Positions 1-64,000 of a DNA stretch of 64,000 bases are shown piece by piece; the first letter of the stretch is position 1, and the number at the start of each line of letters is the position of its first letter. The translations under genes and the position numbers were made by a program. Under the pieces are notes generated by a model, which saw only the letters and a list, made by a program, of their open reading frames with translations, made no database searches and was not told the DNA's origin. This stretch comes from Tetrahymena thermophila SB210 (lineage: Eukaryota > Ciliophora > Oligohymenophorea > Hymenostomatida > Tetrahymenidae): the NCBI RefSeq assembly GCF_000189635.1, contig NW_002476481.1:1054001-1118000 (forward strand), in the 5' to 3' direction.

Positions 1-487
1 AACTAATTTTATATAGTGTTGCAATTTTTATTTAAATATTCTGCTTGATGAAATTTATAAAGTGAGAGATTTTAATATACTATAAAGAAGAAATTATTTT
101 CTATTTAAATTAATTGGATGAAATTAATTTAGCTTAAACAGATATCAAATTACAGTCCTTAAATTATAATATTTGTTCTGAAGTTAAAAACCAAATTAAT
201 AAAAAATTTATTTAAGAAATAGTTGTAAAATTATTTTAATACGAAAAATGAGTAATCAGAGAGTGTGAAGTATTTCTAAAAATGATGATATTACAAATAT
301 ATAATATATTATATAGAATTGATTTACATTTATATAGTGGATGCAATTTTAAAGTTTTTATTTCATTTATGCAAATTATTCTTTTTAAGTGAGCTCAATT
401 ATTTATTTATTTACTTGTTTAGAATTTATTTGATTTATTTGGTAAAGGTTAAGTAACATTCATTTTAAATATAGTTTGTGATTATAA
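1..487. other. AT-rich flank downstream of the RPA large-subunit gene
   Basis: Very AT-rich sequence holding the presumed 3' UTR of the leftward gene that ends at 488. I see no gene, RNA or repeat in it. Confidence 0.6.
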
Positions 488-3027
488 TCAAGGATTGTTT
501 TCCTCAATCACCATAAATTTCTCCAAAGAATTGATGATCTTTTTGGCCTCATAAGCAGGTTAAAAGTCTTTTATAGCATGAATAACTGTCTTATCTCTGG
601 CGTTGCCATTTTAGTCTCTTTCTTATTTAGTAAGTAACAGGAATCTATATTCCTTATTTTAGGCAGCCATAAGCAATTTCTTTTTTGTTTCTGTACCGTG
701 TTCTGTATCTTCATCAGCATATCTAAATACATCACCCTTAACACCTGTTTAATTAATAAGTTAATTAAATATGATAAAAATAAATTAACTTAGTTTAACT
801 TTTAAAAAATAAATTTACCAAGAATTTTTTGACCTACTTCATCGAATGCACTTACCCAAATAGTATCTGTAGAGTCACTTATATTGAGGGAGAGAATATA
901 TCTAGAGTCAGGCTAATAAAATTATTATTTAAAATAAATTCAATTATATTTTAATAAAATTAATTTTATTAACTAAAATTTTAAAGATGAATAAGAAAAA
1001 ATATTACTTCATTAAAATCTTTATTGCAATTTATGCAAGTCCATACTTCGTTATTACGTGCGATTTTCTTTTTGCAACTAAAACAAGCATTATAATAAAG
1101 AGGAGTATCTTTAATGTACATAATTTAACCACGAATTTCTTTCCAAATTTTCATTTCTGGGTCAGTTTAAAGGTTTTTAATTTCTTCTTTCAAAATGTTT
1201 AGAGAAGATTCAAAGCTAGTTACTTCTCTAGGACCAGTATCATTTCCTTATGCCTTTTGAATAGTGCTTAATTAGTCGGAATTTAAGCTTAGGTACCATT
1301 TTTTGACATCATGGATCTATGGGAAGAGTTATTCATCTGGATTCATGAAGATTTATGTTCCATATCCGATATTAATTTACTTTTTATCTTTAAATTCACC
1401 TATTTTGGCATCTTTAAATACAATGATATCTCCCTACTTTGCATCATAGTCTTTAGCAGTTTCTCCCCAGAGTGTGATTTCTGTTTCAATTAGAGATTCA
1501 TCAAATGATATTATGTCTCTTTTAGATTATTATTAATTATCTTTCTTTAAGATCATGGTTTTAACTTCTGTGTCTGCCTTTACAACAACAATCAAATCGA
1601 TTAAATCTCCTTTCTATTTATTCTACATATCTTAAATGAATTATCTATTTAATTTGATCATAGGAATAGATGGATCTTCTTGACATATCAATATTTTACT
1701 CTCTTTATTGACAGTTACAGTGTGATCTCCCTTATTGCTATTTATTAAATATTATGTAATAGTAATTGCTAAAACTTAAATAAATTAATTTACTATTGAT
1801 GATTATTGTTGACTTTCACTGAAAATTATTTCAAGACTATAACTTAACCTACTTTAAATAAGCCATCATACTATTCAGCTATTTCGTTGAAGAAAGAAAT
1901 ACTACATTCGTCTCCAAACTTATCAATAACATCTATTGAAAAGAGTTTTCCTTACTTTTCCTTAAAGCTTTTCAAATCACCCTTTTTGGTGATTCTAACT
2001 TTGATTGTTTATGGTTAACCATTTGGCTATAAGTTTCTAATGTATTCCAAATTTTACTCATCTCCATCAGTAGAAATCTACAAACTAGAATTATTTTTGT
2101 TGTTGCCATTGTTATTATTGTTATTATTATTATTTTGCTTTACAGGTGCAGTTTTGTTCATTTGTTATGGATTCTAGTTTACTCTTTAAATGTTTTAGTT
2201 TGTAACTGCTGGTTTTTAAGCAAATGTGTTATTTACAGCAGGAGTAGGCTTATTTATGTTGCTAACTGGAGGAGTTACCATTTGCTTAGGTTAAGAAACT
2301 TAATTTTATTGAAGTATTTAAGCGTTTCTGCTCAAGTATTATGAGGGAATTACAGTTGATCCTTCTGGATTAGAGAATCCCTTTTATATTTAATTTAAAA
2401 ATTATTAATTTTCAAGAACATATTTTTATTTTTTTGCCATATCTTGAAAACTCCCTTTAAAGAGCATTTTTGATCAAGTAGCAAAGAATAAAATAAATTA
2501 TATAGAACTTTAGAAATATTTTATTACACTTGACTTGTATTATTTGTATTCGATTGGTTTTCCAATTTGCTCTTAGATATTAGAATATATTAATTCGTAG
2601 TTAGAGATAATAATTCTTTCCTTATCGTGGTTTGAGTCATCAATATATTTTTTGCATTTGATAATACAGAGATCCTTCACTATTAAATTATTAAAGTAGA
2701 GTTAAAAATGATAGTACTTTTCCATATACAATTCTTCACAAAAAATTAAGAAAAATTAATTACAATCTTGGCATTTGGTAGCAGCATCACTAACGAAATA
2801 TCCTTTCTTGAATTTGCAAAAGCCATCAGAAATGCAAATCCTATTTGTCAACAAAAAAAAGAAATGAATAAAATTAGTTTTTTTCAATCGATCAATCAAT
2901 TAAATTACTTGAAAAGATTTTCAGCAACAGATTGAGGAGCTTTTAAAACTTGAATAACATACTATTCATCAGGATTAGTGCTATTTATTAGAGAATCAAT
3001 AGCATTTTTTGTTAATTGAGTAACCAT
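488..3027 (-). CDS. RPA1: Replication protein A large subunit (RPA70 family; Rpa1 or its paralog Teb1)
   Basis: Binds single-stranded DNA with OB folds in replication and repair; the Tetrahymena paralog Teb1 does this for telomerase. Exons on the minus strand: 2909-3027, 2528-2840, 1794-2380, 1737-1008, 819-912 and 488-744, 699 residues in all. The N-terminus MVTQLTKNAIDSL matches the RPA70 N-domain start (MVGQLSEGAI in human). A Gln/Asn/Pro linker with an Asn run (RC of about 2100-2135) precedes DBD-A (GKLFSIDVIDKFGDE) and DBD-B (TLWGETAKDYDAKQGDI). DBD-C carries a four-Cys ribbon, CFSCKKK...WTCINC, then RYILSLNISDSTDTIWVSAF. The C-terminus ends in EKFMVIEENNP. Exon 2 contains a 33-nt in-frame GT-AG stretch that could be a further intron, and its match to the N-domain is weak there. 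Human RPA1 has 616 residues. The family is certain; Rpa1 versus Teb1 cannot be decided by eye. Confidence 0.9.
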
Positions 3028-6000
3028 TTTCTTTCACTTATTGGGTTTTGCTAAATTGTATTTTGATTGAGTTTATGAATTAATTGGCAGCTATTTTTAA
3101 CTATTTACTTGTTTTTGCTTTAATAATTTATTATTTTTTCTGAATCAATAAATTTTTGAATTATTAAATGACTATTTTCTTTTGAATAAATTATCTTTTA
3201 CGCGCAATTTGTTATTAAAATTTAATAGATGTTAACTTTTACCTCCATATCTTTCTTTTTTTGAATATATCTATCCCTTTAATTTTACATAGAATTTATC
3301 AAATTTTCATTCTAAGAGGAGGGAAAATGTATTTCTGATCACTTTCATTTTTTTGAGATGCTTTTCATGTTTTTTTCAAATAAAAGTTTATTTTTAAAAC
3401 CCTTCTACATTATAATCTATTTTAAAAAAATATTTTTATATCTAGCAGACGCAAAAATATAGATATCAAACTCTAATTTTCATAATAATAATTCAGCCTT
3501 CAAAGAAAAATAAAAAATAAAGATAAAATAGTTTTATCTCATTCTACAAAATATTCATTTATTTTTATTATGCTAATTTAATTAATGATGTAATTTCATT
3601 TAGTAAAACTAACAAAAAAAATCTTTTAAATTAAACACTTTTATTATTTCTTGATTATTTATTGCTATAATATTTTAATTATGAGCGCTTCTCATAGAAA
3701 ATAATTAAAAGCGCCTAACAAAAAGAAAAAATTAAATTGTTTTCAAATATTTATAAAATCTACAAAATATTGAAATAAAAATTCATTTTAAAGATTTTTT
3801 TGTAAAATATTTTTTTAGTTCAATTCTTATTAATATCAAAAAAAAAGTCTAGAATTTCACCAGTTAAAATTTAGGCTTGAAAGTAAGAATAACTAATTGT
3901 ATTGTTAAATGAATGACACATAGATAATTAAAAAAACAAAATAAATTATCATATTTAGATTGAAAAAAACTTTATTTTATTGAAATTCATACAAAAGTCA
4001 AAAAATTTAAGTTTATTAATTTCAATTGCTATTTTTATTAAAATATAGCTGGAGTTTTCTTTGTATCAAATTAGATTTTATAATTAAAGCTAGAATAAAA
4101 AAATTTATTCTTAGTTTGAGCTAATATTTTTTCTTTAATACAATTAATTAAATCTAATAATGAGCTTTTTTGTTTAATAAATTTTTTATTTTTTTGTTTA
4201 TCTTATGATCAGTCTATAACTAAAAATATCAAAAGAATATAAAAAGCCATTTATTTATTTCCTAGCAAAAAATTATGCGATTTCTAAAAAACTATTAGCT
4301 AAAATTTACTAGATAACATATTTTTTAAACATTTCTTTTGATTTTACTCAGATTTTAAATAAATTTTATAAAATATAATATTATTATCTTTTGATTGACC
4401 CGTTTCATATTATTTTTATTTTGAGTGACGCATAATAGATAAGAAACTCCTGCAGCAAACCTTAAATATTTTAAGTCAAACAATAAATATGTTAAATATA
4501 TGATATTAATTTTGAATAATAAATATCTTCTTATCAAAAAATAACCAGGGAACGAGGGAGTATTTTGTTTTTACCATATGATTTATTACATTCGGCTTTA
4601 GGTGTTAGGTAAATTTAAAAAAAAAAAAAACATATTCAGTCGAACCCTCAAAAAAAATAGATTATTTTTATTAGTGGTAATATCTACAACTAATAGATGG
4701 TTATATTTTGAGATCATATTTAATAGAGAATTCAGTTTTTGAATAATAAACACATATATTTTAGCTTGACTATAATATCTAAGATAAATTCCAAACTATT
4801 TATTTCTAATTTAATTAATATTCATCAATAATAGAAATGATTGCTATTTTATAGAAAGCTTACATTATACTAAAAAATTGAATTTATGCTTATTAGAAGC
4901 TATTATTGCAAGAAATACTGTTTTAAAGAAATATTCATATCAATTTTTTAGTATTATTTTAGATTTCATTTATTATTATGAAATATGAAGAAAATTAGAT
5001 AAAATTTTTTTTTTGACAGTTGGAGTGATGATTTTGAAAATTGAATTACTATTGTAGATCACTTTTTAGAAAAATAATATTTACGTCTTCGAATAGTTAT
5101 TTTTAAGTAAAATCAATTGATCATCTAAAGTTTAAAAATTTATTGTGTTTTACAATATTTGGAGGAGAGATATCTAATTTCCTAAAGTAAATATATTAGT
5201 TATGTGACTGATTTTACATTAATGAAGAGAAAATATATTAAAAATTAGAAAATTTAAATATGATTACTTAAAAGAAATTTATTTGAGGTAAATTTTCTTA
5301 TTTAAAAACTCATTATTAATTAATTAAAACAAGCACTAGTATAAAACACATAGAAAAAACTTATCAAATTAAATTCGCTTAAAACAAAATATCAAAATTT
5401 AGCAATTCAAAGATGTTTATAACTTTACAAATAAATTTGAATCTATTAAAATGATTTATTCTATTTAAGAAAAAATACAGAATTATCACTTTTTTTTACT
5501 CTAGCCATTTTGATTGAAGGATTTTTATCGGAAATTTAATATTTCTATTTAATGGATTGAGAAACAATTTATTTTAAAATTAAAAAATACTTTTTAGTTA
5601 CAAAATAATTTGATAAAAGTTTCAAAATAATTTTAAAATATTTAAATAATCAATTATATTATTATATAAAGTGTAAGAAAATAATTTTTTAGTTTAGAAA
5701 TTATTGATAAAATTCTTTTTTATTAACTTTTGTTACAATTATTAATCAAGCAAGACTCTATTTTTTTTAGTGGATTAGGTACTAATTAAAATTTTAAATG
5801 AAACTCAATATAAGAAAGGAAATTGCTTTAATTTTACATACAATCGGATAGTAAATACATCTCTCTTAAAATATTACAGTCAATTAAAGAATGATACCAA
5901 AACATAAAAACCTCAATAAACAATAAAATGGTAGTAATTAAATTTTAAAAATGAGCAATTTATTTATTATTTTTATGCCAAATTGTAAATAATCATATTT

Positions 6001-8278
6001 AAAAAATGTTAAATAAGATCATTATTACAATTAAAATATTAAAATAAAGACGCTTTTTTAATTTCTATCAATGGAATTATATTATATCTAATATAAAAGA
6101 AAGCCAGAAAGATAATCCAACATCCCCTTATTACCAAATATTAGGTTGATTTAATTATATGCATTAAATTGATTATTGTGAACTTCTTATTGAAATATTA
6201 ACGCATAATCTTATGCTTTCTATATATATTAATTTTACACATTAATTTTTGTGGTTTATTATGCTTATTGAAGATACTATATTTAAAATTATTAATTTTT
6301 AGTACATTTAGTTTATTTATCTTAAAAATACTTTGATTTATTCTTAAATTGGACTAAATAAGAATAAATATTTAGTATTAAACAATTTTATTAAAATAAA
6401 TATTAAAGTAGTTTGTTATTATTTTTATTCTATATTTTAAATGAAAACAAAAAAAGTTTAAGCTATTTCAGATGAGGTAGTAGATCATTGCTAATATTTT
6501 AAAGTTTATGAAATTTAGATAGAATAGATAATTTATATAGAAAAATAAAAATACTTTTAGAAATCTAATAAAATATTAAAATACAATATCTATATTTTTC
6601 TACTTCTAAATAAGTTACGTTATGATTTTTACTTTTAAAAGTTATAACTGAATCATAAAGTATCAACAACAAAAAAAACAAAAAAATATGAAAAAATTTG
6701 TAAAATAAATATTTTTGATCTCTTTATCTCATATATTTAAGTCAAAGCGTGTCAATTTAGCAATAGAAATTTTTTAATAGATGCTATCCATGTAGATTAA
6801 TTTATTTGACTTTTAAACCACTATAATTAATTTTTTCAGGTTTTGTGCACAATCAAATTGTTCAAAATGTTCTACATTTAAAAAGTTGATCACACAAAAA
6901 AGAAAAATCAAAAAATAGCTCAATAACGATAATTGTAAATAGAAAACTATCTATTATAATTTCAAGGTTTTTTTAAATTCAATAATTTAATTAAAAATAA
7001 CACTGAATGCTTTTTAAATGATAAAAAAATTGATTTTGTTACATAGTAAGTTAATTATGTTTATGACCTGAATATAATTAAACTGTTAAAATCAATAACT
7101 TGAAAATAAAATATAACTAAATTCGATTGAAGAGTTTATTTTCTTTTGGTTTTGCGACATATGCAACTTTTGTTCTCTCCCTAATAGAAATTTAAAGAGC
7201 TTACAATAAAATATCATTTAATACTATAAAATATTTAAAAAATAAATTTGAGAACCCTCAAATACTTTATTTTTCATAAAAGTTTTAATTTGTGTGAATT
7301 TTTATTAGAACTCCAAAGAAATAATCATATTTTTTATAACATTTTTTATTCTTCTATAATTAATATCTTAGTTTTTTAATATAATAGCTGCTATAATTCT
7401 TTTTGAAACAGAATAAAGTAGGATCAGTACATCATAGATAATTTATAGGTAGCAAATATACTTTTTCAATGAAATTACTTATGTTTTATTTTTAAATGAA
7501 AGTAATTTCCTCAAAATTCCTGAAGTTTTTATTTATTTAAAAAAATATTTTAGCTAATTTATTTTAGTTTAGAGTAAATTAATACTTATATTCCATGTTT
7601 ACTCATTTAAATAAAATTATTCAATAAAAGTAAAGACTTTCCCTTCTATAATTAATCAGAAAAATTTAAAATAAAAATTGGCTAGCTGGAAAGAAAATTA
7701 GATTAATTTATGGGATTTTAAGAACTTTTAGTTTTATTAATTATTTATTTATTTTCCCTATGTAACTCTAAACTTAAATTTTGATCCTCTTCTCAAAGAT
7801 TTGATCAATTTTCAAACTAACTAAAACATACTCAGATTTTGTTAAGCTATAATAATTTCATATTAACAAACAAAAAATTCAGCTTTTTATTGAGCTAAGT
7901 ATTCGTTTCTATAATATTATTTCTCTTTAGATCTTTTTTTATTTATATTTGTCTTAAGGTAATGCTTAATTATTAATAAATTATCTTATTTTACAAGTTA
8001 CAGTAAAGTTTTTTTTTTCAGTTCTGTGGGTGAATAAAATATATAAATTATTAGAAATAAAACTTGAGGATCTCTAGTTTTTTAATTTAAAAACTTTTCA
8101 AGGGATTGTAAAATCTACCAATAAATGCTCTATTTATTCTTCTACTTTAAATCTAATTTTAGGTAAATTAATGATAGATATTGAATTCTACATTCAACCT
8201 TAATTAACGTGTATAAAAAAGTAATTCTAAAACCTATTTTGTATAAAAAAATAATAATCAAAAAAATAAAACAAACCT
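3028..8278. other. 5.25-kb intergenic region between divergent genes
   Basis: Upstream DNA of both the leftward RPA gene and the rightward Cys-rich gene. It is near 85% A+T with many homopolymer runs. I found no exon-like stretch, RNA gene or transposon. A 6-bp inverted repeat (gcgctt...aagcgc) around 3685-3716 has a loop of about 19 nt and is probably chance. The A-rich bases just before 8279 look like a ciliate 5' UTR. Confidence 0.6.
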
Positions 8279-11200
8279 ATGAAACTTAAAAAAGTACTAA
8301 TTTTACTCACTCTTATAGGAATAGCATACTCGCTAACCTGTAACTCTCCCTAAGTCCTTGATTACGATAACAACACTTGCCTCACTGATGTGTCAGCATG
8401 CGCCAGCAATAGATTTTACAATCCTGAGCTAAATCAGTGCTAAAATAGCTGCGATCTTGGATATATACCTAGTGTAGTTAATTCCTAAAATTAATGTAAT
8501 AAAAAGTTATTATACTGCGACCCCACCACATAAATTCTCTCGATAGGTGCAAATTTTAGTTGCTTAAGCAAGGCTACAGATTGCTAAGGTTTTTTGGTCA
8601 ATGATTCTAATGGTCTTTCTAGTTGCCTCCCTGTTTGTCCTAATGGCTTTACATAAGGAACAGGATCAAATTCAAACATATGTACTTCTAGCTCTACATT
8701 CTCTTGGGTTAATCACGTTTTTACATAATGCTAATAAGGAGTCAGAGATGTCCTAACTCTCTCTTGTTATACCAGTAGATCACAATGTACCTCCTTCTAC
8801 AGCGAAGACAATAGAGCTTGTCTACCTTCTTGTCCTGTTGGTGCCAGCATTTAATAAACTCCTTCATTTTCATATTGCTTATATTATAATTAATAATATA
8901 ATTATTTATTCTCAATTCCATCATGCTCTTCAACTTAAGTATATGATCTCAACTCAAATTCTTGTCTTTAATCTTAAAGCAGTTGCAAAAATTTTGTTCT
9001 GATAGATTCTACTGGATAAAAAGTTTGTTGGCCTTCATGTCCTACACTTGCAGGATGGTAAATCCAAACTTCTGGAACTTCACAGGCATGCATCGCTCCT
9101 ATTGGTTTTGTTTTTGCAAAATAACCTTTCTTTAACTGCAGTTTTCCAAATTACTATGATGCCACTTCATTTGGATGTCTCACAGCTGATACTCAATGCT
9201 AATACTTGATGAACTATGAAAATAATATGTGTGTATTCTCTTGCCCTGCTTAATAACTATATGCTTAATATAACTAATAAAAAAACATTGGATTTTGTTG
9301 GAGATTTTAACTTGGTAATTGCTAATCTCCATCAGTGTATGACTTATATTCTGGTTGGTGTCTATCTTCTTCCTCTTCTTGCTAAAACTATCTCTTACAA
9401 GACTCATTTAACAATCAAGTATGCTGGTTATTTTGCCCTTCTGGTTTCACTCAATCAACCACCACTTCTGGAAGTAAAATTTGCACAGCTCCTAGTGGAT
9501 ATAATATACTCAAATAACCTTACTTTAACTGCCCTTCACCCTCACTAAAAGATGCTACTACATTAGGATGCATAACAGCAACCTCATGTAAATTTAGAAT
9601 AGTTTATGAATGGTAGATGTGCATTCCTTAATGTCCTTAGTCATTTATTGAATACGCTGATCCAAGTACTTCAGCAAAATTATGTAAATATTAAGACAAC
9701 TATGCCTATAAAATTGCGTAATGCGGAAATGGGTTGTATTTAGATATTAATTCAAACTAATGTCTATTAAACGACTCAGATTGCTCATACGTTTTGATAA
9801 AAGATTCAAATGGCGCAAGAGTTTGCTGGCCTTCCTGTCCAAATACCTATACTGCATCAACCTCTGCTTCTGGATAAAAATTATGTACTCCTCCTTCTGG
9901 AACATCTCTTTTATCTCAGAAATTCTTTTAATGCGCTCCGCCTTAAGTTTATGACATAGCTTCAATTGGTTGTCTTAATTAACCAAGTAATTGCTCCAAC
10001 AAATTTATATCTCAGCAGAGAACTTGTGCTTTAACTTGTCCAGCTAACTTTTAATAATTCACTGATTAAACTCACAACATCACATAATGTAATGATCCTA
10101 ACTAGGGAAATACAGAATAAAGATGTTAACCACCTTCCTACTTGGATATCAGCTCTAATTAATGCTTAACAAATGACAGTGATTGCTAATTTTACTTGAT
10201 TAAAGACTAATATGGAGGTAGATTATGTTCCCCATATTGTATGTCTACATATTCCTCTTCAACTTCTGCATCTGGACAAAAACTATGCACTCCACCATCA
10301 GGAGTAAGCATATTTTTATCTTCCTTCTTTGAATGTCAAAACCCATAAGTAAGAGACGTAACAACTCTCACCTGTTTAAGTTCTGCTTCATCCTGCACTA
10401 ATTATATGGTTTATAACTTTTGGACATGTTTCAATACCTGCCCTCCAAATATGACTTCAGGAGTAGATTCGGGAAATGGTTTGAAAATATGTAATAATAA
10501 TAACAATAACAATAATGGAGGCAATAATTATTAAATGGCTAGCTGTACTGCCCCTTAGTATTTACATTTTAATGCAAACAAGTGTATAACTAATGACACT
10601 GATTGTTAAGATTACGTAATGACAGATTCAAACGGGTTCAAACTTTGTTGGCCTGTTTGTCCTTCTGGATTCACATCTGGTTAAGATGCTAAAAATGGAT
10701 TTTTAACATGTACACCAGCAGCTACAGTATCTTTGAAAGACTCTAAAATATTTAATTGTGTGCCCCCATAAGTACAAGATGTTACTAGTCTGGGATGTCT
10801 AACTGCTACATCTAACTGTACTCAAATTATGGTTTAAGATAGAAATTAATGCGTCTCTGTATGCCCATAAGGATATATATTTGGAACTGATTAAAATAAT
10901 AAACCTAACTGTTATTTCAGAAATATATCATAATGTCAATCAGCATAAATATGGAATTTAGCTTAGAACTAATGTATTTCTCCATCTAACTGCAAGGATT
11001 GGGTAATTGTTGATGCTAATAATTACCAAACTTGCATTCCATAGTGTCCAACAGGTTTTACTACAGGAATGGATTCAACAAACACTTATAAGACATGCAC
11101 TGTCCCTTCAGGAAAAAGTTTAAGTAACTTTGGTTTAAGTAATTGCAATAATCCTTTGATCAGAGATTTTGTAAGTGGTGCTTGCTTTACTCAAGCTTCA

Positions 11201-14200
11201 TAATGCAAAGGATATTTGGTTAACTAATTCAATTGTGTATCTACCTGCCCAAATGGATACTAATAAGGAAAAGATTAAAATAATAACAACACTTGCTACA
11301 TGCCTTATGTTTACTAAATGACTAATTGTTAAGGAACCAGCTTTTTAAGATTTTCATAAAATGATTGCATTAATAATGATACAAGCTGCAGCGAGTTTAT
11401 TATTAAAGATGCTAATGGATAAAAAGTTTGTTGGCCTAGTTGCAGTTTAACAAGTTTTACATAAACTTAAGATGCATAATCTGGAGTTTCATACTGCACA
11501 CCACCCTCAACTTGGTTATTAAAAGATTAACCATTTTTCAACTGCTAATCACCTGGTGTAGGAGATATAGATACCTTTTAATGCTTAACAAATAGTAGTA
11601 ATTGTACATCTCCTAAGCTTATTATAAAAGATAGGAATTAGTGCAGTTCTGTTTGCTTAGATGGGTATTATATACAGTAGGATTAAAATGGAACTGTAGC
11701 TTGCTTCAATCATGGACGTCCATCATGTTAGTCTGGTTAAGCAATAAATTTCCTTCTAAACCAGTGCATAAGCATAAACTCTTGTAAAGAATATATTTAC
11801 AACGCTCCTTAAATTCCTAGCTGTATACCGGACTGCCCTTCTTCTTGGGTAGTTGGTTAAGATACTGTAAATAATGTTAAGACATGCAACCCACCATCTG
11901 GATCTACCATACTTAACTACAAGATTAATAAATGTGGCTAACCCCTTGTTAAGGACTTTACGACAGGTGGATGCTTAAATTCATAATCAAGCTGTTCAAA
12001 ATTACTTGTTAATGAATATAACTGTGTCAATTCCTGTCCTAACGGATATTAATAACAAACAAATCAAAATGGGTAAGCTGAATGTTATTAGCCTTACGTT
12101 TATTAAATGGAAAACTGTTAATAACCTTCATTCCTCTAATTTAGTTAGAATCACTGTATTTCTAATGACACTGATTGCAATTAATTTGTAATGGTAGATT
12201 CTGCAGGAAATAAAGTTTGCTGGCCAGTTTGTCCAAGCTAATTTACCTCCTCAAAAGATCCTAATACAGGTGTTAATTATTGTAAACCACCTTCTACTTA
12301 TTCTCTAACTTCTGCTCCAATTTTTAATAACTGCAATCCTCCCAATGTTTGGGATGTTACTACATTAAATTGTTTATCAGATTAATCTAAGTGCACTTAA
12401 ATTTTTGTTCCTTAAAGAAATTAATGTACAAATGCATGCTTTGATGGCTTTTCTTATAATATTGATAGTTCTGGAAGGCAAACATGTTAGTAATCTGGAT
12501 TTGGGCCTTAGTGCAATTCAACCTAAGTATAAAATTATCTATAAAATAATTGCATAAACATTTCTTAATGTAAAGATTATTTACTGGCAATTTCTAATGG
12601 TTAAGGTTAGCAAGGGTAATTATGTATTCCAGATTGTCCAAATATTTTCGTTAAGAGCACCAATACAGGCGGTTAAAATACATGTACACCTCCAAGTACA
12701 GTAAACATATAATAAATTGGTCTCAGTAATTGCGGTTAACCATAAGTAAGAGATTTTTCAACAGGTAATTGTTTACCATCTTAATCAAAATGCACAGGAT
12801 TTTTGGTTAATGGTTTTAACTGTGTTTCAGCTTGCCCTAATGGATATTAATAAGGTACAGATTCTTCCACTGGTTATAAAATTTGTACAAATCCAAATGG
12901 TAATAACAATAATAGTGGAAATAATGGAGAATGTTAGTAAGGATAATTAAGAGATATATTACATAGCTAGTGCGTTAATCCTTAAGATTGTAAAGGTTTT
13001 TATTTCCAAGTTCCTAATGGAGGTGGTTTGGTTTGTATGCCTTAATGCCCAAGCGGTTTGCTTATATCATACAATCCAACATTAAATCTTCTGTAATGTG
13101 TTGTTCCTCCTAATTTTAATTTTTCATAATTAGCTATTAGCAGTTGCACAACAATAAGAGATTTTACAACAGGTGGTTGCCTCACTAGCTGCTCTTAATG
13201 TAATGGAGTGTGTATTGCTAGCTAGTCAATGTGCTTATCCTATTGTCCTACAGGTTTTTATAAAACAACAGATTCTAATGGAAACAATATCTGTTAATAG
13301 AGTTCTAATAGTTAAAGCTCATAATGTGGAAATAATTATATTTTAGATATAGCATAAGGATACTGTATTCAAAGTTCTAACTGTAAAGGATAGATTATAA
13401 CAGATTCAGCAGCAGTTTAATATTGCATTCCTTTCTGTCCATCATCATGGTAGGCATAAGATGCTTCAGGCAACTCTACATGCATAGTACCAAAGAGTTT
13501 CACTTATAGCAGCAGCGCAGCAGCTAGCTGTTAAAGTCCAAATACTATAAACACAGATGACTTTACTTGCTTATAACCTGGTACAAAATGCAATGGTTTC
13601 TTAATCAAAAGAAGTAGAGTATGCTTACCAAGTTGTCCAAGTGGATTTAAAAAATTTATAGATCCTAAAACTGGTGAAAAGTAGTGTCTTTAAGTTAATA
13701 ATGATGGTAGTCTGAACTGCGAAATGCCTCTAATCAGTGATTAATTAACAGGGTTATGTATATATGCTGATTAGTGTAAATACATTCTTTTATAATCTAA
13801 TATCTTACTAATATGTATTCCTTAATGTCCTAGCGTTTTGATATCTGGATAAGACTCAAACCTTGGCATCCCTAATTGTTCTCCAGCTTAAAACTAAAAT
13901 ATTTTAAACCTTCCATCATCTAACTGCTCACCTCCTAATTATAAAGACTACTCCACTGCAAACTGTTTAACATCTCCTACTTAGTGCAAAGGATTTATTA
14001 TTCAATCATTCAATATGTGTATATCAATTTGTCCATCAAATTGGAGTTAAGTTGCAAATTCTGCAGGATATAATGAATGTGTTCCTCCTCTTATTTGCTA
14101 ACCTTCTTAAGTTCCTGATACAGCAAATAAAGTTTGCCTAGATAACGTGTCTTAATGTAAAGGAGTTCTAAATAAGTAGACATTCACTTGCGATGCTTCA

Positions 14201-16951
14201 TGTCCTACTAATTTCTCTACTGTTACAGATCCAAATTTAAATATTAAAGTTTGCATTCCATGCTAATATAAAGATAGCGCTGGTAATTGCTATAGCTAAT
14301 GCCCATATCCACTAGTATCAGTGGCTTCTGCTTCTGCAGGATAACCTGGATCCTGCTTAAGTGACCCAACGCAATGCTCTGGTTACTTTACATCATAGTT
14401 AAATACTTGTGAAGCCTAATGTAGATTTGGATTCACTCCTAATATTATGACTTCACCAAAAACATGTATATCATGCACTGCTTCTAATACATGTAACTAG
14501 CAGAATACCAATTAGTGCAATATGAGATTATCAGCTGACAAATCATCTTGCTCAAAGGATTGTCCAAAAGGTTAGATTCCACTTCCTCAAGTTGCAAATT
14601 AAAGCTACTAATAATGTTAAGTATGCCCATCCTCTTAACCTTTTGTTAGTGCAGATGGAACTTAATGTCTAGCTATGTGTGGTGGAAGCTATGTTGCTGA
14701 TTCAAACTCTAAAAGCTGTATTGATCCTTCTATTTGCTCAGGTAATTTATCCACAGATTCTAAAGGTATACAATGGTGTACTCCTAACTGTCCTTCTGGA
14801 TAATCTCCTGTTAAAGATGCCTCTACAGGATTTAATGTATGTCAACCTTGCTCATCAGGTACTTTCTTTGATCCCATATAGAATAAATGCATTAATTCGT
14901 GTACTTTAATGGATGCTACTTAAAGCTATTGTTTAGTAAGTATAAACGATTGTAACGGAAGCATTTCAGTTGATTAAACTTAATGTCTTCTCAAATGTCC
15001 TTCTGGATAATTTTAGAGACCTCTTACTTAAATTAATTAGTTTTAATGTGTGACAGCATGTGATTAAAATGAATTAGTTTATAATAATATGTGCTTGTTA
15101 TTTTGCCCAAAGGGATTGTTTACAGATTTAAAAAATAAAGTTTGTACAACTGTTAAACCTTAATGCACAGGGGTTATTTCTTTTGATGGATAGCTCTGTC
15201 TACAATCTTGTCCTCAAGGATAATACCCAGCTACTTCTACTAATGGTTAACCACCTAAGTGTAGTAAATGTACCTAGAAACTTTCTTCTGATGGCAAATC
15301 TTGTTCTGCTAATTGCGCCTCAGGAGAAATGTATGATCTTGACATCTTCTAATGTGTAACTTAATCTTCATGCAAGAGCAAAATAGCTCAGCCTGATGGA
15401 TAAAGTTGTTCGAGCAGTTGTCTTCCAGGTTAGATTTTAAGTACAAACGGTACTAATTAATCTTGCTTAAATAGCATATCAGATTGCAAGTAGTTAGTAT
15501 CTTCTGACTTCAAGCAATGTGTTTCTGCTTGCAACTCTGGAGAGGCATAAATCAGCGATGGACCCTTAACAGTTTGCATAATTTGCCCACTAGCTGTTAG
15601 CTCTGATGGAAAATCATGCCTAAATTCATGTCCTTCAGGAACTTTCTTAAAAGTCAGCAGTTAATCCTGTGTAGCTTCTTGTGCTTCTGGAGAATTCGTC
15701 TCAGCAAATGGAAAAAATTGTGTTAGTTCCTGTGTTTACCCAGATCTTAAAAGATCATCTGATAACAGTAAATGTTATACTTCTTGTGAATCAGGAAATG
15801 TAATTGACAAATCATTGGGTTGTATTACTCCAAGTTAATGTAAATCAAATAATAAATATATTTCAAGTGATGGATAATCTTGTATAGATGATTGTTCAGT
15901 CTTTTTAACATACATTGATCCAAATAATGCAAATACTTGCAAGGCCTGCAGCACAAATACTTTTGCAAGATTAGATAAAGGTAAAATAGTTTGCCAAGCT
16001 TATTCTGACAATGCTGCCTCTGATTTATCCGTATAAGCAACTACTTTGACATCGCAATTTACCAATTTATCAGCTATCACACCTGAAATGAAAGGATAAA
16101 TTAAATCATAAATTTAAAGTATTTCAGCTGGAATAGAGTAAGCTATTCAACAAACTTAGACAAGTATAACTTTAACTGATACACAAAAGTAATAGCAAAA
16201 AATTTAACTAGTTGAGAATATTTAAAATATTGGAGCTTTATTCCTTTCTAAAATCGATAGTTCATCGTCTAGCAGTGAAAATTCAGATGCAAATAAGTTA
16301 GTTTTAGGAACTAATGAATATTAATTTGTTGCTGAAAAGAAAAAGAAAGGCTTTGTATTCTAAATTTCTTTCAATTTAGCTAATTTATCAACAGCTGATC
16401 CAAGCTTTTAATAAGATTCTAGCCAGTTAGATTTAACTAAATAAGGTTCATAGATTGATGGATCTATTGCCTCTATGTCTGTTACTAACTAAGCATCCAA
16501 TCCGTATTGTTCTGATAGCAGTACATGTTTAGCTGGGCTATTTTCAGTAAGTGCAACTAAGACAAGTAGTAGTAAAAGATTCTTAGATTCCACTTCAACT
16601 TCAAGCTCTAAATTCACACTAGTTTACAACGTTCCTGCTAGTTAAATATAGAAAACTGTATGTGTGACTTATGATACTACTACCAATGCTATGTCTCCTT
16701 CTTTGTCTACAGTAATAGATACTACTAATAACCAAATCACCTGTACTTTTACTTAAAATAATTCATTATTTTATGATAATAACTGTTCTATTGTAAGTGC
16801 ATCACTATGCTCATCAGGTACCTCTAGTAACACGGGTGGCAATAATAATAATAATAACAATGGCACAACTTAATAAACTGTATCACCTTCGCAGAGCAAT
16901 AAAATTATATTTTCATTTATTTTACTAATATTTACTACTCTTATTTTGTGA
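8279..16951 (+). CDS. Giant Cys-rich repeat surface protein, signal peptide and GPI-anchor signal
   Basis: A single open frame of 2890 codons with no intron; ATG 8279 and TGA 16949-16951 are in frame. The start MKLKKVLILLTLIGIAYS is a classic signal peptide. The last residues (KIIFSFILLIFTTLIL) form a hydrophobic tail ending at the stop, preceded by a Ser/Asn-rich segment, which is the GPI-attachment pattern. From about residue 20 to 2580 it is a chain of Cys-rich modules of about 60-80 residues with recurring CPSGF/CPNGY, VCWP.CP and C.TPPS motifs, grouped into longer units of about 265 residues (see findings). Residues about 1990-2580 are furin/EGF-like Cys pairs (SSDGKSC, CPSGTF). Residues about 2590-2850 are Cys-poor. 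Ciliate immobilisation antigens share the secreted, Cys-periodic, GPI design but are far shorter. It probably forms part of the cell coat. The exact function is unknown, and I do not recognise a named family. Confidence 0.85.
9000..12850 (+). repeat. Higher-order tandem repeat, period about 795 bp, inside the Cys-rich gene
   Basis: Landmark strings recur at near-constant spacing. The VCW-P-CP coding string (aaagtttgttggcc and variants) lies near 9018, 9811, 10641, 11420 and 12211. The agagatttt..acaggtgg-type string lies near 11163, 11952 and 12750. The aactgtgt..tgccc..ggatatt-type string lies near 11221, 12009 and 12808. Spacing is 779-830 bp, about 265 codons, so each long unit holds three to four shorter Cys modules. 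Copies are diverged at the DNA level and no copy looks recent. Confidence 0.7.
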
Positions 16952-18259
16952 AAGCAAAAAATATCAAGAAATATATTTTATATTATTATATTAGTATTTA
17001 CTTTTTACTTTTATGGGTATTTCATATTAATTTTTTTATTATATTTTATTACCTTCTTTACAACTTATAATTCTTTTATCATACAATTTTACCTATGTAT
17101 TATTTTTTGAATATTATTAATAAATACTACTCTATCTTTCTTTTTATTATCTACTTATTAATTTATACAATTTATTCTATTTATTTATTTATTTATTTAT
17201 TTATTATTTTAATTACTAATATATAAATCGACCTATCTATCTATCAACATATCTATCTATATATTATTTTATAATTATATCAATAGTTAAATAAAATAAA
17301 ATTTAAATAGAACTTCCAGATTTTAAATTTATGTGGATATGGAAGCTTAAGAATTTAATAATTAAATTTACTCTAAAGTAGAATAGTCGAATAAATAATA
17401 TTATTTTAAATCCTTGCTTTTCTATTTTTTAATTTGAATATCTAATTTCAAATATTAAATTTTATAAAACAAATAGATTTATATTTTATAATATTTTTTT
17501 TAAGGATTAATCATTTTTGAAAAGAAATATTAAATATTTAAAAAACAAATAATTACCAAGTTTTTTTACATAATAAATTTTGAAAAAATTATGCAAATTT
17601 TAAAGAGTGGTGTCTGGTAAAAAATACCTTAAATTTCTTGTAGAGGTAGAGTTCCTATTTAACTATATATTTTGCAAAAAAATATTTTACCTTTTTTATT
17701 TATTAATATTTTTAATAATAATTAAATTGGGAAAAAAAATAAAATAAAATAAAAAGATGTATTCTCTCATTAGCAATTAATAGTGTAAATTAATTTTTAC
17801 TGATTTTTACTTAGGTTTAATGATCTCTCTATATTGAAGCGAATCAATCACTTGCTCTCTTTTAATAAATCAATAAAATTTTTTATTATAGAAAATATTT
17901 TAATGAAGGATCAAAAGTATTATAATTTTCTTATTTCAAATTTTTTATTATGTAAGCATTAATTTATCGTTAAATTAACCATTTATCTATTTTTAATAGA
18001 AATGTTAAGCCAAAGAAATTTATTACATAGAAGATATTATTTAATTGATTAATTATTATCACTTCGCGGTATTAAAAATTAAATTTTGAGTTTTTGTTTC
18101 ACTAATTCAATTTAAAAATATTTAAATTAGAAATTTAATTTGATATTCATCAATTTTTAGTACTTTAAATAGCTGCGTATTTACTGACTTTCTCAATTAT
18201 CAATTCAGAAGAAACTTTATATTTAAATAATATACTAAAAATATATTTTATTTTAGCTA
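16952..18259. other. Intergenic region with simple repeats
   Basis: AT-rich DNA between two rightward genes. It contains a (TTTA)n run near 17171-17207 and an imperfect ATCT-type run near 17230-17262. I see no gene in it. Confidence 0.6.
17171..17262. repeat. Simple repeats (TTTA)n and (ATCT)n
   Basis: A tetranucleotide TTTA run of about nine units is followed, after a short gap, by interrupted ATCT units. Both are ordinary microsatellites. Confidence 0.8.
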
Positions 18260-20105
18260 ATGCGTTAGTTAAGAAACTAAAGATCATAGCAAGATTAAGG
18301 ATTTTCATTTTAGTCTAATCCACTTCCCAGTAATAATAAGTTTGATAAAAATTAAGAAGAAAGCAAATGTGAATAATATTGCATGAGCTAAAGAGATATT
18401 GAAGGGTTTAATACTGATTTGAATATTTTCACTGCAAAATATAAAGTATATGAGAATGTAGATTTTTCTTCTCCATCTTTTTACAAAAAAAAACATATTT
18501 TGAGTGATGTGTAAGAAAAAGAAAATGAATTTTTAAATCAAATAAGTGACCAAAAAAGTCAGCATTCATATGGAAATAATTTAGATGAGTATAATATAGT
18601 TAAATCAAGCTACAGCTTGAACTCTCACAACTCTTAAAAACAGCAAAATCAAGTATATGAGAGTGAAAGAAAGCCTATTTTTGGACCTTTTACAATTACT
18701 TAAAAAGAAATTTTTAGTAATCATAATAGCAAAAGTAAAAACTAAGAATAAAAGAGTCTTTATGAATCAATAGAATATACAAGAAGGAATCCTTTTAGTT
18801 TTGAAAAAAATTAAATATAAGATAATTAAATAAGTGAAATTAAAAATGTGCCAAAAAAGAGAGAAATGAGTGTAGAACAAGAGTATGGCTAGGTTGTAAA
18901 TAAGACTAAATATAATTAAACAAATAAATAACAACTAAATAATAATGATTTTGATTTTAGTGATCATAAAGACAAATCACATAAAAATGTTTTTGATGAT
19001 AATTAAGAATATTTTGGTTTTAAAAATATGAATTAAGAAAACAAAATTTATGAAACACCAAACAACTTTGAATAAAAAAGAAAAGGAAAATATAGAGCTC
19101 GAATAATAGATTCATCAAGTGCAAAGTAGTAGAACTTTAATCAGAATAGTAATTAATCATGTACCTTCAAAAATTTAAATAAATAAATAGATCTAAATAA
19201 TATAATTTAAAATCCTTCATCGAAGAGAAGACTAACAAGGTCTACTAATATTCTTCATGAATCCTTTCAAAAACAAATTTTCTAGAGGTAGGAATCATTA
19301 AATTAAAATAAAAGAATGAGAAATTCTAATAATAAGAATGAAATGAAAGATGAAAGGAATTAGACTTGCATAAATAAAACAAAGTAAGAAGAGTCTAAGA
19401 AGTTAAAAAAATTGGTAAAAAATAAAAGAAAATCAGAAGGAAAGAACGAATCGTTAACTTAAAAGTAAAATCTAATGTCATAGCAACTCAAAAATTGTGC
19501 AATTTGTTTGGGAATACCAGAAGATAGTATATATGGAGTTGTTTAATGTTAGCATGAATTTTGCATTGATTGCATTCTACAGTGGTCTGAAGTAACTAAT
19601 TTGTGTCCTATGTGCAGAGCAGAATTCAGCAAAATATAAAAAAAGAATTATAATGATTTAGATTATTAAGAAGTAATAACTGTAGAACCAAAAAAACAAA
19701 GGATAAATGATGATGATGAATTTTATTGGGAAGAGGTATTTTATATTAATTCTAATTTATTCGTAGTTAAATCATCAAAAAGATGAATTATAAAAAACCT
19801 ATTTAATATTAAAATTAGTAAAGTTAGTATAAATTTAGACTGAATTAATTCAAGCATATATTACAATTTATTTAATTAAAAAAATTCAATAAATTTAGGT
19901 TGATTCATTTTTGGATGATGATGGCCTCGATGAAGTATGCTACATTTGTGAGACCAATTAAGATGAAAATAAACTAATAATTTGTGACCACTGTGGGTTT
20001 AGAATATGTCACACGTATTGTGATGATGAGTTGCTTGATGACTAAGTACCTTTAGAAGATTGGTTTTGTCATGAGTGCAGACAAAGATCAGAATTATTTG
20101 ATTGA
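18260..20105 (+). CDS. RING finger plus PHD finger protein (PHRF1-like layout)
   Basis: Two exons, 18260-19735 and 19899-20105, 560 residues. The intron (19736-19898) starts gtattt, ends tttag and is in phase 0. Residues 1-410 are low-complexity, rich in Asn, Gln, Lys and Ser. A C3HC4 RING spans C413-C452 (CAICL, then C430-x-H432, C435, C438, CPMC). A PHD finger follows at about 506-553 (CYIC...LIICDHCG...CHTYC...WFCHEC). The fold order RING then PHD is that of PHRF1-type E3 ligases, which ubiquitinate nuclear targets and read histone tails; ubiquitin ligase activity is inferred. The start at 18260 (MRQLRNQRS) is the most upstream ATG in the frame; a second ATG at 18383 is possible. The gene ends 325 bp before the next one. 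Confidence 0.85.
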
Positions 20106-20430
20106 TTGATTCTCTCTATCCACAAAATAACTTTTCAATTAATAATATTTATATAATCAAAATATATTATTCAAAATAAAATTTCACTCTTTTCTTTAAA
20201 TATACCATGTGTTTATGCTTATAATTATATAAAAATTATAAAAAAATTACAAATATTTTAATATTTTTATATAAAATTATATAAAAATATTTTTAAAAGT
20301 TTTTGTTAGATCAAAAAAATATTAATTATGATAATAACTTTATATATTAAAATTTATTTCTATATTTATTGTAATCAATTTAAAATAAATATATTAACTT
20401 TAGTTTTAATAAGTAGAACTTTTAATTACA
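20106..20430. other. Short intergenic spacer
   Basis: 325 bp of AT-rich DNA between two rightward genes. No feature seen beyond the expected 3' and 5' untranslated sequence. Confidence 0.6.
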
Positions 20431-23400
20431 ATGACTCAATAGAAAGCTGGTTAGCATATCAGCAAATTTGTCAGCGATGAATGCTAAATAAAAAGCAAAG
20501 AGATTTATACATTTTTGAATTTAATGCAAGCTTAGCATCCTCATTTTAAAGACTTTTCTTACTTGCGAAGTTGCAATAATACTATTACTCTAAAAGTATA
20601 TAATTCTAAATAAGAATAATTTTAAGTAATTAAGATTGCATATCTTAAAAATAAAAATAAAGTTAACACTTTAAGCTTAGAAACATTATTAAAAGAAGAG
20701 TATTAATTAGGCTAAATATTTTATTAAAACCAATGCTTTGTTAAAAAACCATGTAAATTTTATTTATTTGATGAATCTAATAATGAAACATAAAACATCA
20801 ATAATTAAAATGGATTCAACGAGAAAGTTTTTTTCGTGTTAGCAATGGAATACAATGAATTTAATTTGAAAGAGTATATTTAAAAACTAAAACTAGAAAA
20901 AAAAAATTTATCATAATAGTAAAAAGAGAATTTAGCCATATAGTTGTTAGATGCTGTTAATTCTCTTCATTAAAAAGATATTATAATTGGATGTCTAAAT
21001 CCATTCAATTTACTACTTTCAGTTAATCATGCAGAAGGTGAAAATTAACAAATTGTTTTAAAAGTTTTAAATTTTGGGTAGACTTATTACTATTTCAAAT
21101 TTTAAGAAAAGTCTAACCTATCTTGTAACTAAAAATATAAAGAAATTACTCAATATCATAATGAGAAATGGGGGAAATAGTTAGACATTTTCTGTATTGG
21201 ATTGATAATATTGGAGTTGGATAATCTAATTGCATTCGATATTGATAGTATAACAGTTTAAGATTATTAAAATGGAATCTTTGACAGTTTACATAAGTTT
21301 TATTCTGATAAATCTTCCAATTTATATATTTTAGCTTAGCTTTGTTTATTGCCAGACCATAGTCAAAGGCCTTCAGCTTCCGAAATTTTACAAGAACTCT
21401 TAAAAATGTAGACTTATCAAAAATAGATTCCACCAATACATTCTTTAGTCTTAGAAAACCAAGTTGACACTTTTTTGAATATATTCAAAATCTAACTTTA
21501 AAGAGAAAATATTTCATCAGATGACTTTAAACTAATTGTGCAGGAATTATATAAAAAGAATGAATATAGAGGATATTTAGAACTTATTAATTTTAATGAA
21601 ACTAAATTAACATTTGGCTGCAGAAACTGTAAAAAGAAAAAACAAATTATACTTGAAATATTTTTAATTTAAGATAAAATAGAAGAATTGGATTTTAAAA
21701 AACAAATTATTTAATAAATTTAAATGCCAAGGATTTAAGAATTTATTGGTGATTTTTAACTTTCATTTCAAGACAAATAGTTTTTAGTTTTTGAATTTGA
21801 AAGAATTGGTTGCAATTTAGTAGATTTTTTGAATGTATAAAAGGTAGAAAATAGTTTAAATAAAGACATTAAATTTAATTTAGTTTGTTAATTATTAGAT
21901 GCTGTTAATTTTGTTCACTAACAAAATATAATACTTAGAAATTTATCTATAAAAAGCTTTTGCATTTAGGAAGATAATAATTAGTTTTATCCTACTCTGA
22001 AGCTCTGCGATTTTAGACATGCTGTCAAATAGGAGGATGAAGTAGATTTTTAAAATATTACTTTAAAAGACTATGAAAATAGTTTTTAAGCACCAGAAGT
22101 GACAATTCAAGAAAACTAAATAAACAAATACTCCAAAGAGTCTGATATTTTTTCTGTTGGACTAATTATTTGCCTTATAGATAACTACCTCACACTTACA
22201 TCTAACTTTTAATAATACTATAGATACCTTCAAAAGCCTTTTATGGAGCCACTTTTAATTGAAGAAATAAATCCTGATCCTATCAATAGAAAATCAGAAC
22301 TATATAATATTATTAAATTAATGCTTCTTTACGAACCACAATAAAGAAAAAGCCTAGAATAAATAGTTAATATCATTCCTTCTTACTAATTTTTTTCTAA
22401 AAAAGATATTCAAAAGCATGTTCAAAACAATGAATAAGGATAAAGTTAGCCGTTAATCCCAAAAAACTTTAGACATAAAAATAAAATAGTAATAAAATAT
22501 CATGGAGATTAAGTATTAATTGAAATTAAATTAAAAAACGATTAAATTTAGTAAATAATTTTGGATAAATCTCTAGAAAGCATGTAAATTGCACTCGAAA
22601 ATTAGATGATTGATAACCTTGGAAATATGTGGGAAGCATTAGTGCAAAGTAGAAAAATGAAAAGCCTCAATCTTAATTTGAGCTAAACTTAAATTACAAA
22701 CAAAATTTTACATGGAATGCCAGAAGCATTTAGATGGTGGTCTTATAATTTACTAGAATTTTAGTTTGGATTTGAAAATAATAATGCTGAAGATGGAGCT
22801 TTATTGGTTTTATCAGAGTGTCTTGGCTCTCTGAAGAACTTGTAAAGTTTAAATTTAAAATTTTCATAGAATTAAATTTCAGATAAAAGTTTTGAAGTAC
22901 TTTGCAAATCTTTAGAAGATTACACTTTATTAAAAAAAATTATATTAGATTTTTCAACAAATTTGCTGACTGATAAAAGTCTGTAACAATTTTAAAATAT
23001 TATAACAAATAATAAAGGTTTATAAACTCTTCAATTAAGCTTTATCAAAAATAATATCTCTGGCCAAGGTTTAGAGATTTTTAAATAGGTTAAACACTCT
23101 GAGGATTTAAAGATAGCTGAATTAGATTTTACTGGAAACAAAATTACAGATAAAGGATTTTTGGGAGTTTGTGAAATTATAAAGCTTTAGAATTTACATA
23201 CACTAAGCTTAATATTTAACAATACTTATTTGCAAGAAAGCTATTTACTAAATTTATGCTACTCATTTAGTGAAAGTCATTGTATAAAAAACCTATAATT
23301 GAGATTTTGCAAAACTTAAATGACAGAAACTGTACTTATAACATTTGCAAGGGTTTTCTAATCATTACAAGATATTGAATAAATATTAGTTTCAATGAGT

Positions 23401-23682
23401 AATAACTAAATTGATGATAAAAATTTTATTTTAATATGTTAATCTTTTAAATAATTAAATTTTCTGAAAGATATTTAATTGAATTTTGGCTATAATTTGA
23501 TAACATTAGAAGGATTACAGGCAGCTTGTTCTGAGTTAAATTAGTGTGTATTTTTAGATATTTTATCGCTCGATTTAGAAGAAAATAGTTTTAAATAAAT
23601 TGGTAGTAAATTAACATTAAATAAAGTAAGATAGTAAATTAATAATATGTTCAAAAATAAAAAATTTAAGTTAAACATGTGA
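20431..23682 (+). CDS. Tandem pseudokinase and leucine-rich repeat protein
   Basis: One intronless frame of 1083 residues, ATG 20431 to TGA 23680-23682. Two protein-kinase-like domains lie in series. The first (about 60-330) has HQKDIIIGCLNPFNLLL where HRDxKxxN is expected and NFG for DFG. The second (about 390-650) has HQQNIILRNLSIKSFCI for the catalytic loop and CDFRHAV for DFG. Both lack the catalytic-loop aspartate, so both are probably inactive. Each retains C-lobe features such as DIFCIGLIILEL and DIFSVGLIICLI, and the second has APE (QAPE). Residues about 740-1060 are leucine-rich repeats of the ribonuclease-inhibitor style (LNLKFSQNQISDKSF, LDFTGNKITDKGF). Ciliates have large families of kinase and LRR genes, but the two-pseudokinase arrangement is notable. 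A scaffold or regulatory role is inferred. Confidence 0.8.
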
Positions 23683-24364
23683 GTTTATTGAATATTTTAC
23701 ATTTGTGATTAATTATTAAAAAAATACTAAATTTTATTTTTTCAACTTTTTATATACCATTTCTGATTGCTGAAATTTATAATAAATTTATGATCAATAA
23801 TGGTAAAGAATACCAATATTGTACTGCCTCTTAGTAAATTTGATGTACCTCAAGAGATATCTTTGAAAATATTCTTAACACTGAAAATTAATAATGATTT
23901 TAGAACCCTTAATATTTTTTAATAAAAATTATCTTAAACATTGAATTCGTTTAAAATCTTACAAATTTTATTAAGGAAATAACTGTAAAATAATTAATAG
24001 TTTTTTAGAGAAATGAGTGGAAACTTATTTTGGTGATAATTAATGAGGAATTATGGTATTTATATCTTATTAAAATTATAAGTGTTTATATACATATTTA
24101 TATTTCACTTTTTTAATTGATATAATTCCTATGAATAAATTACGAAAAATATTGATAAGTTAAAATTAACGCTTTAATTAAGTAGCAAATTTATTATCCT
24201 TATTAAAATAAAAAAATCTTTTTTAACTTAACTTTTAATAATACAAAGCAAACATTTTTATAAAAATAAAAATATATTATTTAAAATATAATGATTTTCT
24301 AAAGAGAATCTGTAAAATAAGTTTTTTAATTAATTATGAATTGAAATAGTAAGATTTGATAAAA
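23683..24364. other. Intergenic region between convergent genes
   Basis: The 3' flanks of the pseudokinase-LRR gene (rightward) and the Arf-like gene (leftward) meet here. It contains one doubtful small ORF, listed separately, and otherwise AT-rich sequence. Confidence 0.5.
23800..24036 (+). CDS. Doubtful small ORF, faintly F-box-like
   Basis: ATG 23800 to TGA 24034-24036 gives 78 residues without an intron. The start MVKNTNIVLPLSKFDVPQEI, followed by LKIFLTL and later LRTLNIF-like leucines, recalls the N-terminal half of an F-box (LPxEIxxxIFxxL). Composition is less T-rich than the surrounding DNA. An ORF of this length can arise by chance because TGA is rare here, so coding status is uncertain. 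Confidence 0.3.
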
Positions 24365-24916
24365 TCAAGAACAATATTTGTTGCAGGCATAATTTAGCCA
24401 CTCAAATGCTTCAGAAATACCATCCCCTGTTTTTTAAGAGTATTTTTAAATGTGAATTTCACTAGCTCTATTGAGGATAAATTCATTTAAATGTAATTTA
24501 ATTTGATAAATATTTATTAGTTGTAAGTCTTTTGCTGTTAATAATATTAACACTGGAATTTATGCATCAAAATTAACTTATAAAATTTAATTAATTGTGT
24601 AAATTGCTTGATTAATTGAATATAGGTCATCAGAATCAAGAACATATATTATACCATCCTTCTTATTAAAAAAGCCTTCAGGATATTAATCAACACTCCA
24701 TTAATCCTCTAAAGTAATTCTGATTATATTTAAGTGCTAAAAATCTATTTTATGAAAATTAAATTCATTTTAAACATATTCCTCAGAATATTTATGCAAA
24801 TTAATTTATCTAATAATCTCAGATTATCCAGCCTATTGGTTTCCTGTTAAAATCAATCTTTTATGGTTTTAACTAATAGACTTGATAAAAATATTTGCAT
24901 TATCATTCTTGCCCAT
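24365..24916 (-). CDS. Arf-family GTPase-like protein with degenerate nucleotide site
   Basis: A single exon of 183 residues, the usual Arf length. It begins Met-Gly (MGKNDN), so N-myristoylation is possible. The P-loop position reads G25-NQQAG-Q31-S32, with Gln in place of the invariant Lys. The DxxG and W region reads LEDQW. The following strand IIYVLDSDD matches the Arf I(F/Y)VVDS(x)D motif. VLILLTAKDL stands where NKxD is expected, with Ala for Asn's neighbourhood partner. Active Arf proteins recruit coats and effectors to membranes; with a lost P-loop lysine this one probably binds nucleotide weakly or not at all. The family call rests on the order and spacing of these motifs. Confidence 0.7.
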
Positions 24917-25482
24917 TAAAAATGTGTTTGTGCCTGTACAGTATTTTGTTTTTTTGTTTTAGAAATCTTTATTAATTTATTAGAATTTATAAATTATAAT
25001 TTATACTAAAGATAACTAAATGCTGTTAATATATCTCTTGTTTGTAAATTAGTTAATATTTCTACAACCTCGAACACAAATTAAAATAGAAGAATTTTAT
25101 TTATTTTGAGTATTGAGTTATTTTTGATAATAAAAAAAATCAAAATTACATTATTTTAAATAAATATTTCTAAGCAGTATTAATTGAATATTATTCTAAT
25201 CCTTACGTTGAATAATAATTAATCAATAACTTTTAACTAAAAAATTAGCTGTAAGTTAGAGAAAAATATCTGTTCAAGTAATTGAACATTACATCGAAAC
25301 TAAAAAATCTAAAAAAAGTTCTATTTATTATTTTATTATTTGAAAAAATGATCAAATTAACAAACATTATTTCATACAATAATTCTTTAAAAAATGTATT
25401 TCTATCAAGAAATCATGTGTTAGGGTGATATAAGAATACATTTTGTTTATAAAAAATTGTTTAATGTTTTGGCATCAAATTG

Positions 25483-25675
25483 AAAATTTATTTGTAGAAA
25501 TATCTTATTAATATTTTCTGAAATCAAATGAATAATTTCAAAATATTACTTTAAAATAATCACAATAAATATTTAATTTACTTAAATTTTTTAAAGCTAA
25601 CTCCTCTAAGCTAATACTTACTAATAACTGATGAGATTGATTTATTTCTCTGAGAAAATATATTTAAATAAAAAT
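25483..25675 (+). repeat. Direct repeat copy 1 (noncoding)
   Basis: Shares tttgtagaaatatctt, then attttctg.aat.aaatga and taatttcaaaat, and at the far end aatacttactaataact with the second copy. Offset between the copies is 289 bp. Numerous substitutions and small indels separate them. Confidence 0.65.
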
Positions 25676-25771
25676 AATAAAATAACTATTTCTTTAAATC
25701 AGTAAAACATCTCATAAACTTATTTAAGAAGAAATTTTCTTAATAATGTTTTAACAAACAACTTTTAATTT

Positions 25772-25960
25772 AAAATTTGTTTGTAGAAATATCTTTTAAA
25801 TATTTTCTGGAATTAAATGATTAATTTCAAAATAATATTGCTTGGATTTAATCATAATAAATAGTTATTTAAATTTTTTAAATCTTACTCAACACAAATA
25901 CTTAGTAGTAACTTAAAACTTAAATTAATGTTATCTATTAATAAATGTATTTAAATAAAA
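25772..25960 (+). repeat. Direct repeat copy 2 (noncoding)
   Basis: Second copy of the segment at 25483-25675. It has the same order of landmark strings and also ends near tatttaaataaaa. About 75-80% identical by eye. Confidence 0.65.
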
Positions 25961-26391
25961 CATTAGACTGTTTGATCCTATTTGCTAACTCATATTACAA
26001 AAAATAAACTTTTCTCAAATTTTTGAGATAGAAAATATAAAAAGTGGTCAAAAGTTAATATTTATTAATGCTGCCTTAACGCATCCTTTTTATTACTCAC
26101 ATAATTTGATGACTTTATATTTCCCAACTAACATAAGCAGAATTTATTTTTTTTAGACTTTGCTTACAGAATTCATAAATGTAAATTTGATATGTCATTT
26201 TAATTCTAAAAATCAAAAAAGGAACTAGAAACAAACCATAAATAAGTAAAAAATATGATTTATAGAATGAAGAATGCAATATTATAAATTTTTATTAAGT
26301 TAAAAAATAAAAAATAACAAATAAATCTTTTATAATGCTATTAAATACGAAACAATTTATATAATAATTCTTAATTTTAACTATATTAATC

Positions 26392-29300
26392 TCAATTTTC
26401 TTCAGAAGCATTAGGCTTGAATAAGGGGTATTTGGCTAAGACGCTATCCCAAGTAATGAGACCATCAGCCAAATCACTGACAACTCTGAATACATCGTTA
26501 ATCTTTTATTTAAAATTTTTAATAAGAAAAACTTTATTATTATTATTTTAATTTTTACGGGAATTCTGATTTATTTAGTGGTAAGAATTTCTCTGAGAGT
26601 AACTGAATCATCAACAAGAGTATCATTATCAATAGTAATACCGAAGGGAATACCTAATTCGTCGGTTCTTGCATATCTTCTACCAATGGCATGACCAGTA
26701 TCGTCAACCTTAGAGCTAACACCAACCTTAGTCAATCCAACCTCTATAAAATAATTCATTTTAATAAATTAATTTATATAATTTATAAATTTAATCAAAT
26801 TAAACAATTTTTATTTAAATTAATAAATCTATAAAACAAAATCTTACTGAGTTTGTGAATGGCATCATTGTACTTTTCATGAGAAATAACTGGGAGGATA
26901 GAGCATTTAATTGGGGAAATCTTAGGAGGTAAGTGGAAGAAAGTTCTCTTTTCATCTCTCATTCTGAAACTATGTTCCAAAATGGCAGAGAAGATACGAC
27001 CAACACCGAAGGAAGGTTCGATGACGTAAGGAACGAACTTTTCTTCTTATTGCATTTATTCAGAAACCTTGAATGAAATCAAAGCCTTGGGGAGTTGAAC
27101 CTTCTTTTCAACTTCTTTAACCTTGATGTCGAATTCAACTGAATCAGCAGTTTCGAACTTCTTCATGAGTTCTGCCTTTTGTTCATCACTGTAACCTTCA
27201 ATAAGTTTTGTGAGTTCATTACCATCACCCTTCAAAGCCTTGAAGATTTCCTTCTTGTCTAAAGTAATATCAATAATGGTAACCTTTCTTGGTTCAGGTA
27301 AACGTCTGGCGGCTAAGAGCTTGACACCAGAACCCTTGGTGTGACTTTCTAAATCGAAAGCAGATCTGTTAGCCAAACCAACACATTCCTTGAAACCGTG
27401 AGAGAATTCGATTTCAGCATCCCAACAGTCACAAGCGTAGTGAGCCATTTCATTAGACATGTGTTGTCTAAATCTAATATTATTTTGATTAACACCAGCC
27501 TCGACTAAGAAAAGGAAAGTTCTTCCAATGAAATAAGCGTGTGTTTCATTAGAAACAGTACCAGACTTAACAGCTTCTTCTAAGGTCATTTGAGTAACAG
27601 AACCATCACCGTGTTCTTAGCTCTTAGCAGTCAAAAGAGGTAACTTCAAATCCTTGACATACTTGAACTTAGGATGTTCGGGTCTCTTAGGATCAAAGAA
27701 ATGTTCAATTTCAGCCATATCGAATTCTCTAACTCTGTAAAGACCATTTCTAGGAGCGATTTCGTTACGGAAACCCAAACCGATTTGGGCAGCAGCGAAA
27801 GGAATTCTACCACCGTTGAATTCATTTAATCTATTGAAGTTAACGAACATACCTTAAGCGGTTTCAGGACGTAAAAAACCTGGCAATTAACCAGAAGGAC
27901 CAATAGGAGTACCAAACATGAGATTGAAAGGTTCAGGGAAACCAAGTTCATTACCAGTATCAGGAGATTTTATACCTAACTTTTGGATGACATCATGCAT
28001 TTGTTGAGCTGAAAAAGTTTCAACCTTTTGCTTAATTTCTTCCAATTCCTTGACTTCTTCAGGTTTAAGTTTCTTCTTGGAGAGTTTAGCTTCAATGAAA
28101 GCTTCAATCAATTTGTCAGCTCTGTGGCCAGCACCATTCTTAACATCCTTAACCATCAAATCAGTGAATCTATCAACATGACCCTTTATTATTAAATTAT
28201 CAACTTAGAACAATGAAAATGATCCAATGAATAGTTTTTAAAGTATTTTTCATATAAGTTATTAAAATAGATTTTTATTAACGAAAATAATTTATTAAAA
28301 GTTTTATAAAAATAATTTTTAAATGTTTATTTTAATTATGTGTTGCATCAATTTATTTAATTAGTAAAAAATGCTTATTAAACAAAACTTTGATTCTAAA
28401 TCTGATTAATATCTTGCTTGCTTGAGGATATCTTTAAAGTTTATTTATTTATTTTTGATGCTGTAATTTAAATAAAAATATCTAAAGCGAATTTTCTCTT
28501 TTGTTAAATTTTAGAAATCTATTTATTGAGTTTTAGTTCTATTTAGAGGATTTTGATTAATATCTAAATCTACTTACTTAGTTTCGATAATGATATATTT
28601 TTGCTTGTTTAATGTCAAATTCTTTTAAAAAAATCTTGATATTTATAAATTTTTTACAGAAGCCTTGAAAACGGGATAAGGGGTAATACAAGTTGATGAT
28701 ATTTCGAGCATATCTTCTTCCAAAATGAAGTGTTCTCTCCATAACTTCAACAAGTTATTCTTGATGGCGCAACCTTATAAATAAATAAAAAAAAATATGT
28801 TATTATTTGTATGTAATCATCTATTTAAGCTGAAATAAAAATAAAATGGCTCTTCTTTTGTTTTAAAATAATTTTAGAAGTAATTTAAGGCCTTAATCTA
28901 GTTTGTGTTATGAATATCTTTGATTTTTTATTTCCTATTTATTTTGCTTATTCATTTTTGATTTTTTGTTCAATAAGTGAAAATTTAAGTATGAAATATT
29001 ATCTAATTCATCTATCTTAAAATAATCTATTTCTTAGATTTTATTGTTGAACTTTATTTAGTTACATGTTTGTTATTTACTATGTTTAAATTCTTCTTCC
29101 TAAACACCTTAAAGGCTTTTATACTAGAAGCAAATAATTTTGAAAATTATTAATTTTAATTACCAGGTGGACCATAGTCGTAGAGACCAGCAACACCACC
29201 GTAAATTTCAAAACCTTGGTTAAAAAAGTATCTTCTCTTAATCAAGTCTTCGAAATACTTTCTTCTTTCTTCTAATTCCTATAATTTTAGTTAAAAAAGC

Positions 29301-29519
29301 AATATTAGTAAGCAATAATTGTACGCATCAATTAAACTAATCTAAATCTGCGATATAATTAAAAATCACAGCCTGCCTCTCTTTGCCTGATAAAGACTTA
29401 AATGCTAATTCAAGTTGCTAAAAAATTTCAGGAGGCATTTACTATTTAAAGATATTTGAAAAAAATGGTCTCACCTTATTTGTGAAGGTAGCCTAAGCGT
29501 TTAAATCTTTGAAATCCAT
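26392..29519 (-). CDS. GARS: Glycyl-tRNA synthetase, class II
   Basis: Charges tRNA-Gly with glycine. Seven exons on the minus strand: 29475-29519, 29370-29441, 29164-29278, 28658-28773, 26848-28183, 26559-26743 and 26392-26502. Together they give 659 residues in a closed frame. Recognisable landmarks of the eukaryotic alpha2 enzyme include [43 protein letters not shown], class II motif 2 [13 protein letters not shown], the EIEHFF strand, motif 3 [10 protein letters not shown], and the anticodon-domain piece [16 protein letters not shown]. The N-terminal extension is short ([12 protein letters not shown]) and lacks a full WHEP domain. The last exon ends [11 protein letters not shown]. Codons are richer in C-ending forms than in the neighbours, as in highly expressed genes. 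There is no obvious mitochondrial leader, so the product is probably cytosolic; dual use is possible. Confidence 0.95.
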
Positions 29520-32500
29520 ATCTTATTTACTTTATTGCTCTGAATAATTATTAATTCTGCTATATAATTTAGTAATTATATTAAACCTAGCTAGCGAGTA
29601 TTAAAATTTAGCTCTCTTAATGACTGACTGAAAACAAAACACTTATTTATTAAGAATAATAATTTAAAAATTGTTAAATTATTAAATAGTAAAAGCGTCT
29701 TTCAAGATTTTATCTTAATTGCTCTATCTCTCATTAAAAATAATTCGTAATTTAATGCTTTTAAACACAAAAACCTCATTTATATTACTAAATAAATATA
29801 ATGAAAGAAGATTTGTCTGCTAACTTGATAATTATAAATTTATAAGATAAAAAAATCAATCTTACTTTTTATTCTCCACGATATTTCTTAATTGTTCCCT
29901 TTTTTCTTTTAATTTTATTATAAATAAATCATCATTTTTTTCTCTTAATCTAAGTAGAGCATCTAGAAATTTCATAAAATCAATATAAATTTTTGTTGAA
30001 GTAAGCCCTCTCCACACTATAATTAGCATTCATGATCTGTATTTTTAATACATTTTATAGTAACAAAATTGTTATTGTCCTCTTTATTATTCCGAGTATA
30101 GTTTATTTATCGGCTTTGACTAATATTATACTATGAATTTCTCTCTTATTACATGATAGACTTAAATTTTATGATGACATAAAAAATAGTTCTATATTTT
30201 ATTGAATCGTACAAGTAAATAAAATACCAACCAAATAAATTTAATTTAAAAAAAGAAAAAAAAGAAGAAGTATACAAACTTAGTAATATTAATTTTAATA
30301 TTTTAATTTAAAGAAACTGTTTTTGAAATAAAATGAAATATTTAAATTTTAACTTATAGTGTTTTGTTATTTAAAAATAGATTTATATTTTTTATAAACT
30401 ATTAAATACATATTTCATTAAAGTTTTTAGTAAACTTAGAATATTATTTATTTTATTTTATTCTAATAAAATTACTACTGTAAAAGTTCTTGTTCAGGAG
30501 TTTCTAATATAGGAGGTTCTTTCCTTTTTAAGGAGAAAAAAAATTTTTTATAATAAATATATATTTATTTATTAAAGCATACCCTAATTAAACAGACACA
30601 ATAGATTTTTTATTTATTCATAAAATTTTATGAGATATTTATTTGTCTATTTTAAATGGATAAATTATGATTAATAATAAATTATCTATTTTTTAAGAAA
30701 ATTATAATATAAAGTTATGATATAAATAATAAGAGATTTCAAATAAGTTTAATCATAATTCTAAATTTTGTATTTAATTATTAATTCTTTAGATTAATTT
30801 AATAATATTTTAAATAAACGAACAAGTGTTAGTAAAATAAACAATTACATATTATTTTAGTCCTCCTTCCTAATTGAAACTTTACAATTTAAAATATTAA
30901 TTTGATTTAAATAGAATACTTAAAGCTAATTTCTTAATTTATTCTTATCTTTATACTTTATAGAAATTTGTCTTTACTTTATCGAATTCATTTTCTTGAG
31001 TAAAATATTTAATAATTATCTAGTTTTACTTTATTTAATTTTAATTTTAAATTTAAAAAAACTTTATATTAAAAGGTAACGCTCAACATAAACTATCTCA
31101 TAAATATAAAATTTAAACAAACAAGATATATGCAGAAGCAAAAAATATAATATTATAATGAGAAAAATTATAAATATTGAAAAGTTTTTGTTTCAATGTT
31201 CTTGTCCTTGTTTTTCCTTTATTATTTGGTGTTTCTTATTAATTTTGCTTATAATTATCTTATAAAATCAGAGGTCTTAATAATATGCTAATTTGCTTTT
31301 TGTTAACTTTGATAAAATTTATTATATTTAATAGAGTTCTAAAATATTTTTATATCCTTATAATATCTTTGATTATAGAGATTCAATCTTTATTTTATTC
31401 TTTCTACGATTTTAAATAACTTTATCTTGAATAATTTCATGCTAATTATTACTTATTGAGTTATTAAATCTCATATTGTTTTTTTTTCTTTTAGAAATTA
31501 AGAACAAATATTTTTAAGATAAGCTGCTGTGCTGTTGTATTTTAATTAAGTAACAAAATTTTAGGGTTACTAAATAATTAATATTGAATTAAGCAAATAT
31601 AAACTTTACTTTTAATTTAATTAGTTGATTAAAATTTTTTACACCTTAAAAATTATTGAGAAAAAAATGTAAAAATTCTAATAAAATGGCTTAAATTTTT
31701 TATTTCATCTAATTAATAAATTTATCACATAATTTTTAATTGAATTATTTAATTATTAGCTTTTAAAGTATTCTTTATTTGGAAGGAGAAAAAAATTGAA
31801 ATACAGAATAAGTTTTTGTAAAGAAAAATAACATTTATTATTTTATCATTTAGAAAATAACAACAAGAAAAACATACATAATTTAGTTTTGCTAATATGA
31901 TAAAATCATAATTCATAAATTAAGAAGTTATTTATACTATTTATTTATTAAATATAAAATCAATTAAGTTAAAATAGTTTTATTAATTAAAAAATAAGAA
32001 AACAAAGCTCAATAGTCTAAAAATATTTAAAATATTATCTTCATAAAATGAATAATAAATATTTAGATAAGGAAATAACTTACAAAAATAAATAATTTAA
32101 AAATAAATATTTTTAGGTAAAATAGATTGATATATCTATTTGTGTTTGCCTAAAAAATTAATTAGAAAAATTTACTATTTTACAGTCAACCAAATAAATC
32201 TAGTTAGCTAATTAAAATTTTATAGACAAAAATTTATTGTCTCAGATTTATATTAACTTACCTTACATAGAATTTATAGGTATTAGGCCTATCTATAGAT
32301 TAAAATAAAAGTAAATTAATTATAAATATACATTTAAAGACAATTTATATCATTTTACTACATTTTGAAAATACTTACAATTAATTTTTTCTATTTAAAT
32401 TCATTCATATTTTTTGTAAATCAATTTTTTTCTGATCAGCTGAGAATAATAAAAAGAAGATATTATTTAATAAATAATTTAGTAAACTTTATAAAAATTT

Positions 32501-32686
32501 GTCTTTTCTATATCATAATTAAATTTGTTTTTTTATTATTAAAAAGTCTAAAATTAAATTAATATTTTTCATCATCCAATTTGATTTCAATTTTATAATA
32601 AATTAAATTTAGTTAATTCTTATTGATATATTAATAAAAAATTATTAACAACAAAGAAATAAAGATTTAAAGATATTAAATAAACC
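29520..32686. other. 3.2-kb intergenic region between divergent genes
   Basis: AT-rich promoter-side DNA of GlyRS (leftward) and the aspartic-protease gene (rightward). On the minus strand near 30480-30540 there is a short exon-like stretch (EPPILETPEQELL) behind a good intron-like acceptor, but it could not be joined to an upstream exon. No other feature seen. Confidence 0.5.
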
Positions 32687-34299
32687 ATGATAAGCTGTTT
32701 AAATATTTTACTGCTATTTTTTACTGTTTTTTGCTAAGCTAATCTAATTAAAGTTCCTTTGAGAAGAGAAACTCAAAGCTAAAACTAAAATTTCCTATCT
32801 GGTATATTTAACTCTCATCTTGATTAAAATATAGTATCATCTTATGCATACAATAATTAGACCCTTTAACATGCAAAGCTAAAAAATAATGATAAATAGT
32901 TATACACTGGATAGATTCTTTTAGGATAGTAAAAGAAAAGTTTTACCCTTGCAATTGATACAAGCTCTGACAAAATAATGATTCCAAGCAAATTTTGTTT
33001 AGACTAAAATAATTGCAAAGTAATTTTTTGAAAATTTTATTTTCAATATTTATTTGTATTTATATTAAATTAAAAAGGGTTTTAAAGATTCTTATGATTG
33101 TCAAATTTCTGATGGATGTTCTGTTACAAACAGCAAAGACACATTAAACTATTTAAATGGCTATGTATCTGGTACATATGTGGATGCTTTAGTGTGTTTT
33201 GGTGATCTATAAAATGTGAATCAAAAAATTTTACTTTTCGACTCAACAAATAAATTTTAGAGCGAATATGTAATTTATTAATTTTTATTTTTGACTTTTC
33301 ATTTCATAAAAAATTTTTTTTTAATATTAAAAAGAAATGAAAATTTCTTTTATTGACATATTTTTGTCATTTAATTTCTTTAAATTTTAATAAAATTCAA
33401 TATATTTTATAAAAATTAGTCTAATGGCATTTTAGGGTTGGGAGTACAAAATAATTTGAATGAATAATCTAATTCGTTTGTCTCTAGCCTTTATAAACTA
33501 GGATTGATCAAAGAAAACATGTTTTCTTTATACTTAGGGTATAAATATTAAGATTCTGAGTTAATTTTGGGAGGCTATGATTTAAAAAATATTGTTTAAA
33601 ATGCTAGAATAAGTAATCATAAATTAGCTCAAGTTACTAATTAAAATTCACAGAAATGGGCAATAAATGTAGATAAATTTGAGCTTAATACATTTAAGTT
33701 TACATATAATAGTACTAAACAAGTAGCATTAATAGATTCTAGCTTTCCTTTTATAGCTATAGATTAATACATGTACGAATAACTATATCGCTTTTTGCTT
33801 CTCAAAGGTGCATATTTAAGCAATAACGAACTTAGGATCGACTGTAAAACTAATATAGGCAGTATGTTATTTTATATGTAAGATTCAGGGTAAGTTTAAA
33901 GAGAATATGATCTCCCATTCTCTTTTTATACTTCCAACTCAACTTTTGACTGTAAAATTTTGATATAGCCTTTCTCTAGTAATGATAATGTTGCTTTTGT
34001 GTTAGGAGGTCCATTTTTAAGAAGATTTGTATCTATCTACTCATATTAGAATCAAACAATAAGTATTTTTATTTTCTTAATTTAGAAATTTAATTTTTAA
34101 TTCTAAAAAAATAGGTTTCGCTTAATCTACTGCAGATCCATAGGATGACTTCCCCGTATGGGCAATTATTGTAATTGTTGTAGTAGTTGTTATCATAATA
34201 ATTGCAGTTATTGGTATTTACTTATTTAAGAAATTTAAAAGTAGAAGAAATCATGGATGTATTCATTAGCCTTTTGCTAGTACCACTTCAGCATATTGA
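32687..34299 (+). CDS. Pepsin-family (A1) aspartic protease-like protein, type I membrane
   Basis: Four exons: 32687-33019, 33078-33269, 33420-34062 and 34115-34299, 450 residues. Secreted or vacuolar proteases of this family cleave peptide bonds with two aspartates. A signal peptide opens the protein (MISCLNILLLFFTVFCQA). YTGQILLG and LAIDTSSD give the first active-site loop, D91-T-S. SNGILGLG is the usual A1 strand after the flap. The second loop is LIDSSF, D281-S-S, in place of DTG. LGGPFLRRFVSIYS matches the conserved C-terminal LGDxFLRxxY segment. A transmembrane helix (about 402-424, VWAIIVIVVVVVIIIIAV) is followed by a basic stop-transfer KKFKSRR and a short tail. Both catalytic Asp are present, but the second glycine is lost in both loops, so activity is plausible rather than certain. 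Confidence 0.85.
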
Positions 34300-35724
34300 A
34301 AACAAACAAGTGAAGAAATTAATAAAGCTAAATAGTTTATTATTTTATAAAACTGATAATATAAAAGTTAATTTTATCATGATGTCTAGATTAATTTATA
34401 AATGTATTTTCAAATCATTTCATAACACTTATTAAATTATCGTCTTCTAAAAAAATTAAACTTTAGATAATTTTATTTGAATAATCAAAGAAATTTATTT
34501 ACTGAATAGTTTAGAATAAAAACTTAGTAATTTATTTTTCAATTCATTTAAACTTCATTATTAAGATGTTTTCTGATTTTGGCTAAATCTCTTTTCTATT
34601 TAAAATTATTGTTTGTTTTCAAACTTTAAAATAAAATTTTGATTAAATTTTTTGGTAAAATAATTCTACAATTAAAGAAATTCAAGTTTTATAATAAAAT
34701 AAGTAAATAATTATTTTAGATGAATTAGCAAGCTATTTAATTTAATTAATAAATTAAACTAATAATCATTTTCTGTTTATAAGGAAAATAAAATTTTTTA
34801 AGTATCCTGGCAATTTGATAAAATATATTAAGATTTGACTTGACTATTTTATTTTTTTGTATAAAATATAATTCTAAAAAATTTAAGTTCTTTTATTAAT
34901 CTTTTCCTATAGAGTTAGTAAAAAATAATTTAATCAAGACTTAAAGATTAAAACAATAATAATAAAATTGTTTCTTAACAATTTAAAAATTAGTAATAAA
35001 ATTTTTTATTTTTATAAATAAACTTAAATTAATATAATTAAAAGATTAGAAAAAAAATTTAATAAAAATAGTTTTTTAGATAATTTAAAAAATATTTTAA
35101 AAGCTATTTATAAAATGATTTACTTGCCTATTTTACAATATAACTTCATTTTAAATAAGGAGAATCTTTAAAAGAAAGAGATATTAAAATCTAGATGCTA
35201 ACTAAGTAGAGATAATAGGATTAGTATCTACAAATATTAGATTAGTCAAAGATATGCCTTACTCTTAAAAAATTAATATTTCAAGCAAAGAGTTTTTAAC
35301 TTGTTTTCTTCCTTCATTGAAAATTGAATAAAAATTTTTCAAAGAAAATATCAACTAAGATTAAAGAGGAGAATAGGACTTGCTATTAGATTATATGTTT
35401 TATATCTTAAATTCAGATATGCTTTTTGTATGCAAATAATAAGAAAGCTTCTAATCTGTGTTCTGATCTGAGAAAGATAGCTTATTTATTTTTTGCTTGT
35501 TTGTTTCTTGTTATTTAATTTGATATTAAATATTTTGCATGATTTTTAATGAATGATGTTTCAATTAAATTTAAAAAAAATAAATAAATCTTTCGAATCT
35601 AATCAAATAAAAATAAAAAAGCAAATAAATATATTTTTTATATATTTAAAGCAAGAAAAACAATCTAAATCATTAATAAAAACTCAAATACAATAAATAT
35701 AAGTTAGTTTTAGTAGCAATCAAA
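34300..35724. other. Intergenic region
   Basis: AT-rich DNA between two rightward genes. A 70-codon ORF at 35115-35327 (+) lies in a slightly more GC-rich patch (35110-35510). It has no recognisable similarity and is no longer than chance allows, so it is not called as a gene. No other feature seen. Confidence 0.5.
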
Positions 35725-37315
35725 ATGAGCGGATCAGAAACCCAAATTACAGTTTTTTCACCTGAAGGAAGACTCTTCTAAGTAGGTAAATGAAGTTATA
35801 ATCGATTTAAATATAGCAAGCTATATGTTCAATTAAAATTTTGCTCAAGAAGTCTTCACTATTCTAAAGTCTTACTGAAAGTTGCAATTAATAGAAATTA
35901 AAAACGATATATTTTGAGATCGAAAGAACAAAGAACAATTTTAAATGAAACAATTATTGATTGAATGTTGCAAAAATTAACTTTATTTATTTATAATTTA
36001 ACAGAATATGCTTAAAGAGCTGTTAAAAACTCTGGTATCACTACTATTGGTGTCAGAGGTAAGGATTGTGTTGTTTTAATTACCGAAAAGAAGACCTAAG
36101 TACTTAATTTATTCATTCATTGATTTAAAAGCGATCCAAAAGCCTTTTTAGATAAAATGAAATTTTACAAAATGATTTTTGTTAAATTTTGTTTAGAATT
36201 AGAAGTTAATAAGCTTTATTTGGTTAAAATTTTATTGTAATATTATCAGGAAAGTTATGTAGATATGAATTCCTTCACTAATATTCACACCGTAAGCGAA
36301 CGTGTTGGTGCTGCTACCACCGGTTATTACCGTAATTCTTATTTAAAATATATATATGCGTATTCAATTACTAAACCATTTAAATAAATTTAATTTTTAA
36401 TGAAATTAGCTGACTCTAAAGCCATTGTAACCAGACTTAGATAGGAAGCCAGTGAATATAAGCTTAAAAATGGTAAAAATATGACAACGTAATTTAAAAA
36501 ATCTAAAGTATTTTTGAATTAATTTAGGTCACTTCATGCCTGTTGATTAGCTCTCTTGCAGATTAGGTGATTTATCCTAAGTTTATACTCAAAAGGCTTT
36601 CATGAGACCTTACGCTGTTGGTATATATTAATAATTCTTAAACTCATTATAATAAAGATTACAAAAATTTCTAAATAACATTATAATTTACTATATAAAT
36701 AAAGAAACTATTCTTGCTGGATATGACAACGAATTAGGTCCTTTACTTTATAAGAACGATCCTTCTGGTTACTTCTGTGGTTACAGAGTAATTAAATATT
36801 TTTTATTTCAAATTTTTAAACTTTTAAAATTCAAAATCTATTTAAAGTAAGTTATATGTAGTGCTAATGAATGAATAATTTAGTAGGTTTGATAAAATAC
36901 TTAAATAGCAAATGAATTTTGGTTTGTTTATAATAGCCATTTTGAAATAAATTTAAATTTTAATCTAATTTTAAATAATTTAAAGGCTGTTGCATCAGGT
37001 ATTAAGGAACAAGATGCTATCCATTAATTAGAAAAGGAATTTAAAAAAGATAAGAACGCCACTTCCATGAGCTTTGATAAAACTATAGAAGTTGCCATCA
37101 ATACTTTAAAAAATGTAATTATCAATATATTTTTTGAATTATATCCACAAATAAATTTATTTATTTATTAAATTATTTTATAGATTCTTAACCGTGAATT
37201 CAATCCTACTGATATTGAAATTGGTGTTGTAAGTAAAGAATAACCTAAATTCAAAAAGCTTAACGAATAAGAAATCGAAGAAGCTCTCAGAAGAACTAAC
37301 CAATCAAAGTAATGA
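35725..37315 (+). CDS. PSMA6: 20S proteasome subunit alpha type-6 (alpha1)
   Basis: Forms part of the outer alpha ring that gates the 20S proteasome; alpha subunits are not proteolytic. Eight exons: 35725-35785, 36005-36099, 36250-36331, 36410-36472, 36528-36620, 36705-36787, 36986-37114 and 37184-37315. They sum to 245 residues, the usual length. The alpha-subunit signature TVFSPEGRLFQVEYAQRA is at the N-terminus. TIGVRGKDCVVLITEKK, DLSQVYTQKAFMRP, GPLLYKNDPSGYFCGY and DIEIGVVSKEQPKF match alpha-6 rather than the other six subunits. Introns are 51-200 nt and AT-rich. C-ending codons are common, as expected for an abundant protein. Confidence 0.95.
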
Positions 37316-38338
37316 AGAAAAAACTTAGCAAACAAATAGGATAAAAGATAAAGCTTAAATAAATAAATTAATGTACGTGTTAATTAACCAATCTAAATTT
37401 TTAAACCAAATTATTATTTTCTCTATGTTCATTTTATGCCCTGCTTTGTATTTTTATAAATTTTAATATCATTAAAATCCATCATAATTTTTTATTCTAT
37501 AAATATTTAAATAAATTTGTGTTTGATAATAAATATTTGAACTGAAACAATAGCATTAATGATTATTTAGATTTATTCTAGTTTTTTTAGGATTTATCAT
37601 TCAAAATATTTTAAAAAATAATTATTAAGATTTTATACATTTATTTATTGGCAATATTATCAGAATATACATATGATTATATTTATATAGAAATATTTCT
37701 GGCACTTTGAATATTTATTTGATTATTTATATATATATATATTTTTTTTTATTAATTAAATCGTATATAAATCGATGAAATCAATTTCATTTATTTTAAT
37801 TTAAATTTAGTAAAAATTACCATTTAATAATTATATTTTTTAGTTTGTTGGTAATTAATCAAGAAAGTAATTTTTCATAAACATATAATAATATTTTATC
37901 TTACATTTTAAAAATTTTTTTAAAAAATATTATTATTAATATATAACTCAAATATCTTGCTAATAGTAGAAGAGTATTTGATCATTAAAAATTGGACTTG
38001 GTATTTATTCTAAAATTATTTAAATTAAATTTTTACTTAAAATTTAAATAACTATTTACTCTCATTTTCAAGCCAAATTTTTAAACTTAAAATATCCCCT
38101 TTCTGGAATGTAATGCAATTCAAAATATTCTTAAAAAAATATTATTATTATTATATTATCAAAGCCCACTTAAAATTTATCTAAAATCAGTTTTTAAATT
38201 TTTTTATTTTTGTTTACTTATTTTTTTGACATTTCAAAAATTAAAGGAAAAATTATATAAACAATAATTATAAGCAATATTTATTTGATTTTTCATTTAT
38301 ATTGAATAAATTCTAAATTACTTCAAAATAAACTTAAA
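37316..38338. other. Intergenic region
   Basis: AT-rich DNA with several A and T runs and a short (TA)n near 37730. I see no gene in it. Confidence 0.6.
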
Positions 38339-38631
38339 ATGGTTTTAGATTAACCTGATGAAGTTAAATTATAATTAATAAGGTAAATAATGAAATAAAA
38401 TTAAATTATTTACAAAAATAAGCTGTTTTATTTTAATATTTTAATAAAGTAATGAATGATAAAAAGATATATTATTTTTTCATTGAAATTATGTTGTGTT
38501 TTTTTTAAACAGATATTAACCACAATTTAAAGCAAGTAATTTTATTATCTCTCAAATTAATTATTAAAATATTAAATTTATTTAACAATATAAAGAAGTT
38601 CTTTTTGCCAATATTGTTTGTTTATACTATA
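38339..38631 (+). other. Possible upstream exons of the zinc/coiled-coil gene
   Basis: An ATG at 38339 opens MVLDQPDEVKLQLI. A canonical-looking intron (38383-38512, starts gtaaat, ends aaacag) leads to a second open stretch, 38513-38631 (YQPQFKASNFIISQ). If a second intron runs 38632-38723, the reading enters the frame of the next gene after its own ATG, giving 561 residues. That second intron would end in an unusual A-rich acceptor (ggaaaaag). The segment may equally be a spliced 5' leader or chance. Confidence 0.3.
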
Positions 38632-38713
38632 GTAAATACTATTAAGCTTTAAATGCAAACAAGAATTACAAAGATTATTAAGATATTTTACAAAAAAAAA
38701 CTAAATTAAAATA

Positions 38714-40246
38714 ATGGAAAAAGTTGGATTACAATACAAAATCGAGTGCTAAAATCACAAAGGAAACTACTTAGAAGCAATAAACATAGCACAAGATTTA
38801 AATGGCTAGCATTTAAAATGCATAGAATGCATTTAAGATGAGAATATCTCACCAAATTTATTTATTCCGATCAGTAAAATTGAGCATTGCAATGAATAAA
38901 CAATACTATCAAACTGGCCTCCATTAAATGATGGTTTGATAAAAAGACTGAGCCTCCAAACAAGAGAATAAAATGAATAAGTGAATAAAGTAAGAGAATA
39001 AGTAATTTAATTTTTTAAGGCATTCAGATAGGATTTTCTGGATGCTATCTCTGAAAAAGAAAAGGAGTCTTTGCAAATATTAGATAAGCATTATGAAAAG
39101 ATCAATAAACATATTGATACTTACAATTAAATATCATCAAAAGAAGACATTAAAAAAATACTACATCAATACGAGTAGAATTAAGTTTCTTCTGATTAAA
39201 GTTTGGGAAAATTAATATCTTTAAAGTATCAATAAAAAAAGGAAAACTCTTAGATTCTTGATGAAGCTTTGTAAGACTCAGCTTTAAATTTGCTAGTTGT
39301 AAACGATATTTCTAGTTTCAAATTAGGTGTTTTAAAGGCTATTTAAAATTATAATGTAGTAAATTCTACTAAATAAGTTCCTTAAGCAGAAGTTCCTATA
39401 TCTACAAGCAAAATGAATCAACACAATTAATATAGTTAAAACGAAAAGAGTCAATAATAAATAAAGTAGTAGCTTTAGCAGAAATAAAGTGATCTATATT
39501 CTAAAAATTATAGCGTTTCTTCTATCTAGAAAACTAATTAATATGAATAATAAGGATAATTATAAAATATTTAACATGAAATATAGTTTAACTAGTCATT
39601 CAAAAAGAACCTGTTACAAGACTAATTTAATTAACACAATCGAATATTAGATAATAATAGTAAAAATTTTCATGGAGTAAGCAATAGAAAGATAAACTTT
39701 GAAATGTTGAGCTCGAGATTTGAGCAATCAGATTAGGCAGTTGTATGGAAAAACGAAAAAGGTTAGGTGGTAATAAAAAATTTGTACTAATAATGCATTC
39801 AATTATATAGTGATTTTCTAATAGAAATAAACTAAATGTATGTGATCGATATAGATATCTACAATATCAGTGAATCTGGTGAGTAATACATTGGATTAAT
39901 TAAAGAGAGTATAAAGGATGAAAAGCATTTAAATAAATCTTTTGCTTGTTTTCTCCCTACAGAAGACGTTTGGATAGATTCTTTTTCAAGCGTCATATCT
40001 GGGCATAGAATCAGACACATTTAATAGGAAGATCCAATTTAGATCTAAATTCAAATATACCTTAAAGATAGGTATGTCAGATTTATTGATTTAGTTGATC
40101 CAAACAATATAATTTAAATTAAGTCGTAAAACTTAGATTTAAGTGAGCATTATAAATTAAGCACTCATCTATGCAAATAAGATGATACGATAGTTGTAAG
40201 ATAAGTTTAAATAGTTAACAGTTTTGATTTTGCTGGTAAAGAATGA
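38714..40246 (+). CDS. Zinc-binding, coiled-coil protein with SPRY-like C-terminus (TRIM-like)
   Basis: Intronless from ATG 38714 to TGA 40244-40246, 510 residues. The start MEKVGLQYKIECQNHKGNYL and the later LKCIECI supply C-x2-H ... C-x2-C ligands, a B-box-like pattern common in ciliate TRIM-type proteins. Residues about 95-190 are charged heptads (QFFKAFRQDFLDAISEKEKE). The middle is Gln/Ser-rich. The C-terminal 170 residues (VVWKNEKGQVVIKN, YIGLIKES, IQIQIYLKDRYVRFID) are beta-rich with the rhythm of a SPRY/B30.2 domain, but I could not confirm all its motifs. There is no RING, so ligase activity should not be assumed. The ATG sits in an A-rich aaaataATGG context. Alternative upstream exons are listed separately. 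Confidence 0.7.
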
Positions 40247-40827
40247 AAAAAAGGGTTTATATCTATTTTTATATTCAAAACAAAATGATTAATATCGTTT
40301 TAAATAAATGATTTAACTTAATATTTAAATAAAAAATTAATTTAAATTGCTTTAAAAAATAAATAAATTTAAATTGAATAAAAAAAATAAATAAATTTTT
40401 TAAAATTAAAATAAAATTTTATGAAAGAAATAATTTGTTTTTAACTTTAAAGTTTTTTTATATTTCTGGTAAATAAAATTTTGAAATGATTTTTAGCAAA
40501 TAATTTTTTTACTTGTTTAATGTGTTTAGCAATGAAATAATAACCATGATTAAAATTTTAAATTGAAAGAAAGATATTTTAAAAACATAAAAATAAAAAA
40601 AAAGAAAGAAAAAGAAAACAAGAGAATTTTAAATGAATGATTTAAGGAATGGAATTAATAATGGATTTAATATATATTTTGAATGAATGTGCTTTAGAAA
40701 GCACTTAAAAAAGTTAAAAATAAGAATTAGTCATTTAATAGTATTGTCTTGATTAAAAGAAAAATATCATATATTAAAAGGTATTTAATTATAGGTTGTC
40801 AATAATCAAAGTAAATAAAATAGAATA
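40247..40827. other. Intergenic region
   Basis: AT-rich spacer between two rightward genes. Nothing seen in it beyond presumed untranslated sequence. Confidence 0.6.
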
Positions 40828-41733
40828 ATGGGTGGTTTAGCAAATAACGGTCATAAAGTTTATAAATTGGGTCGTGCTCATTCTTAGAGATTCCATTTGA
40901 TCCGTACCTAATTAACTCAACTCGTCATGCACGAGCGTATCACTACCACTAAGACTAAGTGCAAGCACTTAAAGCCTTACGCTGAAAGACTTCTTCTTAA
41001 TGCTATGAGAGTAGCCAAAACTAATAGCAATCAATCTAGATCCTTTTTGCAAAGTTTCTTGACCACAAGTTTAGCTAGAAGAAAAATCGTTAAAGAAATC
41101 GCTGCCAGATTGGGTAATTATTTTAGTATTTTACGAAATTAACAAAGCTGCATTCAATTCAAAAATTCAACAAATTTTAGAAAAAAAAGAAAATAATTTT
41201 GTGAATTCTACTCGCAAATTTATTGAAAATCTCAATTCTAAAAATGAATATATTTGATAAGTAAATTAGTGAAATAGACTTAATATGCTAATTATAAATA
41301 AATAGGTGACAAAAACAACAATTTCATTAATGTTCGTTTCTTGAGTGAAAGAAGAAAAGGTGATAAAGCTGAAATGGGATACATTGAAATCAAGGGTAAT
41401 GAATTAGAAAACTACGAGAAATCTCTCGAAAGAGAATAAATTGAAAAGGGAGAAGTACCTGATCTCAAGGCTTTCAAGGAAAAGGTTTTTAAATAAGAAA
41501 GGGATTTCTTGGCTTTAAAATTGAAAGAAGCTGAAGAAAATATTAATCTTAAAAAGCTTGAAGACGTTGTTTTGCTTGAAAAGGGTAAGATTGACGTTGC
41601 TGAATTTAATAGAAGAGAAAAAGCTGCAGCTGCAACTAAGGCTTTCTTTGAATCTAAGCTTAAACAAGTTGAACATGATCTCTTCATTTGCAATAAAAAT
41701 AAATACGATCTCATCAAGTATGTAACCTACTGA
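40828..41733 (+). CDS. MRPL17: Mitochondrial large-subunit ribosomal protein bL17m
   Basis: Two exons, 40828-41113 and 41306-41733, 237 residues. bL17 lies near the peptide exit tunnel of the large subunit. The first 125 residues are the bL17 core: MGGLANNGHKVYKLGRAHSQR, then MHERITTTKTKCKHLKPYAERLL, which matches the bacterial HERIETTEAKAKELRP segment, and VRFLSERRKGDKAEMGYIEI for the C-terminal strands. Bacterial L17 ends near 120-130. Here about 110 more residues follow, rich in Lys and Glu (LKEAEENINLKKLEDVVLLE) and likely helical. This kind of extension is typical of ciliate mitoribosomal proteins. The GGT/GCT/GTC-rich codons suggest strong expression. Confidence 0.9.
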
Positions 41734-42951
41734 TTTAGTTTATCTCAGTATAGCACTAATAAAAAATATCTTAATAATGTTTCATATAAAGAATGAATGA
41801 TCATAAGATACTCTTACTTTAAAGCATCTCTCCATTGATGCATGCATACATACATTCATATCTATATTTTTATTTATTTGCATAATATTTTGAATGAACA
41901 TATTCTTTGTACAAATAAAATCAATTAAATCTTATTTTGCATAGAAAAGGCACTTAGTTAGTTAATATAAAATCGATTAATTATAGATATGCAAATTTAG
42001 AATTACATAAATAAGTAAATAAGTAAGTTAGTAAGTAAGTAAGTAACTTAGTAAATAAATAAATTGTTGATAAATTAATGTATGCAATATTTAAACACCC
42101 TTGAACTAGCTCAAATTGGTTACATTCATAAATTTATATATAACTCAAGTAACTTCAATCTATTAAACTGATTCAAATATTTATTTCTTTGTATGCATTA
42201 TTAAGCTTAAGTAATCAAAATAATGGTAAAACCTAATCTATCTATAAAATTTAAACTTTATTTTTTCAATATTCAAGATAAATTTCCATTAACAATTGGA
42301 CAAAGCTTATTATTTTATATTCTTTAAAAAAATCTTTCATTTTAAGCTTTAAAGATATTACAAAATTATCTTATTATTAAAAAAAGATCTTCCTACTTGT
42401 TATAAAATAAGGTGAATAAAATTATTCAAAAAAAATAATTTAAATTTTAATGAAATTAAAAAAAATTAATTGCCTGAATTTTAAAATGTTTTCTTATTTT
42501 TTAGTAAAAATAATTTTGATTTTTAGTTTTCAAATAATATTTTTAACATTTTTTTCCATTTGATTAATTTTAAATACAAATCTTTCTTGATAAAGGAGTT
42601 ATAAAATCTAAAAATCTAAGAGAGCCTTTGAAAAATGCAGTTTTTTATTATTTTTTTTTCTAAATTTATAAAATAGTTTATAAATTAAACAATTTTATTT
42701 AGAATTAAATAGATTTATTATGAATGATTGGTTGGTTCTTGATGCTAAGTTATTAAAGATGTATTTGAAAAAAGAGTGGGAATATAAACTATTAAGAATA
42801 AACTATTAGATAAAATACCTACTACGTATTTATTAATTGAAGCAGCTTGATCAAAAAAGGAATTTAATTGTAAAAGTGATTTTATATTTTGAAAAAAGCA
42901 AATTAAAAAATATTATTTAAGCAAATACTATTTTTATTAAGGTTCATAGAA
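41734..42951. other. Intergenic region with a (GTAA)n-type repeat
   Basis: AT-rich DNA with a GTAA/AAGT tetranucleotide run at about 42011-42062. An 87-codon open frame starting at 42720 overlaps the next gene in another frame and is not called. No other feature seen. Confidence 0.55.
42011..42062. repeat. Simple repeat (GTAA)n
   Basis: Interrupted tetranucleotide run of the form agtaagtaagtaagtaa, an ordinary microsatellite. Confidence 0.75.
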
Positions 42952-45260
42952 ATGGAGTGTCCCATGTGCTATATACTATATGATGAGAAAAAGCATATTC
43001 CTAGAAATTTACCTTGTGGCCACACATTCTGCGAGTTATGTTTGTAGTAAATTTTATAGCCAAAAGGATTTATTGAGTGTCCAAGCTGTAGGAAAAAATT
43101 GAGTCCAGATGTACGTCCTGAATCACTTTCAAAGAATTTTATAGCACTTGATTTAGCTTTGAAATAACATCAGCTTTAATCTAAATTATAATTATGTGAT
43201 ACACATTAGGAGTTTTAATTATTCTTTTGCGAGGATTGTTAGGAACATTTATGCACTTAGTGTATCATAAATCATTCTGGTCATAAATTTGTAAAATAAG
43301 AGCATTCAGTTTCTCTTTTAAAAGAAAGGCTACAGAAAGCAAAAGACCAGTTGAATGATATCATGGATACAGTCAATTCAGCAATTTAGAATGCAACAGA
43401 AATCAAAACATATTAAGAGAAATATTTAAAGGAATAATTATAGTTAATTGATAGCGAATTCGATTCACTCATCGAAAAGATAAATTAAAAAAGAGAATCT
43501 TTTAAGAAAGAATACTCACATATATACATGGAATACATACAATCATTAGAGTTAGATATAGTACTTCATTAAAGTGTCAGTGACTAATTTATAGCTAACT
43601 CTAATACCATTTAAGAAACTGAGAAATTATTAGGTAATTATCACATAATGAAGACATAAAATATATTAAATTTATAAATAAATATCTTACAAATATTAAA
43701 TAATTATTTTGTATTAACAACAAATAGAATAAACAAAGGTAATAAAGAATGATCAATTAGTCAACAAAATATCTGAAATTGAGGATTAAATTAAAAAGTA
43801 GATAAAGGAAAGCACAATAAGCTAAGAAAAGCAAGAATTCGAAATTCCATCTATAGTCTTTGGTAGTGATATATACAAATCGATCAGTAGCATTGCCTAT
43901 CTAGATGGTATAAATATATATTTTAAATTTATTTATTAGCTTTATTAATAAATATAAATTCGCTTTTAAAAAATTTATATCTGTACAGAATTCATTTTTA
44001 TTATGAAAAACAAACTTAATTTTTTTAATAAAAGTTTACCAGCCAAAAATATGTTTCGTTGGTAATAAAAATAAGTTGATCATCTTAGATTTAAAGAAAT
44101 TTGAGTGGAAAAAATATAATCTTGAAGGAGTTAAGTTCTTGGGGTACAGTTCTGCTGTGACTTTAAGAAATGACAATTTATTACTTATGGGTGGTGGAAA
44201 TTCTGATTAGGTTTATGAAATCAGTATATAGAATGATTTGCAAGTAATCAAAAGACAATAAATGCCAATAGCTCGCAAAGAACACTGCTCAGTTGTTTTA
44301 AATGATGGAAGTGTAATGATTATGGGAGGATATAACATGGAGGCATAAAAGATGCTTAATAGTTGCTATTTATATATCCCTAAAATTGATTAGTGGAGTG
44401 AACTTGCTCCCATGAAAATTCCAAAATGTGCTTTTGCAGCCTCATTGTGTAGTTATGGGAAATACGTTTACACATTTGGTGGGTATGATAGCCAAAAAAG
44501 ATTAAATGACATTGAAAAATACACAATTTCAACAAATACTTGGGAAATTATCAATTTTAAGCTTCCAAAGCATTTGAGCAACTGTGCTGCTATCCATCAT
44601 CCGAGATATGCTTCAAAAGATTGCATATATATTCTTGGAGGAGGCCATGATGAAGGTTTTTTAAAGGAAGTTTACAAATTTACTACAAGTCCTGAACATA
44701 AAATAGAGGTCATAGCAGAGATGGAAAACGGTAAAGATTTGAGAAACAAGGTAGTATTATCTAAGCATCATCTCTATACTATTGGAGGTAATGGGTATAA
44801 ATGCGAGAGGCTCAATCTTATTAGTAAAGTTTGGGACACTCTACCTTCTTATTACCCAAATGTAGTAGATAATCTAGATAGCTGGGCATGCGCTCTAACA
44901 TATACTAATCAATCGGCTGATGATATGCTTAGTAGTTCGATTATGTTGGACGATCCAAACATCAAAAGCATTAAGAGCAACTAAAGCTAATCCTATCAAT
45001 AGCAAAATGAATACAATTTTTATAGAAATAGAGCTTAATTTTTATAATACTAGAACGTGAATGAATAGATTAATCCCTACGTTTTATAAAATAATGTTTC
45101 ATTTGCAAATAATATTGGTTATGATTAAGATGATCATCATGAGTAAAGAGAGGATAATATACTAAACTATTCGTTTAATTAAAATCATAGTTAATTTAGA
45201 GAAGAGCTGCAATCAAGCTCTAATTTCTACAATTACCGTTACAATTTCATGATGGATTGA
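42952..45260 (+). CDS. RING / B-box / coiled-coil / Kelch protein (TRIM-like, putative E3 ligase)
   Basis: Three exons, 42952-43633, 43728-43907 and 44035-45260, 695 residues. A C3HC4 RING spans residues 3-46 (MECPMC, C22-G-H24-TFC, CPSCRK). A B-box follows at about 82-115 (CDTH...FFCEDCQEHLCTQC...H). Residues about 120-285 are coiled coil (LKERLQKAKDQLNDIMDTV, EDQIKKQIKEST). From about 288 to 590 there are Kelch repeats with the GG doublets and spaced Tyr/Trp: LLLMGGGNS, VMIMGGYNM, YTFGGYDSQ, IYILGGGHDE and YTIGGNGYK. The last 105 residues are Gln/Asn-rich and disordered. The RING predicts E2 recruitment and the Kelch propeller would hold the substrate. The exact target is unknown. The third exon could also begin at 44043 (another AG), but only the 44035 junction keeps the frame. 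Confidence 0.9.
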
Positions 45261-46377
45261 ATAATTTATTACTGAACAAAAAATATAATTATTGATAAAA
45301 TAGAAAAAAAGCATGAATATATATATATTCTTTTTGATTTAGTTAAATAATTTATTGTTAAAATTTTTATATTAAAATTTACTCACCTTCTAAAAAATTT
45401 ATTTACAATTTTAAGAATCAATTAAAGCTTAAATTATTTTCTTTGTTATATCTAAGATTAAAATGATAATTTATTAAAAAAATATAAATAAACTCACCTA
45501 ATTTAACAATTTTCTTTGCTAAAATAAAATTAAATGTTATTACAATATACACAAATAATTTAGATAATTAATTTTCTTTGTTAAAAGTGAAATTTTATTA
45601 ATTAATAAAAACAATTAATAAATATGTTAGATTGATTTTATTTGTAAAAAGTGAAAAAAATAATGAAATACTATGAAAACATAAACACAATTAAATTGTT
45701 TAAATGATTTTCTTTGAAAAAAATGATATTAGATGTTTTAAAAAACTAAGCAAAAAAAGTTTTAATTTGTTTATTTGAGAATTTTAAATAATCAAATATC
45801 AAATAAAATTAATTATTTATAACTTTTATTATTAAAAAAAAATAATGGTTAGAAATATTTACTAATTATTCAAATAAGCCTTGTCTGTCTTTTATAATTC
45901 AAATGAAATTTATTTTCAATAAAACAAATTAAGTTTTATGGGTTGATTTAAATTAAAATCAATAATTACTTATTTTAATATGAGAAGATAATATCCTACA
46001 ATATTAATGTTGAGGATTTGTTTGAATATAAATTGATTTCTATAAGCAGAATTGAACTTTTTTGACAAATCTACATTTACTTACTATATTAATAATTAAT
46101 GTTTAAAGTATTATTTTATTGTTTAATTTTTACAGTGAATGAATAAATTAATAGGAATTTATTAGATTTCTAGAAGTAATGATTTTATATGATATCTACA
46201 ATTTTATAATTACATGGATTGTATTACATTTCCTAATAAATCTATTAAAATATATAAAATTTTCATCAAAAATTAATCGAAAAAATCTATAATTTAATAT
46301 TAAATCAAATTTAACATATCCTAAAAAATTAGAATAAAAAAACAAATCATTTTTAAAATTAAATAATATACTTAATA
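45261..46377. other. Intergenic region
   Basis: AT-rich spacer with no gene, RNA or repeat that I can support. Confidence 0.6.
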
Positions 46378-46669
46378 ATGAGTTCTTTAGCCATAGCTAT
46401 GAATAAGGGTGCTCTTGAAGGAGGTCTCTTTTTAGTCAGTAATACTTTTTATCTGATCCATAAAAAATATCATTAAATTTATTATTTTTAAACTCTAAGG
46501 TTGCGGTATCTTTAAATTATGGATGAGCAAGAGAACAAATAATAACACCAAATCCTTTTCAAAGATTGATACTGATCTTAAAAATGAAAGATGCCCAGAT
46601 CCTGAAGATGCTTCTAGAAGTTACAACATCTATCCTGAAGAAAAAATTGTCGTTAGATTCTTACATTGA
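46378..46669 (+). CDS. Small unrecognised protein, 76 residues, N-terminal hydrophobic segment
   Basis: Two exons, 46378-46438 and 46500-46669, separated by a 61-nt GT-AG intron that keeps the frame. The N-terminal third (MSSLAIAMNKGALEGGLFLV, continuing CGIFKLWM) could be one membrane-spanning helix. The rest is polar (DTDLKNERCPDPEDASR) and ends IVVRFLH. Codons such as GGT, GCT, GTC and TTC resemble those of the highly expressed genes here, which supports a real and abundant product. A small membrane or mitochondrial accessory protein is a guess; I do not recognise a family. Confidence 0.6.
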
Positions 46670-49600
46670 TCTAACTTAATCTTATTCTGGGATGGATGGA
46701 TGGTATTTAATGCAATAATCTTAAAAATAAAATAAGCCTAAATAGACATCTATCAAAATTTAAAGATTAACAAAAAAAATAAAAGACATAATTAATTAGA
46801 GTACTCAAATATTTATATAAATTGATTATACATATTGTAAATAAATTTAAATTTAATTTTAATCATCTCATATTGATTATTTGAATATTTTCTCTTCATA
46901 ATACATTACTTCTACGTAAAAAAATTAATAATCATTATTGTGTAAAATTTATAGTTTTTATGATAATTAATTCATTCAAATGAGTGTATATTCCATGAAT
47001 AAATTTTATTCACCTTTATTTTCATGCTAATATATTCATAATTTATCAGTAGATCCTGAAAATATATTTTTGTTCCAAGAAATTTCTTTATTATTTTATT
47101 ATTAAATTAATCATTTTTCATTTTTAAGAAAAATTTATTTATTAATAATAAAATATTTTCTTTGTAAAATTTTTAATCCATTTAATATTTCTTTTAAATA
47201 ATTTGACCTAAATAAGAGAAAATTATTTATTAATTAATGTATTGATTTTTAAGAAAAATAAATAGTATTGATTTTAATAACTATAATTTAGAACCTATTT
47301 TTTATTTTAATAAATTTACATAAATTGAATTTTTACCAATTTTAAAAAAAATTATTTTCATTATTTCATAAAATTTTATTAAAAAAAATGTTGTTATCAA
47401 AAAATGGTCTGTACACTCAAATACTCCTTATGAAGAATAGCTAGCTCTATATATATGCTTTAATTATTTTATTTTATTTTAAATAAATTAACTATTTTAT
47501 GCTAACACTCTCTCTATTTACTTTCTTAATCTAATTTGCAATTAAATATAAATTTATTAATTTTTAAATGATTTTCAATAAGTATTTATTATATAAAATT
47601 AAATTATATCTTTCCTTTAATCACAAAAATATTTATGTTTGAAATTCTTATATATAATAAATAAACTAGGTTTTCAAAGCTATGATTCTTAAGAATTAAT
47701 ACATCGAAAATAGTTTTGAATTAAAAGAACATCTTAATGACAAAAATAAAATATTTTTATAAACTAAATAAGCTTAAATTGAATTTATGCTTATTATTAA
47801 TGTTTTAAATTATTTTTTAATTATTTTCAAGTTTAAATGTATTTTCAATTATTTAATTATTTAGTATATTTAATTAAACTAAATTAGAAAAACATAACAA
47901 TAAGAATGGATGGATTTTTTTAGTAAAAATGAATTGGTTTCCTTTAAAAATCAATAAAATTTTATAAATTTTTTATCTAACACATTAATTTATTTGTTTA
48001 TAAAAATAAATAAATAAATAAATTTTTTTTGTAAAAATTCTACTTTTAATAAAAAGACAAAGTTAAATTTATTTATTTTTAATAATAAAATTTATAATAA
48101 GATTTATAAAAAATATTAATTGAATTAAATATAATAAAATAGCTCTTATTGATATTTTTCTTTTGTATTAGAAAATATTTAATATATTTTTGTAGAAAAA
48201 CTGGGTTTAATAATAATTAGATTAATTTTAAATTTAAAAATTACTATTTTATCACATTTTGTTTTTTTAATTTGAATTTTTTATCTAAATTTTGAAAAAT
48301 ATTAAAAAAAAATAAAGTAGACTTTTCTGATTAAAATTTATTCCTTTTATTTGGCTAACTCAAAAAGAAGATTTTTGCATTATGATTGATTGTATGTGTT
48401 TAAGTAAATTTTGATAGGGAAAGATACAGTATCTATTTATTTGGTTTTGTATCTAAATATTTATCAATCTTTCTGTCTATCTATCTATTAATTCTTATCT
48501 AACAAATAAACTTACAAGTTGCTATTTCGTTAAAATTAAATCATAGGAAGCAAATAATTTATTTATTTATTTTTAACTGATGAAAATACCAGTTGTGTAA
48601 TTTATTTAGAATAATTAATAAGAAAGATTGAAGTCAAACTAAAAATGTCTAAAAAACAAAAGATCTTTAAATGTATAAACAAAACAACTACAAAAAAAAC
48701 TAATAGTTCAAAATCTAATTTTGGAGCTCAAAGTCAAAAATACAATTTTCTTTAAATCAGATTTTCCCTCCAAAATTTTTCCAAAATTTTAAAATGGGGA
48801 GAAATCTATTAAAAAAATTATAGTTGTTAAATTAGTTAGAAAGAACGGGGAAAATTTTATCTAATTTTTTTATGTTTAAATTACCTTTGAAAGTAAAGAA
48901 AGATAAGATTAACTTATAAAAGCAAACTATTAACTTTTTTGTTCTACATGAAAGCTAACAATTATTATTTTCGCATAAGGTTTTCAAATAAAAATATGAA
49001 TTATTTTAATTCAAGACAGCTCCCATAATTTAATTTGGTATTACTAAGATATTATTTTTTAAATTTTACTGAAAAAAAGGAAGTCAAACACTCATATAGA
49101 AATTAGAAAATTTTCAAAAATATCGCTAACAAAATATGAAAATTTATTCGCATTTGGCATGGAAACGGAGATTTAATTTTTATTATAAAATAATGTCCCT
49201 TCTTTAAATAGCAAAAAAATAAAGAAAAGTATTTGGTGAAGGACATAAAAGAAAGAATGAAAGAAAGAAAGAAATGTATGTATTAAATAATTGATTTCTA
49301 GTTTTAGTAAACGAAAAGAGAATGGTTGATTAACATTATTAAAGGTGATAACAAACAACTTTTGAAAATATGTGAATAAAAGAGAAGCAAAAAGATATAT
49401 ATTACATCTATTATTAATAGATACATATTTTGAATAAATGCTACTATCATTCATTTATCAATTTTTTTTTTTTAATTAATAAACTCTCTCTTTCATCTTC
49501 CACAGAAAGTAATAAGCAATCAAATAAATAAATAAAAAAAACAAAAGAATAATGATAAATCAATTAAAAATGTTAACACAGAAATCTACTTTGAACTTAT

Positions 49601-50136
49601 TATTTTTTATGTTTTTTTTTAAGCTTCTTTTGATTTATATGTGAAAAAAATGAATTTCTTAATTAATTTTTATATATGCAGCTTATAGATTTTGTATGAA
49701 TGGCTCTATTCAACTTATAATATTGTTAGTAGCTTAAGTATTACTTTTTGTCTTTTATTACTTATTTATTCTTTTGCATGTATTGAAACATGAGTTTTCT
49801 TTGATTATTTTTGCGATTCAATCAATAAAGCTGCAGCAATAGCCTTGTAAGAATACGTATATTTAGTTATAAATATACACATTGATTGAATAATTGAATA
49901 ACTAAATGAATGAATGAAAGAATGAATGAATGAATGATAAATAGATAAATAGTTTGATAGATAAATAGAAGAAATAATTAACAAAGCAATCATGCAAGCA
50001 ATCAAAAAAACAAGAAAACAAGCAAAACATAATTAATTGCTTCTATTATTTGTGAATCAAATATATTATCAATTACAAGCAAAAGTAAGATAATAAAATA
50101 AAAATCTAAAGAAATAAAAATTGCATTGAATCAAAT
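46670..50136. other. 3.5-kb intergenic region with simple repeats
   Basis: AT-rich DNA. It holds an AATA run near 48000-48020, a ctatctatctat run near 48476-48488, a GAAA run near 49255-49275 and an ATGA run at 49906-49937. Nothing in it looks coding under the ciliate code. Confidence 0.55.
49906..49937. repeat. Simple repeat (ATGA)n
   Basis: About eight units of atga with one interruption, an ordinary microsatellite. Confidence 0.75.
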
Positions 50137-53100
50137 ATGAACTATCTCTCTCAAATCATAGAATAGAGCGAGCTTTCTGAGCTACGTAATAGACACTAGC
50201 ATGAGGGCTTGGCAAGTGAACATTCTGCTCCTCAGCAAAGTATTTCGTTTATCCTTTCTAATTTACTATTTTAATCTTAGTTTTTGTTCCACTTTCCAAG
50301 CAGATTTACTTACTTACTTAATAATGCTTAGTTGCTTTATTTTAGCTGCTCTTTGCATTTATTAGAAGCCAAATTAACTATTTTATCAAAGATATTCCTA
50401 TTTTAGTCATCTCAAAATGGCTTTTTGGCTATACAATCAGTTTTTTTTGGAGTTTTTGGAACATTTCTTTGCAGCTGCTCTATTTAAATAGATATACAAA
50501 GCTATATTATTTGCTATTTTTGACTATTTTTTTAAAATATAACACTAGATATGAGTAGTAACTTCTCAAATGACCAAATTTAGATTAATGATTCTTTGTT
50601 GACCAAACCCTACGATACACCCACAACACCAGCAAACTATCATTTTGGCAGGTAAATGCAATACAAAAATTTAGTTAGAGTCTAAGGACCAATAATAGTT
50701 ATTTATCACTTAGCTAGCATTCATCTTTTAGCTAACCACACGCGTATTCCAGTAGGAATTAATAGAATAGATAGATTGAAGATTGAAATGAAACAAATGA
50801 TAAAAATATTTATAAATTTCAAATAATATAAAGATCATTTTTTATAATTTGCTAATTTTCTTATTTAAATATCTAGAATTTCGTCTTTGTCTCGTAATAT
50901 TAACAGCAACAGCATCAACCAAATCTTTCCACCTCATGTATTTTCTCCTACCCCTAGGTACTTAAATCCTTTAAGCCCTGAGCAAAATCATTATTTTTCT
51001 GGCCCGATGATAGAAAGTGCCATTAATCAAAGTGTCTATAATCATAATCCTATTAATTATCCTGACTTGGAAGAATTTCACCATAGAACTCCTCTCCCCT
51101 CTTCTCATTTGTATAATAATAACCTTATACAATCTAACTACTCGTAAATAATTAATTACAACACATTTTAATCAAAAAACCATATTTTCAACTATAATTT
51201 TATTTGTTTTTCAACATTAAGGTTGCAAACATAAAATTAGTCGTATATTATAAAAATAATATATATTTTATTTTTAATTTTTGAAGGAAAATTAATTTAT
51301 TTTTAGCAATATCCATAAAAAACGATCTTTTTTGTAGCAAAAAATAGTAATCTCTAAATTTTGTAGTGTTGCTGCTTATAGATAAATAGATTAACTAAAT
51401 TTAATATTAGTACTCAAAATTATAAAAATCTTTATTTACTTCTTCGGATTGAAATAATCACAAACAAAATAGAAATATTGATTCTAAAATTTAAAAAAAA
51501 ATATTTTTAAAAATAGCAATCTAATATTAAATAGTTACATACAATTCAGCATAAATAAGAAAATTTTTAAAACTTTTATTAAATAAATACAAATTTTTAA
51601 GTTAAATTGATCTTGTTATATATTTCTTAATAGATTGGATCTGTTAAATCATGATTATATACATAAAAAATTATTTTTTAAAAATAGAAAAGTTATTTAA
51701 TAATTTTTTCATTAATATAAAGATATAGAAATACTCCTATTCCTATCAGCCCTCACATGCCAATAATGCAATCTGGAGGTGGGCGTATTCTGAGCTCTCA
51801 TTATCCTGATAATTGCTAATTTACTCCTTTATATATGCAAAATAATATTAATAGCAATAACAACTTATTCAATTAATCATATTTAACACAAACACCCTAA
51901 AACTAAAGCCCTTTATAAAATTTAGGAGGGATTAGATGTGATATAGATAATGTGGATAACTAAGGTTAAGAATCTTAAGAGAATGATGATCCTTTTGGTG
52001 AAGGTAATAATCTAGCTTTTCATTTTGCAAATAGAAGAAGAGATGACGACTAAGACGATATCTAACAATATGAAAGTAGATAAAAAAAGTTAAAAGTTGA
52101 GGAAAAAGAATAAAATTAAAGAAATTAAGAAGACGATAATGCTGATTAAAATTCTTACACTGAAATTAATCCCATGAATGGTATTTACGGGGAATTAGAT
52201 AAAAAAGAGGAAAACCTAAATTAGGAATAAAACTTTAATAACAACACAGTTATAACAAGAAAATAAAATTTTAATATCTCACCTGAAAATCAAAAATATT
52301 AAAACACTCCATTGAAAAATAACTTTGATAACCAAAGTTTCATGACTCCAAACAATTAAAATTTTATGACTCCAAATAATTAGTAAAATCCAAATACCTA
52401 AATAGACACAAATCTCTAAACTCAAACTCAAAAGCAAAAAAATGCACCTTACAACAACAGCAATCTTTTTTAAAATAATCAATTTGAAATTCCTTCGAGT
52501 AAAAATTAAAATAAATTATTGTTTGATTTTCTAATCTGTTTTTAATTTAACCAAAAGACTAACGCTAAAAAATTAACAGAATTGCAAATCAAAAGCAAAC
52601 AAATGGTAATTGCACAGCTTAAAATGATGGTAATGATTCTGACGATGAAAATAATGGAAATCGTAACGAAAGAGGTAAATAAATAAATAAACAAATGAAT
52701 GAATTACATATGAAAATACAACTTATAAAATATATATTTGAAACATAAAATTTTAATTAATGATATTTATATATATCTATGGAACTAATTTATGTTAATT
52801 TATTAATAGGTCTAAGAATTTTAAGTAAAGAAGTACTTGAAATAGTCCGTGAAAAAAATGAAACCACTTATAAAGAAGTTACTGATGAAATTATTCAAAA
52901 TCGTAAAAAAAATAATTAAAAATAAGTAAAATAAATATTGAGCTTTAAATTAGAATATATTAAATTATGTAAATTATTGTGTTATTTAGGTATAAGAAGA
53001 ATAGAATATTAAAAGAAGAGTCTATGATGCATTGAATGTTTTAATAGCTGCAGAGCTAATAACTAAAAGTAAAAAATAAAATAAAGTTATACAATACAAT

Positions 53101-54151
53101 AAACCTTTAAATGGAATTTGCTCTAACATCTAAAAAATTCCAGTAAGTAAGAACTCAAAAGAAGGAATTAACAATGTAGTTAGTAACAACTAACTTGAAA
53201 AGTAATAAAATCAAAAAACATACTTAAAAAACTCCTTGGTATGTTATTTATTTATTTAATTCAAATGTAAATTAACCATTTATTTGATCATTCATAAATT
53301 AGGATTCTAAAAAAGATCGCTTAAAAAGAAAACATGAAATTCTCAAAGACTTAACTTTAAAGATGCTTGCCTCAAAGCATCTTATTAAAAGAAATGTTTA
53401 GAATGAGCTTATTAAAATGAAAGAAGAACAAAATGTAAAACTTGGAAATTCTGCTTCTTCTAAAGATTCAACTCAAACTCTCAAATGCATTTCTTTGTCC
53501 AAGGGCGCATCAACTAATGGAGAAGAATAAATAAAACTTAAATTTCCATTTATTGCTTGCTAATCCCCTCCAGATAATTCTAAAGTAAACTTATTAAAAA
53601 TAAATAAATCATTTATTTTATTTGGCAGGAATAAAAATGTATTTTATAAATAGATGAGTTTCAAAAAATTCACAAGTGGACTAGCTATCTGTTCTATGAA
53701 ACAACTAAAATTAAAAGGTGATATAGATCTCCTGGTTTAAATTTATGAAATGGATACAAACACAAATAAAGGAAATGACATTTAAGAATTTTTAGATCCT
53801 GAACTTTATCAATTTTTAAATGAGGTTCAATCCAAACTTTATGATGAGGAAGTTAAATTGGAATAAGAATTCACTGTTAGCAACAACAAACACATTCAAC
53901 AAATAGTTTAAAATAGCATTCATAATCAATAAACTCAAGATATTTAAAAAAGCAGACAATATCAAGCTAAAGATCAATTGATTCATAACATTAAAAACGA
54001 AGATGAAGAAAATAGCTCTTAGATTACCACTAATTAATTAAATGATGCAAGAAATGACCTTGAAAACTAACACACTAATTAGACCTACTAAGTAATTTAA
54101 GGTTCTGAGATTCACTAAAACTGTGATGAATACGAAAATTATATCAATTGA
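50137..54151 (+). CDS. DP-type transcription factor (E2F dimerisation partner)
   Basis: DP proteins pair with E2F to control S-phase or meiotic genes. Proposed exons: 50137-50239, 50549-50651, 50877-51143, 51729-52498, 52558-52674, 52810-52925, 52990-53238 and 53303-54151, up to 857 residues. The first 470 residues are Asn/Gln/Pro/Ser-rich with repeated MTPNN. The DNA-binding winged helix is GLRILSKEVLEIV, TYKEVTDEII, NIKRRVYDALNVLIAAELI, with the RRVYDALNVL signature of DP. A coiled coil follows (DRLKRKHEILKDLTLKML). The DP dimerisation region starts LKFPFIACQ. Inside it, 53585-53628 looks like a 44-nt intron (gtaaac...ggcag), and the best match downstream lies in another frame until about 53716; see findings. 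The tail is Gln-rich. The first exon is uncertain; the next ATG is 50551. The family call is firm. Confidence 0.85.
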
Positions 54152-55234
54152 GTGAGGGATTGCAATTAAATTCTTAAAAAAATAAAAAATACAAAAACTA
54201 ATTGAAAAAAAAATATAAAAATATCTTAAAGAATAAAATATTTTAGAATCTTCTATTTAATAACTAAATAACTCATTCTTATAAATCTTTCATGGTTTTA
54301 ATAATTTGCAACTAAAAACAAAAACACACCTATCCTTTTAAATACCTTGTTAACTACATACACCTTGTCTAAAGCATCACATGAATAAATAAAATAAATA
54401 CTAATAATCATTAATAAATAAATAATTAAATAACTAAATCACTGAGTCAATCAATCAATCAATAATTAAATAAATAATTCAACATAAAAATCATTAAAAA
54501 ATAAATAAAAATATTTATTTCAACTTACCAATTAAAAACATTAATTAACTAATCAAAAAATATAATAAAAGAACAAAAACTATCTTATAATATCTTATTT
54601 ATTAAAATTAAGAGGAAAAAAACTATTTCTTCAATTCTATTTTATAATGCTAATTAATTATTCTTAATTATTTATGCCTTTTACTTGTTATTTTATATTT
54701 CTTTATCTAATAACAATAACTTTCTTCTTTTGGTTTTAAAGATAAATAAAAATTAATTTTTGCTAATTTTCTATTTCACAAAATTAAAATAATAAAAACT
54801 GTAAATCCTCAAATACCGTAAAATATAGTTTAAGTTGATTAGGTAAATTATTAAATGGCAGCTCTTTTCTAAAATTGAATTTTGATATTTATTTTTATTT
54901 TTTAATAATTCCACTATTGATTCAACTCCTTCATCAATATATTAAAATTATTTAAGTTTAATTTTCAAATAGCAGTCTTTTTAATTTAATATCTAGGCAG
55001 TAAAGAATCAATTAACAACACTGTATGTATTTATTTTTTTTCAATATTTAATTAAAAGTAATTAATTATTATTAAAATATTCATAGAGTTTATAAAAATT
55101 AAATTGAAAAATCTAGCAAGTCAATAATAATAAAAATACTTGAAAAATATATTAAATACATAAATATTTATATTGTTAATTAAATATGATTTTCTAACTA
55201 TTTTAAAAGTTTTTTTTGTTTGTTTGTTAATTTT
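54152..55234. other. Intergenic region between convergent genes
   Basis: AT-rich 3' flanks of the DP gene (rightward) and the lipase maturation factor gene (leftward). It contains AAAT-type runs and a (TCAA)n run near 54446-54463. No gene seen. Confidence 0.6.
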
Positions 55235-58200
55235 TCATACTTTTATCTTTCTGTTCTTGAGGAAATTTTTAATGAAAATTAGCACTAAAAGAGTCCACAC
55301 TATTTCAATTAGGGGTACAGTTTCTCTCAAAATGTGAATAGGATAACGTTTAGTATCTATTTCTTGATTCATTAGCTTTAAGCTCTTTTCCAAGTTATTA
55401 TGCACTCTCATAACTCTTTCAGCCATTATCTATGGATCTTTCCTCTTCCAAACATTACTTTTAAGAAAAATTTTAATTAATATATTGAGTAAATTTTGTT
55501 TTTAAATTAAACTTACCCTGTACTAGCTCTTTCTTCTAAAGTAGTGTAAGAATAAATGTATTTTTTAATATTTAAGAAATTTATTTGCTTTCCCTTTAAT
55601 GGATTATGATCTATTAGACTGAGAGCACTAGGCTTGTTATTTATCAGCTTGAACATGAAGTTTAATAGATAAGCTTCATTAACTATTTAGATGATACAAA
55701 AAAATTAATTATAATTAAATATCTTTCTTTATAAATTTACTATGAGGTCTCATAGCTGAGAACCAAAGTTGCCAATCAAATCTAGGATGATAAGGTGCAA
55801 CAAATCTTAATGGTTAATCTATTGGTCCTGGTTTATAAAAAAGTGTTATTTCATGATAATTAATTCCATCTTCACTCACTTCAAAAATTAATTCTTCTCT
55901 ACCATTTATACCAGTCATACTAAATAAATTGGAATAAATTGATTAAATTTCTTTAACGAATTAAATAATATTTACACTCTGAATAACCCATAACTATTAG
56001 AAATGTGGAATGGCTGAGACTATTATTAAAGTTGTGATAACAAGGGTATGTTTAATGGGAATTAAAACATTTCTTTATCCAATCCTGCAAAGAATGTGTA
56101 GGAAGTGAGCATATACATAATAAACCCAAAGGTAATTGCAAATAATCTTTTTGTGTTAACAATAACGCTCCTAAACATTTTTAAAAATTTAAAAGATGAG
56201 TCTAAAATTTTTTATAATATTATTAAAAAATACTTTTAGCTATTATATTTAAGAGAATAACAGAAGAGATTGTGTACACAAAATAACATAGAAGCTATTA
56301 AAGCTACAATAGGGACTTTTCCATTGACTAAATTAACTCTAATATCTGCAAGGGTGAAGTCTACTTTACCATTTTCAAAAATAGCTTCTAATGGGAAATA
56401 TGTTAAGTACGCATAGATAACCATAGCAATCTATTTAGAAATAATTGGTTTAATATTTTTTTATTTTGTTAATTTTTCTTACAAATATTAAAATGCAAAT
56501 TAGTAGCTTCAATTTTTTCATTAGAGGGGAATATGGGTCATTTTTTAAATCTTTAGATTTAGTTTCTTTTTTTAAAGGCTTTTTGATGCAATCATTGTAG
56601 TCTCCAAGTAGACTTAAGATAAATTTAGGTGTCCAATACTTTAAAAATTTATCATCAAATGTAGCTAAAGTGCTTTTTAAGTTAGAGACATTTTTATATA
56701 ATTGAATTTTAATCAAATGAAAAAAGTACACCAAAACAGTTAAGAAGTTAAAGAAGTTATAATTTCCAGTTAAGATTATCATAAATTGTTCACTGAGAAG
56801 CATTAAACCACCAAACTGTCTGAATCTTCTAAAAGGGGAATATATGAGCAAAGATCCTCCTATCTTTTAATAAATTTAAATACTTTATTTCTTTAAAAAA
56901 CCAAAAATAAAGATTACTAGAGTAATAAAATTCTAAGCTACGAATAATTTCTTCAACCAAGATGGCAGCTAGTGAAAATAGTATGAAATAGGATTGGGGA
57001 GAGGCTAGCTTTCAAAATGATAATGAAGTGCTGTCAATTACCACCATGTAGGACATTAACTATTTTTTTATTTATTTGTAAATCTAAAATTTAAAGATTT
57101 ATAATAAAATCTCATACCTTGTTAGTTTGACAACTCCACTGGCGTAGTTCAACCTAAAGCAAAGCCATTTCAATAAATCTCTAGTTACTGAAGATATCTC
57201 ATCAACTATCAATTATCCGTTTCTGACAGTTGGAGTAATAAAAATAGTAAGAAAACCAGCTTCTAAAAGCATAATATCCCATTAAAATGAGAAAAATAGT
57301 TATCCTACAGAGAAAATAGATAAATATAAAAACCAGAGGCTCAAATAAACCAAGAAGTTCATAAATTTATTTGATAGCAAAGCTAAAAGACTCAATAATA
57401 CTCCAATTAAGCAAATCTTTTAAAAAAATAAAATAATTATTTTGCTGCATGAATAGTATTTATTTAACTTAGAATAGATGTCTTTGATGAGTTTATTGAT
57501 AATGAATAAAATTATGTTCATTAAATTAAATAAACTCTTAAGATATTTATGTGCTATTTAAATATATTAAATAGGAACTATTTTAAATTCTAAAAAGTAT
57601 CTTAAAATAAATATTCTTCTTGCTTTTGAAAGAAAGATCAAATTAAAAAGAATTTTTCATAATAATTTAATCATAATATTGTTCCTTTAAAATATAATAT
57701 TTTATAGAGTCAATTCAACATTTAACTTTTTCATAAATTGATATTTCTGCTTTTATAAACTTGCTTTATATTTGTTTATCGTTTCATATTAAATACATTA
57801 AAATAATATTCTAATTTTTTACTAAATGAAGGAGAGTTTCGTAGCTATCGAATTCAGACAAAGAAGGAACAACTTTTTTAATGTACTCCATAATTTCAGG
57901 TGCCCACCAAACAATTGTTGGCACTATGCTCATGTCTTTATTAATTCCATTATTACTTAATCTTTTTAAGTAGGTCTATAAAAATTAAAAAAAATGATAT
58001 GAGCTTATATTAATGGAATGAAATATATTATTAAGGTATTTACATGAACAGGAAGAAGTCCATCGTAACCTATCAAAGCATTTATTTCATAAAAAATGGA
58101 CAAGAACGCTGCTAAATAGATAACTTTAATATTAATAATTAAAATATATGTATTAAAATGCATTATTTCTTGATTTCATATTTTTATTTTCAATGAAATT

Positions 58201-58266
58201 CATACATGCCATTCCTTTCAAGAATATGAACTAATAAAGAAGGATATTCTCTCCTTGCCTTCCCAT
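55235..58266 (-). CDS. Lipase maturation factor family protein (LMF1/LMF2-like)
   Basis: Polytopic ER protein; in animals LMF1 is needed to fold and activate secreted lipases. Eleven exons on the minus strand: 58206-58266, 58044-58123, 57823-57975, 57118-57416, 56918-57059, 56483-56863, 56234-56430, 55976-56170, 55741-55919, 55517-55682 and 55235-55457, 691 residues. Human LMF1 has 567 and LMF2 707. Landmarks are FLSIFYEINALIGYDGLLPVH, IVWWAPE, FQWDIMLLEAGFLTIF, FRLNYASGVVKLTS, CPTWWQLTALHYHFESQPLP, FHQLPSWLKK, GNYNFFNFLT, HISNSYGLFRV, APYHPRFDWQLWFSAM and KRKDPQIM. At least eight hydrophobic segments are visible. Exons 7-8 could be fused without an intron, since the interval is also open. 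Codon use is ordinary. It shares a 472-bp upstream region with the divergent gene at 58739. Confidence 0.88.
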
Positions 58267-58738
58267 TTCTTATTATTTTTTTAGAGGAATTTCTAAACTT
58301 TGAATCTAAAATTTTTGTAAATAAGTTTTTATTGCTATTATTTTTTTTTTACTTTTTAAAAAGATACTGATTATTTATTAATTAATTCAAATCAAAAAGA
58401 TTCACGCTTACAATTCACTAAAAACACTGAATAATACAAAACCATCCAAATATATAATATAATAAATCCACTTTTATTCTGTTTTCTTTTAGAAGACATT
58501 TAGGTCAAAATAAATCTATTTATAAAAATTAAAACTCTTTTGTGTTAGCTTAAAAAAAATGTAACAAGCCATTTTCAAAACAGACTTACTTCTCCAAAAT
58601 TTCAACAATTAAATTTTCTACGTGTTAAAGTTATTATTAAAATCTTCATAAATAATTATTTATAACAATTTTAATTTAATCAAAGATATTTATTTGATTT
58701 CTGATAAACTGTGATAAATAATAAAACTTGATATAAAA
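58267..58738. promoter_or_regulatory. Shared upstream region of two divergent genes
   Basis: 472 bp between the starts of the LMF-like gene (leftward) and the RING-H2 gene (rightward), so it must hold both promoters. It is AT-rich, and I recognise no specific site. Confidence 0.5.
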
Positions 58739-60887
58739 ATGGAAGAATAAAGCTTGGAAGCCAATTTAGAATAGCATATATAGCATATAATAGATTTATA
58801 TTAAGATTCCTTAGATTAAAATACAATTAATTGTATTAATCTATATGAAGCATATCCATAATTAAGTTAAGTTAACTTTATTCATCAAATGGATGCATCA
58901 TTATTTGTAAGATTAAAATAGATAAGAAAGAAATAACAATATACTAATTATTTTACTAAAATTATAGCTTATCTAAGGCAAAGAAGGAATTTTGTGGATT
59001 TTAAATGCTACAGACATGAACTTCCAAAAATTTGATATTGTTAAAAAAAATTTATGTGAAAATACTGAAATAGTAAGAGAGCATAATTTTATCATATTGA
59101 ACTATTAAAGTAGAATTTATTTTAGAATTGGAGAAAAAATTAAATAAATTGTAAAATAAATATAAAAGGCTTAATATACTTCATTTAGTTAAAGATTGAA
59201 AATTAGAATTTAGAACTAGAGCTTGTTGATATTTATGAAGTTGACTCCAGAGATAATATACAAATTAAAAAAATACTCTTCAACCGCTTTTATGATAAAG
59301 AGTTTTATGTGCTGTAAATATTCGTTTTGACGAAATAAAATCAAGTAATCCAAATCAACAAAGGTATATTTTATTGCTATACATGTTTCTAATTTTATTA
59401 AAATATAAAATAAAAAATATTTCAAAACATTTTAAAATTCTCAATAAATGTTAATATCTTTAAAAATATAAAATTCAATAGTTTATTTTAAATATTCTTA
59501 AAGATTTATCTTATTTCAAAAAGGATACTGTGAGTATGAAGAGAGAATAATTATTGATTTAGAAAAAAGTGAAAAGTAAATAACTGATTTAGCTTTGTTA
59601 AATGGGAAGCTGTATTTACTTTTTAATGATTAGTATATTGTCGTTTCTTAAGAAAATACTGAATATTTTGAATTTGATGATGATTTTTAATAGTTTATCA
59701 ATTTTCAAATTAACAATGAAGACAAATTAGCATTTTTAGGTCACAATAAAATTAGTTTTGAAGGAATAGAATACCTTTTTGATAATGCTGAAATTTTAGA
59801 TTTTAAAGGTGAAATTGATAATAAAAACTCAAAAAACTTTTTAATTCAATTAAATAGAAGAATAAATTATGTTTCTTTTGATTTCGAAGCAAACAAGTTA
59901 AACAAAATTTTGGATCTGAGTGAGCTTCAGCTCAGTTATGATATCAAAAGTATATTTGAAATAAACAATTCTTCTAGAATGTTTCTAGTTGTGAATAAAA
60001 TGAACGATATATTTTTAATGTCTAAATTTAAATTTTATAATTACATGCTAAGTTCAGTTAGCAACAAGATAAATTACATTTAATTTTATGAATAATATGC
60101 AACAATAATGAATAAAAAACTGTCACTAAAAAATCTTAAACGCCCTTATAGAATTAAAATAGATTAAAAAAATAATACATACGAATCAAATTCTAACTTA
60201 GATTTAAAAGAATCTTATGAAAATAATTAAGGGTCTGATTCAGTTGATTTAGGAGAAAAATAAAATAAAATGAATTATAATTTGTAAAACGATTAAACAT
60301 AACAAAATAGAATTTAATTTGATAAAGATTAATTTGAAGATTTAAATAACAGCTACAATTCCGATGAAGTATTATTGGACATGGATACTCAATAACTAAT
60401 ATAATAAATCAAGGAATGTGAAGATTAAAAAAAAAGAAGAGATTAAAAAATAGAAGAATCAGATGACTAAAATGATGAATAAAGCGATTATAAAAAATAT
60501 GAAAAAATTCAAAGTGCGATTGATAAATTTCAATAAATAAAAAGTAATAAATAAGTAATTGTTGATATCTTAAAGGAAGGAGTTTATTAGACTTAAATGC
60601 AGTATAGCAAATATTTATACAATGGAAAATAAGTAAATAAGTAATAAGAGATTTGCTAGATATGCAAAAAACTAATTTGTGTTTCAAATGATGATAATTC
60701 TAAGCAACCTTAGTAATAAAGAAACAAAGTAGAAGGCAAAATATTTTTCATTCTATGCAGGCATTCATTCCACAAACATTGCATTCTCTTCTCTCCAACA
60801 TACTCTCAAAACTTTAAATTTAATTAGTGCCCCGTATGTGCAAACTATGAATGTCTATAAGATTTACCTGCTCATTCTTTTTTTTGA
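58739..60887 (+). CDS. Protein with C-terminal RING-H2, possibly Vps8/Vps41-like
   Basis: Four exons, 58739-58906, 58968-59072, 59195-59363 and 59524-60887, 601 residues. The N-terminal 400 residues are beta-rich with short repeating strands (GILWILNATD, KLYLLFNDQYIVV, MFLVVNKMNDIFLM), which suggests a propeller. A Glu/Gln/Asn-rich stretch follows. The C-terminal 75 residues form a RING-H2: CQIC, a long loop, LCRHSFHKHC, then NQCPVC. A propeller followed by a C-terminal RING-H2 is the layout of the vacuole-sorting subunits Vps8, Vps18 and Vps41, but those are 850-1400 residues and have helical solenoids between. The resemblance is therefore structural guesswork and the function is unassigned. 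The start MEEQSLEANLEQH is the first ATG in frame. Confidence 0.7.
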
Positions 60888-62243
60888 AATGAATTATATT
60901 TAAAAGCATTTAAAAAACATATTTTTCAGTAATATTCTAAATTATTATTTGTTAATTTGTTAGAATTTTTCATTTTCGAAATTAAAAAATTAAAGATTCT
61001 TTTTTCGTATTTTTAAACCTTTTAAATTTAATTGTAATTAAGTTTTATAGAGTATTGATATTTATCTAATAAAAAATAAATTTATAATTTAAATAATATT
61101 TACCTCTTTTTTTTTCTTAACTAAATGATGAATTTTTACCTCATTTTGAGCTATTCCAGTTATTAATATGTTTTAAAAGTAGATCTATGAGTAATTGTTT
61201 TTTATGAAGTGTTATTTGAGTATTAATTATAGACTGAAATTAAAATACTTAAGAAATTTCCTTTGAAATTTTTAAATTAATCTTCAATATATCCATAAAA
61301 GTGATTTCATAATGAAAGCAATAACATAATTTCTAAGATAATAAATTTATAGGCCATTAGTATTTTTAACTCTATAGTTAAAGTAAATTAGCAATCTCTA
61401 GCAAGCTTTGGCAGTTTATTATCTATTTTATATTTTAAAATTTTATTAGAATATTAAAAAAAAAAAGGAAATTTACTAATTTAGAATATTTAAATATTAT
61501 AAATTTAGAATTATATATATAGTACCCTAAGGTATAGCCTTTTTCAAGGCTACATACACGAATACTAATAAGATTTGTAATTAAGCTTTAAATAAAATAA
61601 TATAAATTGATTTTATTTAGCAATAACCCTCACTATTTTTAGGATAATTTCTAAAATATTTCAGAAAAAGCTATTATTAATTATGTCATGTTAAATAAAT
61701 CTAAAATATAGTCTTTTATTCATTAAAAGATTATAAAAAATCAATTGTTTCAAATTTTCTTATTTAAAAAGAATTAGCTATAATAGTGGAATAACGCTTT
61801 TTGAATTTAAAAAATTTTTGAGGTTTAAAATTTGTACTTTTTTGTAAAATTTTTATGAGATATGAAATGAATATAACACAAAATTTGAAAAATATCGATC
61901 ACCAAGTATTTATTACTAAATATTTTATCATTAATAATGTTTTCCTTTTATAAATATTAAAATTATAAATATATTTTAATGAAGAAGAAGAGTTAAATAC
62001 CAAATTGAATATTTATAAAAGAAAATTATTAATTTAAAAAATAAAAAATAAGATATTCTAATTGCTTGCTTAATTTTTTATTTTAGAATTTTAAATTAAA
62101 AATAAAATAATAATTTGACCTTTTAGAATATTTTAACAATATTTATTAAGATAGAGCTAAGGACAACTAATTTTTTATTAATTAATTAATTAAAAAGCAA
62201 TTTATAGTTTTAAAAATAAAAAAAACTATTAATCTAACTCACT
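60888..62243. other. Intergenic region
   Basis: AT-rich spacer. One perfect small hairpin (tagcctt, loop tttc, aaggcta) lies at 61535-61552 in a slightly GC-richer patch. No gene seen. Confidence 0.55.
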
Positions 62244-63875
62244 ATGAGTCAAAAAAAATTCGACCTTGAATCATATCAAAATATTTCTAAAACATTTTCT
62301 GATTACTATTAGACCAAAGATAAATTTAAGTAGTTAAATGAAAATAATTTCAATGTAAATTTGAAGATAAAAATAAATAGTGAAGAACTGGGACTAGCAA
62401 TTGATTTTTTTATTATTCAATAACTCTCTATGAATTTGGCAATTACTGCTAATGAATAGGAGAATAAAAAAAATTGTTAAGTTGCTATTGATCTGAGTAC
62501 TCTTAATATAGAGATGAAAAATGTAAAAGGATACTTTAACTTATTTTCAGGCAGTGAATACATAAGCACTTGCAGCTTATTTGACTTAAATGAAATGTGT
62601 AAGATTGCAGATTATTACTAGTCTTTTATTATTAGATAATACATTCAATCTTTTTAAAATAACTATGAATTTAAACATTTTTATGATTAGTATAAATCAG
62701 CATTATAAAATAAAAATCCTAATGTTAAATTATTTTACTAGGAAGCAATTTTATAACATAAAAAAGAAAAGCGTAGTTTATTTATTGATCTCCACTACAC
62801 CTTAAGCTTAGAGTAAATAGATTAAATCTTACTACTGGATCCTGAAATTTAGAAAAGTAAGGATTATGTTTCTTTCTATGCTAATCAAATTAAAACTATA
62901 CAAGACTAAAAAACCATTGAGAACTGGGTTAGGGTATATAGCCGATCACCAGAATAAAATGCTGACATTTTAATTTAAACAGTTTTTGATTAATTAAGCA
63001 ATAAAAATGTATTTAAACCTTTCCTTAGTGCACTTGAATAAGTCAGAAATAATCCTTTAATAGATAATGATTTTTACTGCTATTTGAATGTTAATAATAA
63101 ATGGATAGAGTAAATAAAAAAATTTAATAAAATAGAGTCCTTTAGTATATTTTTAGATGAGCTTAAAAATATGAAGCCTGATTAAAAATTAGTCATATAA
63201 TAAACAAAGTTACAAAATATTAACAATTTGAATTTTTTTAAGAACCCTCTTGCAATTGCAGAGGAAAAGGGATTCTAGCTTTTGGCAAAATTGCATGGAA
63301 ATGATTTAGAATATAATTCCAGTTTTTGGAAAGACCAAAACCTATTAAATGAGAATGTCTAAGATATTTATCAATAATAGTCAGCAAAATACCCTGCTTT
63401 TAACTTTTAAAAAATCAAGCAATTATGTATTATTGATTTATCAGGTAGGTACACTGTTTTAGAACTTGAGTACAATGAGAATCTAACATTACCTGAAATA
63501 TTTACTTAAGATAAGCAAATAAATTGTAAAGTGTTAGAGGGATGTTAAACTCCTTTAGAGTTGATTATTGGTTATGCTTAAACATCTGTGTCTTATGAGC
63601 CTTATTGGAGAATAAATTCTTACAGTGCTTCGTATAATTTTAAGTTTAGAATAGGAGGAAGTTATCATCATCTTCATAGTTAATAAGGTGAAGATATAAA
63701 TAAAAAACCAACTTCTATGGAAATGGCAGGTCTAGGTTTGAGCGATTAAACATGGCAGCCTTATACTCATGCTAAAAAATCCTATGGTATTAGAGTAGCA
63801 GCTGATAGAATTGAAACTCCTGATGGTAAAAACTAAGGTTAATTTTCAGGATTTTGCATTCTCTTAGGAAAGTGA
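62244..63875 (+). CDS. Unrecognised 543-residue protein
   Basis: A single uninterrupted frame, ATG 62244 (MSQKKFDLESYQN) to TGA 63873-63875, 543 residues, preceded by an A-rich ciliate-type leader. No signal peptide or membrane span is visible. The first 400 residues are a mix of charged helices and Leu/Ile strands with many TAA/TAG-coded Gln. The last 80 residues differ: they are Gly, Ser, His and aromatic-rich (SYNFKFRIGGSYHHLHSQQG, SDQTWQPYTHAKKSYGIRV) and end FSGFCILLGK, which suggests a compact beta domain. I do not recognise either part. Length far above chance and normal codon composition make it a real gene. Confidence 0.7.
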
Positions 63876-64000
63876 TTGTCAGATTAAAGTTAATTATTTA
63901 ATCATTCTTTATGTTTTATATTAAAATGTTAATGAATTTTACCTAAAAAGCATAGCTAAACATTTTTTTTAATATCAATAAAAAACATATTAATTTTTTA
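63876..64000. other. 3' flank of the last gene
   Basis: 125 bp of AT-rich sequence after the stop of the 543-residue orphan gene, reaching the window edge. Nothing further seen. Confidence 0.5.

Follow-up and report, generated by a model that had tools for sequence, protein, structure and literature searches.

The SerH and SerL proteins of Tetrahymena are smaller than the giant protein described here; compared by description, this protein is far longer than the members of the Ser family (SerH, SerL, SerJ) and, unlike them, has an extra Cys-poor C-terminal domain. The large surface proteins MTA, MTB and MRC1 of T. thermophila have growth-factor-receptor type (GFR) Cys-rich domains and five membrane helices, whereas the giant protein has a GPI-type tail and no helices evident.

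According to the excerpts cited, Paramecium surface antigens are 250–300 kDa in size (PMC12113882), are GPI-anchored and Cys-periodic, and some are internally repeated (PMC12113882, PMC9788069). For Tetrahymena, an excerpt of PMC4136848 describes a list of 216 Ser candidates obtained with a loose Cys pattern together with a GPI predictor (FragAnchor); the Cys pattern alone is found in 4925 of 24725 proteins. In the same excerpt, Ser proteins have Cys blocks of 55–100 aa, with 6 Cys per block in SerL, and the list includes one candidate of 3751 aa, TTHERM_01098980. GFR Cys-rich domains rank among the seven leading domain types in Tetrahymena species-specific genes (excerpt of PMC6564038). No Tetrahymena work that joins furin-like domains, GPI and the cell surface was found in the literature, and none of the matches listed on GAIN/GPS and ciliates is attributable to the gene described here.

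The open reading frame at positions 8279–16951 of the window (the whole 64-kb stretch of DNA analysed) encodes a 313 kDa protein. It resembles the Paramecium antigens (250–300 kDa) in mass, in Cys periodicity, in the internal repeats that some of them have and in its GPI-type tail, which is assigned here by hydropathy. It differs from them in that it has no match above chance to Paramecium_SA, in that a hierarchy of dyads and blocks stands before a family body, and in that no repertoire of array genes was found in this genome among the best candidates scored. A first-pass annotation had put the protein at several times the size of known ciliate immobilisation antigens; this is contradicted by the 250–300 kDa given for Paramecium (excerpt of PMC12113882), and giant size is therefore not new in ciliates.

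With the Ser family, as outlined in the excerpt of PMC4136848, the protein shares Cys blocks of 55–100 aa, a GPI-type tail and tandem relatives, and its modules have the 6 Cys per block of SerL. The module spacing fits the Ser criterion of 6 Cys within 120 aa, a loose pattern, and the gene may be among the 216 listed candidates under another name. The Furin-like (growth-factor-receptor Cys-rich) family, PF00757, may be similar in predicted module fold and one paralog scores over its cut-off; the giant protein scores below the cut-off, and in its 14 dyads A and B modules strictly alternate.

The giant open reading frame

The window is AT-rich and the ciliate code is needed for long frames. With table 6, the giant frame begins with ATG at 8279 and ends with TGA at 16949–16951, the only in-frame TGA. 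Cysteine accounts for 254 of the 2890 amino acids (8.8%). The features are as follows:

8279..16951, plus strand: whole gene in the ciliate code, 2890 aa plus stop
8279..8338, plus strand: signal-peptide-like start, aa 1–20 (hydropathy)
8339..8497, plus strand: lone B-like module, aa 21–73 (Cys pattern; 20.4 bits with the B profile)
8516..14080, plus strand: array of 14 A+B dyads, aa 80–1934 (12 Cys in 14 of 14)
8516..10492, plus strand: dyads D01–D05, nearest pairs being the neighbours D02/D03 and D04/D05 (identity, tree)
10544..11296, plus strand: 263-aa block copy 1, D06+D07 (identity, tree)
11327..12085, plus strand: 263-aa block copy 2, D08+D09 (identity, tree)
12116..12886, plus strand: 263-aa block copy 3, D10+D11 (identity, tree)
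12932..14080, plus strand: dyads D12–D14, the D12 B module with two extra Cys (Cys pattern, identity, tree)
14096..15994, plus strand: Cys-rich part of the family body, aa 1940–2572 (common to the C17 genes)
15995..16810, plus strand: Cys-poor C-terminal domain, aa 2573–2844 (helices then strands predicted, low confidence)
16811..16948, plus strand: spacer rich in N, G, S and T plus hydrophobic end, GPI-type, aa 2845–2890 (hydropathy; paralogs alike)

The G+C content per 300 nt is 0.25–0.39 within the open reading frame and 0.13–0.20 in the flanks (6801–8300 and 17001–18200). Sixty-nt windows with six or fewer G+C number 372 in bases 1–8000 vs none in the open reading frame, and an AT-rich GTA..AG stretch of in-frame length was looked for there and is absent. 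The GC contrast and the absence of an intron-like stretch thus support an intronless frame, in agreement with the first-pass description of an intronless 8.7-kb Cys-rich protein. The chance that the gene model is wrong, with hidden introns or several merged genes, is very remote: there is no intron-like stretch in the frame, the Cys periodicity is regular throughout the array, and the paralogs on contig C17 (see below) are likewise single frames.

Hydropathy exceeds 1.6 in windows spanning aa 1–22, and the C-terminal end displays a polar spacer and then a hydrophobic stretch, which no basic tail follows. The signal peptide and GPI-type tail noted previously are thus recovered as signal-like and GPI-like ends from hydropathy alone, a measure by which two inner stretches also exceed the mark. 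A secreted matrix or granule protein with no anchor is decidedly improbable; disulfide-rich arrays are also found in secreted proteins, but the C17 paralogs, too, end in a hydrophobic stretch and have no basic tail after it.

A heavily N-glycosylated array was considered and rejected, as the array has fewer sequons (26) than shuffled sequences (35.1, sd 5.0). An N-D-S/T sequon is present at one shared loop in the A modules of D04, D05, D06, D08 and D10 (9722–12235).

Ten neighbouring frames were compared with Pfam. Five have no match and five do: two RING-like (one below cut-offs), a kinase, a class II tRNA synthetase and a kelch protein. The tRNA synthetase core, at 26798–28213 on the minus strand, has only 6 TAA/TAG glutamine codons in 472 aa, and this low number suggests that the gene is highly expressed.

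Modules, dyads and blocks

The repeats consist of six-Cys modules of ~66 aa that alternate between two kinds, A and B. With some variation, the Cys spacings are 13, 7, about 14, 4 and 16–17 in A, and 13, 7, about 11, 4 and 16–17 in B. An A and a B module together form the basic unit, a dyad of ~132 aa, with borders set by hand at the first and last Cys. It is found 14 times (aa 80–1934), and an alignment of the 14 single dyads shows 12 invariant Cys in all 14. Together with the lone B-like module, the array totals 29 six-Cys modules. A regular expression for Cys spacing gave 34 modules, to which the B module of D12, missed by it, was added by hand. That module (13145–13294, aa 1623–1672) is the sole B with two extra Cys; their proximity in the sequence makes an added disulfide possible.

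When the protein is compared with itself, the strongest lag is 134 aa, and the next are 263 and 266; a repeat at about 265 residues is thus present, behind that at 134. A 61-nt landmark family at 8983, 9781, 10603, 11386 and 12175, with spacings of 798, 822, 783 and 789, corresponds to the strings first described as recurring every 779–830 bp. Upstream it skips dyads D03 and D05, which have changed that stretch.

The non-Cys identity within D06–D11 is 41, 39, 42 and 43% between dyads at distance two and 45 and 46% at distance four, compared with 34, 27, 29, 26 and 32% between neighbours. Alternate dyads are alike and there is therefore a 263-aa block, repeated three times, in 10544–12886. Upstream, the nearest pairs are the neighbours D02/D03 (39%) and D04/D05 (45%), so that single dyads are the unit in this part. 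The first-pass grouping of modules into units of ~265 aa was correct as to the reality of the block and the nesting of the repeats, but the block has only three copies and the dyad is the main unit. The two layers of duplication proposed at the time left out the dyad layer (~132 aa) between module and block.

Over the 91 dyad pairs, non-Cys identity averages 27.6%, compared with 17.6% (sd 5.5) in Cys-keeping shuffles; only 3 of the 91 are above the highest of 1820 shuffled pairs. Profile scores are 53.1–83.6 bits for A modules and 45.6–69.2 bits for B modules, the same modules having been used to build the profiles. It is this average, together with the profile scores and the constant register, that argues for a common origin of the dyads. 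Tandem Repeats Finder gave 27 rows in the window and none inside the open reading frame, an outcome to be expected for repeats so diverged.

A dyad tree groups D06/D08/D10 (support 91/92), and places D07, D09 and D11 with D12–D14 in one group that lacks inner resolution. Support is 88/87 for D02/D03 and 85/81 for D04/D05. The split into two dyad subtypes (support 74/82) appears as a tendency in this tree, which leaves 7 of its 11 inner branches open. A module tree (33 rows, 56 columns) with 4 of 30 inner branches starred was left out of the ordering of events.

Where two dyads have the same residue, the codon is also the same in 48.2% of cases (91 pairs), compared with 47.2% expected at synonymous saturation, an expectation drawn from the codon usage of the giant gene itself. 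Synonymous sites are saturated, so the array copies are old, and the earlier remark that the blocks are now well diverged holds. Recent homogenisation of the repeats is rejected by the same comparison. Judged from its codons, the array is without ongoing homogenisation, with its Cys scaffold kept.

The family body and its paralogs

The genome searched is 101 Mb in 445 contigs. The window occupies bases 1054001–1118000 of its contig C81, and the telomerase RNA of this genome appears to be the published T. thermophila one, which makes this the probable species. A search with the whole protein yielded, besides the gene itself, six stretches, all on contig C17. Identity is 34%–37% for the three longest and 32%–48% for the others, figures that count the Q codons TAA and TAG as mismatches (the self-match of the giant is 92%). 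The six stretches represent three tandem genes, C17:1899654–1919019. Two are complete, each a single frame, with 1038 and 1013 residues; the first gene of the tandem is broken by a run of 5718 N in the sequence.

The last 956 residues of the giant protein are homologous to these three genes, and a reverse search with one C17 paralog recovered the same four genes. The alignment with the two complete paralogs starts at the first modules of the body, includes the Cys-poor domain and ends in the tail. The earlier anatomy had missed that the C-terminal 956 residues are a family body, the other members of which have no array. A search of the genome with aa 401–1540 of the array matched only the giant gene (5 of 5 scored candidates, the counts being lower bounds). 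The first two modules of the paralogs score 26.9–37.8 bits with the B profile of the array, compared with 15.4 or less in 40 shuffled proteins, which suggests that the array and these modules are probably of one stock.

A variable immobilisation antigen, i.e. one of several mutually exclusive serotype proteins with the repeats as variable epitopes, would agree with the Cys periodicity, the GPI-type tail and the size, all of which match the Paramecium surface antigens, with the Ser Cys pattern including the 6 Cys per block of SerL (excerpt of PMC4136848), and with the tandem arrangement of the C17 genes, like that of Ser genes. It is nevertheless rather improbable. A second copy of the array was not found in the genome search, which scores the best candidates only, and the repeats are saturated, without homogenisation. 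PF01508 (Paramecium_SA) is absent from the whole protein (E up to 1) and from its two parts (E up to 10), and matches a single dyad out of the 14 (E 0.13); the genome search with this profile gave nothing, and its controls were silent too. The initial suggestion of an expansion for antigenic change is unsupported: the candidates scored contain no second copy of the array, its repeats are old, and every one of the 14 dyads retains the same 12 Cys. Selection for length is a possible driver of the expansion. By analogy, the best reading is that the protein would resemble a giant ciliate coat protein in its working, without being assigned to any named family of antigens.

Pfam (E up to 1) gave one chance-level match only for the whole protein, and a PDB sequence search with the whole protein gave none. 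The AlphaFold model of a dyad is confident and resembles the furin-like modules of receptors; each dyad is predicted to form two disulfide-locked furin-like modules. The PF00757 cut-off is 26.8 bits. The body of the giant protein scores 13.9 bits and the array has no match; of the paralogs, P0002 passes with 30.4 bits and P0003 has no match. Single dyads match PF00757 in 5 of 14 cases (best E 0.0077), and Fer4 matches 3 of the 14, with E down to 0.0061. The genome search with PF00757 gave nothing and is uninformative, as even the passing paralog P0002 was missed. TIM9, the sole match in a PDB profile search with the dyads (E 0.034–0.035), was taken as a coincidence of Cys spacing.

The model of the C-terminal domain has a pLDDT of 44.5. 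A Foldseek search with it gave no match at E 0.001, and GAIN is absent among the 50 matches listed; with a pLDDT this low, the result carries no information. A PDB profile search with the domain gave a best E of 0.36, and a scan of viral contigs with the C-terminal alignment gave no relative. As a lead only, the domain may be GAIN-like. In structural comparison with GAIN, unrelated sandwich proteins reach an equal Z; hhalign gives a probability of 0.8%, with an equally high score in 5 of 200 shuffles. No match to the GPS profile (PF01825) was found in the C-terminal 320 aa at E up to 10, and the eight places that this profile has in the genome are outside the family of the giant gene. Two loci, C97:518350–518469 (L020) and C298:7192–7311 (L021), have an identical GPS motif stretch with flanks that differ on both sides, possibly a duplicated exon.

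These results bear on a receptor for contact or recognition (pairing, feeding or substrate) that would have a membrane-side GAIN-like domain, with the furin-like array as its reach. Such a receptor is unlikely given the low model confidence, the equal Z of unrelated proteins, the hhalign result and the lack of a GPS match; the five membrane helices of MTA, MTB and MRC1 also speak against it. A related proposal is a lipid-anchored, adhesion-receptor-like ectodomain with a 14-dyad furin-like stalk above a strongly diverged GAIN-like domain, in which the array was amplified from the short body's own first modules just behind the signal peptide; the protein would thus have become as large as Paramecium antigens by a separate route. 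This is quite improbable.

Proposed organization and its significance

The preferred reading, with a probability of roughly 0.55, is that of a secreted, probably GPI-anchored surface protein in which a layered, stiff furin-like stalk precedes the body of a four-gene family, with a role in a coat or in contact. In this family, the body would comprise a Cys-rich stalk, a Cys-poor membrane-proximal domain and a GPI-type tail, and in the giant gene alone the array stands between signal peptide and body; it may have been gained there or lost from the short members. Growth appears to have been layered, from the module to the A+B dyad, then to two dyad subtype tendencies, and then to a two-dyad block that reached three copies. 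The dyads, folded as pairs of disulfide-locked furin-like modules, would form a long, stiff, rod-shaped stalk. This may carry the N-terminus away from the membrane, for use in a coat or in making contacts.

The protein is unusual in build but familiar in kind, as giant surface proteins are already known in other ciliates. The gene is a legible record of layered protein growth by module, dyad and block, and its short, array-less relatives in the same genome are natural controls for the contribution of the array. If a Tetrahymena protein matches the Paramecium antigens in size but lacks their domain, there may be more than one origin of giant surface proteins in ciliates, and a tractable organism could show what the length is for.
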